A stretch of DNA of 64,000 nucleotides, taken from Paludibacter sp. (GTDB lineage: Bacteria; Bacteroidota; Bacteroidia; Bacteroidales; Paludibacteraceae). Location of the stretch: NCBI GenBank assembly GCA_031292575.1, contig JARLGX010000005.1, forward strand, positions 62,001 through 126,000, in the 5' to 3' direction. Position numbers and translations under genes: made by a program. Positions 1 through 64,000 of this stretch are shown here, piece by piece (positions within the stretch are counted from its first letter, which is position 1; each line of letters begins with the position of its first letter). The notes under the pieces are model-generated. The model did no database searches, had not been told where the DNA came from, and saw nothing but the letters and a program-made list of their open reading frames with translations.

Positions 1-714
1 TTTTAAAAATAAATCATCCTTCTTTTCAAAATCAGGATTATACGATTTTCCCATGTGCAATAACCCTGCATGAGAAAATGTATCCGATCTTGTTTTATGA
101 GCCAATATTCCAACCGGTGTTTCACTAACCTTAGCCTCAAGGACTACTGCTCCGGCACCATCGGCATATAACATGCAGTCTCTGTCATGAGGATCGCTAA
201 TGCGCGACAGAACCTCGGCACCAATAACCAAAATCTTTTTAGCATCACCTGATTTAATAAAATAATCTGCCTGAATAACTCCTTGTAACCAACCGGGGCA
301 GCCAAAAGTCAAATCGTAAGCAATGGTTTCGGGGTTTTTAATTCCGAGCTTTTGCTTTACTTTCGAGGCCATTGCAGGTACATGATCAGAAGCACGATTA
401 TCGAATTGAGTATCGCCAAAATTATTTGCAACAATAATGTAGTCTAGCTCTTCCTTATCAATATTTGCTGATAGAATTGCATTTTCAGCTGCAAAAAAAG
501 CCATATCTGATGTAGTTAAATCATCAGTAATATAACGTCTTTCGGCAATAGTTGTAATTTCCAGAAATTTATCCGTGATTTCCTTATTGGATTTTGTTAT
601 CTTTTCTCCGTTCGATTCAAAAAATTCATTTTTGTGAAAATCTTCGTTCTTAATTTGTTTTGAGGGAATGTAATTCCCTGTTCCAGTTATTACACTATAA
701 GTACTTGTATTCAT
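1..714 (-). CDS. 3-oxoacyl-ACP synthase III (KAS III/FabH-like), 3' end truncated by window edge
   Basis: Reverse-strand translation from ATG at 714: MNTSTYSVITGTGNYIPSKQ...DNRASDHVPAMASKVKQKLGIKNPETIAYDLTFGCPGWLQGVIQADYFIKSGDAKKILVIGAEVLSRISDPHDRDCMLYADGAGAVVLE; Cys in a TFGCPGWLQG active-site context. Absent from the ORF track because it runs off the window. Confidence 0.85.
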   Translation of the reverse strand, partial: MNTSTYSVITGTGNYIPSKQIKNEDFHKNEFFESNGEKITKSNKEITDKFLEITTIAERRYITDDLTTSDMAFFAAENAILSANIDKEELDYIIVANNFGDTQFDNRASDHVPAMASKVKQKLGIKNPETIAYDLTFGCPGWLQGVIQADYFIKSGDAKKILVIGAEVLSRISDPHDRDCMLYADGAGAVVLEAKVSETPVGILAHKTRSDTFSHAGLLHMGKSYNPDFEKKDDLFLK

Positions 715-913
715 GTTTTAATTTAAATGTTCTGGTAAATATATAATCTGTTTTTTTGGTAATTTAATTCTATTTTGGGGACAAAGTTAAAAATAATTTT
801 GAGATATTTGAGTATGAAATACTTTTATGTGACATAAAGAACTTAATGTCTATTATCAAAAACACTGTAAATAGCACTAAAATAAACCGATAAGAATTAT
901 AAAATCAGAAAAA

Positions 914-1432
914 TTAATTTTCTCTTTTACGCACTAATTCACTAATTTCCATAACCACATCTTCAATTTCACCTGAAATAGAATATTCGGCTTGTGCGTA
1001 AAAAGGTTCTCGTTTGTCCAATCCTTCAGCTATAAATCTATTCAGTTCTTCCCCTTTTCGATCAGCAAGCAGAGGTCGCTTATTAGCATGTGAGGCTTCA
1101 AGACGTTCGCACAGGTCAGCAGCTGAGTGTTTGAGGTAAACGGTTAGACCATGAGTCTTCATATATTCCATGTTGTCGAAGAAGCATGGAGCACCACCAC
1201 CGGTAGAAATTATTACGTTTTCAAATTCGGCAACTTCGTGTAGGCATTGTTGTTCAAGTATTCTGAATTCGGATTCTCCAATTTCCGAGAATATCTGAGA
1301 AACAGTTTTAAAATGCTTCTCTTCTATATGCGTATCCATATCCACAAAATTGTAACCAAGTTCCTTAGCCAATAATTTACCAATCGTAGTTTTGCCGGAT
1401 CCCATGTATCCTATCAAGAAAACTCTTTTCAT
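914..1432 (-). CDS. aroK: Shikimate kinase
   Basis: MKRVFLIGYMGSGKTTIGKLLA Walker A, DMDTHIEE, STGGGAPCF motifs; 172 aa. Confidence 0.95.
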   Translation of the reverse strand: MKRVFLIGYMGSGKTTIGKLLAKELGYNFVDMDTHIEEKHFKTVSQIFSEIGESEFRILEQQCLHEVAEFENVIISTGGGAPCFFDNMEYMKTHGLTVYLKHSAADLCERLEASHANKRPLLADRKGEELNRFIAEGLDKREPFYAQAEYSISGEIEDVVMEISELVRKREN

Positions 1433-1591
1433 TATAATAATCTATAAGTATTTAAATCAATTACTTATGTTTTGAATTTAAAGTTAGCAAAAATAGTAAT
1501 AAATTATCAAGGGGAGGTTTATTTGCGAATAAAAAACTCAAAATCGGATTCAAAATGTGACTTTAGTACCGTAATGGTTGATTTTTTACGC

Positions 1592-1599
1592 TATCTTTG
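1592..1599 (+). promoter_or_regulatory. Bacteroidetes -7 element (TATCTTTG, TAnnTTTG consensus) for the asparaginase gene
   Basis: tatctttg at 1592-1599; a clear -33 element at canonical spacing was not seen. Confidence 0.5.
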
Positions 1600-1623
1600 C
1601 AAGAAATTTTTTACATAATTGTT

Positions 1624-2658
1624 GTGGATAAAGAAAGTGCTGTATTATTGATTTTTACGGGTGGAACCATCAGTATGTCAGAAGACCCGGCAACTGGAGC
1701 ATTACGCCCCATCGATTTTGACCGACTTCAAGAATATTTGCCTGAACTTAAGCAAACCGGCATTCGTGTAAAGAGTATTCCCTTTTTGCCGCTTATCGAC
1801 TCGTCGGACGTTCATCCACCGGTATGGGAGCGAATGGCACAGATCATTCAGGAAAATTATGATGATTTTGACGGATTTGTAGTGCTTCATGGCACTGATA
1901 CTATGGCTTATTCTGCATCAGCGATGAGTTTTATGCTTGAAAATTTATCTAAGCCCGTAATATTTACCGGAGCTCAGTTACCCATTGGTATGATGCGTTC
2001 GGATGCTAAAGAAAATTTGCTAACCGCTATAGAAATTGCCACCGCTAAAGAAAACGGGCAACCAATTGTTCCTGAAGTATGTATATTTTTCGAAGACACA
2101 CTTTTCCGCGGAAACCGCACAACGAAGAAAAATGCAGAACATTTCAGCGCTTTCAATTCATACAATTATCCGCCTTTAGCCAAAGCAGGTGTTCATATTA
2201 AGTATTTCCGTTCGTATGTTCACTATCCGTCGGCCGGAACCAGTCTACGCGTTCGAACCAAAATAGATCAAAATATTGCTATTCTAAAACTGTTTCCAGG
2301 TATTTCGGAGCACACAGTAAATGCTATTTTGAATATTTCAGGATTAAAAGCAGTAGTTCTCGAAAGCTTTGGTGCAGGGAACGCCCCTCGTCGAACTTGG
2401 TTCTTCAATTCGCTAAAAGAAGCAACCGACCGTGGAATTTTAATTGTAAATAAAACACAGTGTAGTACTGGTTCTGTGGAAATGGGACGTTACGAAACCA
2501 GCCTGAATCTTGTAAATGCTGGTGTAATGAGTGCTTACGATTGTACCACTGAGGCTATTGTTACCAAACTAATGCACTTGTTAGGCGAGTACGATTCGCT
2601 TGACGATGTAAAGCATAAACTTAGTGTGAGCATGTGTGGTGAAATGACCGTGATTTAG
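1624..2658 (+). CDS. ansA: L-asparaginase, type I cytoplasmic
   Basis: FTGGTISM, VLHGTDTMAYSASAMSFML, GAGNAPR motifs. The track start (1597, TTG) overlaps the putative -7 element, so the GTG at 1624 is the more plausible start. Confidence 0.9.
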   Translation: MDKESAVLLIFTGGTISMSEDPATGALRPIDFDRLQEYLPELKQTGIRVKSIPFLPLIDSSDVHPPVWERMAQIIQENYDDFDGFVVLHGTDTMAYSASAMSFMLENLSKPVIFTGAQLPIGMMRSDAKENLLTAIEIATAKENGQPIVPEVCIFFEDTLFRGNRTTKKNAEHFSAFNSYNYPPLAKAGVHIKYFRSYVHYPSAGTSLRVRTKIDQNIAILKLFPGISEHTVNAILNISGLKAVVLESFGAGNAPRRTWFFNSLKEATDRGILIVNKTQCSTGSVEMGRYETSLNLVNAGVMSAYDCTTEAIVTKLMHLLGEYDSLDDVKHKLSVSMCGEMTVI

Positions 2659-2663
2659 GATTG

Positions 2664-2731
2664 ATAAACAGAGTAACTAAAAAAAGGAATAAGACCATAA
2701 TCTTATTCCTTTTTTTAGTTACTCTGTTTAT
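2664..2731. terminator. Bidirectional terminator between convergent genes
   Basis: Perfect 31-bp inverted repeat ataaacagagtaactaaaaaaaggaataaga / tcttattcctttttttagttactctgtttat with 6-nt loop (ccataa). Confidence 0.85.
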
Positions 2732-2739
2732 ACTCAGTT

Positions 2740-3765
2740 TTATTTTAATCCAACTTCAAGTACCGTGAAGGAATTCGGTTTCAAAGATGGTCGTGGATGT
2801 GAATTTTCAGCTGTTGGTGCAGGAACTTCACCATACTCAGCTGTTGGCAAATAAATTTTATGTGTTTTAGAATTCAACGTTATCGTTCTGGCTCCTTTTT
2901 GAGTTGGAAAGTTTTCTAAAACAGAAAATTTATTTTCATTTTCTTCCTGAACCACAGTCATAAATCCTTCGCCACACGAAGCATAGACTCTCTTTAAAAC
3001 CGGATCAAAAGATACGCCATCAACACCTTTACCAATTGGAAGCGTTGCAACAACTTTTCCATTTTCGGTATTAAGGACAACCAATGTCTTATTATCGCAA
3101 ACCGAAAATAAGCGATGATTCTTCACATCAAAAGCCAACCCGCTTGGTTCTTCGCCTGGTTTAATTGACCAGTTGTGGAGAACCTTCAACGTTTTGGCAT
3201 CGATTTCGCTTATTGTGCTTTTATTTTCAATGTTCACATAAATTTTCCCATTACCATCGGTTGCAGAAAATTCAGGTTTCCCTGACAATTGAATAGTTCC
3301 AATAACTTTATTAGTCACAGCGTCAATAACTGTAGAGTTTGAACTTCGTCCGTTAAATGTAAAAACTCTGGATGTAAATGGGTCATAAAGAATTGCATCC
3401 GGATTATTGCCGGTTACTTTTATTTTTTCAATAAATTCTAACTTTTTTAAATCAATAATAGTCACTGAAGAGTCTCTCCCATCACTAATAAAGCCTTTAT
3501 TCAAATTTTCGGCTACAGCTATTCCGTGTACACCTTGCGTATTTGTTATTGTTCCAATAAGAGTGTTATTGGTTACGTCAACAACCTGAACCATATTACC
3601 ATGCGAAACATATAACCGGGAAGCAGATTCATCCATTGTTATATAATCCCAGCCACCGTTACCATCCAAATGTATTTTGCTTAATACCTGATACTTGGAT
3701 TGCGCAAAAACGGAGCTTGCACTGACAAAAAGCAATAAAACGAAAGAAAAATGTAGTTTTTTCAT
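2740..3765 (-). CDS. YVTN/YncE-like beta-propeller protein, secreted
   Basis: Signal peptide (MKKLHFSFVLLLFVSASSVFAQ) and repeated blades such as MVQVVDVTNNTLIGTI, SSVTIIDLKKLEFIEKI, NSTVIDAVTNKVIGTI. Confidence 0.85.
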   Translation of the reverse strand: MKKLHFSFVLLLFVSASSVFAQSKYQVLSKIHLDGNGGWDYITMDESASRLYVSHGNMVQVVDVTNNTLIGTITNTQGVHGIAVAENLNKGFISDGRDSSVTIIDLKKLEFIEKIKVTGNNPDAILYDPFTSRVFTFNGRSSNSTVIDAVTNKVIGTIQLSGKPEFSATDGNGKIYVNIENKSTISEIDAKTLKVLHNWSIKPGEEPSGLAFDVKNHRLFSVCDNKTLVVLNTENGKVVATLPIGKGVDGVSFDPVLKRVYASCGEGFMTVVQEENENKFSVLENFPTQKGARTITLNSKTHKIYLPTAEYGEVPAPTAENSHPRPSLKPNSFTVLEVGLK

Positions 3766-3984
3766 TTTTAAAAATTTTGAATTAATAGTAGGGATGTTTA
3801 GAACAAAAAATCACTCTTTAAATAATTCGTTCAATTTTTGTTCAATTTCTTTGACTGCTTTCGATTGAGAAAGTAAAATCTCGTTATTGTTTTTTAAATC
3901 AATTGACTCAAACAAAGTGCCAATAAATTCCTCCAACGATTGGATATTTTGAATAATCACTTAATTTTCAATTAGATAAACTTA

Positions 3985-4767
3985 TTACTTTGAAGCAAGT
4001 GCAGCTTCTACCCTATTTGTCAGGTCAATAAATGCAGCCACATCCAATCGCTCCGGTCGCAAATCGAACAACGAGTCAGCATACATAGGATGACCGGCTT
4101 CAACGAGTGGCTTCAATGAGTTGCGTAAAGTTTTACGACGTTGGTTGAAAGACGTTTTGACCACCGTTTTAAATAGCTGTTCGTTGCATTTAATCTGAGA
4201 CACGTCATTCCGGGTAAATCTGATCACAGCCGATTTAACCTTTGGGGGCGGGTCAAAAACGTGCTCGTGAACAGTGAAAAGGTATTCAATTTTATAATAA
4301 GCCTGCATCAATACACTCAAAATTCCGTAGGTTTTACTTCCGGCTGGAGCTGCAATGCGTTCGGCTACTTCTTTTTGAATCATACCTGCCAAACATGGAA
4401 TTGAATCCTTGTTGTCGAGCATTTTAAAGAAGATTTGGCTCGAAATATTGTACGGAAAATTGCCAATAACACAAAACTTGCTTGGAAAAATACTTTTCAA
4501 ATCCATTTTCAGAAAATCAGCTTCAATAACTTTGAGCTTCGGATAATGTTCTTGAAGGTACTTCACCGATTCCGTATCAAGCTCTACTGCCGTGAGGTCA
4601 ATCAACGGATTTTGAAGTAAAAACTGAGTAAGCACTCCCATTCCCGGACCAATTTCGAGCACAGAGGTTTCTCCGTCAAGGATCAAACTATTAGCAATCT
4701 GACTGGCGATTCCCATGTCTTTTAGAAAATGCTGTCCCAGGTATTTTTTTGCTCTTACTTCTGTCAT
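3985..4767 (-). CDS. rsmA: 16S rRNA (adenine1518/1519-N6)-dimethyltransferase
   Basis: KKYLGQHFLKD, EIGPGMGVLT, VIGNFPYNISSQI motifs; 260 aa. Confidence 0.96.
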   Translation of the reverse strand: MTEVRAKKYLGQHFLKDMGIASQIANSLILDGETSVLEIGPGMGVLTQFLLQNPLIDLTAVELDTESVKYLQEHYPKLKVIEADFLKMDLKSIFPSKFCVIGNFPYNISSQIFFKMLDNKDSIPCLAGMIQKEVAERIAAPAGSKTYGILSVLMQAYYKIEYLFTVHEHVFDPPPKVKSAVIRFTRNDVSQIKCNEQLFKTVVKTSFNQRRKTLRNSLKPLVEAGHPMYADSLFDLRPERLDVAAFIDLTNRVEAALASK

Positions 4768-4834
4768 TAGTTTGATATTTATGCTGAATTTTGTTAAAAT
4801 TCAGCTGGATGCGAAATTGTCAATTCATAAATTG

Positions 4835-4842
4835 TATCTTTG
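4835..4842 (+). promoter_or_regulatory. Putative -7 element (TATCTTTG) upstream of the membrane-protein pair
   Basis: tatctttg about 100 nt upstream of the 4941 ATG. Confidence 0.4.
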
Positions 4843-4940
4843 CATAGCCGAATAAAAAGCACACAAAAGTAATTAAAATTGTTTGTTATTACGACATTAT
4901 CGATGCAACAAAATACTGTGAAACAATCCAAGACAGCTCA

Positions 4941-5435
4941 ATGAGAAAAGAATTTATATCTGTTGGTCGTCATATTTGTATAGTTATCGACTTTTTCTAT
5001 CCACCTTTTAGAAAATATATGACTTTGCAGTTTTTCCGTTATGGAATTTCGGGAGTGGCAAATATGATTTTCGACTGGATCTTATACTTCACCATTTATC
5101 ATTTTGCTTTGAGGCAACACATGTTATCATTTGGTTTTATGACATTTAGCTCTCATATTGCAGCTTTATTTCTCACTTTCCCGATAACTCTTTTTACCGG
5201 ATTTTTGCTTCAAAAATACGTCACGTTCACTTCGTCGGAACTACGCGGAAAAGTTCAACTGTTTCGTTACTCAATTGTTGTATTTACCAATTTATTATTA
5301 AATTATTTGGGATTGAAACTTTTGGTCGATATTATAGGTCTTTTCCCTACTCCATCAAAAATGATAGTTACAATATTCACCACAATGTTCAGCTATTTCT
5401 CTCAAAAGAAGTACACATTTAAAACGCATTCTTAA
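4941..5435 (+). CDS. GtrA-like small membrane protein
   Basis: 164 aa with multiple TM segments (FFRYGISGVANMIFDWILYFTIY...); resembles GtrA/DPMS-TM type proteins. Confidence 0.6.
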   Translation: MRKEFISVGRHICIVIDFFYPPFRKYMTLQFFRYGISGVANMIFDWILYFTIYHFALRQHMLSFGFMTFSSHIAALFLTFPITLFTGFLLQKYVTFTSSELRGKVQLFRYSIVVFTNLLLNYLGLKLLVDIIGLFPTPSKMIVTIFTTMFSYFSQKKYTFKTHS

Positions 5436-5480
5436 ATTGGAATAAGGTTTCTTAACTTATTATTCATTAAACTCCTCTAA

Positions 5481-6461
5481 ATGAAGGCTTTTATTCAACC
5501 TATTGAAATTCATAAATTCATAAAAGAAAGATGGGTTTCGATGTTGAAATGGATAATCCTACTGGCTGCTTTTTCTTTTCTTACATACAAATTTATCACA
5601 TTCAATCAATACAATCAATTCTTAATCCATTGGAAATCAATTTCGCCATCGCAGTTTTGGTGGCTTATAGGCGTGTTGGCGTTGCTGCCGCTCAATTGGC
5701 TGCTTGAAGCAATAAAATGGAGAAAATTAGTTTCTAAAGTACAGGAAATTAATATAAATAATTCTATTAAAGGAGTGTTGGCCGGCATTTCAACGGGATT
5801 CTTCACACCCAATCGTGTTGGAGAACTGGTTGGACGAGTAATATATTTGGATGCCGAGAAACGAAAAGCAGGAGTAACTTTGAGCGTTGTAAATAGTCTG
5901 AGCCAAAACCTTGTAATGACTTTAATTGGCGTTCCGGCTTGTTTTTTGTATTTTAACAGAGCTGCAACAAAAATTGAGATCAATAGTGCTTCTTATTTAA
6001 CTGTTTTAATCTCTTGCTTATTGATTTTAGGTTTAGTTTATTTCAAACTTCCGCAACTCAGCCGCCTCTTTAAACAAAGTCGTTATTCCGAAAAGATAAA
6101 AGAATTTACCTATTGTCTTAATGATTTCAATAAACAGGACTTATTTCAAATAATGTTTATTTCGCTTTGTCGGTTCATTACTTTTAGCCTTCAGTTTTTC
6201 CTTATGTTGCGGTTTTTTGGAGTTGATTTAACTGCCATACAAGCTTTAATAGCTATTCCTACAACCTATTTATTTGTAACATATACGCCATCGTTGGCTT
6301 TTTCTGAACCGGCAGTTCGAAGCTCGTATGCTGTAATTGTTATGGGAGCTTTCTCTGGTCAGGTAGTTGGTATCGCTTTAGCAGGAGTTTGTATCTGGTT
6401 GGTAAACTTTGTCATTCCGATGTTGATAGGATCGGTGATTTTGGTAAGGAAAAGAGCGTAG
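5481..6461 (+). CDS. Lysylphosphatidylglycerol synthase TM-region/UPF0104-like membrane protein
   Basis: 326 aa polytopic; NWLLEAIKWRKLV...GISTGFFTPNRVGELVGR and C-terminal SEPAVRSS motifs typical of the family. Confidence 0.75.
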   Translation: MKAFIQPIEIHKFIKERWVSMLKWIILLAAFSFLTYKFITFNQYNQFLIHWKSISPSQFWWLIGVLALLPLNWLLEAIKWRKLVSKVQEININNSIKGVLAGISTGFFTPNRVGELVGRVIYLDAEKRKAGVTLSVVNSLSQNLVMTLIGVPACFLYFNRAATKIEINSASYLTVLISCLLILGLVYFKLPQLSRLFKQSRYSEKIKEFTYCLNDFNKQDLFQIMFISLCRFITFSLQFFLMLRFFGVDLTAIQALIAIPTTYLFVTYTPSLAFSEPAVRSSYAVIVMGAFSGQVVGIALAGVCIWLVNFVIPMLIGSVILVRKRA

Positions 6462-6558
6462 AATTTATTTGTGACTACATTTTTATTTCTAAAATTGCCA
6501 CTTAGCTTTATTTCGTCGATATATCGCTTTACAAAACAAAATTAAGTTGATGACAAAA

Positions 6559-6586
6559 AAGCCCTTTTCCAATCGGAAAAGGGCTT
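6559..6586 (-). terminator. Rho-independent terminator of rpsT
   Basis: aagcccttttcc/ggaaaagggctt 12-bp stem, 4-nt loop, followed on the minus strand by a T-run. Confidence 0.85.
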
Positions 6587-6608
6587 CAGTATAATTTTCA
6601 AGAAGCAA

Positions 6609-6863
6609 TTACGCCAATTTGTTTACATAAACAGCCAACTTAGATTTTAAGTTGCTGGCTTTGTTTTTGTGAATGATATTACGTTTTGCCAATTTATCTA
6701 ACATTGCACTGATTTTTGGTAACATTTCAGTAGCAACTGTTTTGTCTGCAGTAGTACGCAATTTACGCACAGCATTACGAGCTGTTTTTGCATAATAACG
6801 ATTGTGCAATTTTTTCTTTTCAGCTTGACGAATTCTTTTAATCGATGATTTGTGATTTGCCAT
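6609..6863 (-). CDS. rpsT: 30S ribosomal protein S20
   Basis: [36 protein letters not shown]; 84 aa. Confidence 0.97.
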
Positions 6864-6907
6864 CTCAATCTTATTTTTTAAATCTGTAAATTTCTTATTT
6901 TTTTCTG

Positions 6908-6979
6908 TAGTCCATAGGGGAGTCGAACCCCTCTTTCCAGGATGAAAACCTGGCGTCCTAACCGATAGACGAATGGACC
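6908..6979 (-). tRNA. tRNA-Glu (anticodon TTC)
   Basis: GGTCCATTCGTCTATCGGTTAGGACGCCAGGTTTTCATCCTGGAAAGAGGGGTTCGACTCCCCTATGGACTA folds as a cloverleaf; anticodon loop TTTTCAT; T-loop GGTTCGACTCC. Confidence 0.95.
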
Positions 6980-7168
6980 ATCTGATTTTTTTAATTAAGA
7001 ACTGTTATTCTCAATTGCGGGTGCAAATATACGTCTCTTTTTTGAATTGACAAAGGCTTTGCTGTAATTATTTCTATTTTTTCGTAATGAACTATTTATC
7101 AACTTATAGAACCATCAAACCAATCAAATTTCAAAAGAACAGTCTCGTATTTAAACTGAATAATTTGT

Positions 7169-7176
7169 TACATTTG
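7169..7176 (+). promoter_or_regulatory. Putative -7 element (TACATTTG) for recO
   Basis: tacatttg 19 nt upstream of ATG 7195 and downstream of the track's longer start. Confidence 0.4.
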
Positions 7177-7194
7177 CAGCTTGATTTGATTTTT

Positions 7195-7917
7195 ATGCAG
7201 ACAAAAACATCTGGAATCATCTTGCATTCCATAAAATATACCGATACATCAACAATTATTACCGTTTATACCCGGCAATTTGGGCGAGTGTCGTATATGG
7301 TTCATGGAGTTAATAAAAAGAAATCAGTTTGTCCTATCGCATTTCTTCAGCCACTTACACTTGTTGAGATGGATGTGTATCATGCTCCGGGAAAGAGCAT
7401 TCAACGAATAAAGGAAATTAGTATAGAACATCCTTATAGTGGAATTCCTTTTAATCCAGTTAAAAACTCTTTAGCTTTGTTTCTTTCGGAAGTTCTTTTT
7501 AGAACATTGCATCAAACAGAGCCGGACGATAATTTGTATCTTTTTCTCGAAAATTCTTTTCTACAATTAGATTGCAGTGAGGCAGGCATCTCAAATTTTC
7601 ATTTGGTTTTTCTGCTTAAACTAACCCGTTATTTAGGCTTCGAGCCAAATATGGATGAGAAGCAGAAAAGTTATTTTGACTTAATGAATGGAGTATTTTT
7701 GAAAGAAAAACCGTTTCACCCACATTTCCTCCTTCCTGAAATTTCAAATGACTTTAAAATGGTATTGATGTCCGATTATTCCAGTATGCATGATTTGGTA
7801 TTTTCAAGGTCAAACCGCACCAATTTACTTCAAAGCTTAGTGGAATTCTACCGGCTACATATTCCTGATTTTCATGGGTTACAATCGCTGCAAGTTCTTC
7901 AAAGTTTATTTGATTAA
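7195..7917 (+). CDS. recO: DNA repair protein RecO
   Basis: MQTKTSGIILHSIKYTDTSTIITVYTRQFGRVSYMVHGVNKKKS, RecO OB-fold start. The 7087 start in the ORF track is probably too early. Confidence 0.85.
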   Translation: MQTKTSGIILHSIKYTDTSTIITVYTRQFGRVSYMVHGVNKKKSVCPIAFLQPLTLVEMDVYHAPGKSIQRIKEISIEHPYSGIPFNPVKNSLALFLSEVLFRTLHQTEPDDNLYLFLENSFLQLDCSEAGISNFHLVFLLKLTRYLGFEPNMDEKQKSYFDLMNGVFLKEKPFHPHFLLPEISNDFKMVLMSDYSSMHDLVFSRSNRTNLLQSLVEFYRLHIPDFHGLQSLQVLQSLFD

Positions 7918-7932
7918 ATGCGGGGTTATTTA

Positions 7933-9609
7933 TCAGTTTTTTGCAAAAACTATTACTTTTTCTCCAATTTTGACTTTGTTGCCTGTTTTATTGTTCCATT
8001 TTTTCAAATCGTCAACTGTACACCCATACTTTTTAGCAATTGTGTAATAGGATTCGCCTGACCTTACTTTGTGCTGAATAGTTACTGGTTTACTATCAGG
8101 TTTAGTACTTGTACTTTTAGGTTCATCAGATTGAGTCAGTTTTAATTTTTGACCGAGTTGAATCTTAGAATCGGTCAGATTATTGATTTTCATCAGTTCA
8201 TCAACTGAAATATTGTTATTTTTGGCAATAGTAATTAGAGTTTCTCCTTTTTTTACTTTGTGTTTTATCCCTTTTTCAGAAATTTCAGACTTATTATTTT
8301 GCTGTTTATCGGATTTGTCGGCAATGATATCTTTTGTTTTTGGCTCAACGTCCTGAGTTAATTTTAGTTCTTGTCCGGGTTTTATCTTTGCATTTGGAAT
8401 GTTATTAATCTTCTCCAATTCGGCAACAGGAATATTATATAATTTTGAAATACTATATAATGATTCCCCTGAAATTACTTTATGTTTTGTAGTTTTTTGG
8501 GGCTTTTCTACTTTAGCCATTTCAGTTGTTTTGGCTGGTTCAGCTTCTTGATTTATTTTTAGCTCTTGACCCGGATGAATTTTTCCTTTTGGGATGTTAT
8601 TTATCTTTTTCAATTCATCTACCGATGTATTGTATAATTTTGAGATACTAAAAAGTGTTTCTCCTTTTTTTACAACGTGAGAAGTATTTTGCTGTTTGTT
8701 AGATGTTTCAGTTTTGTTTAAAGTGGTTTTATTGTCCGCCAGATTCGAAGAATTATTGATGGTGGTTTTTGCATCTTCAACTATTGTTTCTTCATCTTTT
8801 ACTTTTAATCGTTGTTTGAGTCGTAATTTGTTACTGGTTATGTTGTTTTTTCTCTTTAGTTCAGTTATGGTCATTCCGTATTTTTGAGCTATTGACGAAA
8901 GTGTTTCACCTGATTTTACGCGATGATATTCTGCTGGTATTACTTTCTTTGTTTGTTGTGCCGGTTCAGAAGGCTGTATTTTTGCATAATTAGCCACAAA
9001 AGTTTGTTTTGGTTTAGGGGTTTCGGATTCGCTCTTGAAGCTTTTAGACAAATTATGAAAAATTGTCAAAATTGGATTGGCCACAATTACCCTACTCGCT
9101 TTTAGAAATCGTTTGGTATAATACGCTTCTGTTGAGCTTGAAATTGTTACCCCACTATGAACCGCAGCGTGAATAAAATTAAATTCTCCATTTCCCTTTG
9201 CTGCAACAACAATTCCCACGTGTCCCACTTGTTTACTTCGATGCCGGCCGGAGAAGAAAACCAAATCACCAACTTTTAAATTACTGCGGTCCACCGGTTC
9301 GAATTGATTTGCTTGTTCTCTGGAAGAGCGATCTAAATTATATCCAAAATTTCTATAAACATAAGAAGTAAATCCGGAGCAATCAAAAGAAGACGTCCCC
9401 GGAGAGCCATAATGGTATGGAGTGCGCAAAAATAACTTGCCGTAATTTACAAGAGAATCACTTAATGAAATCTGATTTGAAGCTCTATAATTATTTATTG
9501 TAGAATCGGGTAAAGATGCAAAAACAGGTTCCGAGTACATTTCTGCAATCGAAAAAAATGTAAAAAAGGAAAAGACAAAAAGTATTTGAAAATGTTTTTG
9601 CAAAGACAT
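7933..9609 (-). CDS. NlpC/P60 cell-wall hydrolase with five C-terminal LysM repeats
   Basis: DCSGFTSYVYRNFG and HVGIVV catalytic motifs, then five LysM units (VKSGETLSSIAQKYG, VKKGETLFSISKLYN, VISGESLYSISKLYN, VKKGETLITIAKNNN, VRSGESYYTIAKKYG). Confidence 0.92.
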   Translation of the reverse strand: MSLQKHFQILFVFSFFTFFSIAEMYSEPVFASLPDSTINNYRASNQISLSDSLVNYGKLFLRTPYHYGSPGTSSFDCSGFTSYVYRNFGYNLDRSSREQANQFEPVDRSNLKVGDLVFFSGRHRSKQVGHVGIVVAAKGNGEFNFIHAAVHSGVTISSSTEAYYTKRFLKASRVIVANPILTIFHNLSKSFKSESETPKPKQTFVANYAKIQPSEPAQQTKKVIPAEYHRVKSGETLSSIAQKYGMTITELKRKNNITSNKLRLKQRLKVKDEETIVEDAKTTINNSSNLADNKTTLNKTETSNKQQNTSHVVKKGETLFSISKLYNTSVDELKKINNIPKGKIHPGQELKINQEAEPAKTTEMAKVEKPQKTTKHKVISGESLYSISKLYNIPVAELEKINNIPNAKIKPGQELKLTQDVEPKTKDIIADKSDKQQNNKSEISEKGIKHKVKKGETLITIAKNNNISVDELMKINNLTDSKIQLGQKLKLTQSDEPKSTSTKPDSKPVTIQHKVRSGESYYTIAKKYGCTVDDLKKWNNKTGNKVKIGEKVIVFAKN

Positions 9610-9640
9610 AGCTTGAATAAGTCTGATAATTAATGTATTG

Positions 9641-9648
9641 CAAAGATA
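9641..9648 (-). promoter_or_regulatory. Putative -7 element (TATCTTTG) for the NlpC/LysM gene
   Basis: caaagata on plus strand, 32 bp upstream of ATG 9609. Confidence 0.4.
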
Positions 9649-9691
9649 CCTTTTTTAGGTTATAAAGCAGGATCATTTTTCTCTTTTTAAG

Positions 9692-9722
9692 AAAAAAGGA
9701 GATTCTTTATAAACACTCTCCT
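9692..9722 (-). terminator. Terminator downstream of the LD-carboxypeptidase gene
   Basis: Minus strand AGGAGA...TCTCCTTTTTTCTT hairpin followed by T-run. Confidence 0.6.
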
Positions 9723-9740
9723 AAATTATAAAAAATGAGT

Positions 9741-10634
9741 TTAATAATATAAAGATGTACCTTCATTTGTTATCTGAAGATTCACATTTGCTCCCAAAAC
9801 TAAAGGCAAATTAAAATTGACATGCCCGGCTGGGAAATTGAAGCAAAGCGGATAATTGTAATCCTTTACAGCATCATAAATGATTTCGGCTATAGTTTGC
9901 ATCATGAGCGAATCTTCTTCACAATCAGCAAATTGACCGACAACAAGTCCAGAAAGTTCTGACAGAACACCACTAAAACGCAAGTTTTGTATCATTCGGT
10001 CGATGTGATAAGGCTTTTCAGCTATATCTTCGATAAAAAGAATAGAATTTTTGTAATCCAAATCGAATTGACTGCCTCGCAATCCCATCAAAACGGATAA
10101 ATTTCCTCCAATTAAATTTCCTTCAGCTTTTCCATGTCGATTCATAAGATGTGGCTGAATTTTGTAAGTTGGCAATTGTCCGAACAAAATGTCTTTTAAT
10201 CGCAAAACTTGTTCCGATACAGCGGGTGATTCTGCCAAATGTTTTGCCATAATTCCATGAATAGAGGCTACTCCGAGCTTAGTAATAGCATTGTGTAAAA
10301 TAGTAATATCACTAAATCCAATCAGCCATTTAGGTGATTTTAGAAATTCAGTGAAGTCTATTTTGTCAATAATTTGCGCGATACCATAACCGCCACGACT
10401 GCATAGAATAGCTTTTACATTTGGGTCATTCAACGCATTTTGAAAATCTGAAATACGTTGTTCCTTTGTTCCCGCAAAGCGTCCATATGCCAACCGTGCG
10501 AATTCGCCTTCAGTTACATGTAATCCCCAACTGACAAGTGTTTTATTTGCGCCATCAATAAATTCAGGATTTATTGAACCCGAAGGAGAAACTATGCGAA
10601 TTTGGTCAGATGACTGTAAATATGGAGGAATCAT
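9741..10634 (-). CDS. LD-carboxypeptidase (S66 family)
   Basis: SPSGSINPEF, AILCSRGGYGIAQIIDKID, FIEDIAEKPYHIDRMIQNL; LdcA-type. Confidence 0.9.
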   Translation of the reverse strand: MIPPYLQSSDQIRIVSPSGSINPEFIDGANKTLVSWGLHVTEGEFARLAYGRFAGTKEQRISDFQNALNDPNVKAILCSRGGYGIAQIIDKIDFTEFLKSPKWLIGFSDITILHNAITKLGVASIHGIMAKHLAESPAVSEQVLRLKDILFGQLPTYKIQPHLMNRHGKAEGNLIGGNLSVLMGLRGSQFDLDYKNSILFIEDIAEKPYHIDRMIQNLRFSGVLSELSGLVVGQFADCEEDSLMMQTIAEIIYDAVKDYNYPLCFNFPAGHVNFNLPLVLGANVNLQITNEGTSLYY

Positions 10635-10649
10635 GTTTATATTTTTGAG

Positions 10650-11966
10650 TTAGTATTTCAGCCACTTCCAAAGTTCTTTCCAGGATACTTTCTTGCCGTA
10701 CATCAAAATACCTGTACGGTATATTTTGCCGGCCATCCAAGTCGTACCAATAAACGAAAGTATTAGAATTGACAACGAAAGAATGATTTGCCATGCAGGG
10801 ACATCAAAAGGAAGCCGCACCATCATCACAATGGGTGAAGTAAAAGGAATCATCGAACACCAGAATGCCAATGGACCATCGGGATTTTGAGCAGCAAAAA
10901 TGCCGGCATAAATACCAAATATGATTGGAAGCATGATGGGCATGGAGAATTGTTGTGTGTCGGTTTCGTTATCAACCGCCGAACCAATGGCCGCAAAAAG
11001 CGAAGCATACAATAAATACCCGCCTAAGAAATAAACAATAAACAACCCGATAATTTCTATGTAATTTAACCCATTCAAGGCGGCAAATAATGTTTGGACT
11101 CCCGAAGGAGTGGCATTCGCCGGAACTGTCTGCATACCCATTTGGCCCATTTGATGCAAGGTGTTTGAATCTACGTTTCCGCTAAATATAGTACTTGCTC
11201 CAACCGCAATAATGCCGGTCAGAATTACCCACATAAGAAATTGTGTTAACCCTACCATCGCAATTCCGATGATTTTTCCCATCATTAACTCAAATGGTTT
11301 TACCGACGAAATCATCACTTCCACAATTCGGTTGGTTTTTTCCTGCACCACACCGTTCATTACCTGTGCGCCATAAATAACGATAAACATATAAATGATA
11401 AATGCCGTAATCATTCCTATTGTCAAAGCTAATTCGGCCGAGCCAACTTTATCTTTTCCGTTTTCGCCCCATTTAATTGTTTCCAAATCAATCTCTGTGC
11501 GCGATTTATCTACCATTTCTTTTAGATTTGGGATGTTATATGCCGCCAGTTTTTGTTCTTCCACATATTTATTTAGCATTCCGGCAATATAACTTTTCAG
11601 CTCCATATTCACTTGCTTTTCGGAATATAAAGTAGCAGCTTTTGGATTATTTTTCAAATCATCGGTTATATAAAGCAAAGCTGTGAACTGATTGTTGTCT
11701 GAATTTTTCTTTTTAACTTCTTCAACAGGCTCATCAATAAACCGAAATGTGTAGACATCATTGCTTTTCAATACGTTGGTATAGAGATGAGTTTTGTCAA
11801 TTACAACAATATTCTTAACTTTATCATCTTTGATGCCACCTAACCAAACTACAAGTGCAATCATTCCGGCAAAAAGAACAGGAGTTAAAAAAGTTAGCAG
11901 AATAAATGATTTTTTCATTACCCGCGTAGTATATTCACGTTTTATTATCAGACTAATCTTACTCAT
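10650..11966 (-). CDS. ABC transporter permease (NatB-like)
   Basis: N-terminal TM, large extracytoplasmic segment, then GAQVMNGVVQEKTNRIVEVMISSVKPFELMMGKIIG and further TM helices. Confidence 0.88.
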   Translation of the reverse strand: MSKISLIIKREYTTRVMKKSFILLTFLTPVLFAGMIALVVWLGGIKDDKVKNIVVIDKTHLYTNVLKSNDVYTFRFIDEPVEEVKKKNSDNNQFTALLYITDDLKNNPKAATLYSEKQVNMELKSYIAGMLNKYVEEQKLAAYNIPNLKEMVDKSRTEIDLETIKWGENGKDKVGSAELALTIGMITAFIIYMFIVIYGAQVMNGVVQEKTNRIVEVMISSVKPFELMMGKIIGIAMVGLTQFLMWVILTGIIAVGASTIFSGNVDSNTLHQMGQMGMQTVPANATPSGVQTLFAALNGLNYIEIIGLFIVYFLGGYLLYASLFAAIGSAVDNETDTQQFSMPIMLPIIFGIYAGIFAAQNPDGPLAFWCSMIPFTSPIVMMVRLPFDVPAWQIILSLSILILSFIGTTWMAGKIYRTGILMYGKKVSWKELWKWLKY

Positions 11967-12865
11967 GCTTTCACGGTTTTAATAAAAATATCATTCATAC
12001 TTGGTAATAACTCTTCGAAAGAAAGAATTTCGGTTTGTTTAATTATTTCATTCAACAACAAATTATTTCCGCCGGATATTTGTTTCCTGATTGTGCTTTC
12101 CATCATGCCATTTTTGGTTGATTGCGAAAGCAATTCGATTTTTTCATTCCCTAAAATCGGACTTTGGGAACGAACAACATAGGTGTTGGTAGCGTGTGAA
12201 GCTCTGATTTCAGCTACATTTCCCTGCAATACAATTTTTGCTTTATCCACTAATGAAATATTCTCACACAAGTCTTCAACTGTTTCCATATTGTGCGTGG
12301 AAAAAATAATGGTAGCCCCTTTATCGCGTAATGCCAGAATTTCACGTTTAATAAGATCAGTGTTAACCGGATCGAAACCGCTGAATGGTTCATCAAAAAT
12401 CAGGAGTTTCGGTTCGTGCAAAACGGTGATGATAAATTGTACTTTTTGAGCCATACCTTTCGACAGTTCTTCCACTTTTTTACTCCACCAAGCCTCAATT
12501 TCAAATTTCTCGAACCAATATTTCAATGCTTTGAGCGCATCACTTTTGGTCATACCTTTAAGTTGAGCCAGGTACAAAGCCTGATCGCCCACTTTCATTT
12601 TTTTGTACAGTCCACGCTCTTCGGGCAAATATCCAATATGTTGCACATCGGCGGGAGTCATCCGTTTACCGTTCAATCGCACTTCGCCACTATCGGGGGC
12701 GGTTATACAATTGATAATACGAATCAACGTAGTTTTGCCGGCACCATTCGGACCCAGCAAACCGTAAATTGAATTTTCGGGAACAGTAAGACTCACACCA
12801 TCCAACGCTAAATGTCCGGCATATTGTTTTACTACGTTTTCTACTTCCAGGAATTTGATGTTCAT
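11963..12865 (-). CDS. ABC transporter ATP-binding protein (NatA-like)
   Basis: LLGPNGAGKTTLIRII Walker A, ELSKGMAQKVQFI signature, LLIFDEPFSGFDPVN Walker B. ATG 12865 (MNIKFLEVENVVKQYAG) fits better than the track start, which overlaps radC. Confidence 0.92.
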   Translation of the reverse strand: MNIKFLEVENVVKQYAGHLALDGVSLTVPENSIYGLLGPNGAGKTTLIRIINCITAPDSGEVRLNGKRMTPADVQHIGYLPEERGLYKKMKVGDQALYLAQLKGMTKSDALKALKYWFEKFEIEAWWSKKVEELSKGMAQKVQFIITVLHEPKLLIFDEPFSGFDPVNTDLIKREILALRDKGATIIFSTHNMETVEDLCENISLVDKAKIVLQGNVAEIRASHATNTYVVRSQSPILGNEKIELLSQSTKNGMMESTIRKQISGGNNLLLNEIIKQTEILSFEELLPSMNDIFIKTVKA

Positions 12866-12905
12866 CGGTTTATTGGTTAATTTGTGTTCAGGGATTGGAA
12901 AATCA

Positions 12906-13607
12906 TCACATTTTCCCTTCATCAGCAAAACTATAATATTGGCCTTTTGCAATAATGATATGATCGAGTAAAGTTATGCCAATGGCTTCGCAACCGCCTT
13001 TGATTCGGCGTGTGATTACATCGTCTTCGTGGCTCGGACGATTTTGCCCCGAAGGATGATTGTGTGCAACTACAACGGCTTGTGCCGATTTTTCCAACGC
13101 CAATTTCAGTAACATGGGTACATCCACTACAGTTTGTCGGCTACCTCCCTGTGTCAATCGTTTTATCTCAATTACTTTGTTGGCTCCGTTAAGCAACCCG
13201 ATCCAAAACTCTTCGTGCGGTAAATCCACCAACTGTGGTTCGAAAAGGTCGAAAAGATCGAGGCTGGAAGTAACTTTTTTCCGTTCCAGTATTTCACTGG
13301 TTTTACGACGCTTACCAATTTCGAGTGCAGCCATAATGGTTACAGCTTTTGCTTCGCCTATGCCCTTGAACCGTTTGCACAAATCATTTATAGTAAGTTG
13401 AGCCAGTTCGTTCAGGTTGTCCTTGCACTCACGCATAATCCGACGCGACAGTTCCACGGCCGATTCGTCCCTGTTTCCGGAACCAATCATGATAGCCAAT
13501 AACTCCGCATCTGAAAGACTTTGCGAGCCTTTCCGAAGCATTTTTTCGCGCGGGCGGTCATCTTCTGCCCAATCGCGGATTGTCAAATGTTTATCGTCGG
13601 TTACCAT
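12906..13607 (-). CDS. radC: RadC/JAB-domain DNA repair protein
   Basis: LLAIMIGSGNRDESAVELSRRI, VVVAHNHPSGQNRPSHEDD, LLDHIIIAKGQYYSF. Confidence 0.94.
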   Translation of the reverse strand: MVTDDKHLTIRDWAEDDRPREKMLRKGSQSLSDAELLAIMIGSGNRDESAVELSRRIMRECKDNLNELAQLTINDLCKRFKGIGEAKAVTIMAALEIGKRRKTSEILERKKVTSSLDLFDLFEPQLVDLPHEEFWIGLLNGANKVIEIKRLTQGGSRQTVVDVPMLLKLALEKSAQAVVVAHNHPSGQNRPSHEDDVITRRIKGGCEAIGITLLDHIIIAKGQYYSFADEGKM

Positions 13608-13659
13608 GTGTCAAAAATACGAATAATTTTCTTTTTTACAAATTGATAGGAATGGAAAT

Positions 13660-13699
13660 AAAAAAGCTGCTTAAAAGTGGGAGTTTGAAGCAGCTAAAT
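13660..13699 (-). terminator. Putative terminator downstream of lipoprotein cluster
   Basis: agctgcttaaaa...tttgaagcagct imperfect stem with A-run on plus (T-run on minus). Confidence 0.55.
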
Positions 13700-13733
13700 T
13701 GTAATTTAAAAAACAATGTGTTCATTTGTCACA

Positions 13734-14333
13734 CTATAGTGGTGTGGGGTTACTGTAATCAAAGCTTTTTAATTCCCAGGTTTTTATTTGGACAGGCCCT
13801 AAATTATATTCTTTGGTATATAACTTAACGATTCCTATTTGGGGCTTAAAATATATTTTCTCATACAGAGAATAATTAAAACTTCTGATGTTCCTTTCAA
13901 TTACATATGTATCATTAAAACTACCGGCCGGAACAGTAACATCTTCGATACTGATTACTTTTGAATTATTGGTTGAGAAATAGGATTCATTCCATATCTG
14001 GTTCAATGAGAATGGAACGACATAAATCCTCTTAATGAAACTATTGGAGTTAAAAATTATGGTGTCCTTACTTTGACTCACAAAAAACGTGTCGGTGCGA
14101 TTTGTATAACTTAAGAGCCAAACTGCAGAATTTGCCCCGTTAATTGTTCTGTTATCAACAATTGAAACTCTGAGTGGTTCTGATTTATTCAATACACTAT
14201 CAAAAACATTGTAAAACCAGTAATAACCAACTGAATTAGGGAAATAATCAACCTGCTTAAATTCATGCTTACAGCCAAATGCAGTAACAAGAACAATCAC
14301 ACTTAGAAATAAACCACTTTTATTACTTTTCAT
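13734..14333 (-). CDS. Hypothetical lipoprotein
   Basis: Signal peptide with lipobox (MKSNKSGLFLSVIVLVTAFGC); no family recognised. Confidence 0.6.
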   Translation of the reverse strand: MKSNKSGLFLSVIVLVTAFGCKHEFKQVDYFPNSVGYYWFYNVFDSVLNKSEPLRVSIVDNRTINGANSAVWLLSYTNRTDTFFVSQSKDTIIFNSNSFIKRIYVVPFSLNQIWNESYFSTNNSKVISIEDVTVPAGSFNDTYVIERNIRSFNYSLYEKIYFKPQIGIVKLYTKEYNLGPVQIKTWELKSFDYSNPTPL

Positions 14334-14394
14334 TTTCGATAATTTTAGCTGAATGATTTGTAGAATGTAAGATACCCTCTCGAGCCAAATATGT

Positions 14395-14874
14395 TCATAA
14401 TTTCGATATATTAAGTTTGGCTGTATAATTTTGAGAATTAATTGGCTTTCCGGTAGGATATGGATCTAACCTTATAAGGCAAATTCTGTAACCCAATGTA
14501 TCCTTACGGTAGTAAAGATTATCATCACATTTATATTCGTCGTGACATCCTAGAATAATTAAATATATACTTGATTGCGTATTTTGGTGGGTCAACAATA
14601 TTTGAATTGTTGCAGTACTACCGTAACAAAGATAACATTCTGATTTAGGACACCTCGAATCATAAATAACTTTTTCAAAACTAACTGAGAGCCTACTATC
14701 GGAAGAGTTATTACTCGGATTAAAAAGTATAAGTGATTTAACTTCCTGTGTTTTTATAAAAAAAGACACACCAAGATGATTTGTGTTGGTTAATGTCGAA
14801 TCTTCTTTAGCACACCCCATTCCGCCTATAAGAAACAGTGTAATTACAATCATTAAAATAGCTTTGGTTTTCAT
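14395..14874 (-). CDS. Hypothetical lipoprotein
   Basis: MKTKAILMIVITLFLIGGMGC lipobox; no family recognised. Confidence 0.6.
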   Translation of the reverse strand: MKTKAILMIVITLFLIGGMGCAKEDSTLTNTNHLGVSFFIKTQEVKSLILFNPSNNSSDSRLSVSFEKVIYDSRCPKSECYLCYGSTATIQILLTHQNTQSSIYLIILGCHDEYKCDDNLYYRKDTLGYRICLIRLDPYPTGKPINSQNYTAKLNISKL

Positions 14875-14885
14875 AGTGCTAAAAG

Positions 14886-15332
14886 TTATTTTGTGATTGA
14901 CACTGTGATTATTTCTCTATGCGGTTGGCCAGAAAGATATAATGCTAAACATGGTGAACTATATGATTCGTTTTGTTTAGGATATCGATAAGTAATATGA
15001 ACTTTAAAATCATTACGGGTAATTGTTGGAAAGTAAGTAAAACTTTCAAAATAGTTTTCGGGTATTCTGTATAAAGTGTCCCCAATTTGAGATAAAATAG
15101 AGGCTGGCATTTTATATGTTGCATCAGAGATATTGTATGTTATCACAGTGTCATTTAAGTTTACAGATACAATGATGTAACCAATTTTGGAGTGCTGCTG
15201 TCTTGTACATGGGTCATATCCTATAATATACCCATCCATACGTTGAATAGCTATTTTTTCATCTACGCATCCCATGTCTCCAAAAAGAAAGAACATGATA
15301 ACCCCAACAAATAAAGCCATTCTATTTTTCAT
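14886..15332 (-). CDS. Hypothetical lipoprotein
   Basis: MKNRMALFVGVIMFFLFGDMGC lipobox; no family recognised. Confidence 0.6.
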   Translation of the reverse strand: MKNRMALFVGVIMFFLFGDMGCVDEKIAIQRMDGYIIGYDPCTRQQHSKIGYIIVSVNLNDTVITYNISDATYKMPASILSQIGDTLYRIPENYFESFTYFPTITRNDFKVHITYRYPKQNESYSSPCLALYLSGQPHREIITVSITK

Positions 15333-15461
15333 AATCTTATCTGTTTAGGGCGAATAATAAATCTTTTGAGTCAATGAAACTTATTATTAAGATGCAAATC
15401 TACCTTAAAACGTTGCATCTCTGCTTCAATTAATTTCATCCAATGTTATAATTCTATCAAT

Positions 15462-15495
15462 AAAAAAGCTGCTTCAAATTGAGGCTTGAAACAGC
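15462..15495 (-). terminator. Putative terminator downstream of priA
   Basis: gctgcttcaa...ttgaaacagc stem preceded on plus by A-run; nearly the same sequence as 13660-13699. Confidence 0.55.
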
Positions 15496-15532
15496 AAATC
15501 TTGTTAACAGAATCCAAGCTTTACAGATAAAA

Positions 15533-17992
15533 TTACATTGGATCTACATCTAGATTTACCCACAAAGCTTTGAATTTTGGTTCGGCAAGGAGGTTATTTG
15601 TGATTTGGCGGAGGATTGCTTTTGCTTTTTCGGCAGAGGCTTCAACTTCAAACTTGAGTAAAATGTGTTTGATATACATATTTTGTATACGCGAGATGGA
15701 CGGAACGTTCGGTCCTAGCACACGGTTGTTGAACACTGCACGCAAATCGACAGCCATGCGGGCGGATGCCTGGTTCAAAATACTCGGGTCGCGATGGCGA
15801 AGGACGATCTGAATCATGCGGAAATACGGCGGATATTTGAATAATTTACGCTCGTCGCACTGGGTGGCAAACATAGCCTGATAGTCATTCCGGATAACCT
15901 GCCCGATAATCGGGTGCTCGGGTGATGAGGTCTGGAGAATTACCGTACCACGCTTATTTTTACGTCCGGCACGCCCGCTCACTTGTGCCATTAATTGGAA
16001 CGCGCGCTCGTGAGCCCGGAAGTCAGGGAAGTTAAGCATGTTGTCCGCATTCAGAATGCCGACCAGACTCACGCACTCGAAATCGAGACCTTTAGACACC
16101 ATTTGCGTTCCAATAAGAATATCCACTTTGTGTTGTTCGAAGTCGGAAATGATCTTTTCGTACGACTTTTTGGAACGGGTTGTATCCAAGTCCATGCGCG
16201 AAACACGGGCGTCCGGAAAAATCTGTTTGATTTCGTCTTCGATCTTTTCAGTTCCAAAGCCTTTGGTGGAAAGCGTTCCGGGCATTTTACAAGCCGGACA
16301 GATATTCGGAATCGCTTCGGTATATCCGCAATAATGACAAGTCAGCGTATTGAACGATTTGTGAACGGTAAGACTCACATCGCAGTTTTTGCAATGCGGC
16401 ACATAGGCACAAGCCTTACATTCTATATACGGTGCATAACCACGGCGGTTCTGAAAAAGGATAACTTGCTCTTTGTTCTGAAGCGCTTTGGCAATTCGCT
16501 CCAATAGAGTATCGGTAAAATGGCTTTCCATTTGTTTTTTCCGATAGGCTTCTTTGGTATCCACCACCAGAATTTCAGGCATAGCCATATCTTCGTGGCG
16601 TTGGTTCAATTCCACAAAGCCGAATTTACCATTCTGCGCATTTTGATATGTTTCGATGGCGGGAGTAGCCGTTCCAAGCAAGGTTTTTGCACCGTGCATG
16701 GATGCCAACACGATGGCAGCATTGCGGGCATGATAACGCGGTGCGGGGTCGTATTGCTTATAACTCGACTCGTGTTCTTCGTCCACAATGATCAATCCGA
16801 GTTGGCGGAAAGGCAAAAAGATAGACGACCGCACGCCTATTATAACGTCGTAGGTTTTATCATTAAGTACATTGTTCCAGATTTCCACCCGTTCGGCATC
16901 GGAGAATTTGGAGTGATACACCCCGAGGCGTTTGCCGAACACCCGTTTCAACCGCGTGGTGAGCTGCGTGGTCAGGGCAATTTCGGGAACAAGATAAAGC
17001 ACTTGCTTTCCATCGGCGAGTACCTTATTAATAAGGTGTATGTATAATTCGGTTTTGCCGCTGGACGTAACACCGTGCAACAACACCACCGGTTTTTCAA
17101 TAAACTGCTTTTCAACCTCCTTCAAAGCCACCTGCTGAAACTCATTGAGCGGGTAAACGGCAGAAGTCTGCACATCCGAAACATCTAACCGTCCGATTTC
17201 TTTCAGGTAGGTTTCCAGCACGCCCCGTTCTATAAGTCCGCTGAGCACCGCAGCCGAAGCTCCCGATTTTTCCATCAGCTCTTTGCGCGAAACTTCACGG
17301 CGCTTAGACGGAATGAGGCATTTCGACAAATCGATGTACATCATCAGCACATCCAGTTGCTTTTTGGCTCGGCTCAGGTCGTCGAAAATTTTGCGGAGAT
17401 TATCTTCCTGCATGGCTTCGGCGGACATGCGCACAAAAGTATCGTTCTTCACACGGAACTTATCGGTCAGCTCTTCGCTAATTTCCAACGCACCTTTATC
17501 CAACAATGCTTTCAGGGTTGGCATCACGTCGCGCATTTCGGTTACTTTATTGAGTTCCGAAACGGTGGTCGGTTTGCCGTCGGACAAGGCATCCAGCACT
17601 TTTTGTTCTTTTTCCGAAAGTAAAGTTTCGGCTTCGTAATCGGGATTAATGCACACCCGCGTTTCGCTTTCCAGCTTCAAACCTGCCGGAACGGCCGCCT
17701 GATACACATCGCCCAGAAAAGCCTGGTAGTAGGATGCAATCCATTCCCAGAACTTCATTTGCGGACGACGGAGAATGGGCGCATTATCCAGTAAGCACAC
17801 AATATCTTTGGCTTCGTAAACCGTAGGCATAATTGTGTGAACGAGATACACCACGGCGGTGTACATTTTCTTTTTGCCAAACGGCACCACCACCCGCATG
17901 CCAATTCGCACCGAGTCCGCCCATTCATCCGGCACGGAGTAGGTAAAAGTATTGGGCAATGGTAAAGGTAATATGACGTCGACGTATTTCAT
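15533..17992 (-). CDS. priA: Primosomal protein N' (PriA helicase)
   Basis: LLHGVTSSGKTELYIHLI, VDEEHESSYKQ, zinc-finger CKACAYVPHCKNCDVSLTVHKSFNTLTCHYCGY, GTQMVSKGLDF. Start at MKYVDVILPLPLPNTFTY (17992) preferred. Confidence 0.95.
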   Translation of the reverse strand: MKYVDVILPLPLPNTFTYSVPDEWADSVRIGMRVVVPFGKKKMYTAVVYLVHTIMPTVYEAKDIVCLLDNAPILRRPQMKFWEWIASYYQAFLGDVYQAAVPAGLKLESETRVCINPDYEAETLLSEKEQKVLDALSDGKPTTVSELNKVTEMRDVMPTLKALLDKGALEISEELTDKFRVKNDTFVRMSAEAMQEDNLRKIFDDLSRAKKQLDVLMMYIDLSKCLIPSKRREVSRKELMEKSGASAAVLSGLIERGVLETYLKEIGRLDVSDVQTSAVYPLNEFQQVALKEVEKQFIEKPVVLLHGVTSSGKTELYIHLINKVLADGKQVLYLVPEIALTTQLTTRLKRVFGKRLGVYHSKFSDAERVEIWNNVLNDKTYDVIIGVRSSIFLPFRQLGLIIVDEEHESSYKQYDPAPRYHARNAAIVLASMHGAKTLLGTATPAIETYQNAQNGKFGFVELNQRHEDMAMPEILVVDTKEAYRKKQMESHFTDTLLERIAKALQNKEQVILFQNRRGYAPYIECKACAYVPHCKNCDVSLTVHKSFNTLTCHYCGYTEAIPNICPACKMPGTLSTKGFGTEKIEDEIKQIFPDARVSRMDLDTTRSKKSYEKIISDFEQHKVDILIGTQMVSKGLDFECVSLVGILNADNMLNFPDFRAHERAFQLMAQVSGRAGRKNKRGTVILQTSSPEHPIIGQVIRNDYQAMFATQCDERKLFKYPPYFRMIQIVLRHRDPSILNQASARMAVDLRAVFNNRVLGPNVPSISRIQNMYIKHILLKFEVEASAEKAKAILRQITNNLLAEPKFKALWVNLDVDPM

Positions 17993-18096
17993 TTTTAATA
18001 GAAGCGAATGATATAGTTTCAAATTACTTAATACTAATAAAATCAGATATTTACAATCATTTTAAAAATGCAAATTCAACAAAATAAATATTATGA

Positions 18097-18741
18097 TTAA
18101 ATGGTTTTTGTAAATGTTGCATAATCATTTTTCGTCTGTTCAAAGCCCATTTTTTTTAAATATCTTTGGTGGCTTTTATTTTTACTATTACATATGATTT
18201 CCGTAATATTCTGTTTTTTAATAAGTTCTATATTCTTTTTATAAATAAAATCTCCAGGTTTCAAATCGCGATATTCGGCCGTTACAAAATCAAGATGGAC
18301 GGTGAGGGTATGAATGTTTTTAGTTCCTATAAATACGCCGGCAACTGAAGCATTTCGTAAGAGTAATATTGCAAAAGTGTTATTTTCATTTCCTTGTTTA
18401 AATTTTTCTTTATTAAAAAAAGGGAAAACCTTTTTAATCTCGCGTTGATAAAAATCAATAAAATAATCCAAGTAAGAATCGTCGACATCTACGCTGATTG
18501 CTTTAAATAATTCCAGATGCGAGTACATTTTATACAAATAATATAAATCGGCTACTACAATAAACAAATTGAGGAAACCTACCGGAAAAGCTCCAATGGC
18601 AAAGCCATAAAACGAAAATACGGCAGCACCAATAAGATTATACCATCTGAGTTTTTTTATTGAACTCATCGTTAACGATACGGCTACAATAACGGATCCG
18701 CAGTAGCCTACCCATTCGAGTAGAGGAATATTTAACTGCAT
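18097..18741 (-). CDS. YgjV-like membrane domain fused to a C-terminal GNAT-like domain
   Basis: N-terminal WVGYCGSVIVAVSLTMSSIKKLRWYNLIGAAVFSFYG (YgjV-like TM), C-terminal IICNSKNKSHQRYLKKMGFEQ (acetyltransferase-like ending). Confidence 0.55.
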   Translation of the reverse strand: MQLNIPLLEWVGYCGSVIVAVSLTMSSIKKLRWYNLIGAAVFSFYGFAIGAFPVGFLNLFIVVADLYYLYKMYSHLELFKAISVDVDDSYLDYFIDFYQREIKKVFPFFNKEKFKQGNENNTFAILLLRNASVAGVFIGTKNIHTLTVHLDFVTAEYRDLKPGDFIYKKNIELIKKQNITEIICNSKNKSHQRYLKKMGFEQTKNDYATFTKTI

Positions 18742-18932
18742 AGTTTTATCATTTAATTAATTCTCTTATCAAAATAACATCTAAGAGGATTGCAAAATTA
18801 ATCATTTTTCTGATTATAAAACTATTGATAGAAATCTCATTGAAAATGTTTTCGTTATGAGAAAGTTCTGTGATTTTACAGGTATTAGAATAAACTTTCC
18901 ATACCTTTGTATTTTTAAAATAAAACTTTAGC

Positions 18933-19871
18933 ATGCAAATATATCTAGCCCCGCTTCAAGGTCTTACCGACTGGATTTTCCGCGAATCGTTCTCCGAACA
19001 TATTGGTCGCTTCGATAAAACTTTTACCCCTTTTGTGCGTGTACAAAGTGGTGGTTTTTATCGCCCAAGCCAATGCAACGATATGTTACCAGCACATAAC
19101 ACGTTTCAAAAACCAGTTCCGCAGTTTTTGGGAAAGGATGCCGATTCATTTAAACTCTTTGAGGAACTTTGTCACGAACATAATTATACAGAGGCAAATA
19201 TCAACATGGGATGCCCTTTTCCAATGATTACGGGCAAAGCGATGGGAGCAGGATTGTTGTCACATCCAGCAGATGTGTCAAAACTACTGGAAGATATTTT
19301 TACAGATACACAACTGAAAATTTCCATCAAATGCCGGTTAGGACAAGAAAATTCAACGGAATTTCAAGCACTGATACCTGTTTTCAATGATTTCCCGATG
19401 GAAGAAATTATTATTCATCCGAGGGTTGGTAAACAACAATACAAAGGGGAAATTGATGTGAATGCTTTTGCTCTGTATGCTCCACAGTTGAAACATCCGA
19501 TTTGTTACAATGGCGATATTTTGACAATTAATGATGTGGAACAGATTCAGACACTCGCTCCACAAGTGGATCGTTTTATGATTGGGCGCGGAATACTGCA
19601 AAATCCGTTTTTATTAGCAGAAATACAAAAACAAGCTATTTCGCAAAATCAAAAAGCCGACATATTACGAAACTTTCATTTATCTATTATTGAACATTGC
19701 AAACAAAAATACTCAGGCGACTTGCATTTTCTGAAACGATTGGAAGAGCTATGGGAATACCACCATCTGGCATTTGAAGACGGGCGTAAGATTTACAAAC
19801 AAGTTAAGAAATGCAAGAATCTGGTTCAATACGAAGCAGTGGTTTTCAAAGCTATTAATGAAATGGCATAA
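18933..19871 (+). CDS. tRNA-dihydrouridine synthase family protein
   Basis: MQIYLAPLQGLTDWIFRESF, INMGCPFPMITGKAMGAGLL, KCRLG, HPRVGKQQYKG, MIGRGILQNPFL. Confidence 0.9.
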   Translation: MQIYLAPLQGLTDWIFRESFSEHIGRFDKTFTPFVRVQSGGFYRPSQCNDMLPAHNTFQKPVPQFLGKDADSFKLFEELCHEHNYTEANINMGCPFPMITGKAMGAGLLSHPADVSKLLEDIFTDTQLKISIKCRLGQENSTEFQALIPVFNDFPMEEIIIHPRVGKQQYKGEIDVNAFALYAPQLKHPICYNGDILTINDVEQIQTLAPQVDRFMIGRGILQNPFLLAEIQKQAISQNQKADILRNFHLSIIEHCKQKYSGDLHFLKRLEELWEYHHLAFEDGRKIYKQVKKCKNLVQYEAVVFKAINEMA

Positions 19872-19895
19872 CTGCTATTTTACTTTTTTAGGAAT

Positions 19896-20465
19896 TTATT
19901 TAAATCGGCATCCATCCAAATGGTCGTTTACCATACCGGCAGCTTGCATAAAAGCATAACAGATGGTTGAACCCACAAACTTAAATCCGCGTTTAAGCAA
20001 ATCTTTACTCATAGCATCCGATTCGGTCGATTTCGCGGGAATTTCGGCATTCATTGTTGGATGATTCATGATTGTTTTTCCGCCTGTGAACTGCCAAATA
20101 TAGTTATCAAAAGTTCCAAACTCTGCTTTTACAATCAGGAAAGCTTTAGCATTGCCTACCGTTGCGCGAATTTTAGCCTGATTACGGACAATGGAAGCAT
20201 TCTGCATTAGACTTTGTATCTTTTCTTCGCCATACAAAGCAATTTTCTCTACATCGTAATTATCAAAAGCACGACGGAAATTCTCGCGTTTATGAAGAAT
20301 GGTTCTCCAGCTTAATCCTGCCTGAAAAGCATCCATCACCATAAATTCAAACAGTTTTCGGTCATCGTGAAGTGGTTTGCCCCATTCGTCGTTATGATAA
20401 GCACGCATTAAGGTATCTGAGCCCGGCCAGTTACATTCAGTTAATTCATTATTCATATTGTACAA
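19896..20465 (-). CDS. tag: DNA-3-methyladenine glycosylase I
   Basis: YHNDEWGKPLHDDRKLFEFMVMDAFQAGLSWRTILHKRENFRRAF...FKFVGSTICYAFMQAAGMVNDH. Confidence 0.95.
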   Translation of the reverse strand: MYNMNNELTECNWPGSDTLMRAYHNDEWGKPLHDDRKLFEFMVMDAFQAGLSWRTILHKRENFRRAFDNYDVEKIALYGEEKIQSLMQNASIVRNQAKIRATVGNAKAFLIVKAEFGTFDNYIWQFTGGKTIMNHPTMNAEIPAKSTESDAMSKDLLKRGFKFVGSTICYAFMQAAGMVNDHLDGCRFK

Positions 20466-20581
20466 TTTGTAATTATTACTTTAATGCCATTTGAGCAGAA
20501 GAAATAGTGTAATTTTGTCTTCTGTCAAAAAACTTTATTGCAAAGTTAGTGTTCTTTTTTAATATCATTCAAATGTGAATT

Positions 20582-21139
20582 ATGAATTATGAATTAAAAA
20601 TAAATCCTTTTGAAATAATTGAAAAATATTATTCCAAAGGAAGTGAGATTTATTATGTTTTAGTCAAACATTGCGAACAGGTAAGAGACAAAGCATTAGA
20701 TATTTCCTCTAAACACCCCGAATTAAATCTTAACAACCAGTTTATCTCTGAAGCAGCTATGCTTCACGATATTGGCATATTTCTATGTGATGCCCCACGA
20801 ATTCATTGCCACGGTTCACATCAATATATTGAACATGGATATTTGGGAGCAGATGTGCTTCGAAGTGAAGGTCTGCCACTTCATGCGTTGGTTTGTGAGC
20901 GACATACTGGAGTGGGGCTTAGTCTGGAAATGATTGAAAAAGGCAAACTACCGCTTCCTCATCGCGACATGCTGCCTGTGTCGCTCGAAGAGCAAGTAAT
21001 TTGTTATGCCGATAAATTCTATTCAAAGACTCAGCTAAATGAAGAGCATTCGCTTGAACGAATCAGAACATATTTGAATCGCTATGGCAAACAGGAAGTA
21101 AATAAATTCGATAAATGGCATTCTCTTTTTGAGGGATAA
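20582..21139 (+). CDS. HD-domain phosphohydrolase
   Basis: AAMLHDIGIFLCD HD motif; HCHGSHQYIEHGYLGADVL. Confidence 0.85.
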   Translation: MNYELKINPFEIIEKYYSKGSEIYYVLVKHCEQVRDKALDISSKHPELNLNNQFISEAAMLHDIGIFLCDAPRIHCHGSHQYIEHGYLGADVLRSEGLPLHALVCERHTGVGLSLEMIEKGKLPLPHRDMLPVSLEEQVICYADKFYSKTQLNEEHSLERIRTYLNRYGKQEVNKFDKWHSLFEG

Positions 21140-21147
21140 TAAAATCC

Positions 21148-22638
21148 TTAGTTGAAATTGTGTGAGAAACCAACACTGATTAGTTGTTTGAACTGCATTT
21201 TTGCAATTGCACCGTTTGTTTCAATTACGGTATTATCGTAACGCGGATTAAACGAGATACGGGTAGACATGAATCGATTAATTGTCATGTTACAAACCAT
21301 TTCCCAATCAATTTGCATTTTTTGGTAGTTGGTAAAAAATGACAAATTAGAATCGAGATGAATTTCTTTTGTTAACGGATAAGAACATGTTGCTTTGAAT
21401 GAACTTCCTATTTGACTCAACACATTTTCGCCTGTTTTAATGCCAAAAAGATTTGGATTTACATTTTTGGTATCACTCATATAAATATAATTATACGTTA
21501 CGGGCGAAAGCATTATTGAGAATATCTTTTTGTATTTATAATCCATACCAACACCAATATTTAACCTTATAGGGGTCAGAAATGAAGTTTTCATAACGTT
21601 TGAATTTATTCCGTTATAACTATTAAAAAACTGGGTTGAAAAATCGACAGATCCACTATAAAACCAGTTACCACCAGCTTTTACACCTAACTTGCTATTA
21701 ATTTTAAATATATCGTCATTTGTACTTATCATGTGCAAAGTATCACCTGCATTTGTATTAAAACCCATGTGCCATTCTGCCGTATTTTCCCATTGAATGC
21801 TTTTTTTATTATCGTAGTTCAACTGCGCGGTTACTATTCCAAGCATTGCAAGGTTGCTGTTTCCACCCTGATACCAATTTGGTGAAATATAGTTTTGCGA
21901 AAATTGAGCTAAAGCAGTTTCTTTATGCTGCCATGGACCTATATGTTCTCTACGCACAATTAATCGCCGGCGATAAGGATTAAGTTCTTTAGCATCAGAG
22001 AACTTAATATTATTGATCGGCTTAATTTTTATATAGTGATTTTTATAATTTTCAGGGTCGGGCAATTCATCAAAATCAATACTGTATAAATCAATGTCAG
22101 TTTTTGTAATTTCATCGCGGGCATCGTTACGTAATTCAGTAATTATCTGATCTACAGTTTGTACTTTTGTCGGCTTTGAAATTTCTTCGGACAATGTTGA
22201 GGCTTTAAATCCATAAAAAAGAGTTTTTAAATCGGGTTGAAAATTCACTTTTATATCAAAAGGTAAACCTTTATATACTAAATCGATGAAAAAAGGATTT
22301 GCCAGAAGAAGCAATGAATCTATTTTTACCGGAACATAATTGGCCGACAAACTGGAAGGAGTGAGAGAATCAGGAATTTGCACTTTCAAATCAGCATTTT
22401 TTGCGGGTTTAGCCGATTTATTTAATACATCTTTAACTGTGTCTGCTACTGCTTTAGCTTGCGTAGGTACTTTTGGTGTTTTAATTGAATCCGAAAATAC
22501 ACTTTGGAATAAACTATCCGTATTAATAATTTCAGAAGCAGGAATATTCAAATTTTTATTATTATCAAAAGGTTTATTTGCATAAACACCAGAAATAGAA
22601 AAAAGAAACGCTACAGAAATAATTACCTTAAACTTCAT
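21148..22638 (-). CDS. DUF3078-type secreted protein
   Basis: Signal peptide; NYISPNWYQGGNSNLAMLG...YDNKKSIQWENTAEWHMGFNTN; typical Bacteroidetes DUF3078 C-terminal barrel-like region. Confidence 0.75.
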   Translation of the reverse strand: MKFKVIISVAFLFSISGVYANKPFDNNKNLNIPASEIINTDSLFQSVFSDSIKTPKVPTQAKAVADTVKDVLNKSAKPAKNADLKVQIPDSLTPSSLSANYVPVKIDSLLLLANPFFIDLVYKGLPFDIKVNFQPDLKTLFYGFKASTLSEEISKPTKVQTVDQIITELRNDARDEITKTDIDLYSIDFDELPDPENYKNHYIKIKPINNIKFSDAKELNPYRRRLIVRREHIGPWQHKETALAQFSQNYISPNWYQGGNSNLAMLGIVTAQLNYDNKKSIQWENTAEWHMGFNTNAGDTLHMISTNDDIFKINSKLGVKAGGNWFYSGSVDFSTQFFNSYNGINSNVMKTSFLTPIRLNIGVGMDYKYKKIFSIMLSPVTYNYIYMSDTKNVNPNLFGIKTGENVLSQIGSSFKATCSYPLTKEIHLDSNLSFFTNYQKMQIDWEMVCNMTINRFMSTRISFNPRYDNTVIETNGAIAKMQFKQLISVGFSHNFN

Positions 22639-22697
22639 ACCTTAAAACTTTATGTCTTATTTAATCGGGTGCAACAAGTTAGATAGATTAATAACGA

Positions 22698-24035
22698 TCA
22701 ATAGTTTTCAAAACCTGTTGGCAGAGACTTATTTCCTGTTTTGGCACCCAGTTCTTTTATCTTTTCGGCTGTACGGATAATATTTCCGGAACCGTCTTTC
22801 ATTTTTTTCATTGCATCATCATATGCACTTGAAGTTCGATCAATATTGGTTTTAATTTTAGCCATATCTTCAGCAAAACCAATAAATTTATCGTACAATG
22901 CACCGCTCAAACGAGCAATTTCCTGCGCATTTTTTGTCTGGTTTTCCTGCTTCCATATCGACGAAATGGTTCGCAGAGTTGCCAACAAAGTTGTCGGGCT
23001 TACAATTACAATTTTGCGCTCCCAAGCGTATGAAAAAATCTCTCCATCACCCTGAACAGCTACCGAAAACGAGGCCTCAATTGGCAAAAACATTAAAACA
23101 AAATCGGGAGTATTCAAATTTTGTGCATTCTGATAATTCTTTTCACTCAGCAATTTCACATGACTACGCAACGAATTAATATGATCTTTTAAATGTGCAA
23201 CTCGTTGTTCTTCAGTTTCTGCCGATACAAACCGCTCGTAAGCTACCAGTGAAACTTTGGAGTCAATAATAATATGTTTGTTATCCGGCAAATGAATAAT
23301 CACATCAGGTCGTTGTACGCTGGAGTCTGCACCATCAACCACTTCTTCACGTTCATATTCCTGCCCTTTAGTCAAGCCTGAACGTTCCAACACACGTTCC
23401 AATATCACTTCACCCCAATTTCCCTGCTTCTTCACATCTCCTTTGAGAGCTTTGGTCAGATTATTTGCTTCTTGGCTTACGCGAGTGTTCAACTCCGTTA
23501 ACTTCCTTACTTCTTCACGCAAGCTTATCTTATCGCGCAATTCCTTATCGTAAGTTTCTTCCACCTTCTTTTCAAAAAGCTGGATTCGGTCTTTTAATGG
23601 ATTCAGAATTTCACTCAGGTTTTTATGATTTGAAATCGTAAATTCGTCGGATCTTTCCTTTAAAATTTTTGTTGCTATATTTTCAAACTCGGTTGTTAAG
23701 CGCTTTTGAAGGCTCTCAATTTCTATTTTTTGATTTTCGAGTTTCTCTGCTAAATTTTGATTTATCGTTTTTAGCGTAGCAACTTCTATGCCACGGTTGT
23801 TTGCCATTTCTAATTGCAGAGCCAGTTCCAACTGTAATCGTTGTAACTCTTCCGATTTCATTCGCAGCGTTTCCAAAGCAACAGATTTCTGCATTTCTGC
23901 CTCATTTTGAGCATTTAACAAACTCTTCTCATTTGTTTCGTACATAATTTTTTGAGTAGCTTGTTTGCGTGAAAGTAAAAACCAAGCCAGCAAAAAGCCA
24001 ATTATAAGTGTGGACACTGCAAGTAAGTATTCCAT
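22698..24035 (-). CDS. rmuC: DNA recombination protein RmuC
   Basis: N-terminal TM, coiled coil, NLTKALKGDVKKQGNWGEVILERVLERSGL, IIDSKVSLVAYERFV. Confidence 0.93.
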   Translation of the reverse strand: MEYLLAVSTLIIGFLLAWFLLSRKQATQKIMYETNEKSLLNAQNEAEMQKSVALETLRMKSEELQRLQLELALQLEMANNRGIEVATLKTINQNLAEKLENQKIEIESLQKRLTTEFENIATKILKERSDEFTISNHKNLSEILNPLKDRIQLFEKKVEETYDKELRDKISLREEVRKLTELNTRVSQEANNLTKALKGDVKKQGNWGEVILERVLERSGLTKGQEYEREEVVDGADSSVQRPDVIIHLPDNKHIIIDSKVSLVAYERFVSAETEEQRVAHLKDHINSLRSHVKLLSEKNYQNAQNLNTPDFVLMFLPIEASFSVAVQGDGEIFSYAWERKIVIVSPTTLLATLRTISSIWKQENQTKNAQEIARLSGALYDKFIGFAEDMAKIKTNIDRTSSAYDDAMKKMKDGSGNIIRTAEKIKELGAKTGNKSLPTGFENY

Positions 24036-24110
24036 AATTTAAAGTTTTTATAAGTTTTATTAAAAATAAAATCACCTACTCTTGGGGGTAGTAAAGTTTC
24101 CAAAATTAAA

Positions 24111-24320
24111 TCAATCGAACAAAGTTGGATGGTCTTCTTCCATTTTTCGGATGATGGCAAACATGAGAGTTTCACGAATTAACTTAGATTTATTTTGCAC
24201 TTTATACTTTGAAATATAGCGGTTTAACGCTTTATTTTCTTCATCATTTAATGTGAATATTTGTCGGTGAGTGCGTAATGAATTTCGTTTAGTTGACGAA
24301 ATTGTTATTTTTTTTGCCAT
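24111..24320 (-). CDS. Small ribbon-helix-helix/MobC-like protein
   Basis: 69 aa, RQIFTLNDEENKALNRYISKYKVQNKSKLIRETLMFAIIRKM; RHH-like pattern. Confidence 0.5.
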   Translation of the reverse strand: MAKKITISSTKRNSLRTHRQIFTLNDEENKALNRYISKYKVQNKSKLIRETLMFAIIRKMEEDHPTLFD

Positions 24321-24462
24321 AAGTAATCAATAATTCTGTACAAAAATAATATTATCCCAGCGATTTTAACGGGATTAATTCAAAAAACTGTATTTTTGAA
24401 AAATTTTTTATTGAAATTCAATTTCTAACCTAGGTTTTGAAACCTTTATTCTCATTTTAAAA

Positions 24463-24828
24463 ATGGCTGAACATAACGATTTAGGTGCATTGGGCGAGCA
24501 ACGTGCTCAGGCATATTTACGGAACAAAGGGTTTCATATCCGTCATATCAACTGGGTTTGCGGAAAACTTGAACTAGATATTGTTGCCGAAAAAGATGGC
24601 TGGTTAGTAATTGTAGAAGTAAAAACACGCTCCACTGAAACTTTTGAGCACCCCGAAGAAGCTATTACGAAACGAAAAATAAGAAATATAATTAACGCTA
24701 CGCACGAATACATCATTCAATTTGACTGGAATGGTGAAACACGGTTTGATGTCGTATCGGTAATTCCTCACGGTCAGTCGTTCGATATAGAACATATTGA
24801 GGATGCATTTCTGTCGCCCGTAAATTAA
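24463..24828 (+). CDS. YraN family (UPF0102) endonuclease-like protein
   Basis: LGALGEQRAQAYLRNKGFHIRHINW...ELDIVAEKDGWLVIVEVKTRS. Confidence 0.93.
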   Translation: MAEHNDLGALGEQRAQAYLRNKGFHIRHINWVCGKLELDIVAEKDGWLVIVEVKTRSTETFEHPEEAITKRKIRNIINATHEYIIQFDWNGETRFDVVSVIPHGQSFDIEHIEDAFLSPVN

Positions 24829-24847
24829 TTCTCTTTGGTATCTCAAA

Positions 24848-24894
24848 AAATAATGTCGTAAATTTTGCATTAACAAAATTTTACGACATTATTT
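24848..24894 (+). terminator. Putative terminator after yraN
   Basis: aataatgtcgtaaattttg / caaaattttacgacattatt, near-perfect 19-20 bp stem with one bulge. Confidence 0.6.
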
Positions 24895-25005
24895 ACTTAA
24901 AAAACTTACACCTATTTTAATAACTCATACCTATTAAGTTATAACACTAATATAAAAAATTCGATTTTAAGTTCCCTCTGAAGGGAATAAATAGCACTTA
25001 ATTTA

Positions 25006-25254
25006 CTACAACAACCCGCATTTATCCAAAATACTGGTTTCCATTTCATGCACTTCGTTAGCTGGAAGTTTAAAAAATTCAAGCTCTCCAAGCAATATAT
25101 GTCTTGCTTCGTTTGCAATTGAAATTTGATCTGGATGATTTTCAAAATAATTTCTCCATTTTTCAGGCGATAAGTCTGTGGGATTAATTATGTAGTTGAT
25201 AAAATCATCATCTATCAAAAAACTTATTAAACGTTTGTCAGTTTTAGTACTCAC
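25006..25254 (-). CDS. Short anti-sigma (FecR N-terminal-like) protein
   Basis: 82 aa: FINYIINPTDLSPEKWRNYFENHPDQISIANEARHILLGE resembles the N-terminal cytoplasmic domain of Bacteroidetes FecR anti-sigma factors; no TM or FecR domain follows. Confidence 0.5.
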   Translation of the reverse strand: MSTKTDKRLISFLIDDDFINYIINPTDLSPEKWRNYFENHPDQISIANEARHILLGELEFFKLPANEVHEMETSILDKCGLL

Positions 25255-25331
25255 GTAATTGCGTATTATTTTATATTAAAACGCATTACCAGATAATTTG
25301 TACTCACAAATCAGAAATAATTCATCAAAGA

Positions 25332-25910
25332 TTAAACCGCACAACTTCTCAGCTTTGAAATGCCGCGGTGAATAAGGTTTCGAACCGATTGATAATTCAT
25401 GTTCATAATAACACAAATGTCTTCGTATTTTTTTTCTTCAATATAATATAGTTCAATTGCACTCCGTTGCCTTGGGGACAACTGATTAAGCATCTTAGAT
25501 ACAAAAGCATTATCGAGGCTTGCCTTTTCAGCATTTATATAATCGTGTTCAATATTATCACATGAAATTACATCCAATTCATCCACTGCAACGTCAGACA
25601 AGTGTATGCGTTTACGGCTCTCATCGCACAATTTATTTTTCAACGAGATAAGCAAGTATGATTTAAAATTAATCACTGCGTCTAATTCAGTTCGCTTATT
25701 ATATATCTTAATAAACACATCCTGAATGCAATCTTTCAAAAGTTCAACATCTGTTGTCAATCTATAGCCATAGTTATAAAGCATATTGACGTGTAAATTA
25801 TATAATTTAGAGAACGCAGCCACATCGCCTTCTTTAAAATCAGCAAGAAGTTGACTCGTCTGAATATCTGAATCAGAATAAGGTGTTTTTTTGATGTAAT
25901 TATTTTCCAT
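25332..25910 (-). CDS. ECF RNA polymerase sigma factor
   Basis: Sigma70 region 2 (YRLTTDVELLKDCIQDVFIKIYNKR) and region 4 (LSPRQRSAIELYYIEEKKYEDICVIMNMNYQSVRNLIHRGISKLR). Confidence 0.92.
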   Translation of the reverse strand: MENNYIKKTPYSDSDIQTSQLLADFKEGDVAAFSKLYNLHVNMLYNYGYRLTTDVELLKDCIQDVFIKIYNKRTELDAVINFKSYLLISLKNKLCDESRKRIHLSDVAVDELDVISCDNIEHDYINAEKASLDNAFVSKMLNQLSPRQRSAIELYYIEEKKYEDICVIMNMNYQSVRNLIHRGISKLRSCAV

Positions 25911-26060
25911 TACAGTATAAATTGGTTGTAAATCTGACGGAACAAAAATACTGCACCGACTATCGAGATGGTTGTAAATACTGATTTCTATATGGGAAAT
26001 TTAGGTAAGGTGTTTTATAACATGATTTTTTGTTAATTTGAGCTTTGTTTGAAAAATAAT

Positions 26061-26093
26061 AAAGGCGAAACAACTTTGGATTGTTTCGCCTTT
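26061..26093. terminator. Putative terminator hairpin
   Basis: Perfect 13-bp inverted repeat aaaggcgaaacaa/ttgtttcgccttt. Confidence 0.6.
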
Positions 26094-26219
26094 AAAGGTG
26101 GTACGCAATAAGTAATATTAATTCAAATCTCGATCAACTAATTATTTACTTACTATATTTTAGTTTACTGTGAATCTTATATTGCTTGAAAACCCTTGAT
26201 AGAAATGCTTTAAGCACTT

Positions 26220-29200
26220 TCAGAGCTTCTGAAACCAATAAGCTCCTTCATTTCCGTGGGTAACATTCAACTGATATGTTTGTGCGCCTTTTAATGACTT
26301 ATTAATCACTTTTTCTTCACCTGTTTTTCCATTAATAAATTTCAGGGCATATTTTCCTTTTTCCAATTGAACAGGAATTTTAGATTCAGATTGGGAATAA
26401 ATGATAATTCCTATACCTGATTTTTCCAACTCCTTATAATTCTCACTATTCACCAGTGTAATATCCATTTTTGCTGCTGCTTTTAAAAAATCTTTATCGG
26501 TTGAAGGTAGCACAGGGCAAGAACCTCCAGCCATAAATACAGCCCAAGCCATACCAGGATAATTTTCAGCATCATAAATAACAGCCTTTTCAGGATATTT
26601 TGTCCGATATTCACTTACGGCTTTGTAAGCATCTTTAAAAGTAACATTTCCAACTTTCATGATACGAGCAAATTGGCGAGGTGCCAGATTTTGACCTCCT
26701 TTTGGAGCATAAACACTACCATCACTCTTATAATGCCAGTAACGAATATCAATGACATCTACCAAAGATGATCGTTTTGGATCGGCAAGTATAGAATCCT
26801 GCACATCTTTCGTTGTGCTTAAAGCTACCGTCGCTTTTTTGCCTGTTTCTTTTTCCCATTCGCCAATCACATCCAACCAGAAACGAACAAACTTGAGCGG
26901 ACCGGTAAATTCGGCACTAATAAGCTGAATAACATTTTTGTTATCGGCAAAATTATTCAGGCACTGACGAATGTAATTTCGGTAATACTCCCTTCTGACA
27001 GGAACTGAAATATCGTAAAACATATCGGCTCTATAGATACGCTTGTCGCCGGCGAAATTTATAGGTTCGGGAAAACCAAGGTCGTTGATATTATTGGCCG
27101 ATCTCCAGGGACAATCAACCCAATGAGCTCCGGCTTCAATGATATTATGTTGGAAAAAGTTTTCGTGATATAAAAGCATACCATCTTTGCCTGCTTTATC
27201 AGCAAAGTCTTTTAACCGATACCAATACCATGCATTAGGGCGATTTAGATCATATTTCGATAATCCATCCCAGGCAATTCCTTCGCTGCTTCTGCCAAAA
27301 GGTTGTTCGTAAAACGGCGCCCAAACATCACCATCTCGTTCGCGGACACGCTCGTGACCATCTCTTCTTCGGTCTGCCCACAAACCATAATTATGATCAA
27401 GGACAGCAAAATTATCCCTTTTCATAATTGAAACCACAGAGTCAATCCGGTCTGTGAGTCCAAATCCTTCACGACCGGGGACAAAACGTGTAACACCTGG
27501 TTTTGTTAAGTTTGAATTGATATATTTTGGTTTCAACTTTCCGCTCCACCATTGAACATCGAGCTTTGCTCCTGTGATTAATGCTCCATCGCAAACTATA
27601 CGACCATTTACAATTCCTATTTCAGGAATATAGGCTTTAACTTTCATCGGTTTGCTTTTCAGTTCGTTCACAGTCAACAGTTTTGAATGATCAACTGACG
27701 GTTTAAAAACAGCTTGTTCAATCCATTTTTCCGTTGTAAGAAGTGGAATGTATGATTCCTTAACCATTTCAGCAGCTTCTTTCAATGAGGGACTACTTGA
27801 GGCATTTGTATTTTTAGGTAAAATACGTCCACGCGCCGAAACGTCCTGATTCAAACGAGTTGCAAGCTGATCATAATAGATGCTTCTTGGTTGAACATGA
27901 TTATTTGAATTATACCACTGACCATCTCCGGAGAACTGTCCCCAACATCCGTATGCTCTGTTTTGAGCATCCTTTGCCGGAGAAAAGCATTCTAATTCGG
28001 AAGCTGTACATTGCCAGAATAAACTGTTTGAAGTTCCCCAACCTGCTCCGTTTTTATCCTGTCCCAAATTTTTAAAAGTCAGATTATTCCCATCTATATT
28101 TACAATATCAAACAATAGTCCGCAAGCCCATGCATCAATTGCACCGCTAAATCCAAGAGATCCTTTCGACTCACATTGCACAAAAGCATTCGGACCCGGA
28201 GCACAATATCCGGCAGCAAAATCGTTTATTCCATTCTCGGAATAGCAACGTTGAAACAAATTTTGTTGCCCCATTGTGTAGAATATTATCCTGCGGAAAC
28301 CTCCGATTTCTGAAACCGGATCGAGTGAGATACAATCTTCAACTGTAGTTTTGGAAGAATTTGGTTGAAGAAAAACTGCATTTCCAGCGAAATGATTAAA
28401 ATTCATTTGTCGAACCCAGCAGTTTTCTGCATTTTCTATTGAAACTCCTGTCCAACAATGATCTTCATCTTTCGCATACTTTTTATTATAATCCGATGTC
28501 ATGGTCATATTTTCGACCCCTGACTCGGAAATACGTCCGTTCCAAACATATTTAGTTACTGTTGCACCACCAAATTTTGAATCAATCGCTACAGTAAGAG
28601 GTGCATCAATTGTGATTTCATTCCCTTTAATCGCTGTTATGGTCCTATCCCAGTTCACTTCCATATCACCTTCCTTCCAACCCAAAGCACTAATACCACC
28701 GCCAAAAATATCGCATCCCACAGATTTAATCCATTCACTGGTGCACGGGCGGACAATTTTTAAACGGTCACCGATTCTCAGACCTGCAACAGAATTGACT
28801 TCGAATGTCTTTTCGTTTACAGGCACATAATTGGAAGTAACTTTGAATGTATCTTTTGGCAATAGATTGTTTATGCCTTCAATATGCAAAACTGCAGAAC
28901 GATCAACACCATGTCTCAAAATAACGGTTTCGTGTTTGTCGGTACCTCTCAAAACTACGCCCGAAGCCGTAATCCACAAACTTTTACTTACATTAAAAAC
29001 ACCTTTATCGAGCAAAACTGCACCCCGATAACCATTAATATCCGGTTTCAACGCAGATACATAATTTATTGCCCGTTGTATTGCATCAGAAGCATCAGCA
29101 TCCTGCTGAGGTACAAAAATGACATTTTTTATGTCTGGAATATCTTGTTCTGAACTTTTGTATCCGCAATAGGAAAAATCGAGTATGCGGTTTCCTTTGG

Positions 29201-29324
29201 CATCTTTGATATAAGTTATTTTATCGTTTTTTACTTTTAAAGGAAATTCCTGAGCATTTCCGTACTGAAATGTACTTAACACAACCGCACAAAATGTTGC
29301 AAAATACAATTTTAGATTATTCAT
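26220..29324 (-). CDS. Large secreted protein: N-terminal parallel beta-helix (pectin-lyase-like) plus C-terminal TIM-barrel-like region of unknown function
   Basis: Signal peptide; AIQRAINYVSALKPDINGYRGAVLLDKGVFNVSKSLWITASGVVLRGT beta-helix signature; C-terminal RPNAWYWYRLKDFADKAGKDGMLLYHENFFQHN...YRNYIRQCLNNFADNKNVIQLISAEFTGP glycosidase-like region. Confidence 0.65.
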   Translation of the reverse strand: MNNLKLYFATFCAVVLSTFQYGNAQEFPLKVKNDKITYIKDAKGNRILDFSYCGYKSSEQDIPDIKNVIFVPQQDADASDAIQRAINYVSALKPDINGYRGAVLLDKGVFNVSKSLWITASGVVLRGTDKHETVILRHGVDRSAVLHIEGINNLLPKDTFKVTSNYVPVNEKTFEVNSVAGLRIGDRLKIVRPCTSEWIKSVGCDIFGGGISALGWKEGDMEVNWDRTITAIKGNEITIDAPLTVAIDSKFGGATVTKYVWNGRISESGVENMTMTSDYNKKYAKDEDHCWTGVSIENAENCWVRQMNFNHFAGNAVFLQPNSSKTTVEDCISLDPVSEIGGFRRIIFYTMGQQNLFQRCYSENGINDFAAGYCAPGPNAFVQCESKGSLGFSGAIDAWACGLLFDIVNIDGNNLTFKNLGQDKNGAGWGTSNSLFWQCTASELECFSPAKDAQNRAYGCWGQFSGDGQWYNSNNHVQPRSIYYDQLATRLNQDVSARGRILPKNTNASSSPSLKEAAEMVKESYIPLLTTEKWIEQAVFKPSVDHSKLLTVNELKSKPMKVKAYIPEIGIVNGRIVCDGALITGAKLDVQWWSGKLKPKYINSNLTKPGVTRFVPGREGFGLTDRIDSVVSIMKRDNFAVLDHNYGLWADRRRDGHERVRERDGDVWAPFYEQPFGRSSEGIAWDGLSKYDLNRPNAWYWYRLKDFADKAGKDGMLLYHENFFQHNIIEAGAHWVDCPWRSANNINDLGFPEPINFAGDKRIYRADMFYDISVPVRREYYRNYIRQCLNNFADNKNVIQLISAEFTGPLKFVRFWLDVIGEWEKETGKKATVALSTTKDVQDSILADPKRSSLVDVIDIRYWHYKSDGSVYAPKGGQNLAPRQFARIMKVGNVTFKDAYKAVSEYRTKYPEKAVIYDAENYPGMAWAVFMAGGSCPVLPSTDKDFLKAAAKMDITLVNSENYKELEKSGIGIIIYSQSESKIPVQLEKGKYALKFINGKTGEEKVINKSLKGAQTYQLNVTHGNEGAYWFQKL

Positions 29325-29359
29325 TTCTTGATGATTTATTTAAAAATTTTGAATTGGGA

Positions 29360-31051
29360 TTACATCAAACTTTTACGTCCGGCAAGGGTGTCGTGGTTGT
29401 TTTTTTGATTTTTCCAATCAACTTTCTTTTTGGTATCAATTCCGTTGATGTATTTCTCAATATTGGTATAACCGTCACCGTTGCAATCTTTCACAGCATC
29501 CGATGGGTCATTTGGATTCAGACCATTTGCAATTTCCCATGCATCGGGCATTCCATCTTTATCGGTATCAACATACGGTTCGCCTTTGTATTCGGGCAAT
29601 CCGCCAACCTGACGAATATCGGTAATAATTCCTTTTTTATATGAATCAACAGGAAGGCGCCGTTTAACATATTTAGGTACATACAACGGAGCATTTTCAA
29701 CGTAAATAGCTTTCCCTGTAATTACAGTTTTAATAATTCGAGAATCTACGGCATCGCGTTTAGGGAAATTAGCACCAACATTTTTCAATACAAATTTATA
29801 AGCCTCTTTCGCGCTCATAAGCGTAACATAAGGCATTACAAAGGGCTTATCTACTTTAATCTTGTTTACAAAATCAGCAAAATTAAGTCCCTCTGAGATT
29901 TGAACTCCACCATCCCAATTGTTTTTAGTAACTTTTTCATTCCCATCTATTATGTTTCCTGCTACATAAGCCTTACCAAATGTAATAGGTTTGCTTCTAT
30001 CCCGTCCTGATTCAGGTTTTAAAATTCTATATGATATCGGTTTATCAAGTGGAGTAATCGGACCCGGTTTGAAGTAATTGTCCATAATATTGAACAAGCT
30101 ATTACTATCTCCTCCATCAACTGAACGATTCCACCAGTTGAAGATAACGTTATTCACAAAATTAAAGCCGCCATCCATACCTACCGAACAGTTTCGGCTG
30201 ATATTGGAAGCATAGAGATTTCTTGTAAACATGCAGTTATGACCACCACAGGTAGAACCAAAGGCATGATTGTAAGTATCTAATCCTTCTGAAAAAATAG
30301 AATTTTGAATAGTAACATTTACGGTAGGGAGTTTCTCTCCTTTTCCATTGGCTCCACGATTGTAAACATGTCGATATATTGACATATTTTCGTCGAGACC
30401 CCAACTTGCAGAGCAGTGGTCAAGCATAATATTTCCGACAGGATTTCCTCCAACTGCATCGTCCCTGTCACCAACATCCTGCGCTCCTCGACGGAAACGC
30501 ATGTCGCGCATAATCACATCGTGTGTATCGATTAAAAATGAAGCGCCTGTAACACAAACTCCATCGCCGGGAGCTGTTTGTCCGGCAATAGTCAGGTAAG
30601 GTGCACGAACATGGATAGGAGTTTTGAGTCGGATAATTCCCGAAACATTAAAAACAATTATACGTGCTCCACCTGTTTCGCAAGCTTCACGAAAAGAGCC
30701 CGGACCTTCGTCGGCCAGTGATGTTACTGTTATCACTTTTCCTCCACGCCCTCCAGCAGTGTATTCACCACCTCCTTGTGCTCCGGGGAATGCAGGAATA
30801 TCAGATTTCAATAAATCTTCAGGTTTTGATGCCCATGGTCTGTACGGCCGACCGGCTTCTGCTTCTTCATTCACGATAGGCAAAGCTTTTTGCCATGCCA
30901 AGTCCGATTTTCGATCTATCTCAGCTTCCTGACGTGCTACTCTGGTCTTCACCGAATCAGGGATAATTGGATATTGAGCCATTAATGGCAAAAGGAAGAT
31001 ATTACACGCTAATATCGCCAAAACTTTTTTTCTTACTTGATTTCTTTTCAT
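29360..31051 (-). CDS. Pectate lyase (PL1-like) with C-terminal Ca-binding TSP3-like motif
   Basis: GAQGGGEYTAGGRGGKVITVTSLADEGPGSFREAC, NIMLDHCSASWGLDENMSIY, then DTDKDGMPDAWEIANGLNPNDPSDAVKDCNGDGYTNIEKYING. Confidence 0.88.
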   Translation of the reverse strand: MKRNQVRKKVLAILACNIFLLPLMAQYPIIPDSVKTRVARQEAEIDRKSDLAWQKALPIVNEEAEAGRPYRPWASKPEDLLKSDIPAFPGAQGGGEYTAGGRGGKVITVTSLADEGPGSFREACETGGARIIVFNVSGIIRLKTPIHVRAPYLTIAGQTAPGDGVCVTGASFLIDTHDVIMRDMRFRRGAQDVGDRDDAVGGNPVGNIMLDHCSASWGLDENMSIYRHVYNRGANGKGEKLPTVNVTIQNSIFSEGLDTYNHAFGSTCGGHNCMFTRNLYASNISRNCSVGMDGGFNFVNNVIFNWWNRSVDGGDSNSLFNIMDNYFKPGPITPLDKPISYRILKPESGRDRSKPITFGKAYVAGNIIDGNEKVTKNNWDGGVQISEGLNFADFVNKIKVDKPFVMPYVTLMSAKEAYKFVLKNVGANFPKRDAVDSRIIKTVITGKAIYVENAPLYVPKYVKRRLPVDSYKKGIITDIRQVGGLPEYKGEPYVDTDKDGMPDAWEIANGLNPNDPSDAVKDCNGDGYTNIEKYINGIDTKKKVDWKNQKNNHDTLAGRKSLM

Positions 31052-31111
31052 TTAACTGGATTGTATTGTTTATATTTAAAACGAACAAGAAATCTTTTTG
31101 TAATCGGAAAA

Positions 31112-34100
31112 TCAGTTTTTTCTGTATTTATTCATATATTCTGTGGGAGTTTGGTTATATTTTTTTCTGAAACATTTTCCGTAGTAACCGGCTTCTTTGA
31201 ATCCTACTGTAAAAGCAATTTCAGAAATAGTCATATCAGTATTTTTCAACAATTCTATTGATTTGTTCAACCTGATTTCTTTAACCAAATCTACCGGTGC
31301 TAACCCGGTCAAACTTTTCAGCTTTTTAAAAAATGCCGAACGGCTTAACCCCAGATTCTCAGCAATGGCATCAATATTATAATCACTATTGTGAAGATTT
31401 TCTTCAATTACCTGATGAATTTTCTCTAATAAATGAATATCCTTTTTTACCAAGTATGTTTCGTAATTATCATTATCACTTTTTTCATGTAATTCATCCT
31501 CTTGCTTCCATATTTTTTCACGGAAAACTTTGCGTTCGCTCAGCAATTGTTCAATGCGTGCAATCAGGTATTCTTTACTAAAAGGCTTAGTTATATAGGC
31601 ATTTGCACCCATACTTATGGCCTTGATTTTAGCTTCCTCGTCATTTTTAGCAGTCAGAATAATTACAGGTATATGACTAATCTGAAAATCTTTACGAACT
31701 TGTTCCAACATTTCCAGGCCACTCATTTCTGGCATCATTTGGTCGGTTACCACAATGTCAGGGTGATAATGAAGGATTTTCTTTAACCCTTCAACTCCAT
31801 TATTTGCCACATGAACATTGTATTTATCTTCAAGTTGTAGTTTCAGTAATTCACATAGGTCTTTATTATCTTCCACCACTAAAAGAGAGGGTAAATTGCT
31901 GTTTGCTTCTTCAGTTTTATCTTCCAATTCTTCATCGATTTGTTCATTTTCTGAATTATCTGAATTATTCTCAGAAACAGTGTCACCTACATAAAAATTA
32001 GCTTCAGATGGTTTATAATGATCTTTCCCCAACAAAAGCTCTATGGTAAATATCGACCCTACTTCCGGCTTCCCTTCGGCCGAAATGGTACCATGGTGCA
32101 AGGTCATTATTTCTTTTGAAAGCGCTAAACCAATCCCGGTTCCTGGATAATAAGCATTTTTTGAATTCTCACCTTGCGAGAAGCGTTCAAAGATTTCGGT
32201 AATTTTATTTTGTGGAATGCCTACACCTGTATCTTCAACTTTTATGTAGCATTTTGATTTATCTTCGGTTATACCCGTCGTAACAAATATATTTCCTCCC
32301 GGATTTGTAAATTTAAATGCATTTGAAAGTACATTTCTGATAACTATCTCCAGTTTATCTTTATCAGCCCACAGGAGAATATCCTGATTATCAAGTGCGA
32401 ATGTAAAACCAATTTCGTTTTCCTCTGACATCACGATAAACTCTTTGTGAAAAGATTCAACAAACTGGTTGAGGTCGAACTGAGAAACATGTAAAATCAT
32501 TTTTCCGTTCTGAATTTTTCTGAAATCGAGAATCTGATTGACTAATTGCAACATTTGGTTTGCGCTTTTTTCAATCAATGCAATGTATTGTTTGCCTTTA
32601 TCTGTAAGTTGTTGTTTTTGTTTTAGTTCCTGAATAGGCCCCATGATTAAAGTAAGAGGGGTTCTCAGTTCGTGAGAGATATTAGTAAAAAACTTAATTT
32701 TGAGTTCAGAAACCCGCTGTTCAATGTAAACCTCATTCCGCATTCGAATGTAGAACAAAACGCCTTTTACAGTTACATAAATCAAGAACAGGACAAAAAT
32801 TGAATAAATAATATATGCCCACCATGTAAGCCACCAAGGTGGTAATACAATGATTTCCAACGTTCTCTCAGACTTTAATGAAGCATTAGCCTCATCTACT
32901 GCCTGTACTCTGAAAAGATATTTGCCCGGGGGAATATTCGGATAGGATGCAATTCTGTTTTTATTGTTTAAATGCCATTCCTTTTCAAATCCTTCAAGAA
33001 TGTACTTGTAAGAAACCCTGTTTTGATTATAATAGTTTAATGCAGCAAATTCAATAGCAAAAGTTGATTGATTGTGCTTGAGCGTAATGGAATTAACGTA
33101 TTTGATGGATCCTTTTAGAATTGGGTCATTTTTAAAGCTCCGTAAATCTCTGTTTGAAACTAAAAAATCGACAATAAACGTTTTATAATCGCAATTATAC
33201 GTTTCAATTCTTTGAGGGTTAAATTCTAAAATTCCTTTACGGTTACCAAACCACAATTCGCCGGATAAAGTCTTTAGGGCACTGGATTCTTCCATTTGTA
33301 CATTGATAAATCCATCGTATTGGTCAAAATTGCGGAATGTTTCCCTGGTCTTATCAAACCGCGAAATAGCATTCTCGGTTGCAAGCCATAAAGTGTTTTG
33401 ATTGTCTTCTATAATTGATAAAATCACTTCACTTTTCAGCCCTTCCTTCAATCCATACGATTTAAAAACCGGAAGATTTGCTTTTTTATCATACCTCTCA
33501 AGCTTATTCAACCCCCCTCCAAAAACACTGACCCAAATTTGCGATGAGGCATCTTTAAATAGTACATAAATGTCATTATCAGATATGTCTGAGCCAACCA
33601 TTTCATTTCTATATATCTCAAAATCAATTTGGTTCGGATCTTTAAAATGACTATCGAAAGACATCAGCCCGTCACTGGTTCCAACCCAAATCCTTCCATC
33701 TTTATCTTCTGTCATATTTCTGACCTCCATATACAAGCCATACTTTGGATAAAGAGCAAAACAATTAAATTTATTTTTAAACGTAATCTGTCCGTTGGAA
33801 TCATTCAGCAGGTTCAACCCACCTCCAAATGACGCTACCCAAATGCGATTATTGCTGTCTTCGAAAGTATAATATATATCATTCCCACTTATTGATGAAT
33901 TGTTTTTTTCGTTATACACAAAGCGTGTAAAATTATATCCTAGTGGCGAATTGTTGTTGAGTTCTGCCCTTACAAGCCCACTCCCTTTGGTAGAAAACCA
34001 AAGAATACCCTTTCTGTCTTCCATAATATGGTAGACATTTCCTATTAAATAGTTTTTCTTTGAAAAAACACGTTTTATCTTCCCATTTCGATCAAGTTGA

Positions 34101-35512
34101 TATACCTCAGCCAATCGATTTGCTACCCAAATATCGCCATTACGAGATTGAAACATTGTTTTTACCGCATTATCGGCATTTAAAGGCTGGTTTGGCGAAG
34201 TAAGATGAAACAGGTTAAATTGTTGTTTCGGAAAACTTATGCTAAAAATACCGTTTCCGGTAGAAGTTAGCCAAAGAATGTTGTCTTTGTCCAATAAAAT
34301 ATCGAAAAAAACTGGTTTCTCACCGTTTTGAAACAACTCTTTTTGTTCGTTTAACAATGTAATGGTTAGAAGTGAGCGGTCAAAATGTGCAATATCTCCG
34401 GATGAAGTGAGGAAAAACATCCCTAACTCTTTTCCATCCTGAAATTTCAATTCCGTATTCACCTTTCCAGCAGGTAATTCGAATCGTTTAACTGATTTAT
34501 TAAAAGAGTCGTAATAAACTAACGTTGACTGATTTAGCTCAATCCACAGTTTATCGTAACTATCTACATAAGAACTTTTAACAACGTCTCTTCCCGAAAG
34601 AGGAATTACTTTAACAAAATCGGACGTTTGATCATTATATTCATAAATACCTTTGTTACTGATTGAAATAAAAAATGTTTTACCATTGGAGCTAACAATA
34701 TCTTGTATCGCACCAGCATCAGGCAACAATTTCTTTTTTGTAACACTTCCATCCTTATAATTTACTTTATAGATGTTACCATTGTTATCTCCAAGCCAAA
34801 GAAATTTACGATACAAAAATGCGCATGAAAACTCTTGTCCGGCTGCCGGATTAATTTTTTTGAGAACAAAATCAGATGGCTTTAACTTTAAAATCTTCCC
34901 TTTTTTGCAAGAGATTATTTTATAATCCATTCCAATCCAATTAATATAATTTTTATCCTCAATCAAAAGATTATTCATCAACTTGTGTCCCCGCTTCATT
35001 TGGGAGTCGTACAAAAGGGAGACTTCCATCTTTCCATTTCCTTCAGAAACTACCTGAAGTAAATCTTTATTTTTTGTAAGCAACAACAAATTACCCGATT
35101 CCGTCTTTTGTATCTTAATTATTTTGGGACTGACTGAATATTTCTTTTTTATTTCATTAAAAACATCATAATAATGTTCATTCCGTTTGTCGAACAGGTA
35201 TAATTTATGGTCGATAGTTTTAATCCACAGGTTTCCATCTTTAGCTTCGATAATTGTCTGAACTTTATTGGGCGGAATATCAGTATAATCGTCCCTATTG
35301 TTATATGTTTTGAATTTAACGCCGTCAAAACTCGAAAGTCCATACCATGTTCCAAACCACATAAATCCATCCTTATCTTTTATAACACAGTGAATAGTGT
35401 TATGAGGTAAGCCATCTTCGATGGAATAATTTCTCACTATCATGTTTTTATAACAAAAACCAGATTGAGAAACAAGGATTATGAAAAATAAAAGAACTAA
35501 GTACTTTTTCAT
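31112..35512 (-). CDS. Hybrid two-component system regulator (HTCS): periplasmic propeller/Y_Y_Y sensor, histidine kinase, receiver, AraC-type HTH
   Basis: IEDGLPHNTIHCVIKDKDGFMWFGTWYGLSSFDG sensor repeats; KFFTNISHELRTPLTLIMGP H-box; LLVVEDNKDLC...DIVVTDQMMPEMSG receiver; LGLSRSAFFKKLKSLTGLAPVDLVKEIRLNKS...IAFTVGFKEAGYYGKCFRKKYNQTP AraC HTH. Confidence 0.97.
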   Translation of the reverse strand: MKKYLVLLFFIILVSQSGFCYKNMIVRNYSIEDGLPHNTIHCVIKDKDGFMWFGTWYGLSSFDGVKFKTYNNRDDYTDIPPNKVQTIIEAKDGNLWIKTIDHKLYLFDKRNEHYYDVFNEIKKKYSVSPKIIKIQKTESGNLLLLTKNKDLLQVVSEGNGKMEVSLLYDSQMKRGHKLMNNLLIEDKNYINWIGMDYKIISCKKGKILKLKPSDFVLKKINPAAGQEFSCAFLYRKFLWLGDNNGNIYKVNYKDGSVTKKKLLPDAGAIQDIVSSNGKTFFISISNKGIYEYNDQTSDFVKVIPLSGRDVVKSSYVDSYDKLWIELNQSTLVYYDSFNKSVKRFELPAGKVNTELKFQDGKELGMFFLTSSGDIAHFDRSLLTITLLNEQKELFQNGEKPVFFDILLDKDNILWLTSTGNGIFSISFPKQQFNLFHLTSPNQPLNADNAVKTMFQSRNGDIWVANRLAEVYQLDRNGKIKRVFSKKNYLIGNVYHIMEDRKGILWFSTKGSGLVRAELNNNSPLGYNFTRFVYNEKNNSSISGNDIYYTFEDSNNRIWVASFGGGLNLLNDSNGQITFKNKFNCFALYPKYGLYMEVRNMTEDKDGRIWVGTSDGLMSFDSHFKDPNQIDFEIYRNEMVGSDISDNDIYVLFKDASSQIWVSVFGGGLNKLERYDKKANLPVFKSYGLKEGLKSEVILSIIEDNQNTLWLATENAISRFDKTRETFRNFDQYDGFINVQMEESSALKTLSGELWFGNRKGILEFNPQRIETYNCDYKTFIVDFLVSNRDLRSFKNDPILKGSIKYVNSITLKHNQSTFAIEFAALNYYNQNRVSYKYILEGFEKEWHLNNKNRIASYPNIPPGKYLFRVQAVDEANASLKSERTLEIIVLPPWWLTWWAYIIYSIFVLFLIYVTVKGVLFYIRMRNEVYIEQRVSELKIKFFTNISHELRTPLTLIMGPIQELKQKQQLTDKGKQYIALIEKSANQMLQLVNQILDFRKIQNGKMILHVSQFDLNQFVESFHKEFIVMSEENEIGFTFALDNQDILLWADKDKLEIVIRNVLSNAFKFTNPGGNIFVTTGITEDKSKCYIKVEDTGVGIPQNKITEIFERFSQGENSKNAYYPGTGIGLALSKEIMTLHHGTISAEGKPEVGSIFTIELLLGKDHYKPSEANFYVGDTVSENNSDNSENEQIDEELEDKTEEANSNLPSLLVVEDNKDLCELLKLQLEDKYNVHVANNGVEGLKKILHYHPDIVVTDQMMPEMSGLEMLEQVRKDFQISHIPVIILTAKNDEEAKIKAISMGANAYITKPFSKEYLIARIEQLLSERKVFREKIWKQEDELHEKSDNDNYETYLVKKDIHLLEKIHQVIEENLHNSDYNIDAIAENLGLSRSAFFKKLKSLTGLAPVDLVKEIRLNKSIELLKNTDMTISEIAFTVGFKEAGYYGKCFRKKYNQTPTEYMNKYRKN

Positions 35513-35661
35513 GAAATAAAAACGATAAAAATGGGTGTTTAACAGTAATTTGTCTGCAAAAATATAAAACTATCTTTATAAATGATCTGAATGCCAATAA
35601 ACTATAACAATATTATGCAATCGGTTGTTTTGCTCACACACGTTCAGTAAAAACACCTTGA

Positions 35662-37122
35662 TTAAAAGAACTTTTCCCACGGATTATTACTTCGGAATGG
35701 AACAGCCGGCAACCCTTCTTTGTTGATAAGATTTGATAAAGCAGCTTCATTCCATCCTAAGCGAACCGAAACCGGCTTTTGAACCTCCGGCGATGAAACA
35801 ATCACGTTATTTCCTTCAATCACAGCACTTGCTGGAATAAATTTACCATCTGATCCTGCAATAGAGAACCATGTAAGTGGTTTCCCATCACGACTTGTCA
35901 ATCCGCTTCCTGTATTTGTAAAAGTCACTTCAATCGTCTTACCCACAATTTTCATTTTCTGATAGGTTGGTCCCGAACAAACCACATTTTTCTGGCCGTA
36001 GGCTTTATTCAGCGCAACCAGGCTTAACCGGCGACCGACTTCCCATTTATATCCGGGATGTAGATCGACAATGCTATCCATCAAATCGGTGATAGTTACC
36101 ATCCCTGTATGAGGTAACTTCAGTGCCAAAGCTTGTGATTCCCAAAATTCAGGTTCGTTGAAAACCGTATGAGGACGAACATCTTTGGATGCCGAATAAT
36201 GAAAAGGAGCAATTTGTACGAAATAAAATGGTAACTCAGGGTTTCCCCAATCATTTCTCCAACTCTCAATCAGCGTTTTAAATTTATAAGCATAACGGAT
36301 ATTTTCGTTCAGAAAACAGTTCGATTCGCCCTGATACCATAGAAAACCTTTGAGCGCAAAAGGAATCAACGGCTGGATCATCGTACTGTAAAACTTGCCG
36401 GGATCACCTCCATCAGCCGAAAGTTTTTCCAGGACTTTCCCATTTTTCATTTTCGGTGCAACATCCATTTTAGATGCTTCAATCCAGGGTTCTATACGGC
36501 TTCCGGGTACAGCCGACGAAATCATACCTATCGGAACATGCAATTTCGCATACAATTCTTTGGCAAAATAATAGCCGACCGCCGAAAAATCAACCAGCGG
36601 ACGACCCATTGCTGCATCCCATCCTGCATGAGTGGAATCGGGCGACATATATTTACGTCGAACTAAGAAAATCCTGATATTGGTATTTTTCGCATTATTC
36701 AAATCATCTTCTGGCGGCTTATATCCCTTTACTGCCGACTTGAAATTACTATATTTCCGCATGGCATATTCCATATTCGATTGGCCGGAGCAAAGCCATA
36801 CTTCACCCACCAAAATATTTTTCAACACAATGGTGTTTGTTCCCTTAATCGTCATTTCGCGAGGGACATCCGATGCTTCCATAGGATTGAGCTTCACCAT
36901 CCAGTTGCCGGAATCATTGGCAACAGTGGTTTTAATTTGTCCTTCGAAAGTAACAGTAATCTTTTCGCCTTTATCGGCTGTTCCCCAAATTGGAACTGAC
37001 TTAAGACGTTGCAGCACCATATTATGCCCAATGATTTTAGGCAAAACTACTTCTCCAAAAAGATTGGAAGTGAACGTAATTAAAATACTAACTGAGAGTA
37101 TTGAGAGTTTTTTGAAATTCAT
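35662..37122 (-). CDS. Sialate O-acetylesterase-like (SASA) carbohydrate esterase
   Basis: LPKIIGHNMVLQRLKSVPIWGTADKGEKITVTF, VGEVWLCSGQSNMEYAM, GFLWYQGESNC. Confidence 0.9.
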   Translation of the reverse strand: MNFKKLSILSVSILITFTSNLFGEVVLPKIIGHNMVLQRLKSVPIWGTADKGEKITVTFEGQIKTTVANDSGNWMVKLNPMEASDVPREMTIKGTNTIVLKNILVGEVWLCSGQSNMEYAMRKYSNFKSAVKGYKPPEDDLNNAKNTNIRIFLVRRKYMSPDSTHAGWDAAMGRPLVDFSAVGYYFAKELYAKLHVPIGMISSAVPGSRIEPWIEASKMDVAPKMKNGKVLEKLSADGGDPGKFYSTMIQPLIPFALKGFLWYQGESNCFLNENIRYAYKFKTLIESWRNDWGNPELPFYFVQIAPFHYSASKDVRPHTVFNEPEFWESQALALKLPHTGMVTITDLMDSIVDLHPGYKWEVGRRLSLVALNKAYGQKNVVCSGPTYQKMKIVGKTIEVTFTNTGSGLTSRDGKPLTWFSIAGSDGKFIPASAVIEGNNVIVSSPEVQKPVSVRLGWNEAALSNLINKEGLPAVPFRSNNPWEKFF

Positions 37123-37140
37123 TTTTTATAGAGATATAAA

Positions 37141-39735
37141 TTATTTTGTATGTTTTTCGCCGAAATCAGTTTGTTGCTTTTCCACTTCATCCAACAGCTT
37201 TTGTCTTTGTTCATCAGTAAGTTTCACTTTTATGGAAGTAGAATCTTCAATTTGTTTAACTAAAGTCTGATGTTGTTTTATGAAATTAAAGGGCAAATCG
37301 GTTGGAACACTCTCAAATTCAATTTCGGCTGAAGTTGGTGCTTGCGTCCCTTCAAATTGCACCCGCGCTTTTACTTTAATTTTACCGGCTTTGTTAGTCG
37401 AGCGGATTAGCACCGGAGCCGAGCCCCATTCCACGGCACGAGGATTGGCATTAATGGTTTGGTCACCAATAATTTCGCCTTCACCCTCCACCGTGAACAC
37501 GATATTGTCTTTTGCCAACCGCCGCACATTGCCATTATCATCGGTAATTTCAGCCACCACAACGATAAAATCGGAACCATCGGCCACAAGCGGTTTCCCC
37601 AGACTGTCGATGTACAACCGGATTTTAGTTGACCTGCGCGAAGGCATTTTCTTTTCACTGCAAACAACTTTTCCGTTGATAATTCCTTCGGCCAGAAAGC
37701 TCACTTTTTGCCAGTCTTTAAGCCTGTAAGAATAATCGCGTGCCTCCCAAAAATCATAGACATTTTCGAAAGTAACAGGTGCATAAGGTATATGCCCTTT
37801 GGCATGAACCACGGGTTTTGTCCACGATTTTCCTTCGTAAGCAGTGAGCCGCACCGAATCGCAATTGCTGAAAACGGTTACATTCGCATCCGAAAACGGC
37901 GTCATTTCATTAACCACATAAACCATCGGACCGGTTTCCACGTTTGGAACTTTTAATGCCGGATTCACCTGACTTTTGAACATGTAATAAGCGTATTTCG
38001 GCTGACGGAACGCATCGAAAATGCCACCCCAGTACGGATCGGGATGATAACCACGCTGGTGATCGAACGGATGCCATTGCGCACCGCCAACAAATTGTCC
38101 GGTGGTGTGGAACATCGCGTCGTACGATTGTGCCAGCGACAAAGCCTGTACCAACATGGGGCGTTCGCCCCAACTGCGGCTGGCGCGATTGTTAGCATTG
38201 TGTGCATACCAATCGTCCACGTTTTCACCAAATTCACGTGTAAAAATGGATTGTTTCGCCTTACCCTCGTCTGTTGGCCAGCCGTAAACCACATCGTAAT
38301 TATCCGCCACACCTTCCGAATGTAAATCGGCAGCTGCACCCGGTGCTCCCGGATACGGAAATTCGTCTTTCGTAATTTTCAGGGAATTAAGCGAGAATTC
38401 TTTCGGGAAACGGGTTTCGTTTAGAATTGGTTCCCATAAAAGAACAGAAGGGTGATTGCGGTCGCGGCGAATAATATCTTTGGTATTTTGATACACACGT
38501 TGTTCAAATTCAGGGTCTTTATTCCAAAATTGCCAACCGGGAGTAGCCACAATAATAAACATTCCAAGTTCATCACAAGCATCCATGAAAGCCGGATCAT
38601 GTGGATAATGAGCTGTGCGGATAATAACGCAACCTGCATCACGAAGTCGTTTCACATCGCGCCATTGCTGCGAATTAGGTACGGCATTGCCCACGTATGC
38701 AAAATCCTGATGGTGATTTCCACCAATTAATTGTCCGTAAGGTTTACCGTTAAGATAAAATCCATCCTTGCCACGAAACTCAGCTTTACGGATTCCCACA
38801 CGAACGATTCCACCGTCAATGGCTGTTTTTCCTTCCTTTACCAATAAATTCACACGATACAAATCAGGCGTTTCAGGCGACCAAAGTTTTGGATGAACAA
38901 TGGTTGTTTGCTGTTTCACCGTTTTCGATTCATTTGGTTTTAAGAATATTCTACTGTTTATTTTCCTTACAATATTCCCCTTGGGATCAACAAGTGAAGT
39001 TTCCAACGTAACGGTCTTTGCTTTTGACCCGTTGTTTTTCAATTCCGTATTGACAAAAACATCAGCACTTTTTGCACTTATATTATCGTAATGCACAAAC
39101 ACTCCTCCACCAGCCGTTTCACCTGCTTCGATGGCATCGGTTATGGCTATTTTATTTTTACAAATCATCCACACATCGCGGTAAATGCCTCCATGATAAG
39201 CAAAGTCGAGCGTATATTGCGGTTTGCCGGGCGGATAACTTTTATCATCGCTGTTATCGGCCATAACTGCCAATTGGCATGTATCTCCTGCTTGCGCTCC
39301 GTTGGCTGTTAAGTTTATTGTTATCGGTAAGTACCCTCCAAAATGCTCTTTCACTAATTTTCCATTCAAATAGATTTTTTGCTTACCCATGATGGCTTCA
39401 AAATGGATGAAAACATCTTTTCCCTTGGCATCGGTAGGCACCACAAAGCGTTTCCGATACCAGGCTATACCCTGATAATTACGACAACCACTGGCTTCAG
39501 CCGGCATCAGTTCTACGGAATGAGGCGTTGCCACCACTTCCCATGCCGAGTCATCGAATTTCGTTTTATTGGCATCTTTTACATCACCCCTGTAAAATCT
39601 CCATCCGAGATTAAAGTTATACACTTGTCGTCCACTGCCTGCCAACTGATAAAATCCGGCAACAGAAGTTTCGGAAGCAAATGAAATCATGCAAAATTGC
39701 AGAAATGTAAGAATAAGAATGTGTTTTAGTTTCAT
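37141..39735 (-). CDS. Glycoside hydrolase family 2 protein (beta-galactosidase-like)
   Basis: FNLGWRFYRGD...WYRKRFVVP; HPSVLLWEPILNE acid/base region; IFTREFGE nucleophile region. Confidence 0.88.
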   Translation of the reverse strand: MKLKHILILTFLQFCMISFASETSVAGFYQLAGSGRQVYNFNLGWRFYRGDVKDANKTKFDDSAWEVVATPHSVELMPAEASGCRNYQGIAWYRKRFVVPTDAKGKDVFIHFEAIMGKQKIYLNGKLVKEHFGGYLPITINLTANGAQAGDTCQLAVMADNSDDKSYPPGKPQYTLDFAYHGGIYRDVWMICKNKIAITDAIEAGETAGGGVFVHYDNISAKSADVFVNTELKNNGSKAKTVTLETSLVDPKGNIVRKINSRIFLKPNESKTVKQQTTIVHPKLWSPETPDLYRVNLLVKEGKTAIDGGIVRVGIRKAEFRGKDGFYLNGKPYGQLIGGNHHQDFAYVGNAVPNSQQWRDVKRLRDAGCVIIRTAHYPHDPAFMDACDELGMFIIVATPGWQFWNKDPEFEQRVYQNTKDIIRRDRNHPSVLLWEPILNETRFPKEFSLNSLKITKDEFPYPGAPGAAADLHSEGVADNYDVVYGWPTDEGKAKQSIFTREFGENVDDWYAHNANNRASRSWGERPMLVQALSLAQSYDAMFHTTGQFVGGAQWHPFDHQRGYHPDPYWGGIFDAFRQPKYAYYMFKSQVNPALKVPNVETGPMVYVVNEMTPFSDANVTVFSNCDSVRLTAYEGKSWTKPVVHAKGHIPYAPVTFENVYDFWEARDYSYRLKDWQKVSFLAEGIINGKVVCSEKKMPSRRSTKIRLYIDSLGKPLVADGSDFIVVVAEITDDNGNVRRLAKDNIVFTVEGEGEIIGDQTINANPRAVEWGSAPVLIRSTNKAGKIKVKARVQFEGTQAPTSAEIEFESVPTDLPFNFIKQHQTLVKQIEDSTSIKVKLTDEQRQKLLDEVEKQQTDFGEKHTK

Positions 39736-39811
39736 GAAATATTGTTCTGTTATTTATACTATTCACTCTTTAAGAAGTATCGTTTGCTCGATGAGAACAA
39801 AGTTTTACTCA

Positions 39812-39856
39812 TTCGGAGTCAACTTTTGCTCTTTATTAGCAAAATTTTGCTCCGAA
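39812..39856. repeat. REP-like imperfect hairpin upstream of GH2 gene
   Basis: ttcggagtcaacttttgct-ctttatt-agcaaaattttgctccgaa, 16 of 19 positions paired; part of a locally repeated caaa(g/a)tttt(a/g)ctc...cg(g/a)ag pattern from about 39795. Confidence 0.55.
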
Positions 39857-39963
39857 GGAGGCGATAACTCCCATTTTTTTCTTTTTGAATATGTCCAGAG
39901 CATCAAAATAAAATTGACGTTTACCAGAGACGAAATGTAACTGTAACGCCCAATGAGTTTATA

Positions 39964-42234
39964 TTATTTTACCATGATTACAATATCCTGTCTTCTATTT
40001 TCAGGAATTATTGAAACCACCCGCACTTTCCCATCCTTCAATTCAGCTTCTACAGTCGTATTTTTTGGCGCATGTAATTTAAAATGTACATTCCAATCTT
40101 TTGGCCATGCCGGAAAAAGAAGGATTTTGCCATCGTCGGTGGTTTGCAAAAGCATTTCCTGCAAACCAATCATGCCACTGCCTCCCCAATTGCAATCGGG
40201 ACTCCAGTCGAAACCGGGACCCCAGAATGCAGGAAAACGGTACGGTCCGTTGGCAAGTTTCAGCGAATTTAATCGTTTGGCTTCGTCGGTTAGTCCGAGG
40301 CAGGCTGCAAAAATATTATCCTGTTTCCAACCCACATGACTTCTGAATTTTTGAACATCAGGATCGTAAAGATAGGTATTTCGGGCAATTTGCAGACTAT
40401 CTTTCCCCACTCCAAAAATATGCCATGGAAACACCGGATAAAGCTGGGGTGCTTCTGTATTATTCACCCTTTCCCATGTTTTGGCTGGTGAAATCATCGT
40501 TTTTCCATCAATAATTCTCAATGGTATTGGTGGAATGGTTTTGAGCAAAGAATCATTGCCCAATGTTTTCAAAATGGTTTTCAATGCAGCAATTGTACTT
40601 GCCGGATTATTGGCCATTTTATATGTTTCACAAGCCGAAGCCGGAAAAAGGATTAAATGTCCTTCGCCATCCAGCGTTTTCCGCCCCCGATGTTGTGCCA
40701 GATAGCGGTAATGTTCGTCGAAAAAGCGGACACAACTTTCAATCAGCGGTTTGTATTTCGCAATATCAGCATTTGCATACTCTTTCGTTTCCAGAATCAT
40801 TTGGCAGATTTCCAGTGCCGTATCCCAGGTATACTCTAACCACGCGTTGTATTCAACTCCTTTGTCAAAATAATCAGGGCGTTTCCAACCGTATTCGCTT
40901 GGGTTGGGCAACCCGAAATTCTCAATCTGTTCCGTAAAGCATGCCCCTTGATGATTCCAATAAATTTTAGAGCGAAGTTCGGCATTTTTCAAAATACGAT
41001 TGTAAAACTCAAATTCAGGAATCATCATGTCGAAATCACCCGATTTCAACATAGGCCAGTAAACCAATCGTTGATTTTGCGCAGTAAAAGTGCCACCTGT
41101 CCAGCGACGGTAATCGGGTGTAAATGCCAGCTTTGAATCAACAAAAACCGGATCGAAAGTAAACAGTCCTCCGTTGAAGCGGGTAGGCCAACCGCTGTGG
41201 GCATTACAGCCAAGCATATAACGAAACAACGTGTAATTCCGCGAAAGATTTGCAGCTTCGCCGTCGATATGAATAAAACTGCGGTTCCAAAAATCATTCC
41301 ACCAGACAACAGATTGTTTCCCGTCGATTTTTGTGTTTATCTTTTCAATTGTTTTATTTAAAGCAGATGTCCATTCGCTAATATTTTTATCCTGTGAAAT
41401 TTGCAGAGCAATTTTTAATTCCTGTTTTTTAAAAGGTTTTTTACTTTTGAAAATCCATGCTTTATAATCAGTTCCTGAATAAATCCCCTTTTCAGTACGA
41501 TTGAAAATCAGATTTTCGCCCCACATTTTTCCCCCTGAAGTGAGTTGGCAAAGAGGATTATATAGTTGAGGTTTCACACTTTCGAGTCCTTGCTGAGCAA
41601 CGGTTATATCAAAAATTGTCTTTTCGGAATTTCGGTGAAAAAAAGTAACTGAATTCTCCGTAGTCGAAATTGAATCTTTCCCTGTAACAAGCCCTTTGGG
41701 AGGAGACCATTTGTAGGATCCCTGATCTCCTTCCCCTTTTCGGATTATTCGGTCAGCATATCGCCAGTTTTCATAACTAATTTCTGACGTAATTTTCTTT
41801 TTGCTTACAATTTCAAAGTGAATAACCGGCTTAAAAACATCTGCCCAAAGTTGAATGGTAATTCCATTGGCTGAAAATTCAACATAACCATCGTTTAATT
41901 TCAAAGTCTGACGGAAATTTGTTGCCTCGGTGAATGGATTAGGTGAAAGACGCACCCTGAAACGCCCTTGTTTAAGCATGGTATTATTTTCATCGAAAGC
42001 ACCACTTTTACTGACGTAAAATAACAAATCACCATTTTCCACCCACACATTCATGCCGATATCGCCGCCACCACAGGGCATTGATTCCGATGAATTGTGA
42101 GATGGGGAAGTCCATGTGTAATCTGGTTCTATAGCAAAAGCAGAGGAACAGACTAAAAAGAGGAAAAAAAGAAGAACCCCTAACCCCTGAAGGGGAACTA
42201 ATTTAGCTTTGCTTTGTATTCTTCTCATATTCAT
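39964..42234 (-). CDS. DUF5703/GH95-like glycoside hydrolase (six-hairpin fold)
   Basis: SHNSSESMPCGGGDIGMNVWVENGDLLFYVSKSGAFDENNTMLKQGRFRVRLSPNPF; C-terminal EMLLQTTDDGKILLFPAWPKDWNVHFKLHAPKNTTVEAELKDGKV. Confidence 0.7.
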   Translation of the reverse strand: MNMRRIQSKAKLVPLQGLGVLLFFLFLVCSSAFAIEPDYTWTSPSHNSSESMPCGGGDIGMNVWVENGDLLFYVSKSGAFDENNTMLKQGRFRVRLSPNPFTEATNFRQTLKLNDGYVEFSANGITIQLWADVFKPVIHFEIVSKKKITSEISYENWRYADRIIRKGEGDQGSYKWSPPKGLVTGKDSISTTENSVTFFHRNSEKTIFDITVAQQGLESVKPQLYNPLCQLTSGGKMWGENLIFNRTEKGIYSGTDYKAWIFKSKKPFKKQELKIALQISQDKNISEWTSALNKTIEKINTKIDGKQSVVWWNDFWNRSFIHIDGEAANLSRNYTLFRYMLGCNAHSGWPTRFNGGLFTFDPVFVDSKLAFTPDYRRWTGGTFTAQNQRLVYWPMLKSGDFDMMIPEFEFYNRILKNAELRSKIYWNHQGACFTEQIENFGLPNPSEYGWKRPDYFDKGVEYNAWLEYTWDTALEICQMILETKEYANADIAKYKPLIESCVRFFDEHYRYLAQHRGRKTLDGEGHLILFPASACETYKMANNPASTIAALKTILKTLGNDSLLKTIPPIPLRIIDGKTMISPAKTWERVNNTEAPQLYPVFPWHIFGVGKDSLQIARNTYLYDPDVQKFRSHVGWKQDNIFAACLGLTDEAKRLNSLKLANGPYRFPAFWGPGFDWSPDCNWGGSGMIGLQEMLLQTTDDGKILLFPAWPKDWNVHFKLHAPKNTTVEAELKDGKVRVVSIIPENRRQDIVIMVK

Positions 42235-42293
42235 AATCGTTGATTTATAATGGAATGAAGTAATTATATGCCCCTTTAGGGGTTAGGGGTCAT
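42174..42293. repeat. Paired inverted repeat (REP/MITE-like), copy 1
   Basis: Arm 42174-42206 gaacccctaacccctgaaggggaactaatttag; opposing arm 42271-42293 cccctttaggggttaggggtcat. Confidence 0.8.
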
Positions 42294-42299
42294 AGCACT

Positions 42300-43727
42300 C
42301 TACCAATTATCACTCCTAAATGAAGACACAGGCATACCATCCGATCCATACAAATCACCATCCACATAATTTTCAAAAGCATAACGCACAGCAACAGGTT
42401 TTTTCACTTCATCGCTTTTTACATACATTTTACTTCGTTCAATCCATGCTTTGGCAGGATGAAAAACCTTGTCATCACCGGCAACCGTGAAAAGTTTTGA
42501 TTCAAAATTATTAGCCGAAATCCACATCGGAGCACGTTCAAAACTAACAATTACTGTATCACCTTTAATTTCTATGCCGCTATAAACTGGACTTTCGGAC
42601 GCAACACCTTTAAATCCGTAGGTTTTAGTCAAAGCAAGTAAGGCCAGCCGTTCACCGGCAATTTGTTTTTTTCGAGGATGAATCCCTTTTTCCAGTCCGG
42701 CATCTAACAATACCGCCATTCCCGATTGAGGAATCATCGATTCAGCTTTCAGTTGAGCTTCGCGCAAATAAGCCGAATTGATCACTTTTTTACCTTTTTC
42801 AGTAATAATTCCATAATCGAATGGAGCAATTTGGCAGTAATAAAAAGGAATCATGTCCTTTTGTGCCCAGTTGGTTCTCCAACTTTCCACCATAGTTTTA
42901 AACATCGCAGCGTAGGTATCGGCATGATCATAATTCGATTCACCCTGATACCAGATTATTCCTTTTATTGTCAGTCCAACAATCGGATGAATCATAGCCT
43001 GATAAAGTGTAGTCGGTGTGCGGTTTTTCTCTTTGATATCGGCTTCGGTTTTCGGAATTTTCACCGAAGGAAAAGCACGCAACATATCTTCTGTCATCCA
43101 TGCTTCAATACACGAACCACCCCAAGAACTTAAAATCAATCCAACCGGCACATGAAGCATTTGTTGCATTAACCGACCGAAATAATAGCCCGTGGCACTA
43201 AAATCTCGAACAGATTCAGATGTGGCTTCTTCCCATTTTCCTGTCACATTATTTTGAGCTTCAATGGTTGAATTTCGTTTTACAGTGAATAATCGAATAT
43301 CCGGATTAGCACTTTTCAGAATGTCCATATTCGACCCATCAACCTGCTGGTTTTTAAATCCCTTCATGGGCATTTCCATGTTACTTTGTCCAGAGCACAG
43401 CCAAAGTTCGCCAAAAATCACATTGTTCAACGTCAACGCTTTACCATCGGTGATTGTAAGCGTATATTTTTTACCATCTGCAATTGGAGTTTTGAATGAA
43501 GTTTTCCAATTGCCGTTTTTATCAGCTTCCGTTTTAACCGGAGTTTTTGACCAGGAAGTCAGAATTGTAACTGTTTTGTTTGCATCAGCTTTTCCCCATA
43601 TATTCACCTGAGTATTCTGCTGCATCAACATGTTATCTGAGAAAATTGAAGGAAGTTTGATTTCAGCAATTGTTATCTGCGTAAGAGATAACATGAATAG
43701 AAATATTAATTTAGAAAGATGTTTCAT
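42300..43727 (-). CDS. Sialate O-acetylesterase-like (SASA) carbohydrate esterase
   Basis: LPSIFSDNMLMQQNTQVNIWGKADANKTVTI, FGELWLCSGQSNMEMPM, GIIWYQGESNYDHADTY. Confidence 0.93.
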   Translation of the reverse strand: MKHLSKLIFLFMLSLTQITIAEIKLPSIFSDNMLMQQNTQVNIWGKADANKTVTILTSWSKTPVKTEADKNGNWKTSFKTPIADGKKYTLTITDGKALTLNNVIFGELWLCSGQSNMEMPMKGFKNQQVDGSNMDILKSANPDIRLFTVKRNSTIEAQNNVTGKWEEATSESVRDFSATGYYFGRLMQQMLHVPVGLILSSWGGSCIEAWMTEDMLRAFPSVKIPKTEADIKEKNRTPTTLYQAMIHPIVGLTIKGIIWYQGESNYDHADTYAAMFKTMVESWRTNWAQKDMIPFYYCQIAPFDYGIITEKGKKVINSAYLREAQLKAESMIPQSGMAVLLDAGLEKGIHPRKKQIAGERLALLALTKTYGFKGVASESPVYSGIEIKGDTVIVSFERAPMWISANNFESKLFTVAGDDKVFHPAKAWIERSKMYVKSDEVKKPVAVRYAFENYVDGDLYGSDGMPVSSFRSDNW

Positions 43728-43744
43728 TTTATATGTTGATTTTG

Positions 43745-46700
43745 TTATTTAGTTATAAAAGTCAATGGTCCAATTAGTCCTGCTTCCAGCAGTTTATCTT
43801 CACTCATGCGGTATTTGCCGTTTGTCCAGATTCCGGGAAATGGTGGTGTACCTTTATCTGAACCATTTATTGCATTTGCCCAGGTGTTGGTCACTTCAAT
43901 TTCGAGTGAATTTAAACCATTTTTCAGAGCTTTGGTTATGTCAACCTGATAAGGTGTTGTCCAAGCCGTTCCACAATCAATGCCGTTAACGCGAACAGTT
44001 GCCAGATTACAAACTTTCCCTAAATTCAGGTAGATTTTGTTCAATTTAGAATCTGCATTCCAATTAAAACCGCTTTGATAAATGGCTGTACCCGAATAAA
44101 ATTTAATCAGCGGATTTGCACTTTTACTCCAGTCGAAAAGCTGGTTTGATAGTTCCGTTTGATTATTTTTCAAGAAAGAGACATTCCACTTTCCGTTAAT
44201 TTCAAACGGTTTTGTGACAGCATTTGTTGGCTGTTCCACAACATTCGGTTGATTTGTTTTATTGCTGAAAACAACAAAAACAGATTCGTAAGGGGCTAAT
44301 GTAAGTTTCATCGAAGTTCTTCCTGATGTCGATTTCCAACTTTCAGGGGATGTAATTTCAGCATTAACCGGATTCCATAACTCCGGTGTTTTTCCAACGA
44401 TCCGAAATGATGCATCAAAGTTTCGTGTATTATTTTCCTGATTTGAAATAAAATAAATATCGGCTTTATCGCCCCGACGATGCGTCCACGCTATTTGTTC
44501 CGGCACAATCACATCCATTTCAATCCCATAAGCCGAGAAATCATTGGCTGTAAAAGGCAAGGTTGGAATAATCACGCCTGCCTTTTCTAACTCATTTATT
44601 TTTGCCTTAACTTCAGCCGAAAGTGGTACATTGTCGGGATTCATTGGGTTCGACAAAGGCAATACGAGCACTTTGTACGAAGCTCCACCGGGCAACACCA
44701 ATCGTCCGTTTTTGGCCTCAGCCAATCGTAGTAAAGCATCCTTATTGAACGAGTCGTAGGCATATCCCCGCAATGGGTTAATCCATTTTTCGGGTTCAGC
44801 CATGTTAGCTGAATGATGAACTCCGGCTGGCATTTCACATTGCGGCTGGCCTTCATTCTTCAGCCGGATGCGTTCACTTTCCACGCGTTCCGCCCCGAAA
44901 ATTCCGGGAAGTGAAGGTACAAGCCGGTCAGGCAAGATGGCACGGCGCGGAATTTCTTCACCCGTAAATACAGCAATGTCAGCAACCGGATGACCATATT
45001 GCAACATAGCCTGGCAGCGGGTTACATAATCAACCCAAGCTTTGCCCGATTTCCACCAGGTTTGATCACGCTGAAAATAGTGACCAATTCCATCTAAGGT
45101 AACTCCCGGCGCACGATCCATATACGGATTGTGTACAAAAACATGAAAGAAAACTTTATTGATTCCCAATGCAAAATTACGGTCAAGAACCGGTTTTAAC
45201 AGAGCTGGATCTTCATCCCAATTAACCCTCAATTCTGTGAAACTTTCACATTGAATAATATTTTTACCATAAATATGGGCTCCACTGATGGCATCGAGCA
45301 TGTCGTTGGGCTTATCGTGAGTAGGACTGCGTAACCAAAACTCGCCCATTGGACGATCGGGTATTTGGAAGTGCAACATGCCATCGCTCACAAAAGTTGG
45401 AGCTATACATTCATTCGACGTTTCGCACCCGTAAGCCTTGGCATTTTTCTGCATAACTTTGAAAAACACATCCACCACTAGTTCGGAAATAGTCGTCCGC
45501 ACATCGCGCAAAACTTTCTCCGAAACTTGTACATTCTCAATCGGATAACCTGCCAATAATGGCAAGTATGGCATTAAATCGTAACCACGCCGGGCTTTAA
45601 ATTCGGTAGCAAAATTACTGCTCCAGTTTTGGCTGCCACATTCCCAACTGTCGATGTGCATAAATTTCAGTACCCGATGCGCCAATGCCGAGTCGGTTTT
45701 GGCAAAAGCTGCCCCAAACCAATTGTCGAATTGTTTTTGCACTGCTGTCTCTGAAAATTTATCGCATTCAAGTCCTTTTGCCTCACCACCGGTTGCATTG
45801 GTTTGTCCAGTGGAAGTATGTCCCATGCGCAAAATCCGCCAAGTGCCACGCGGAAGATTACATGTGAGGTATCCATCTTTAAAAGACGAAGTTAGATTTA
45901 TGATTTTATCTTTTGGCGTACAATCTGAAGTTGTGATTTCATGCGACGAAGTTTCGTTTGCTACACGCCAAACAAGTCCGGCTTTGCCTTCCCATTGATT
46001 AATTCTGGGGGTAGAACTCAACTTAATTTCTTTGATTTTCAAAGTCGGTTTCCATTTGGCAGCGTCCAAATCTTCGCTTCCGGGCTCAGTTCCAACAGGA
46101 GTCCAGGATAAGCGGAAATAACTTGCTGTGGTAGGTGTAACACTGAACGTACTGTTGAATCCCGTGTTTTGCCAACCCTGACGGGCAGGAATAAGCAGTT
46201 TGACTAAGTGGAAATTTACCCCATCATCACTGGCTGAGACGGCAAGTCGCTGCGACTCAAAATTATTTCCTGTAGGCGTCAGCTCTATGCTTCGCAAGGT
46301 AAAAGGGCTGGTATAGTGATACTCAAGATAACACGGTTTCGACGCTTTGAAATCTTTTCCGGGGATGGAAAACGGAATGGAGTCATCAGGATTGTCAGAC
46401 TTTACTGAAAAATCATCCCTTGATTTTCCGAAAGAGGCGTTAGAAACCGGAAGTGCATAGACAGCAATATCATCGTAATAGCCCTGATAAGATTCAGGAA
46501 TTTTGATTTTCAAATTATTAATTTTTCCTCCGGCAATAATCGTATCAGTAAATACCACTTTTTGCATGGACTCCTTGGGCGTAATCCACGGTCCGCCGGC
46601 TAAGGCAAAACCATCTGAAACATGCATACCAAGTTTCAACCCGAGACTATCAGCTTCCTGCATGCTGTAACGCACCATTTCCCACCATTGGGGTGTCAGT

Positions 46701-47008
46701 TGCGAAACGGCGTTCGGATAAGTTCCATCAACACCCCGTATTGTCATTAAATATGCACCTCCCAAACCGATTTGCTTCATGGCTTCCAAATCGGCTTTGA
46801 TACCGGGCTTGGAAACTGCACCATGCATCCAGTACCAAAAAGTCCAGGGTTTGGCTTCGACAGACGGATGATTGAATTGGTTGTAAAGAGAAGGTTGGGA
46901 AAAAGAAAAAGTTGAAATAAATAAAAACAGAAAAAGAACAAAAGAACCCCTAACCCCTAAAAGGGAATTGAAGTTACATTTGTCTATAATATTTTTTTTT
47001 TCTAACAT
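43745..47008 (-). CDS. GH106-like alpha-L-rhamnosidase
   Basis: FNHPSVEAKPWTFWYWMHGAVSKPGIKADLEAMKQIGLGGAYLM; HIDSWECGSQNWSSNFATEFKARRGYDLMPYLP; FTELRVNWDEDPALLKPVLDRNFALGINKVFFHVFVHNPY; C-terminal GH2-like sandwich. Confidence 0.85.
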   Translation of the reverse strand: MLEKKNIIDKCNFNSLLGVRGSFVLFLFLFISTFSFSQPSLYNQFNHPSVEAKPWTFWYWMHGAVSKPGIKADLEAMKQIGLGGAYLMTIRGVDGTYPNAVSQLTPQWWEMVRYSMQEADSLGLKLGMHVSDGFALAGGPWITPKESMQKVVFTDTIIAGGKINNLKIKIPESYQGYYDDIAVYALPVSNASFGKSRDDFSVKSDNPDDSIPFSIPGKDFKASKPCYLEYHYTSPFTLRSIELTPTGNNFESQRLAVSASDDGVNFHLVKLLIPARQGWQNTGFNSTFSVTPTTASYFRLSWTPVGTEPGSEDLDAAKWKPTLKIKEIKLSSTPRINQWEGKAGLVWRVANETSSHEITTSDCTPKDKIINLTSSFKDGYLTCNLPRGTWRILRMGHTSTGQTNATGGEAKGLECDKFSETAVQKQFDNWFGAAFAKTDSALAHRVLKFMHIDSWECGSQNWSSNFATEFKARRGYDLMPYLPLLAGYPIENVQVSEKVLRDVRTTISELVVDVFFKVMQKNAKAYGCETSNECIAPTFVSDGMLHFQIPDRPMGEFWLRSPTHDKPNDMLDAISGAHIYGKNIIQCESFTELRVNWDEDPALLKPVLDRNFALGINKVFFHVFVHNPYMDRAPGVTLDGIGHYFQRDQTWWKSGKAWVDYVTRCQAMLQYGHPVADIAVFTGEEIPRRAILPDRLVPSLPGIFGAERVESERIRLKNEGQPQCEMPAGVHHSANMAEPEKWINPLRGYAYDSFNKDALLRLAEAKNGRLVLPGGASYKVLVLPLSNPMNPDNVPLSAEVKAKINELEKAGVIIPTLPFTANDFSAYGIEMDVIVPEQIAWTHRRGDKADIYFISNQENNTRNFDASFRIVGKTPELWNPVNAEITSPESWKSTSGRTSMKLTLAPYESVFVVFSNKTNQPNVVEQPTNAVTKPFEINGKWNVSFLKNNQTELSNQLFDWSKSANPLIKFYSGTAIYQSGFNWNADSKLNKIYLNLGKVCNLATVRVNGIDCGTAWTTPYQVDITKALKNGLNSLEIEVTNTWANAINGSDKGTPPFPGIWTNGKYRMSEDKLLEAGLIGPLTFITK

Positions 47009-47053
47009 ATGCAGAATAACTAATTTAGTTCCCCTTTAGGGGTTAGGGGTCAT
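46944..47053. repeat. Paired inverted repeat (REP/MITE-like), copy 2
   Basis: Arm 46944-46975 gaacccctaacccctaaaagggaattgaagtt; opposing arm 47018-47053 aactaatttagttcccctttaggggttaggggtcat. Confidence 0.85.
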
Positions 47054-49905
47054 TTAAACTTCAACACAATTCTTCCTGTTTGTTCACCGTCCACCCATTT
47101 TGGTTGGGCTGATGGCCCGTTTAAATCAGTTGAATTTACTTTATTTCTAACTGGTGGAATTACATTTAAAATTGAAATTCCGCTTTCAGGCAACTTATAG
47201 AGCAAATTATCGCGACCGTCACGTGGTTGGTAAACGCCAACATACGTATCCGGTGTTTCATTGGTAATGCTTATTTCACCTTCCGAAGTTTTCAGGGTCA
47301 TCCAGCTTACATGGGCAAAATAGCCTTTAAATTCGGGATAATCGAATGATTCACCTGGAATGGGATCATTGTATTTATTTTCCCATAAATCGTAAACCGG
47401 ACCCTGGGTTCGGTTTTGCCATACCCGATACGGACCGTCGCCCAACCAGCGTTTACTTTGAACTTTGTCTTCAGGATAATCGAATTTTATTCCCATCATA
47501 TCTACCACTGCACTGAAATTATAGCTGTAATCCAACGTCATTGTTCCGTTGGGAGCAATCGTCCATTGTGCTTTATCCATATTTCCAAGTTTATAATTAG
47601 CAGTTACAATCAGGTTTTTACCATTTTCTTTTATATCAAATCCGGTAAAAACAGCTGCATCGGTAAATTCCGTATAAGTACGTTCTTTCGCTTTTGCATC
47701 CGGATCGTCATGGTTGTAGAACTGATCCAATGAACGGTCGGCTCGGCGAGCCGCAAAAAAGTGAGGTCCGTTGGCAAAACTGATTTCACGTCCACCAATC
47801 GAAACACCTTTCAGTTCGCCATCTTTTTTGCTGAAAGTAATTTTCTCATTTGCTGCAGTAATAATCAATGATTCAGAAGTTGATTCCTGAGTCGGAACCG
47901 GACCTTCAATGGTTGAACTTTGTGCCGGTTTTTGAGCCGGTATTCTGAACGACCAACGCCAAAGTTCTTCACCACGATAATCAATAGCCGTAAGAAATAA
48001 TGCATCGGCTTGAGGGTCAATAGTCGTATTCAAATTGAGTTTCCCGGCTGAATGTGCCACAATATCCGAACCATTCACTTCGCCTTGTTTCAACACTTTT
48101 ACTGTTCCTTTTTCGTCGGAGGCAGATGGAAATTTCACCTGTTTCCACACAAAACGGCAAGTATTTATGTTCAGAAAATCATACCGGTTCTCAATATTGA
48201 AAACTCCGTTAAAAGTGGCATCAATACTCTTTTCAACCACCTGCACCGGACACCAGACTTGTTTTATCGTAAAATAGCTTCCCTCTTTTTCGTGATGCGG
48301 ACCTACAATTCCATCGCAAGCCCAATTTCCCTGGTTATCAATAAATCCGTTCATATCCACACGCTTTACACCTTCGTCAATCAAGGCCCACAAAAAACCA
48401 CCGGCACACCGTGGATGTTTCCGCATCATTTCCCAATAATCGTACAATCCGGCACCCAATCCGCCATCATACAATCCATGTAAAAATTCGGTTGGCATAA
48501 AAATTTCCGGCTTGCGCAAATAATCTTCTGTTTCGCCGTACGAGCGGTAATGCATGGTTTCAAATCCTCCGAAATTTCCCTGAGGATGAATAACAGGGCG
48601 GTGCTGCACATCGTATTTCCAAAATTCTCCATTCAGTTCGTTGTTCCAACCGCCTTCGTTGCCGTTACTCCACCAAATTACACACGGATGATTCACATCG
48701 CGCTCCACCATTTCTTTCACCAGTTTTATCCCCGTTGGGGTATCGTAATGTCCGTGCCACCCCCCCAGTTCATCCATCACATACAGTCCAAGCGAGTCAC
48801 AAGCATCCAAAAAATCAGGATCGGCAGGATAGTGTGAAAGGCGTACCGAATTCATATTCATACTTTTAATCAAAAGTACATCTTCAATGTTTTTTGCCTT
48901 GGAAAGTGTCCGGCCACTTTCAGGGCGGAAACTGTGGCGGTTCACACCTTTTATTAAAACTTTAACGCCATTGATATACAAACCATCACTTGGACGAACT
49001 TCGATGGTGCGAAATCCGAATTTATCGGAAACCTGATGTAAAACAGTACCATTTGCGTCGAGTAATGAAACCTGAGCAGTATAACGGTTTGGAGTTTCAG
49101 CAGTCCAAAGAAGTGGATTTTTTACAGACAATTCAGCTGTTGCCCAATCACTTCCTTCTTTTACCGAAGTAACGGATTCAGCCACTTGCTTGCCTTTTGC
49201 ATCGAGGATAACAGTTTTTATACTTGCTTTTTCAATGGCTTTATTCAATTGACAATTCGCCTTGAAAGTTCCATCGGCATGAGCATCAATGGAAAACTGT
49301 TGAATATTAATTACAGGCATTACTTCAAGAAAGACCGGGCGGAAAATCCCACCAAAGTTCCAATAATCAGCACGGCGTTCAGCCAGATTTACGTTTGGAT
49401 CGGCACTTTCTTTGTTTACCGTCACTTCCAGTAAATTTTTCTTTCCATATTTTACTCTATCGGTTATGTTGTATGAAAAACGATAAAATGCACCCTGATG
49501 CATCTGACCAGCTTTCTGACCATTGATTTTTACCTGTGTATCCGTCATCGAAGCCTCGAAAACAATGTTTATCTGTTTTCCCCGCCATGCGGTCGGAACT
49601 TCAAATTCATATTTATACATGCCGGTTTCATTGGCAATACCTTCGGCAGTAGCTTTTCCGTAAAATTTCATTCCATACTGATATTGCCCAAATCCCTGTA
49701 ATTCCCAACACGAAGGCACTCCAATTTTGGTCCATTTGCCGGAATTCATTCCTTCGGTACAAAAGAAATCCCATTGCACCATATCATCGCAACCGTGCCC
49801 TGAAAGGTAAATACGTTCGGTTGTTAGTGTTGACTTTTGAGCAAAAATGGAACTGATTGGGGAACCAAAAAGTGTAAAAATCAAAACAAATTTTAAATAC
49901 TTCAT
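47050..49905 (-). CDS. Glycoside hydrolase family 2 protein
   Basis: RYKFEVP-type jelly roll start, [68 protein letters not shown]. Start at MKYLKFVLIFTLFG (49905) preferred over the track start. Confidence 0.9.
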   Translation of the reverse strand: MKYLKFVLIFTLFGSPISSIFAQKSTLTTERIYLSGHGCDDMVQWDFFCTEGMNSGKWTKIGVPSCWELQGFGQYQYGMKFYGKATAEGIANETGMYKYEFEVPTAWRGKQINIVFEASMTDTQVKINGQKAGQMHQGAFYRFSYNITDRVKYGKKNLLEVTVNKESADPNVNLAERRADYWNFGGIFRPVFLEVMPVINIQQFSIDAHADGTFKANCQLNKAIEKASIKTVILDAKGKQVAESVTSVKEGSDWATAELSVKNPLLWTAETPNRYTAQVSLLDANGTVLHQVSDKFGFRTIEVRPSDGLYINGVKVLIKGVNRHSFRPESGRTLSKAKNIEDVLLIKSMNMNSVRLSHYPADPDFLDACDSLGLYVMDELGGWHGHYDTPTGIKLVKEMVERDVNHPCVIWWSNGNEGGWNNELNGEFWKYDVQHRPVIHPQGNFGGFETMHYRSYGETEDYLRKPEIFMPTEFLHGLYDGGLGAGLYDYWEMMRKHPRCAGGFLWALIDEGVKRVDMNGFIDNQGNWACDGIVGPHHEKEGSYFTIKQVWCPVQVVEKSIDATFNGVFNIENRYDFLNINTCRFVWKQVKFPSASDEKGTVKVLKQGEVNGSDIVAHSAGKLNLNTTIDPQADALFLTAIDYRGEELWRWSFRIPAQKPAQSSTIEGPVPTQESTSESLIITAANEKITFSKKDGELKGVSIGGREISFANGPHFFAARRADRSLDQFYNHDDPDAKAKERTYTEFTDAAVFTGFDIKENGKNLIVTANYKLGNMDKAQWTIAPNGTMTLDYSYNFSAVVDMMGIKFDYPEDKVQSKRWLGDGPYRVWQNRTQGPVYDLWENKYNDPIPGESFDYPEFKGYFAHVSWMTLKTSEGEISITNETPDTYVGVYQPRDGRDNLLYKLPESGISILNVIPPVRNKVNSTDLNGPSAQPKWVDGEQTGRIVLKFK

Positions 49906-50049
49906 GCTGTTTGAGCGTATTACATAAATTTTATCAAATGTCATTTTCAAGACGCAAAAAAGGAATATTTGTACCCATCTGAACGAGTACTGAAAACCTG
50001 AAAAACGAGTCTGATTATCAGTTTTTGAACAATAAGCAAAACTACGTAA

Positions 50050-50084
50050 AAAAGCCGTTCTAACCTAAGTTCAGAACGGCTTTT
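50050..50084 (-). terminator. Terminator downstream of MFS gene
   Basis: aaaagccgttct...agaacggctttt 12-bp stem with T-run on minus strand. Confidence 0.8.
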
Positions 50085-50103
50085 TAATTTTTCAAAATCT
50101 ATT

Positions 50104-51345
50104 TCAATACTCTGTTTTATTGATGAATTTTGGGTTCAACATGGTTAGTTGCAACAGAATCGCCACTAAGACTACAATTCCAAGTACAGCAAAATTGCCT
50201 CCAAGATTTCCCGCGTCATCCGATTTCCCAAGAAAACCGGTTATAACTGCACCCGAAGCAATTCCAACTAAATTCATCAAACCATAACCGGTTGCACGAT
50301 ACCGTGGCGACACAAACTGGCAAAGAATGGGCATGTTGTTTACATCAAAAATTCCGAAACCAAGCCCGAAGCAAAGAGCACCCCCCAGAACAGTAGTGAA
50401 ACTATGCCCGTAACCAAGTAGAATCAATGCCGGAATGGTTAGCCCCAACCCAATTACTCCTGTATAAATTCTCCCTTTCAGGTTTTTATGTACCCACTTG
50501 TCGGAAAGAACTCCACCAATCAAAACACCTGCAAACGAAGCCATAGCCATGGTAATAGTTGCCATAGGTCCGGCCTCTGTCATTTTCAAATGAAGCGATT
50601 CTGAAAGTAAGGTCGGGAGCCAGTTTTTGGTAGCCCAACCAGGCAAACTCGGAGCCGAGAAATAAAATAAAAGTACCCAAAAGGAAATATTCCCGAGCAA
50701 CATGCCGATTCCTTTAAATGATGTGGCAAGTTCTTTCAAAATAGAATTTTTCCGGACAGCATCCACATCATATCCTTTCTTTTCTTTCAAAAACAAAATC
50801 AAAACAAGGCTATATGCAACTCCCACCAATCCAAACCAATGAAAAGTTGTTTGCCACGAAAAATTGCCGGCAATAGTTGCACCAAAACCTCCAAATGCCT
50901 GACCAAGATAAATTCCTGTGGTGTGAATTCCAATTGCCAGCGAGCGTGTTTTCCCGTCATGATAATCAGCAATCAGCGATAAACCGGCAGGAATGTAAAA
51001 TGCCTCGCTAATTCCCATGATTGCCCTAAGCCAGTAGAGTTGGTCGAAAGTATGCGCAAAGCCCATCATCAACGTTACTCCCGACCAGACAAACAGGCTG
51101 CCAACAATCATCCATTTACGGTTCAATCTGTCGGCAATAACACCCGAGATGGGACTCATCAACGCATAAATCCAAAGAAAAACTGCCATCAATCTGCCAA
51201 AATTCTCCGCCGAAACCAATTCATGAATATCTATCATCATCGATGGCTTCATGGTGGAAAGCATCTGACGGTCCAGGTAGTTGAGCAACGCTACAAACCA
51301 CAGCATAGCCACTACAAGCCAAGGATAGATTTTTTTAGATTTCAT
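50104..51345 (-). CDS. MFS transporter (anion:cation symporter/hexuronate-type)
   Basis: YPWLVVAMLWFVALLNYLDRQMLSTMKPSMM...ADRLNRKWMIVGSLFVWSGVTLMMGFA; 12-TM pattern. Confidence 0.88.
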   Translation of the reverse strand: MKSKKIYPWLVVAMLWFVALLNYLDRQMLSTMKPSMMIDIHELVSAENFGRLMAVFLWIYALMSPISGVIADRLNRKWMIVGSLFVWSGVTLMMGFAHTFDQLYWLRAIMGISEAFYIPAGLSLIADYHDGKTRSLAIGIHTTGIYLGQAFGGFGATIAGNFSWQTTFHWFGLVGVAYSLVLILFLKEKKGYDVDAVRKNSILKELATSFKGIGMLLGNISFWVLLFYFSAPSLPGWATKNWLPTLLSESLHLKMTEAGPMATITMAMASFAGVLIGGVLSDKWVHKNLKGRIYTGVIGLGLTIPALILLGYGHSFTTVLGGALCFGLGFGIFDVNNMPILCQFVSPRYRATGYGLMNLVGIASGAVITGFLGKSDDAGNLGGNFAVLGIVVLVAILLQLTMLNPKFINKTEY

Positions 51346-51367
51346 TTATTGGATATTAGTTGGTGCA

Positions 51368-51400
51368 AACTTTTCCAAAGTTTAGAACTTTGGAAAAGTT
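51368..51400. repeat. Perfect short palindrome (REP-like or terminator) between aldolase and MFS genes
   Basis: aacttttccaaagtt-tag-aactttggaaaagtt, 15-bp perfect stem with 3-nt loop. Confidence 0.75.
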
Positions 51401-51408
51401 ATATAGAA

Positions 51409-52311
51409 TTATAAATCAAGCTTTTCAATTGCCTGACGAATTTTGTCTTTGTGTTCTTCGTCAAATTTATTAAACGGAGCAGCCAGAAAATCATTGCAAA
51501 TTCCCAATACCGAAAGTCCGGCTTTCACTCCTTTCAAATAACTTGAGCCATAACTTCCAACTGTATAAATCGATGCGCTGATTTGCATTACCTTGGCATG
51601 AAGTTCACGAACTTTATCCACATCTTTTGCTACCGCGGCATTGTATAAATCAACATACAGTTTCGGGAACATGTTAGCTCCACCATTTACACCTCCGTGA
51701 GCACCCATTAGCACCACTTCGCCCATCATTTCTTCCGGTCCCACAAAGATAGAAAAATCCGGACGGTCGCGCATTTCGTGCATCACCGATTGGAAATAAC
51801 CACCACCAGCCGAACTGTCCTTAAAACCGATAACTTTTGGGTTTTCGGCAATACGACGAATGGTTGACGGCGCAAACGACACTTTGGTATGCGTTGGCAT
51901 ATTGTACAAGTAGATAGGCAGTTTGAGTAGCGGAATCAGTTGCTCGTAAAACTCAGCTAATTCGGCCTGACCGGTTGCATAATAATAAGGCGGAGCAGAC
52001 ACCACCGCATCGGCACCACATTCGGCCGCCAAATCGGCTAACGTTATACTATCCACCAGCGAAGTATCTGAAATTCCGACCAACAAAGGCAACCGGTTTT
52101 TCAAAATACGAGCCGTTTGTTTAATCATTTCGCATCGAAGTTCAAAACTAATGCTCTGTGCTTCGCCGGTTGTACCAAGGATAAAAACACCGTGAACACC
52201 GCCAGCAATGACATGTTCGATTAATCTCTCAAGCCCCTCAACATCAAGCGTGTTATTATCTAAAAGCGGCGTTACTAATGGTGGAACTATTCCACGTAAA
52301 GTTGTTTTCAT
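51409..52311 (-). CDS. DapA-family pyruvate aldolase (dihydrodipicolinate synthase/KDG aldolase-like)
   Basis: GIVPPLVTPL, VFILGTTGEAQSIS, LPIYLYNMPTHTKV (Tyr), KVIGFKDSSAGG (Schiff-base Lys). Confidence 0.9.
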   Translation of the reverse strand: MKTTLRGIVPPLVTPLLDNNTLDVEGLERLIEHVIAGGVHGVFILGTTGEAQSISFELRCEMIKQTARILKNRLPLLVGISDTSLVDSITLADLAAECGADAVVSAPPYYYATGQAELAEFYEQLIPLLKLPIYLYNMPTHTKVSFAPSTIRRIAENPKVIGFKDSSAGGGYFQSVMHEMRDRPDFSIFVGPEEMMGEVVLMGAHGGVNGGANMFPKLYVDLYNAAVAKDVDKVRELHAKVMQISASIYTVGSYGSSYLKGVKAGLSVLGICNDFLAAPFNKFDEEHKDKIRQAIEKLDL

Positions 52312-52341
52312 AAAAATAATTTTTGTTCTTATATTTAGTTC

Positions 52342-52396
52342 CGCGAATTCTAATTCGCGTTTATTTACAATAATAATACCGCGAATTGGAATTCGC
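52342..52396. repeat. Tandem pair of GCGAATTnnAATTCGC hairpins
   Basis: cgcgaattctaattcgcg at 52342-52359 and gcgaattggaattcgc at 52381-52396, in the spacer between the GH2 and aldolase genes. Confidence 0.75.
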
Positions 52397-52404
52397 AGAA
52401 TCCG

Positions 52405-59858
<7,454 letters not shown>

Positions 59859-59973
59859 ATGACCCCTAACCCCCTGAAGGGGAATTGAATTAGTTTCGTC
59901 AAATTTGATATTCATTTCATTAAGCCTATAAATTGCAGGATGCAAATATTCCCCTTTATGGATTAGAGGTCTA
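59859..59973. repeat. Paired inverted repeat (REP/MITE-like), copy 3 (one arm degenerate)
   Basis: Arm 59859-59894 atgacccctaaccccctgaaggggaattgaattagt; opposing degenerate arm 59949-59973 ttcccctttatggattagaggtcta. Confidence 0.75.
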
Positions 59974-62709
59974 ATAAAACATCCAATCCATAGTTTCTTC
60001 ATCGCCTGCACCAACTAAACCCACATTACGAGCTGTAATGTTAGCCGAAGTAAAGCCAAGAACCAAACACAAACCTTTCGGTAACAAAAGTTTATTGTCC
60101 CCTGCGTTGAAACTGTAAGTATGTACATTAACTGCCGGCAGATTATCTATTTTCAACGCGTTCATCAAAACCGGATCGGCCTGACCATATAAGTTAGCAC
60201 CGGCATCAGTTTCCAGCATTGGAGCTTTTGCAAATTTTTTCTGATCATCCTTGAAAAACCCTACCAGTAATTTAACCGGTTCTGCATTTGAAAATTCTAT
60301 CGTTGTCCCTTTATCTGACTGAGTTTTTGAGTTTAGCAAACAAGCATTCATTCCTATAAGTTCGGGTGCAATTTCTTCCACATCCGATTTGAGATCGCTG
60401 TATAACGAAACGCCGGGAGTAAGCTTTAGAATTGGAAAATCACTGATCAATTTAATATTCGCAACGGGTAAAGCTGAAATTACAACCGGTTTTTGTATAC
60501 CTCCGTTCAGTTTTGATTTCAACAAAGCCAGATTGTTTTTATAATTCACCAATTCCTTTTGATAATGCACCAACATCTCTGCCCATGTTTTATTTTTTCC
60601 GTTGTCGCCACCAATCGGAATGCGGCGTTGTGAAGTTTGCATACTGTTTGCATACAAGTAAGTGTTTTTAGTCAAATCGACCAGTTTGCTATAATGTTCC
60701 AGGCTTTTTTCCAAAAATGGAACGGCAGCATCCAGGCTTTTAATATTTTTTCCCCATTGGTAATCAAGCACCAATTTCGCAGCTTTTACTTTGTTGTTGA
60801 AGAAATAAGCAAATTCCCTGTAACAATGCATATCGTTGCGCAACCGCTCAAATTCAGCTTTATTTTTAGTTACCTTCCCTTCTACCGAATCGATGGCCGA
60901 CTCTGCTTTGTCGCCGTGAGCAATTACCTGAGCTATAATATCGAGTGGCAATTCCCCTACATGAGGTTGGTGTTTCCATTCTTTCTCAACATATTCAATC
61001 AATTTTTCGCCAACAGGTCCACAACTTTCGTAAAAACCGGGGTAAATCTTGTATTTATAGGGGTTAACCAACTGGCTCATAAACATACCAAGTAATAACG
61101 TCTGGCGATTTCCCTCTGTAATTCCGAACCGGCGGATTAATTTTGGCGCAATTTCACCCGACTGATCGTAAGCTTCTTGTATTTTACGTGCATCACTGTC
61201 ATTAATTCCATAGTAATCGGCTAATTGCTGATCCCAATAATTAATTTCGTCCTTTCTGTCTCGATGACAATTCCAAGCATAACGAGCCCATGCTTTAGTC
61301 CACATCCAGTCACGGTCAATTTGTTTCAGGCGAGCACCATTTGGCAATTTATCTGCCGTGTAAGGGTAATCCCAATACGAAGCCTGAGGGTATAAATGCA
61401 GTCCATTGGCACCCTGAATATTGTGCATGGCAATTACGGCTTTTTGAATAAATTCGGGAGAACTCCAACGCCACGGCTCCAAATTAGCCATAATATGAAC
61501 ATTGCTGATAAAAACAGGTCCGAGTTTACTCAAATCCCTGTCGGTTTTCGACCAGGGACCACCGGGTTGATAGGTTGTCAGACTTTCGCCGGTGTATTTG
61601 TTCATCGTGTACAGGTTTTTATACAATGGCTTTGCTGCTTCAATATCCATTTTAGCATCCGTGTCGTGTGCACGAAGAATGATTGGTGGTTCATCGGTAC
61701 GACCCAAGGCTTTCAGACCATCTTTTATGCCGGGGATAATGGTTTTCGTAAACCAGTTCACATCATCCTCGTACGTATCCATGGCTTCTCCAAGCGTAAT
61801 CAAAAAACCTATATTTGGATATTTTTCAACAAAAGCGGCAATGCTTTTTCTGGTATAATCACTGATCAAAGGTGTAATCGGGCGATTTCTATCCTGCGTT
61901 TTAATGCCGTAATGTTCGGCAAACGGTTTGGAAACAATAATGTTGTAAAACATTTGTATTACAAAAATTCCACGTTTATCAGCTTCTTTGGTCAGGAATT
62001 TATAGATTTCCTCGTTCTTTTTAAATGTTTCCTCGCTCACTTCCACAGCAAACGGATAATCTTTCAGCCGTACCAACGAAGCAAACGGGTGGCCACTCCA
62101 AAGGTAAAGCGTGTTCATGCGATTAGCCACCAACATATCAAGGTATTGAATCCATTGCTTTTTATCGTAAAACCATGGAAAAGTTTCGGGTGTATAAGGA
62201 TATTCATACACCGTGCGACCGGGCAGGTAAGTCGATTTTTGCATGCCAATACACGTCCCGCGAAGCACCATTTCGGGAGCATCGGTCAATGAAGCCGGCA
62301 AATCCAGTTTTTTCTCGTTTTGCAAACGGTCTATAATTTCGCGGCAACCGTAAATCACCCCATTGCCATCGGTGCCACAAATAAGGGTGGTATTTTTTTT
62401 AGTAGAAATAAAAAAACCTTCCTTCTTCATCGAATCGGGCAACTGGACTTTAAGCTTTTTCAATACCTGTTTTAATGCAGGATCGTTTTTTTCAAAAGCC
62501 AGCATGTATTTTTCATTTTTATTGAATTTCTTTATTTCTGTTTTTGAATTTACCTCAAAATTTTTAGACTGAAGTGACTTACTCAGCATATTCGCTGCAA
62601 ACTGTACACGGTTTGAAGCAGTAGGAGAGATGATAAGGTTAATTGTTTCACCGTATATGATCCCCGAAAATATCAACAAAAAAAATAAAACTAACCCTTT
62701 CAATTTCAT
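59971..62709 (-). CDS. Putative alpha-uronidase (GH67/GH115-like or GH138-like architecture)
   Basis: N-terminal GH20b-like alpha/beta domain (TINLIISPTASNRVQFAANMLSKSLQ...YMLAFEKND...GVIYGCREIIDRLQ), then TIM-barrel-like region (LVANRMNTLYLWSGHPFASLVRLKDYPFAVEVSEETFKKNEEIYKFLTKEADKRGIFVIQMFYNI). Start at MKLKGLVLFFLLIFSG (62709) preferred. Confidence 0.55.
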   Translation of the reverse strand: MKLKGLVLFFLLIFSGIIYGETINLIISPTASNRVQFAANMLSKSLQSKNFEVNSKTEIKKFNKNEKYMLAFEKNDPALKQVLKKLKVQLPDSMKKEGFFISTKKNTTLICGTDGNGVIYGCREIIDRLQNEKKLDLPASLTDAPEMVLRGTCIGMQKSTYLPGRTVYEYPYTPETFPWFYDKKQWIQYLDMLVANRMNTLYLWSGHPFASLVRLKDYPFAVEVSEETFKKNEEIYKFLTKEADKRGIFVIQMFYNIIVSKPFAEHYGIKTQDRNRPITPLISDYTRKSIAAFVEKYPNIGFLITLGEAMDTYEDDVNWFTKTIIPGIKDGLKALGRTDEPPIILRAHDTDAKMDIEAAKPLYKNLYTMNKYTGESLTTYQPGGPWSKTDRDLSKLGPVFISNVHIMANLEPWRWSSPEFIQKAVIAMHNIQGANGLHLYPQASYWDYPYTADKLPNGARLKQIDRDWMWTKAWARYAWNCHRDRKDEINYWDQQLADYYGINDSDARKIQEAYDQSGEIAPKLIRRFGITEGNRQTLLLGMFMSQLVNPYKYKIYPGFYESCGPVGEKLIEYVEKEWKHQPHVGELPLDIIAQVIAHGDKAESAIDSVEGKVTKNKAEFERLRNDMHCYREFAYFFNNKVKAAKLVLDYQWGKNIKSLDAAVPFLEKSLEHYSKLVDLTKNTYLYANSMQTSQRRIPIGGDNGKNKTWAEMLVHYQKELVNYKNNLALLKSKLNGGIQKPVVISALPVANIKLISDFPILKLTPGVSLYSDLKSDVEEIAPELIGMNACLLNSKTQSDKGTTIEFSNAEPVKLLVGFFKDDQKKFAKAPMLETDAGANLYGQADPVLMNALKIDNLPAVNVHTYSFNAGDNKLLLPKGLCLVLGFTSANITARNVGLVGAGDEETMDWMFY

Positions 62710-62860
62710 ATTTAAATAACTAATATTCCACCTAAAAATAACAACAGAAAGACGTAAAAAACGCCCTTCTGTACTCAACTTCTTTCTATTATGAAATCAA
62801 CAAAACCAGTGTTTGATAAATTACTTATTCGAGTATTTATTCTCACTTTAAAAATTTAGT

Positions 62861-64000
62861 TTACCTTATCTCTATTTTTTGATTATTCGGCACTAACAAA
62901 TAAAGAGATAACCAACATAGCAGATAGGCCATACTGGCAATGGCAAACACCACATAATAACTGCCCGTAATCTGAAGTATCAATCCCACTGCGCCGGCAA
63001 ACAAAACACCGCCGATAGCACCGGCAAACCCCGAAAGTCCGGTAACAGAACCAACTGCATTTTTCGGATAAATATCGGAAACAATGGTAAAGATATTGGC
63101 TGCGTAACCCTGATGGGCAAAAGTAGCCATGGAAATGAGAGCTACTGCCAGCCACACATTGGAAGTAAACGAGGTAAAGAATATCGGAACCACCAGCAAA
63201 GCCATAACAAAAATGGTGAGCTTACGCGCTGCCAACGGGTTTTTACCGCGACCGATCAAAAACGACGACAACCAACCGCCAAAGATGGAACCTCCGATTG
63301 ACACAACATAAATCACAATAAGTGGCAATCCAATTCTTGTTAAATCAATATGATAGTTTGAATTCAGGTATTTAGGCAACCAGTAGAGAAAAAACCACCA
63401 GATAGGGTCAGTAAGGAAACGTGCCAGACAAATTCCCCAGGTTTGTTTATATGACACAATGGCTTTCCACGGGAGTTTTTGTGTTTCGGGTTCTTTTTCG
63501 TCCTGAAGGATATAACTTAGCTCAGCAATACTAATTTTATGGTTTTCTTCAGGCTTGCGATATGTAATTATCCAAAAAAACAACCACACAAAACCCAAAG
63601 CCCCTGCCGAAATAAACGCCCATTGCCAACCCCATTTCAGGGCAATAACAGGAACTACGAGTGGCGTGAGAATTGCACCGAGATTTGAACCTGCATTAAA
63701 CAGTCCGGTAGCCATGGCACGTTCTTTTTTCGGAAACCATTCAGCAGTTGTTTTTACAGCAGCAGGAAAATTGGCCGAAGCACCAATGCCTAATCCAAAA
63801 CGAGCTACGGCAAAAGCAGCCACTGTACTGAAAACGGCATGAAACATGCCCGCAACACTCATCAGTACCACCGAAACTATAAATCCAAGGCGTGTACCGA
63901 TTTTGTCGAGTAAAGTTCCCATCGAAATCAACCCGATAGCATACGCCGCCTGAAAAGCCATGATGATAAAACCGTAATCTGCTTCCGACCAACCGAATTG
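62861..64000 (-). CDS. MFS hexuronate transporter (ExuT-like), 5' end outside window
   Basis: Reading frame continues past the track ATG (63961) to the window end: ...QFGWSEADYGFIIMAFQAAYAIGLISMGTLLDKIGTRLGF; FGLGIGASANFPAAVKTTAEWFPKKERAMATGLFNAGSNLGAILTPLVVP. Confidence 0.92.
   Translation of the reverse strand, partial: QFGWSEADYGFIIMAFQAAYAIGLISMGTLLDKIGTRLGFIVSVVLMSVAGMFHAVFSTVAAFAVARFGLGIGASANFPAAVKTTAEWFPKKERAMATGLFNAGSNLGAILTPLVVPVIALKWGWQWAFISAGALGFVWLFFWIITYRKPEENHKISIAELSYILQDEKEPETQKLPWKAIVSYKQTWGICLARFLTDPIWWFFLYWLPKYLNSNYHIDLTRIGLPLIVIYVVSIGGSIFGGWLSSFLIGRGKNPLAARKLTIFVMALLVVPIFFTSFTSNVWLAVALISMATFAHQGYAANIFTIVSDIYPKNAVGSVTGLSGFAGAIGGVLFAGAVGLILQITGSYYVVFAIASMAYLLCWLSLYLLVPNNQKIEIR

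Follow-up and report, generated by a model that had tools for sequence, protein, structure and literature searches.

The exported GH106 alpha-L-rhamnosidase encoded in the window (the whole 64-kb stretch of Paludibacter sp. DNA that was analyzed) very probably begins with repeat-derived sequence. Judging from sequence comparison, a pair of palindromic repeat arms at the junction with the preceding tandem gene appears to have replaced the native start and n-region, the front part of the signal peptide, and with similar confidence we regard the repeat as one that has spread among, and is tolerated at, operon junctions. The features of the junction, in window coordinates, are as follows.

43745-47008, minus strand: GH106 alpha-L-rhamnosidase ORF, 1087 aa (ORF list and Pfam)
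46895-46945, minus strand: hydrophobic core and Q-rule-like cleavage region (between SFVLFLFLFISTFSFS and Q), not repeat-derived
46946-46967, minus strand: downstream arm, TTCCCTTTTAGGGGTTAGGGGT, in frame, read as SLLGVRG (GH106 residues 15-21)
46968-47028, minus strand: AT-rich spacer of 61 nt, with the GH106 ATG (47008-47006) and leader codons MLEKKNIIDKCNFN
47029-47050, plus strand: upstream arm of the pair, outer tail towards the GH2 gene, its end overlapping the TGA stop
47050-49950, minus strand: GH2-type glycosidase ORF, the upstream neighbour, whose stop TGA (47050-47052) touches the upstream arm

The minus-strand ORF at 43745-47008 matches Pfam GH106 (PF17132, E 2e-160), and its N-terminus, from the ATG at 47008, reads MLEKKNIIDKCNFNSLLGVRGSFVLFLFLFISTFSFSQ. 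By inspection only, this has the Sec layout of a basic n-region (MLEKKNIIDKCNFNSLLGVRG), a hydrophobic core (SFVLFLFLFIST) and FSFSQ; the Q-rule used for the cleavage region is taken from PMC5837995. The initial annotation had placed a repeat arm in frame within the signal peptide, which is borne out at residues 15-21. Its coordinates, 46944-46975, do hold the arm in frame and were slightly off, the repeat core being 46946-46967 within CNFNSLLGVRGSF at 46940-46978. It had also named a single Met before the hydrophobic core, and 47008 is indeed the only ATG, GTG or TTG ahead of the export signal: there is no other between the upstream in-frame stop and the core, none within 60 nt past the arm, and none anywhere between the arm and the mature protein. 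A downstream non-ATG start (GTG or TTG), sought specifically in this gene, is thus absent.

The GH106 gene was compared across 11 loci of the genus, our own and ten at 58-73% identity, and the same GH2 gene precedes it in all 11. In five of these loci (our own counted) the arm pair is present and one arm falls in the n-region of the signal peptide, where it encodes SPLGVRG, SPLGARG, PLQWLG or SPLWVRG; three of the five (L081, L083 and L084) carry two successive arms. In the remaining six the arm is absent and the starts are unrelated, mostly ordinary basic ones of the MKKLKL or MKHFKS type (n-regions MKKLKLLFLLVSVVGWVAAQ, MKHFKSILIVQFILITGLSSIGAQ and MQRLRSFLIVGILM); they share no more than the mature protein and the surroundings of the cleavage site. 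The tree requires at least two changes. Since the pair is present at some copies of the GH2-GH106 junction and absent from others, and the cleavage region and mature protein persist in both, the comparison argues that the arm replaced the start and n-region. The proposal that the repeat gives start-proximal codons and the n-region is thereby supported by orthologues of both kinds, the repeat-free starts having turned out unrelated rather than the same.

The repeat has a 22-nt core with consensus TTCCCCTTTAGGGGTTAGGGGT. Copy numbers given genome-wide are from pattern searches, and gene contexts are from the stretches around repeat sites only. An exact match to CCCCTAACCCCT is found at 52 places in the 3.46-Mb genome and a match to the reversed control at none; for a longer 21-nt form at up to 3 mismatches the corresponding numbers are 141 and 1. 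At up to 4 mismatches, and within the stretches around repeats, we counted 131 arms in this genome and 95 in that of P. propionicigenes WB4 (G016), a culturable strain with a closed genome of 3,685,504 bp (PMC3072083). Adjacent arms no more than 220 nt apart form 87 couples, 75 of them with the tails outward (45 in this genome and 30 in G016), and the spacers of these tail-out pairs are mostly 50-100 nt. Unpaired or decayed arms are also numerous. At least one near-exact copy, and up to 119, was found in 29 of 35 sampled genomes of the genus besides the source genome, in 2 of 24 genomes belonging to other families of the order, and, counting any copy, in 9 of 396 genomes drawn from across the phylum; these nine include the source genome, and the other eight have one or two copies each. 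Matching DNA in named genomes came from Paludibacter, uncultured Bacteroidales and Bacteroidetes MAGs. Literature searches on the motif, or on PLGVRG as a bacterial tag, returned nothing relevant.

The pairs are placed in a regular way. In the two genomes, 61 of 75 link a gene's 3' end to the 5' end of the gene that follows; two are convergent and none divergent. One arm adjoins the stop codon of the upstream gene or provides it; the second arm is found immediately ahead of the downstream ATG or within the downstream ORF. For about half of the 3'-side arms a stop codon falls in or directly against the arm, and those of the -15 class read ...TPNP-stop (ten in this genome, eleven in G016). On the 5' side a native ATG follows the arm at 67 arms, and elsewhere the ORF reads through it. 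Read-through ORFs with an ATG 29-50 nt before the arm number 37 in the two genomes, 31 of them with the ATG at -37 to -44; not one of the 67 other 5'-side arms combines an ATG at -62 to -25 with a frame open through the arm. An in-frame ATG within 60 nt past the arm is lacking in 26 of the 37 genes and present in 11, some of which may therefore start there. At many junctions the repeat would supply the downstream start codon and the first ~20 amino acids. Leaders follow the pattern MNNKNIQDETNF(S)SPLGVRG, as in MNNKNIQDETNFSSPLGVRG, and those with C as the loop base end instead in ...TNSVPLQGLG. Six more junctions in named Paludibacter or Bacteroidales MAGs have the ATG at -41 (five) or -38. 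Upstream genes also often end in an arm with ...TPNP-stop, so that C-termini are tagged too (for example L018, L019, L023, L026, L030, L035, L037, L038 and L044).

The arrangement is not limited to exported proteins. Most of the 37 leader-bearing genes are for cytosolic enzymes, including tryptophan and nitrogen-fixation genes and RsmH; by resemblance the set comprises trp-operon members, NifB-like and other nitrogen-fixation-like genes, RsmH, MurI-like and CysH-like genes, ABC transporter subunits, lipoproteins and glycosidases. Database searches confirmed the names TrpB, RsmH, transaminase, GH106 and DUF5703, and the other gene names are motif calls by eye. Two further pairs lie in the window.

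42176-42197, minus strand: second example, downstream arm, in frame (PLQGLG frame) at the N-terminus of the DUF5703 gene 39964-42234, whose ATG (42234) is in the spacer
42269-42290, plus strand: second example, upstream arm, 9 nt from the end (42300) of the upstream SASA-esterase ORF
59863-59884, minus strand: third example, arm directly followed by an ordinary ATGAAAAAAATATATTTACTG signal-peptide start, the native start being kept; this arm is most likely untranslated
59949-59970, plus strand: third example, upstream arm, adjoining the stop of ORF 59971-62778

On exit the arm has one frame that is nearly always free of stops. Among 180 non-coding arms this frame is stopped in 5 and the other two frames in 155 and 139; read from the opposite side the arm supplies stop codons. 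The preference for the open frame among copies called as ORFs stems partly from the ORF definition itself. The loop base is C rather than T in 12 of 12 copies in the PLQGLG frame versus 15 of 177 others; we set this aside as a signal, because T at that position makes a stop and such a copy would never be called an ORF, which renders the comparison circular. The Arg is retained in 6 of 6 exported tags versus 13 of 18 others, a count made by eye on too few cases to weigh.

Independent cases were found in several other proteins. Homology to solved structures begins at residue 23 of TrpB, directly past the tag, and homology of RsmH begins at residues 24-27, again directly past it. Among 30 TrpB loci of the genus, 18 show the tag or remnants of it, and the starts of the other 12 are short, as in MDYSIDNNGYYGNFGG; orthologues at 86-95% identity differ in having it, well-supported branches of the tree force at least five tag changes, and the join between tag and native sequence differs among species. 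The P. propionicigenes protein (L109) has the tag MNKEKDMQNETNSNSPLGAGG. The palindrome is nearly gone from the TrpB tags SSTSGMLGGAGLEL (L129, genome G022) and SSPSGRLGGAGLEL (L133, genome G021), apparently old insertions kept as ordinary coding sequence. In a WecE-like transaminase (L022, 2381-2502) a whole arm pair is in frame and adds 39 residues (162-200); in the solved relative 6blg the positions on either side of this insert follow each other directly. An ABC-transporter-ATPase-like gene (L019, 10821-10842) has two in-frame arms, one N-terminal and one internal, before the nucleotide-binding loop. A trp operon (L041, 2527-14017) has the repeat at most of its junctions, and most of its proteins begin with a repeat-encoded leader.

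Translation from the loop ATG, spread by insertion and near-neutrality are what we infer from these patterns. Initiation would occur at the ATG in the loop between the arms, and the ribosome would leave through the downstream arm, using the one frame that is routinely open there (..NFNSPLGVRG), before it reaches the codons of the hydrophobic core. The n-region could consist of the charged leader together with the Arg of GVRG. In exported proteins signal peptidase should remove the leader along with the rest of the signal peptide; in cytosolic enzymes the tag would remain as an N-terminal extension. The repeat would in this way end the upstream gene and restart the downstream one with a tolerable leader, and it may be tolerated at operon junctions because it has stops in two of three entry frames, an open exit frame and an unpaired start codon between the arms. 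A broader statement, which we offer tentatively as less likely than not, is that the element is mobile and works as a cassette for starting translation, made up of a stop side, an ATG-containing initiation region and an exportable or tolerable peptide. By spreading between tandem genes it would have given dozens of proteins of one genus a new start and a tag.

Whether the repeat is merely tolerated or is kept since it benefits downstream expression, as a portable and adaptive translation-start cassette, is the closest alternative; a host benefit is possible, although we consider selection for it rather unlikely as the explanation. Leader-bearing copies are alike beyond what leader-less ones are, both in the 24 nt after the ATG (z 16) and in the 40 nt before it (z 10), while the similarity of leader-less copies is lost more than 20 nt from the arm; this likeness could, however, reflect descent or A-rich codon bias. 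The cassette recurs at most junctions of the trp operon described above, and the L109 TrpB tag holds PLGAGG while its DNA palindrome erodes, yet orthologues manage without the cassette and coding arms show no excess of synonymous change over non-coding arms (5/35 vs 47/237).

It is also conceivable, but improbable, that the arms form an RNA control element, in which pairing in the mRNA would place the start codon in a loop and control translation or stability; that the arm also encodes SPLGVRG would then be incidental. At the GH106 junction the two arms do fold together as a 23-bp helix (-48.9 kcal/mol, z -7.2), and in leader-bearing copies the ATG lies in the middle of the loop. Inverted copies of any one repeat pair well by descent, however; substitutions mirrored in the partner arm number 9 against 9.0 expected from shuffled partners, the pairable fraction of arms does not exceed that of shuffled ones, and the many single or decayed arms speak against such an element. 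Rfam gave no family at the gathering score, only sub-threshold chance hairpin matches. That the GH106 start is simply misplaced, with a native start downstream and an untranslated arm, is highly improbable given the start-codon scan of this gene and the 26 of 37 leader genes described above, although non-translation was suspected by Di Nocera and colleagues for many N-terminal REPs (PMC3733652) and is probably true of some copies here (59863 in the window and L025 2425, with a native MKK start right after the arm).

Our preferred reading, replacement of the GH106 start by a tolerated repeat, has precedents in several known systems. Rickettsia palindromic elements (RPE) are likewise palindromic repeats in frame in functional genes, at N-termini and inside enzymes (PMC10969869, PMC3733652), as are the copies at the TrpB, RsmH and GH106 starts and the 39-aa transaminase insert. 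The host phylum is different, however, the sequence is set apart by eye, and the Paludibacter in-frame copies are mostly at the gene start, bring a start codon and are matched by a mirror arm at the stop of the upstream gene. REP, BIME and REPIN sequences with their RAYT share the 22-nt palindromic core, high copy number, inverted doublets, location next to genes and stops for flanking ORFs (PMC3733652), and our repeat has both their 20-40 nt palindromic unit in high copy and their frequent inverted doublets. Its conserved end is instead TTAGGGGT, without the GTAG/CGTC tag. Y1 transposases are widespread, occurring in 33 of 40 genomes of the genus, and a RAYT was considered as the cognate enzyme; the three PF01797 genes of this genome have no arm in the ~3.2-3.3-kb loci around them, and G033 has 15 arm matches and no PF01797 match, and we therefore name no cognate enzyme.

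As in MITEs, there are terminal inverted repeats (the 22-nt arms) within a total of 70-300 bp, and the spacing of the pairs fits this; no target-site duplication was seen, flank matches being 2.25 vs 2.20 for shuffled partners. In Yersinia a 168-bp MITE (RU-2/YPAL) forms part of the predicted signal peptide of YPO1552; according to the excerpt of PMC2229807, the MITE-encoded segment there is the hydrophobic one and the protein is putative and new, whereas in Paludibacter the start codon and n-region of a conserved enzyme were very probably replaced, repeat-free orthologues exist and many cases are cytosolic. Correia elements (NEMIS) and ERIC are also small inverted-repeat elements translationally fused to genes, though of other sequence families, and regular tandem-junction placement with a start codon is not described for them in that excerpt. 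The phenomenon is real, known in kind and unusual in degree, with RPE, N-terminal REPs of doubtful translation, REP-supplied stops and the Yersinia signal-peptide MITE all published. Within the literature searched, the novel points are the repeat family, its host group, the regular start-codon-bearing use of junctions, and the repeat-free orthologues that show replacement directly.

The GH106 gene offers a clear case in which a conserved enzyme would have had its start codon and the n-region of its signal peptide replaced by repeat DNA, and orthologues that lack the repeat serve as controls. It also takes protein-decorating palindromes beyond Rickettsia, to free-living Bacteroidota. Since the repeats occur in the culturable type strain P. 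propionicigenes WB4, the tags can be searched for directly by proteomics. Caution is warranted with N-terminal extensions and start calls in this genus, which may be repeat-derived. Elsewhere in the window, a perfect 31-bp inverted repeat with a 6-nt loop (2664-2731) is unrelated to the arms, and three diverged direct repeats of ~77 nt (8180-8673) within ORF 7933-9609 are probably repeated small protein domains.
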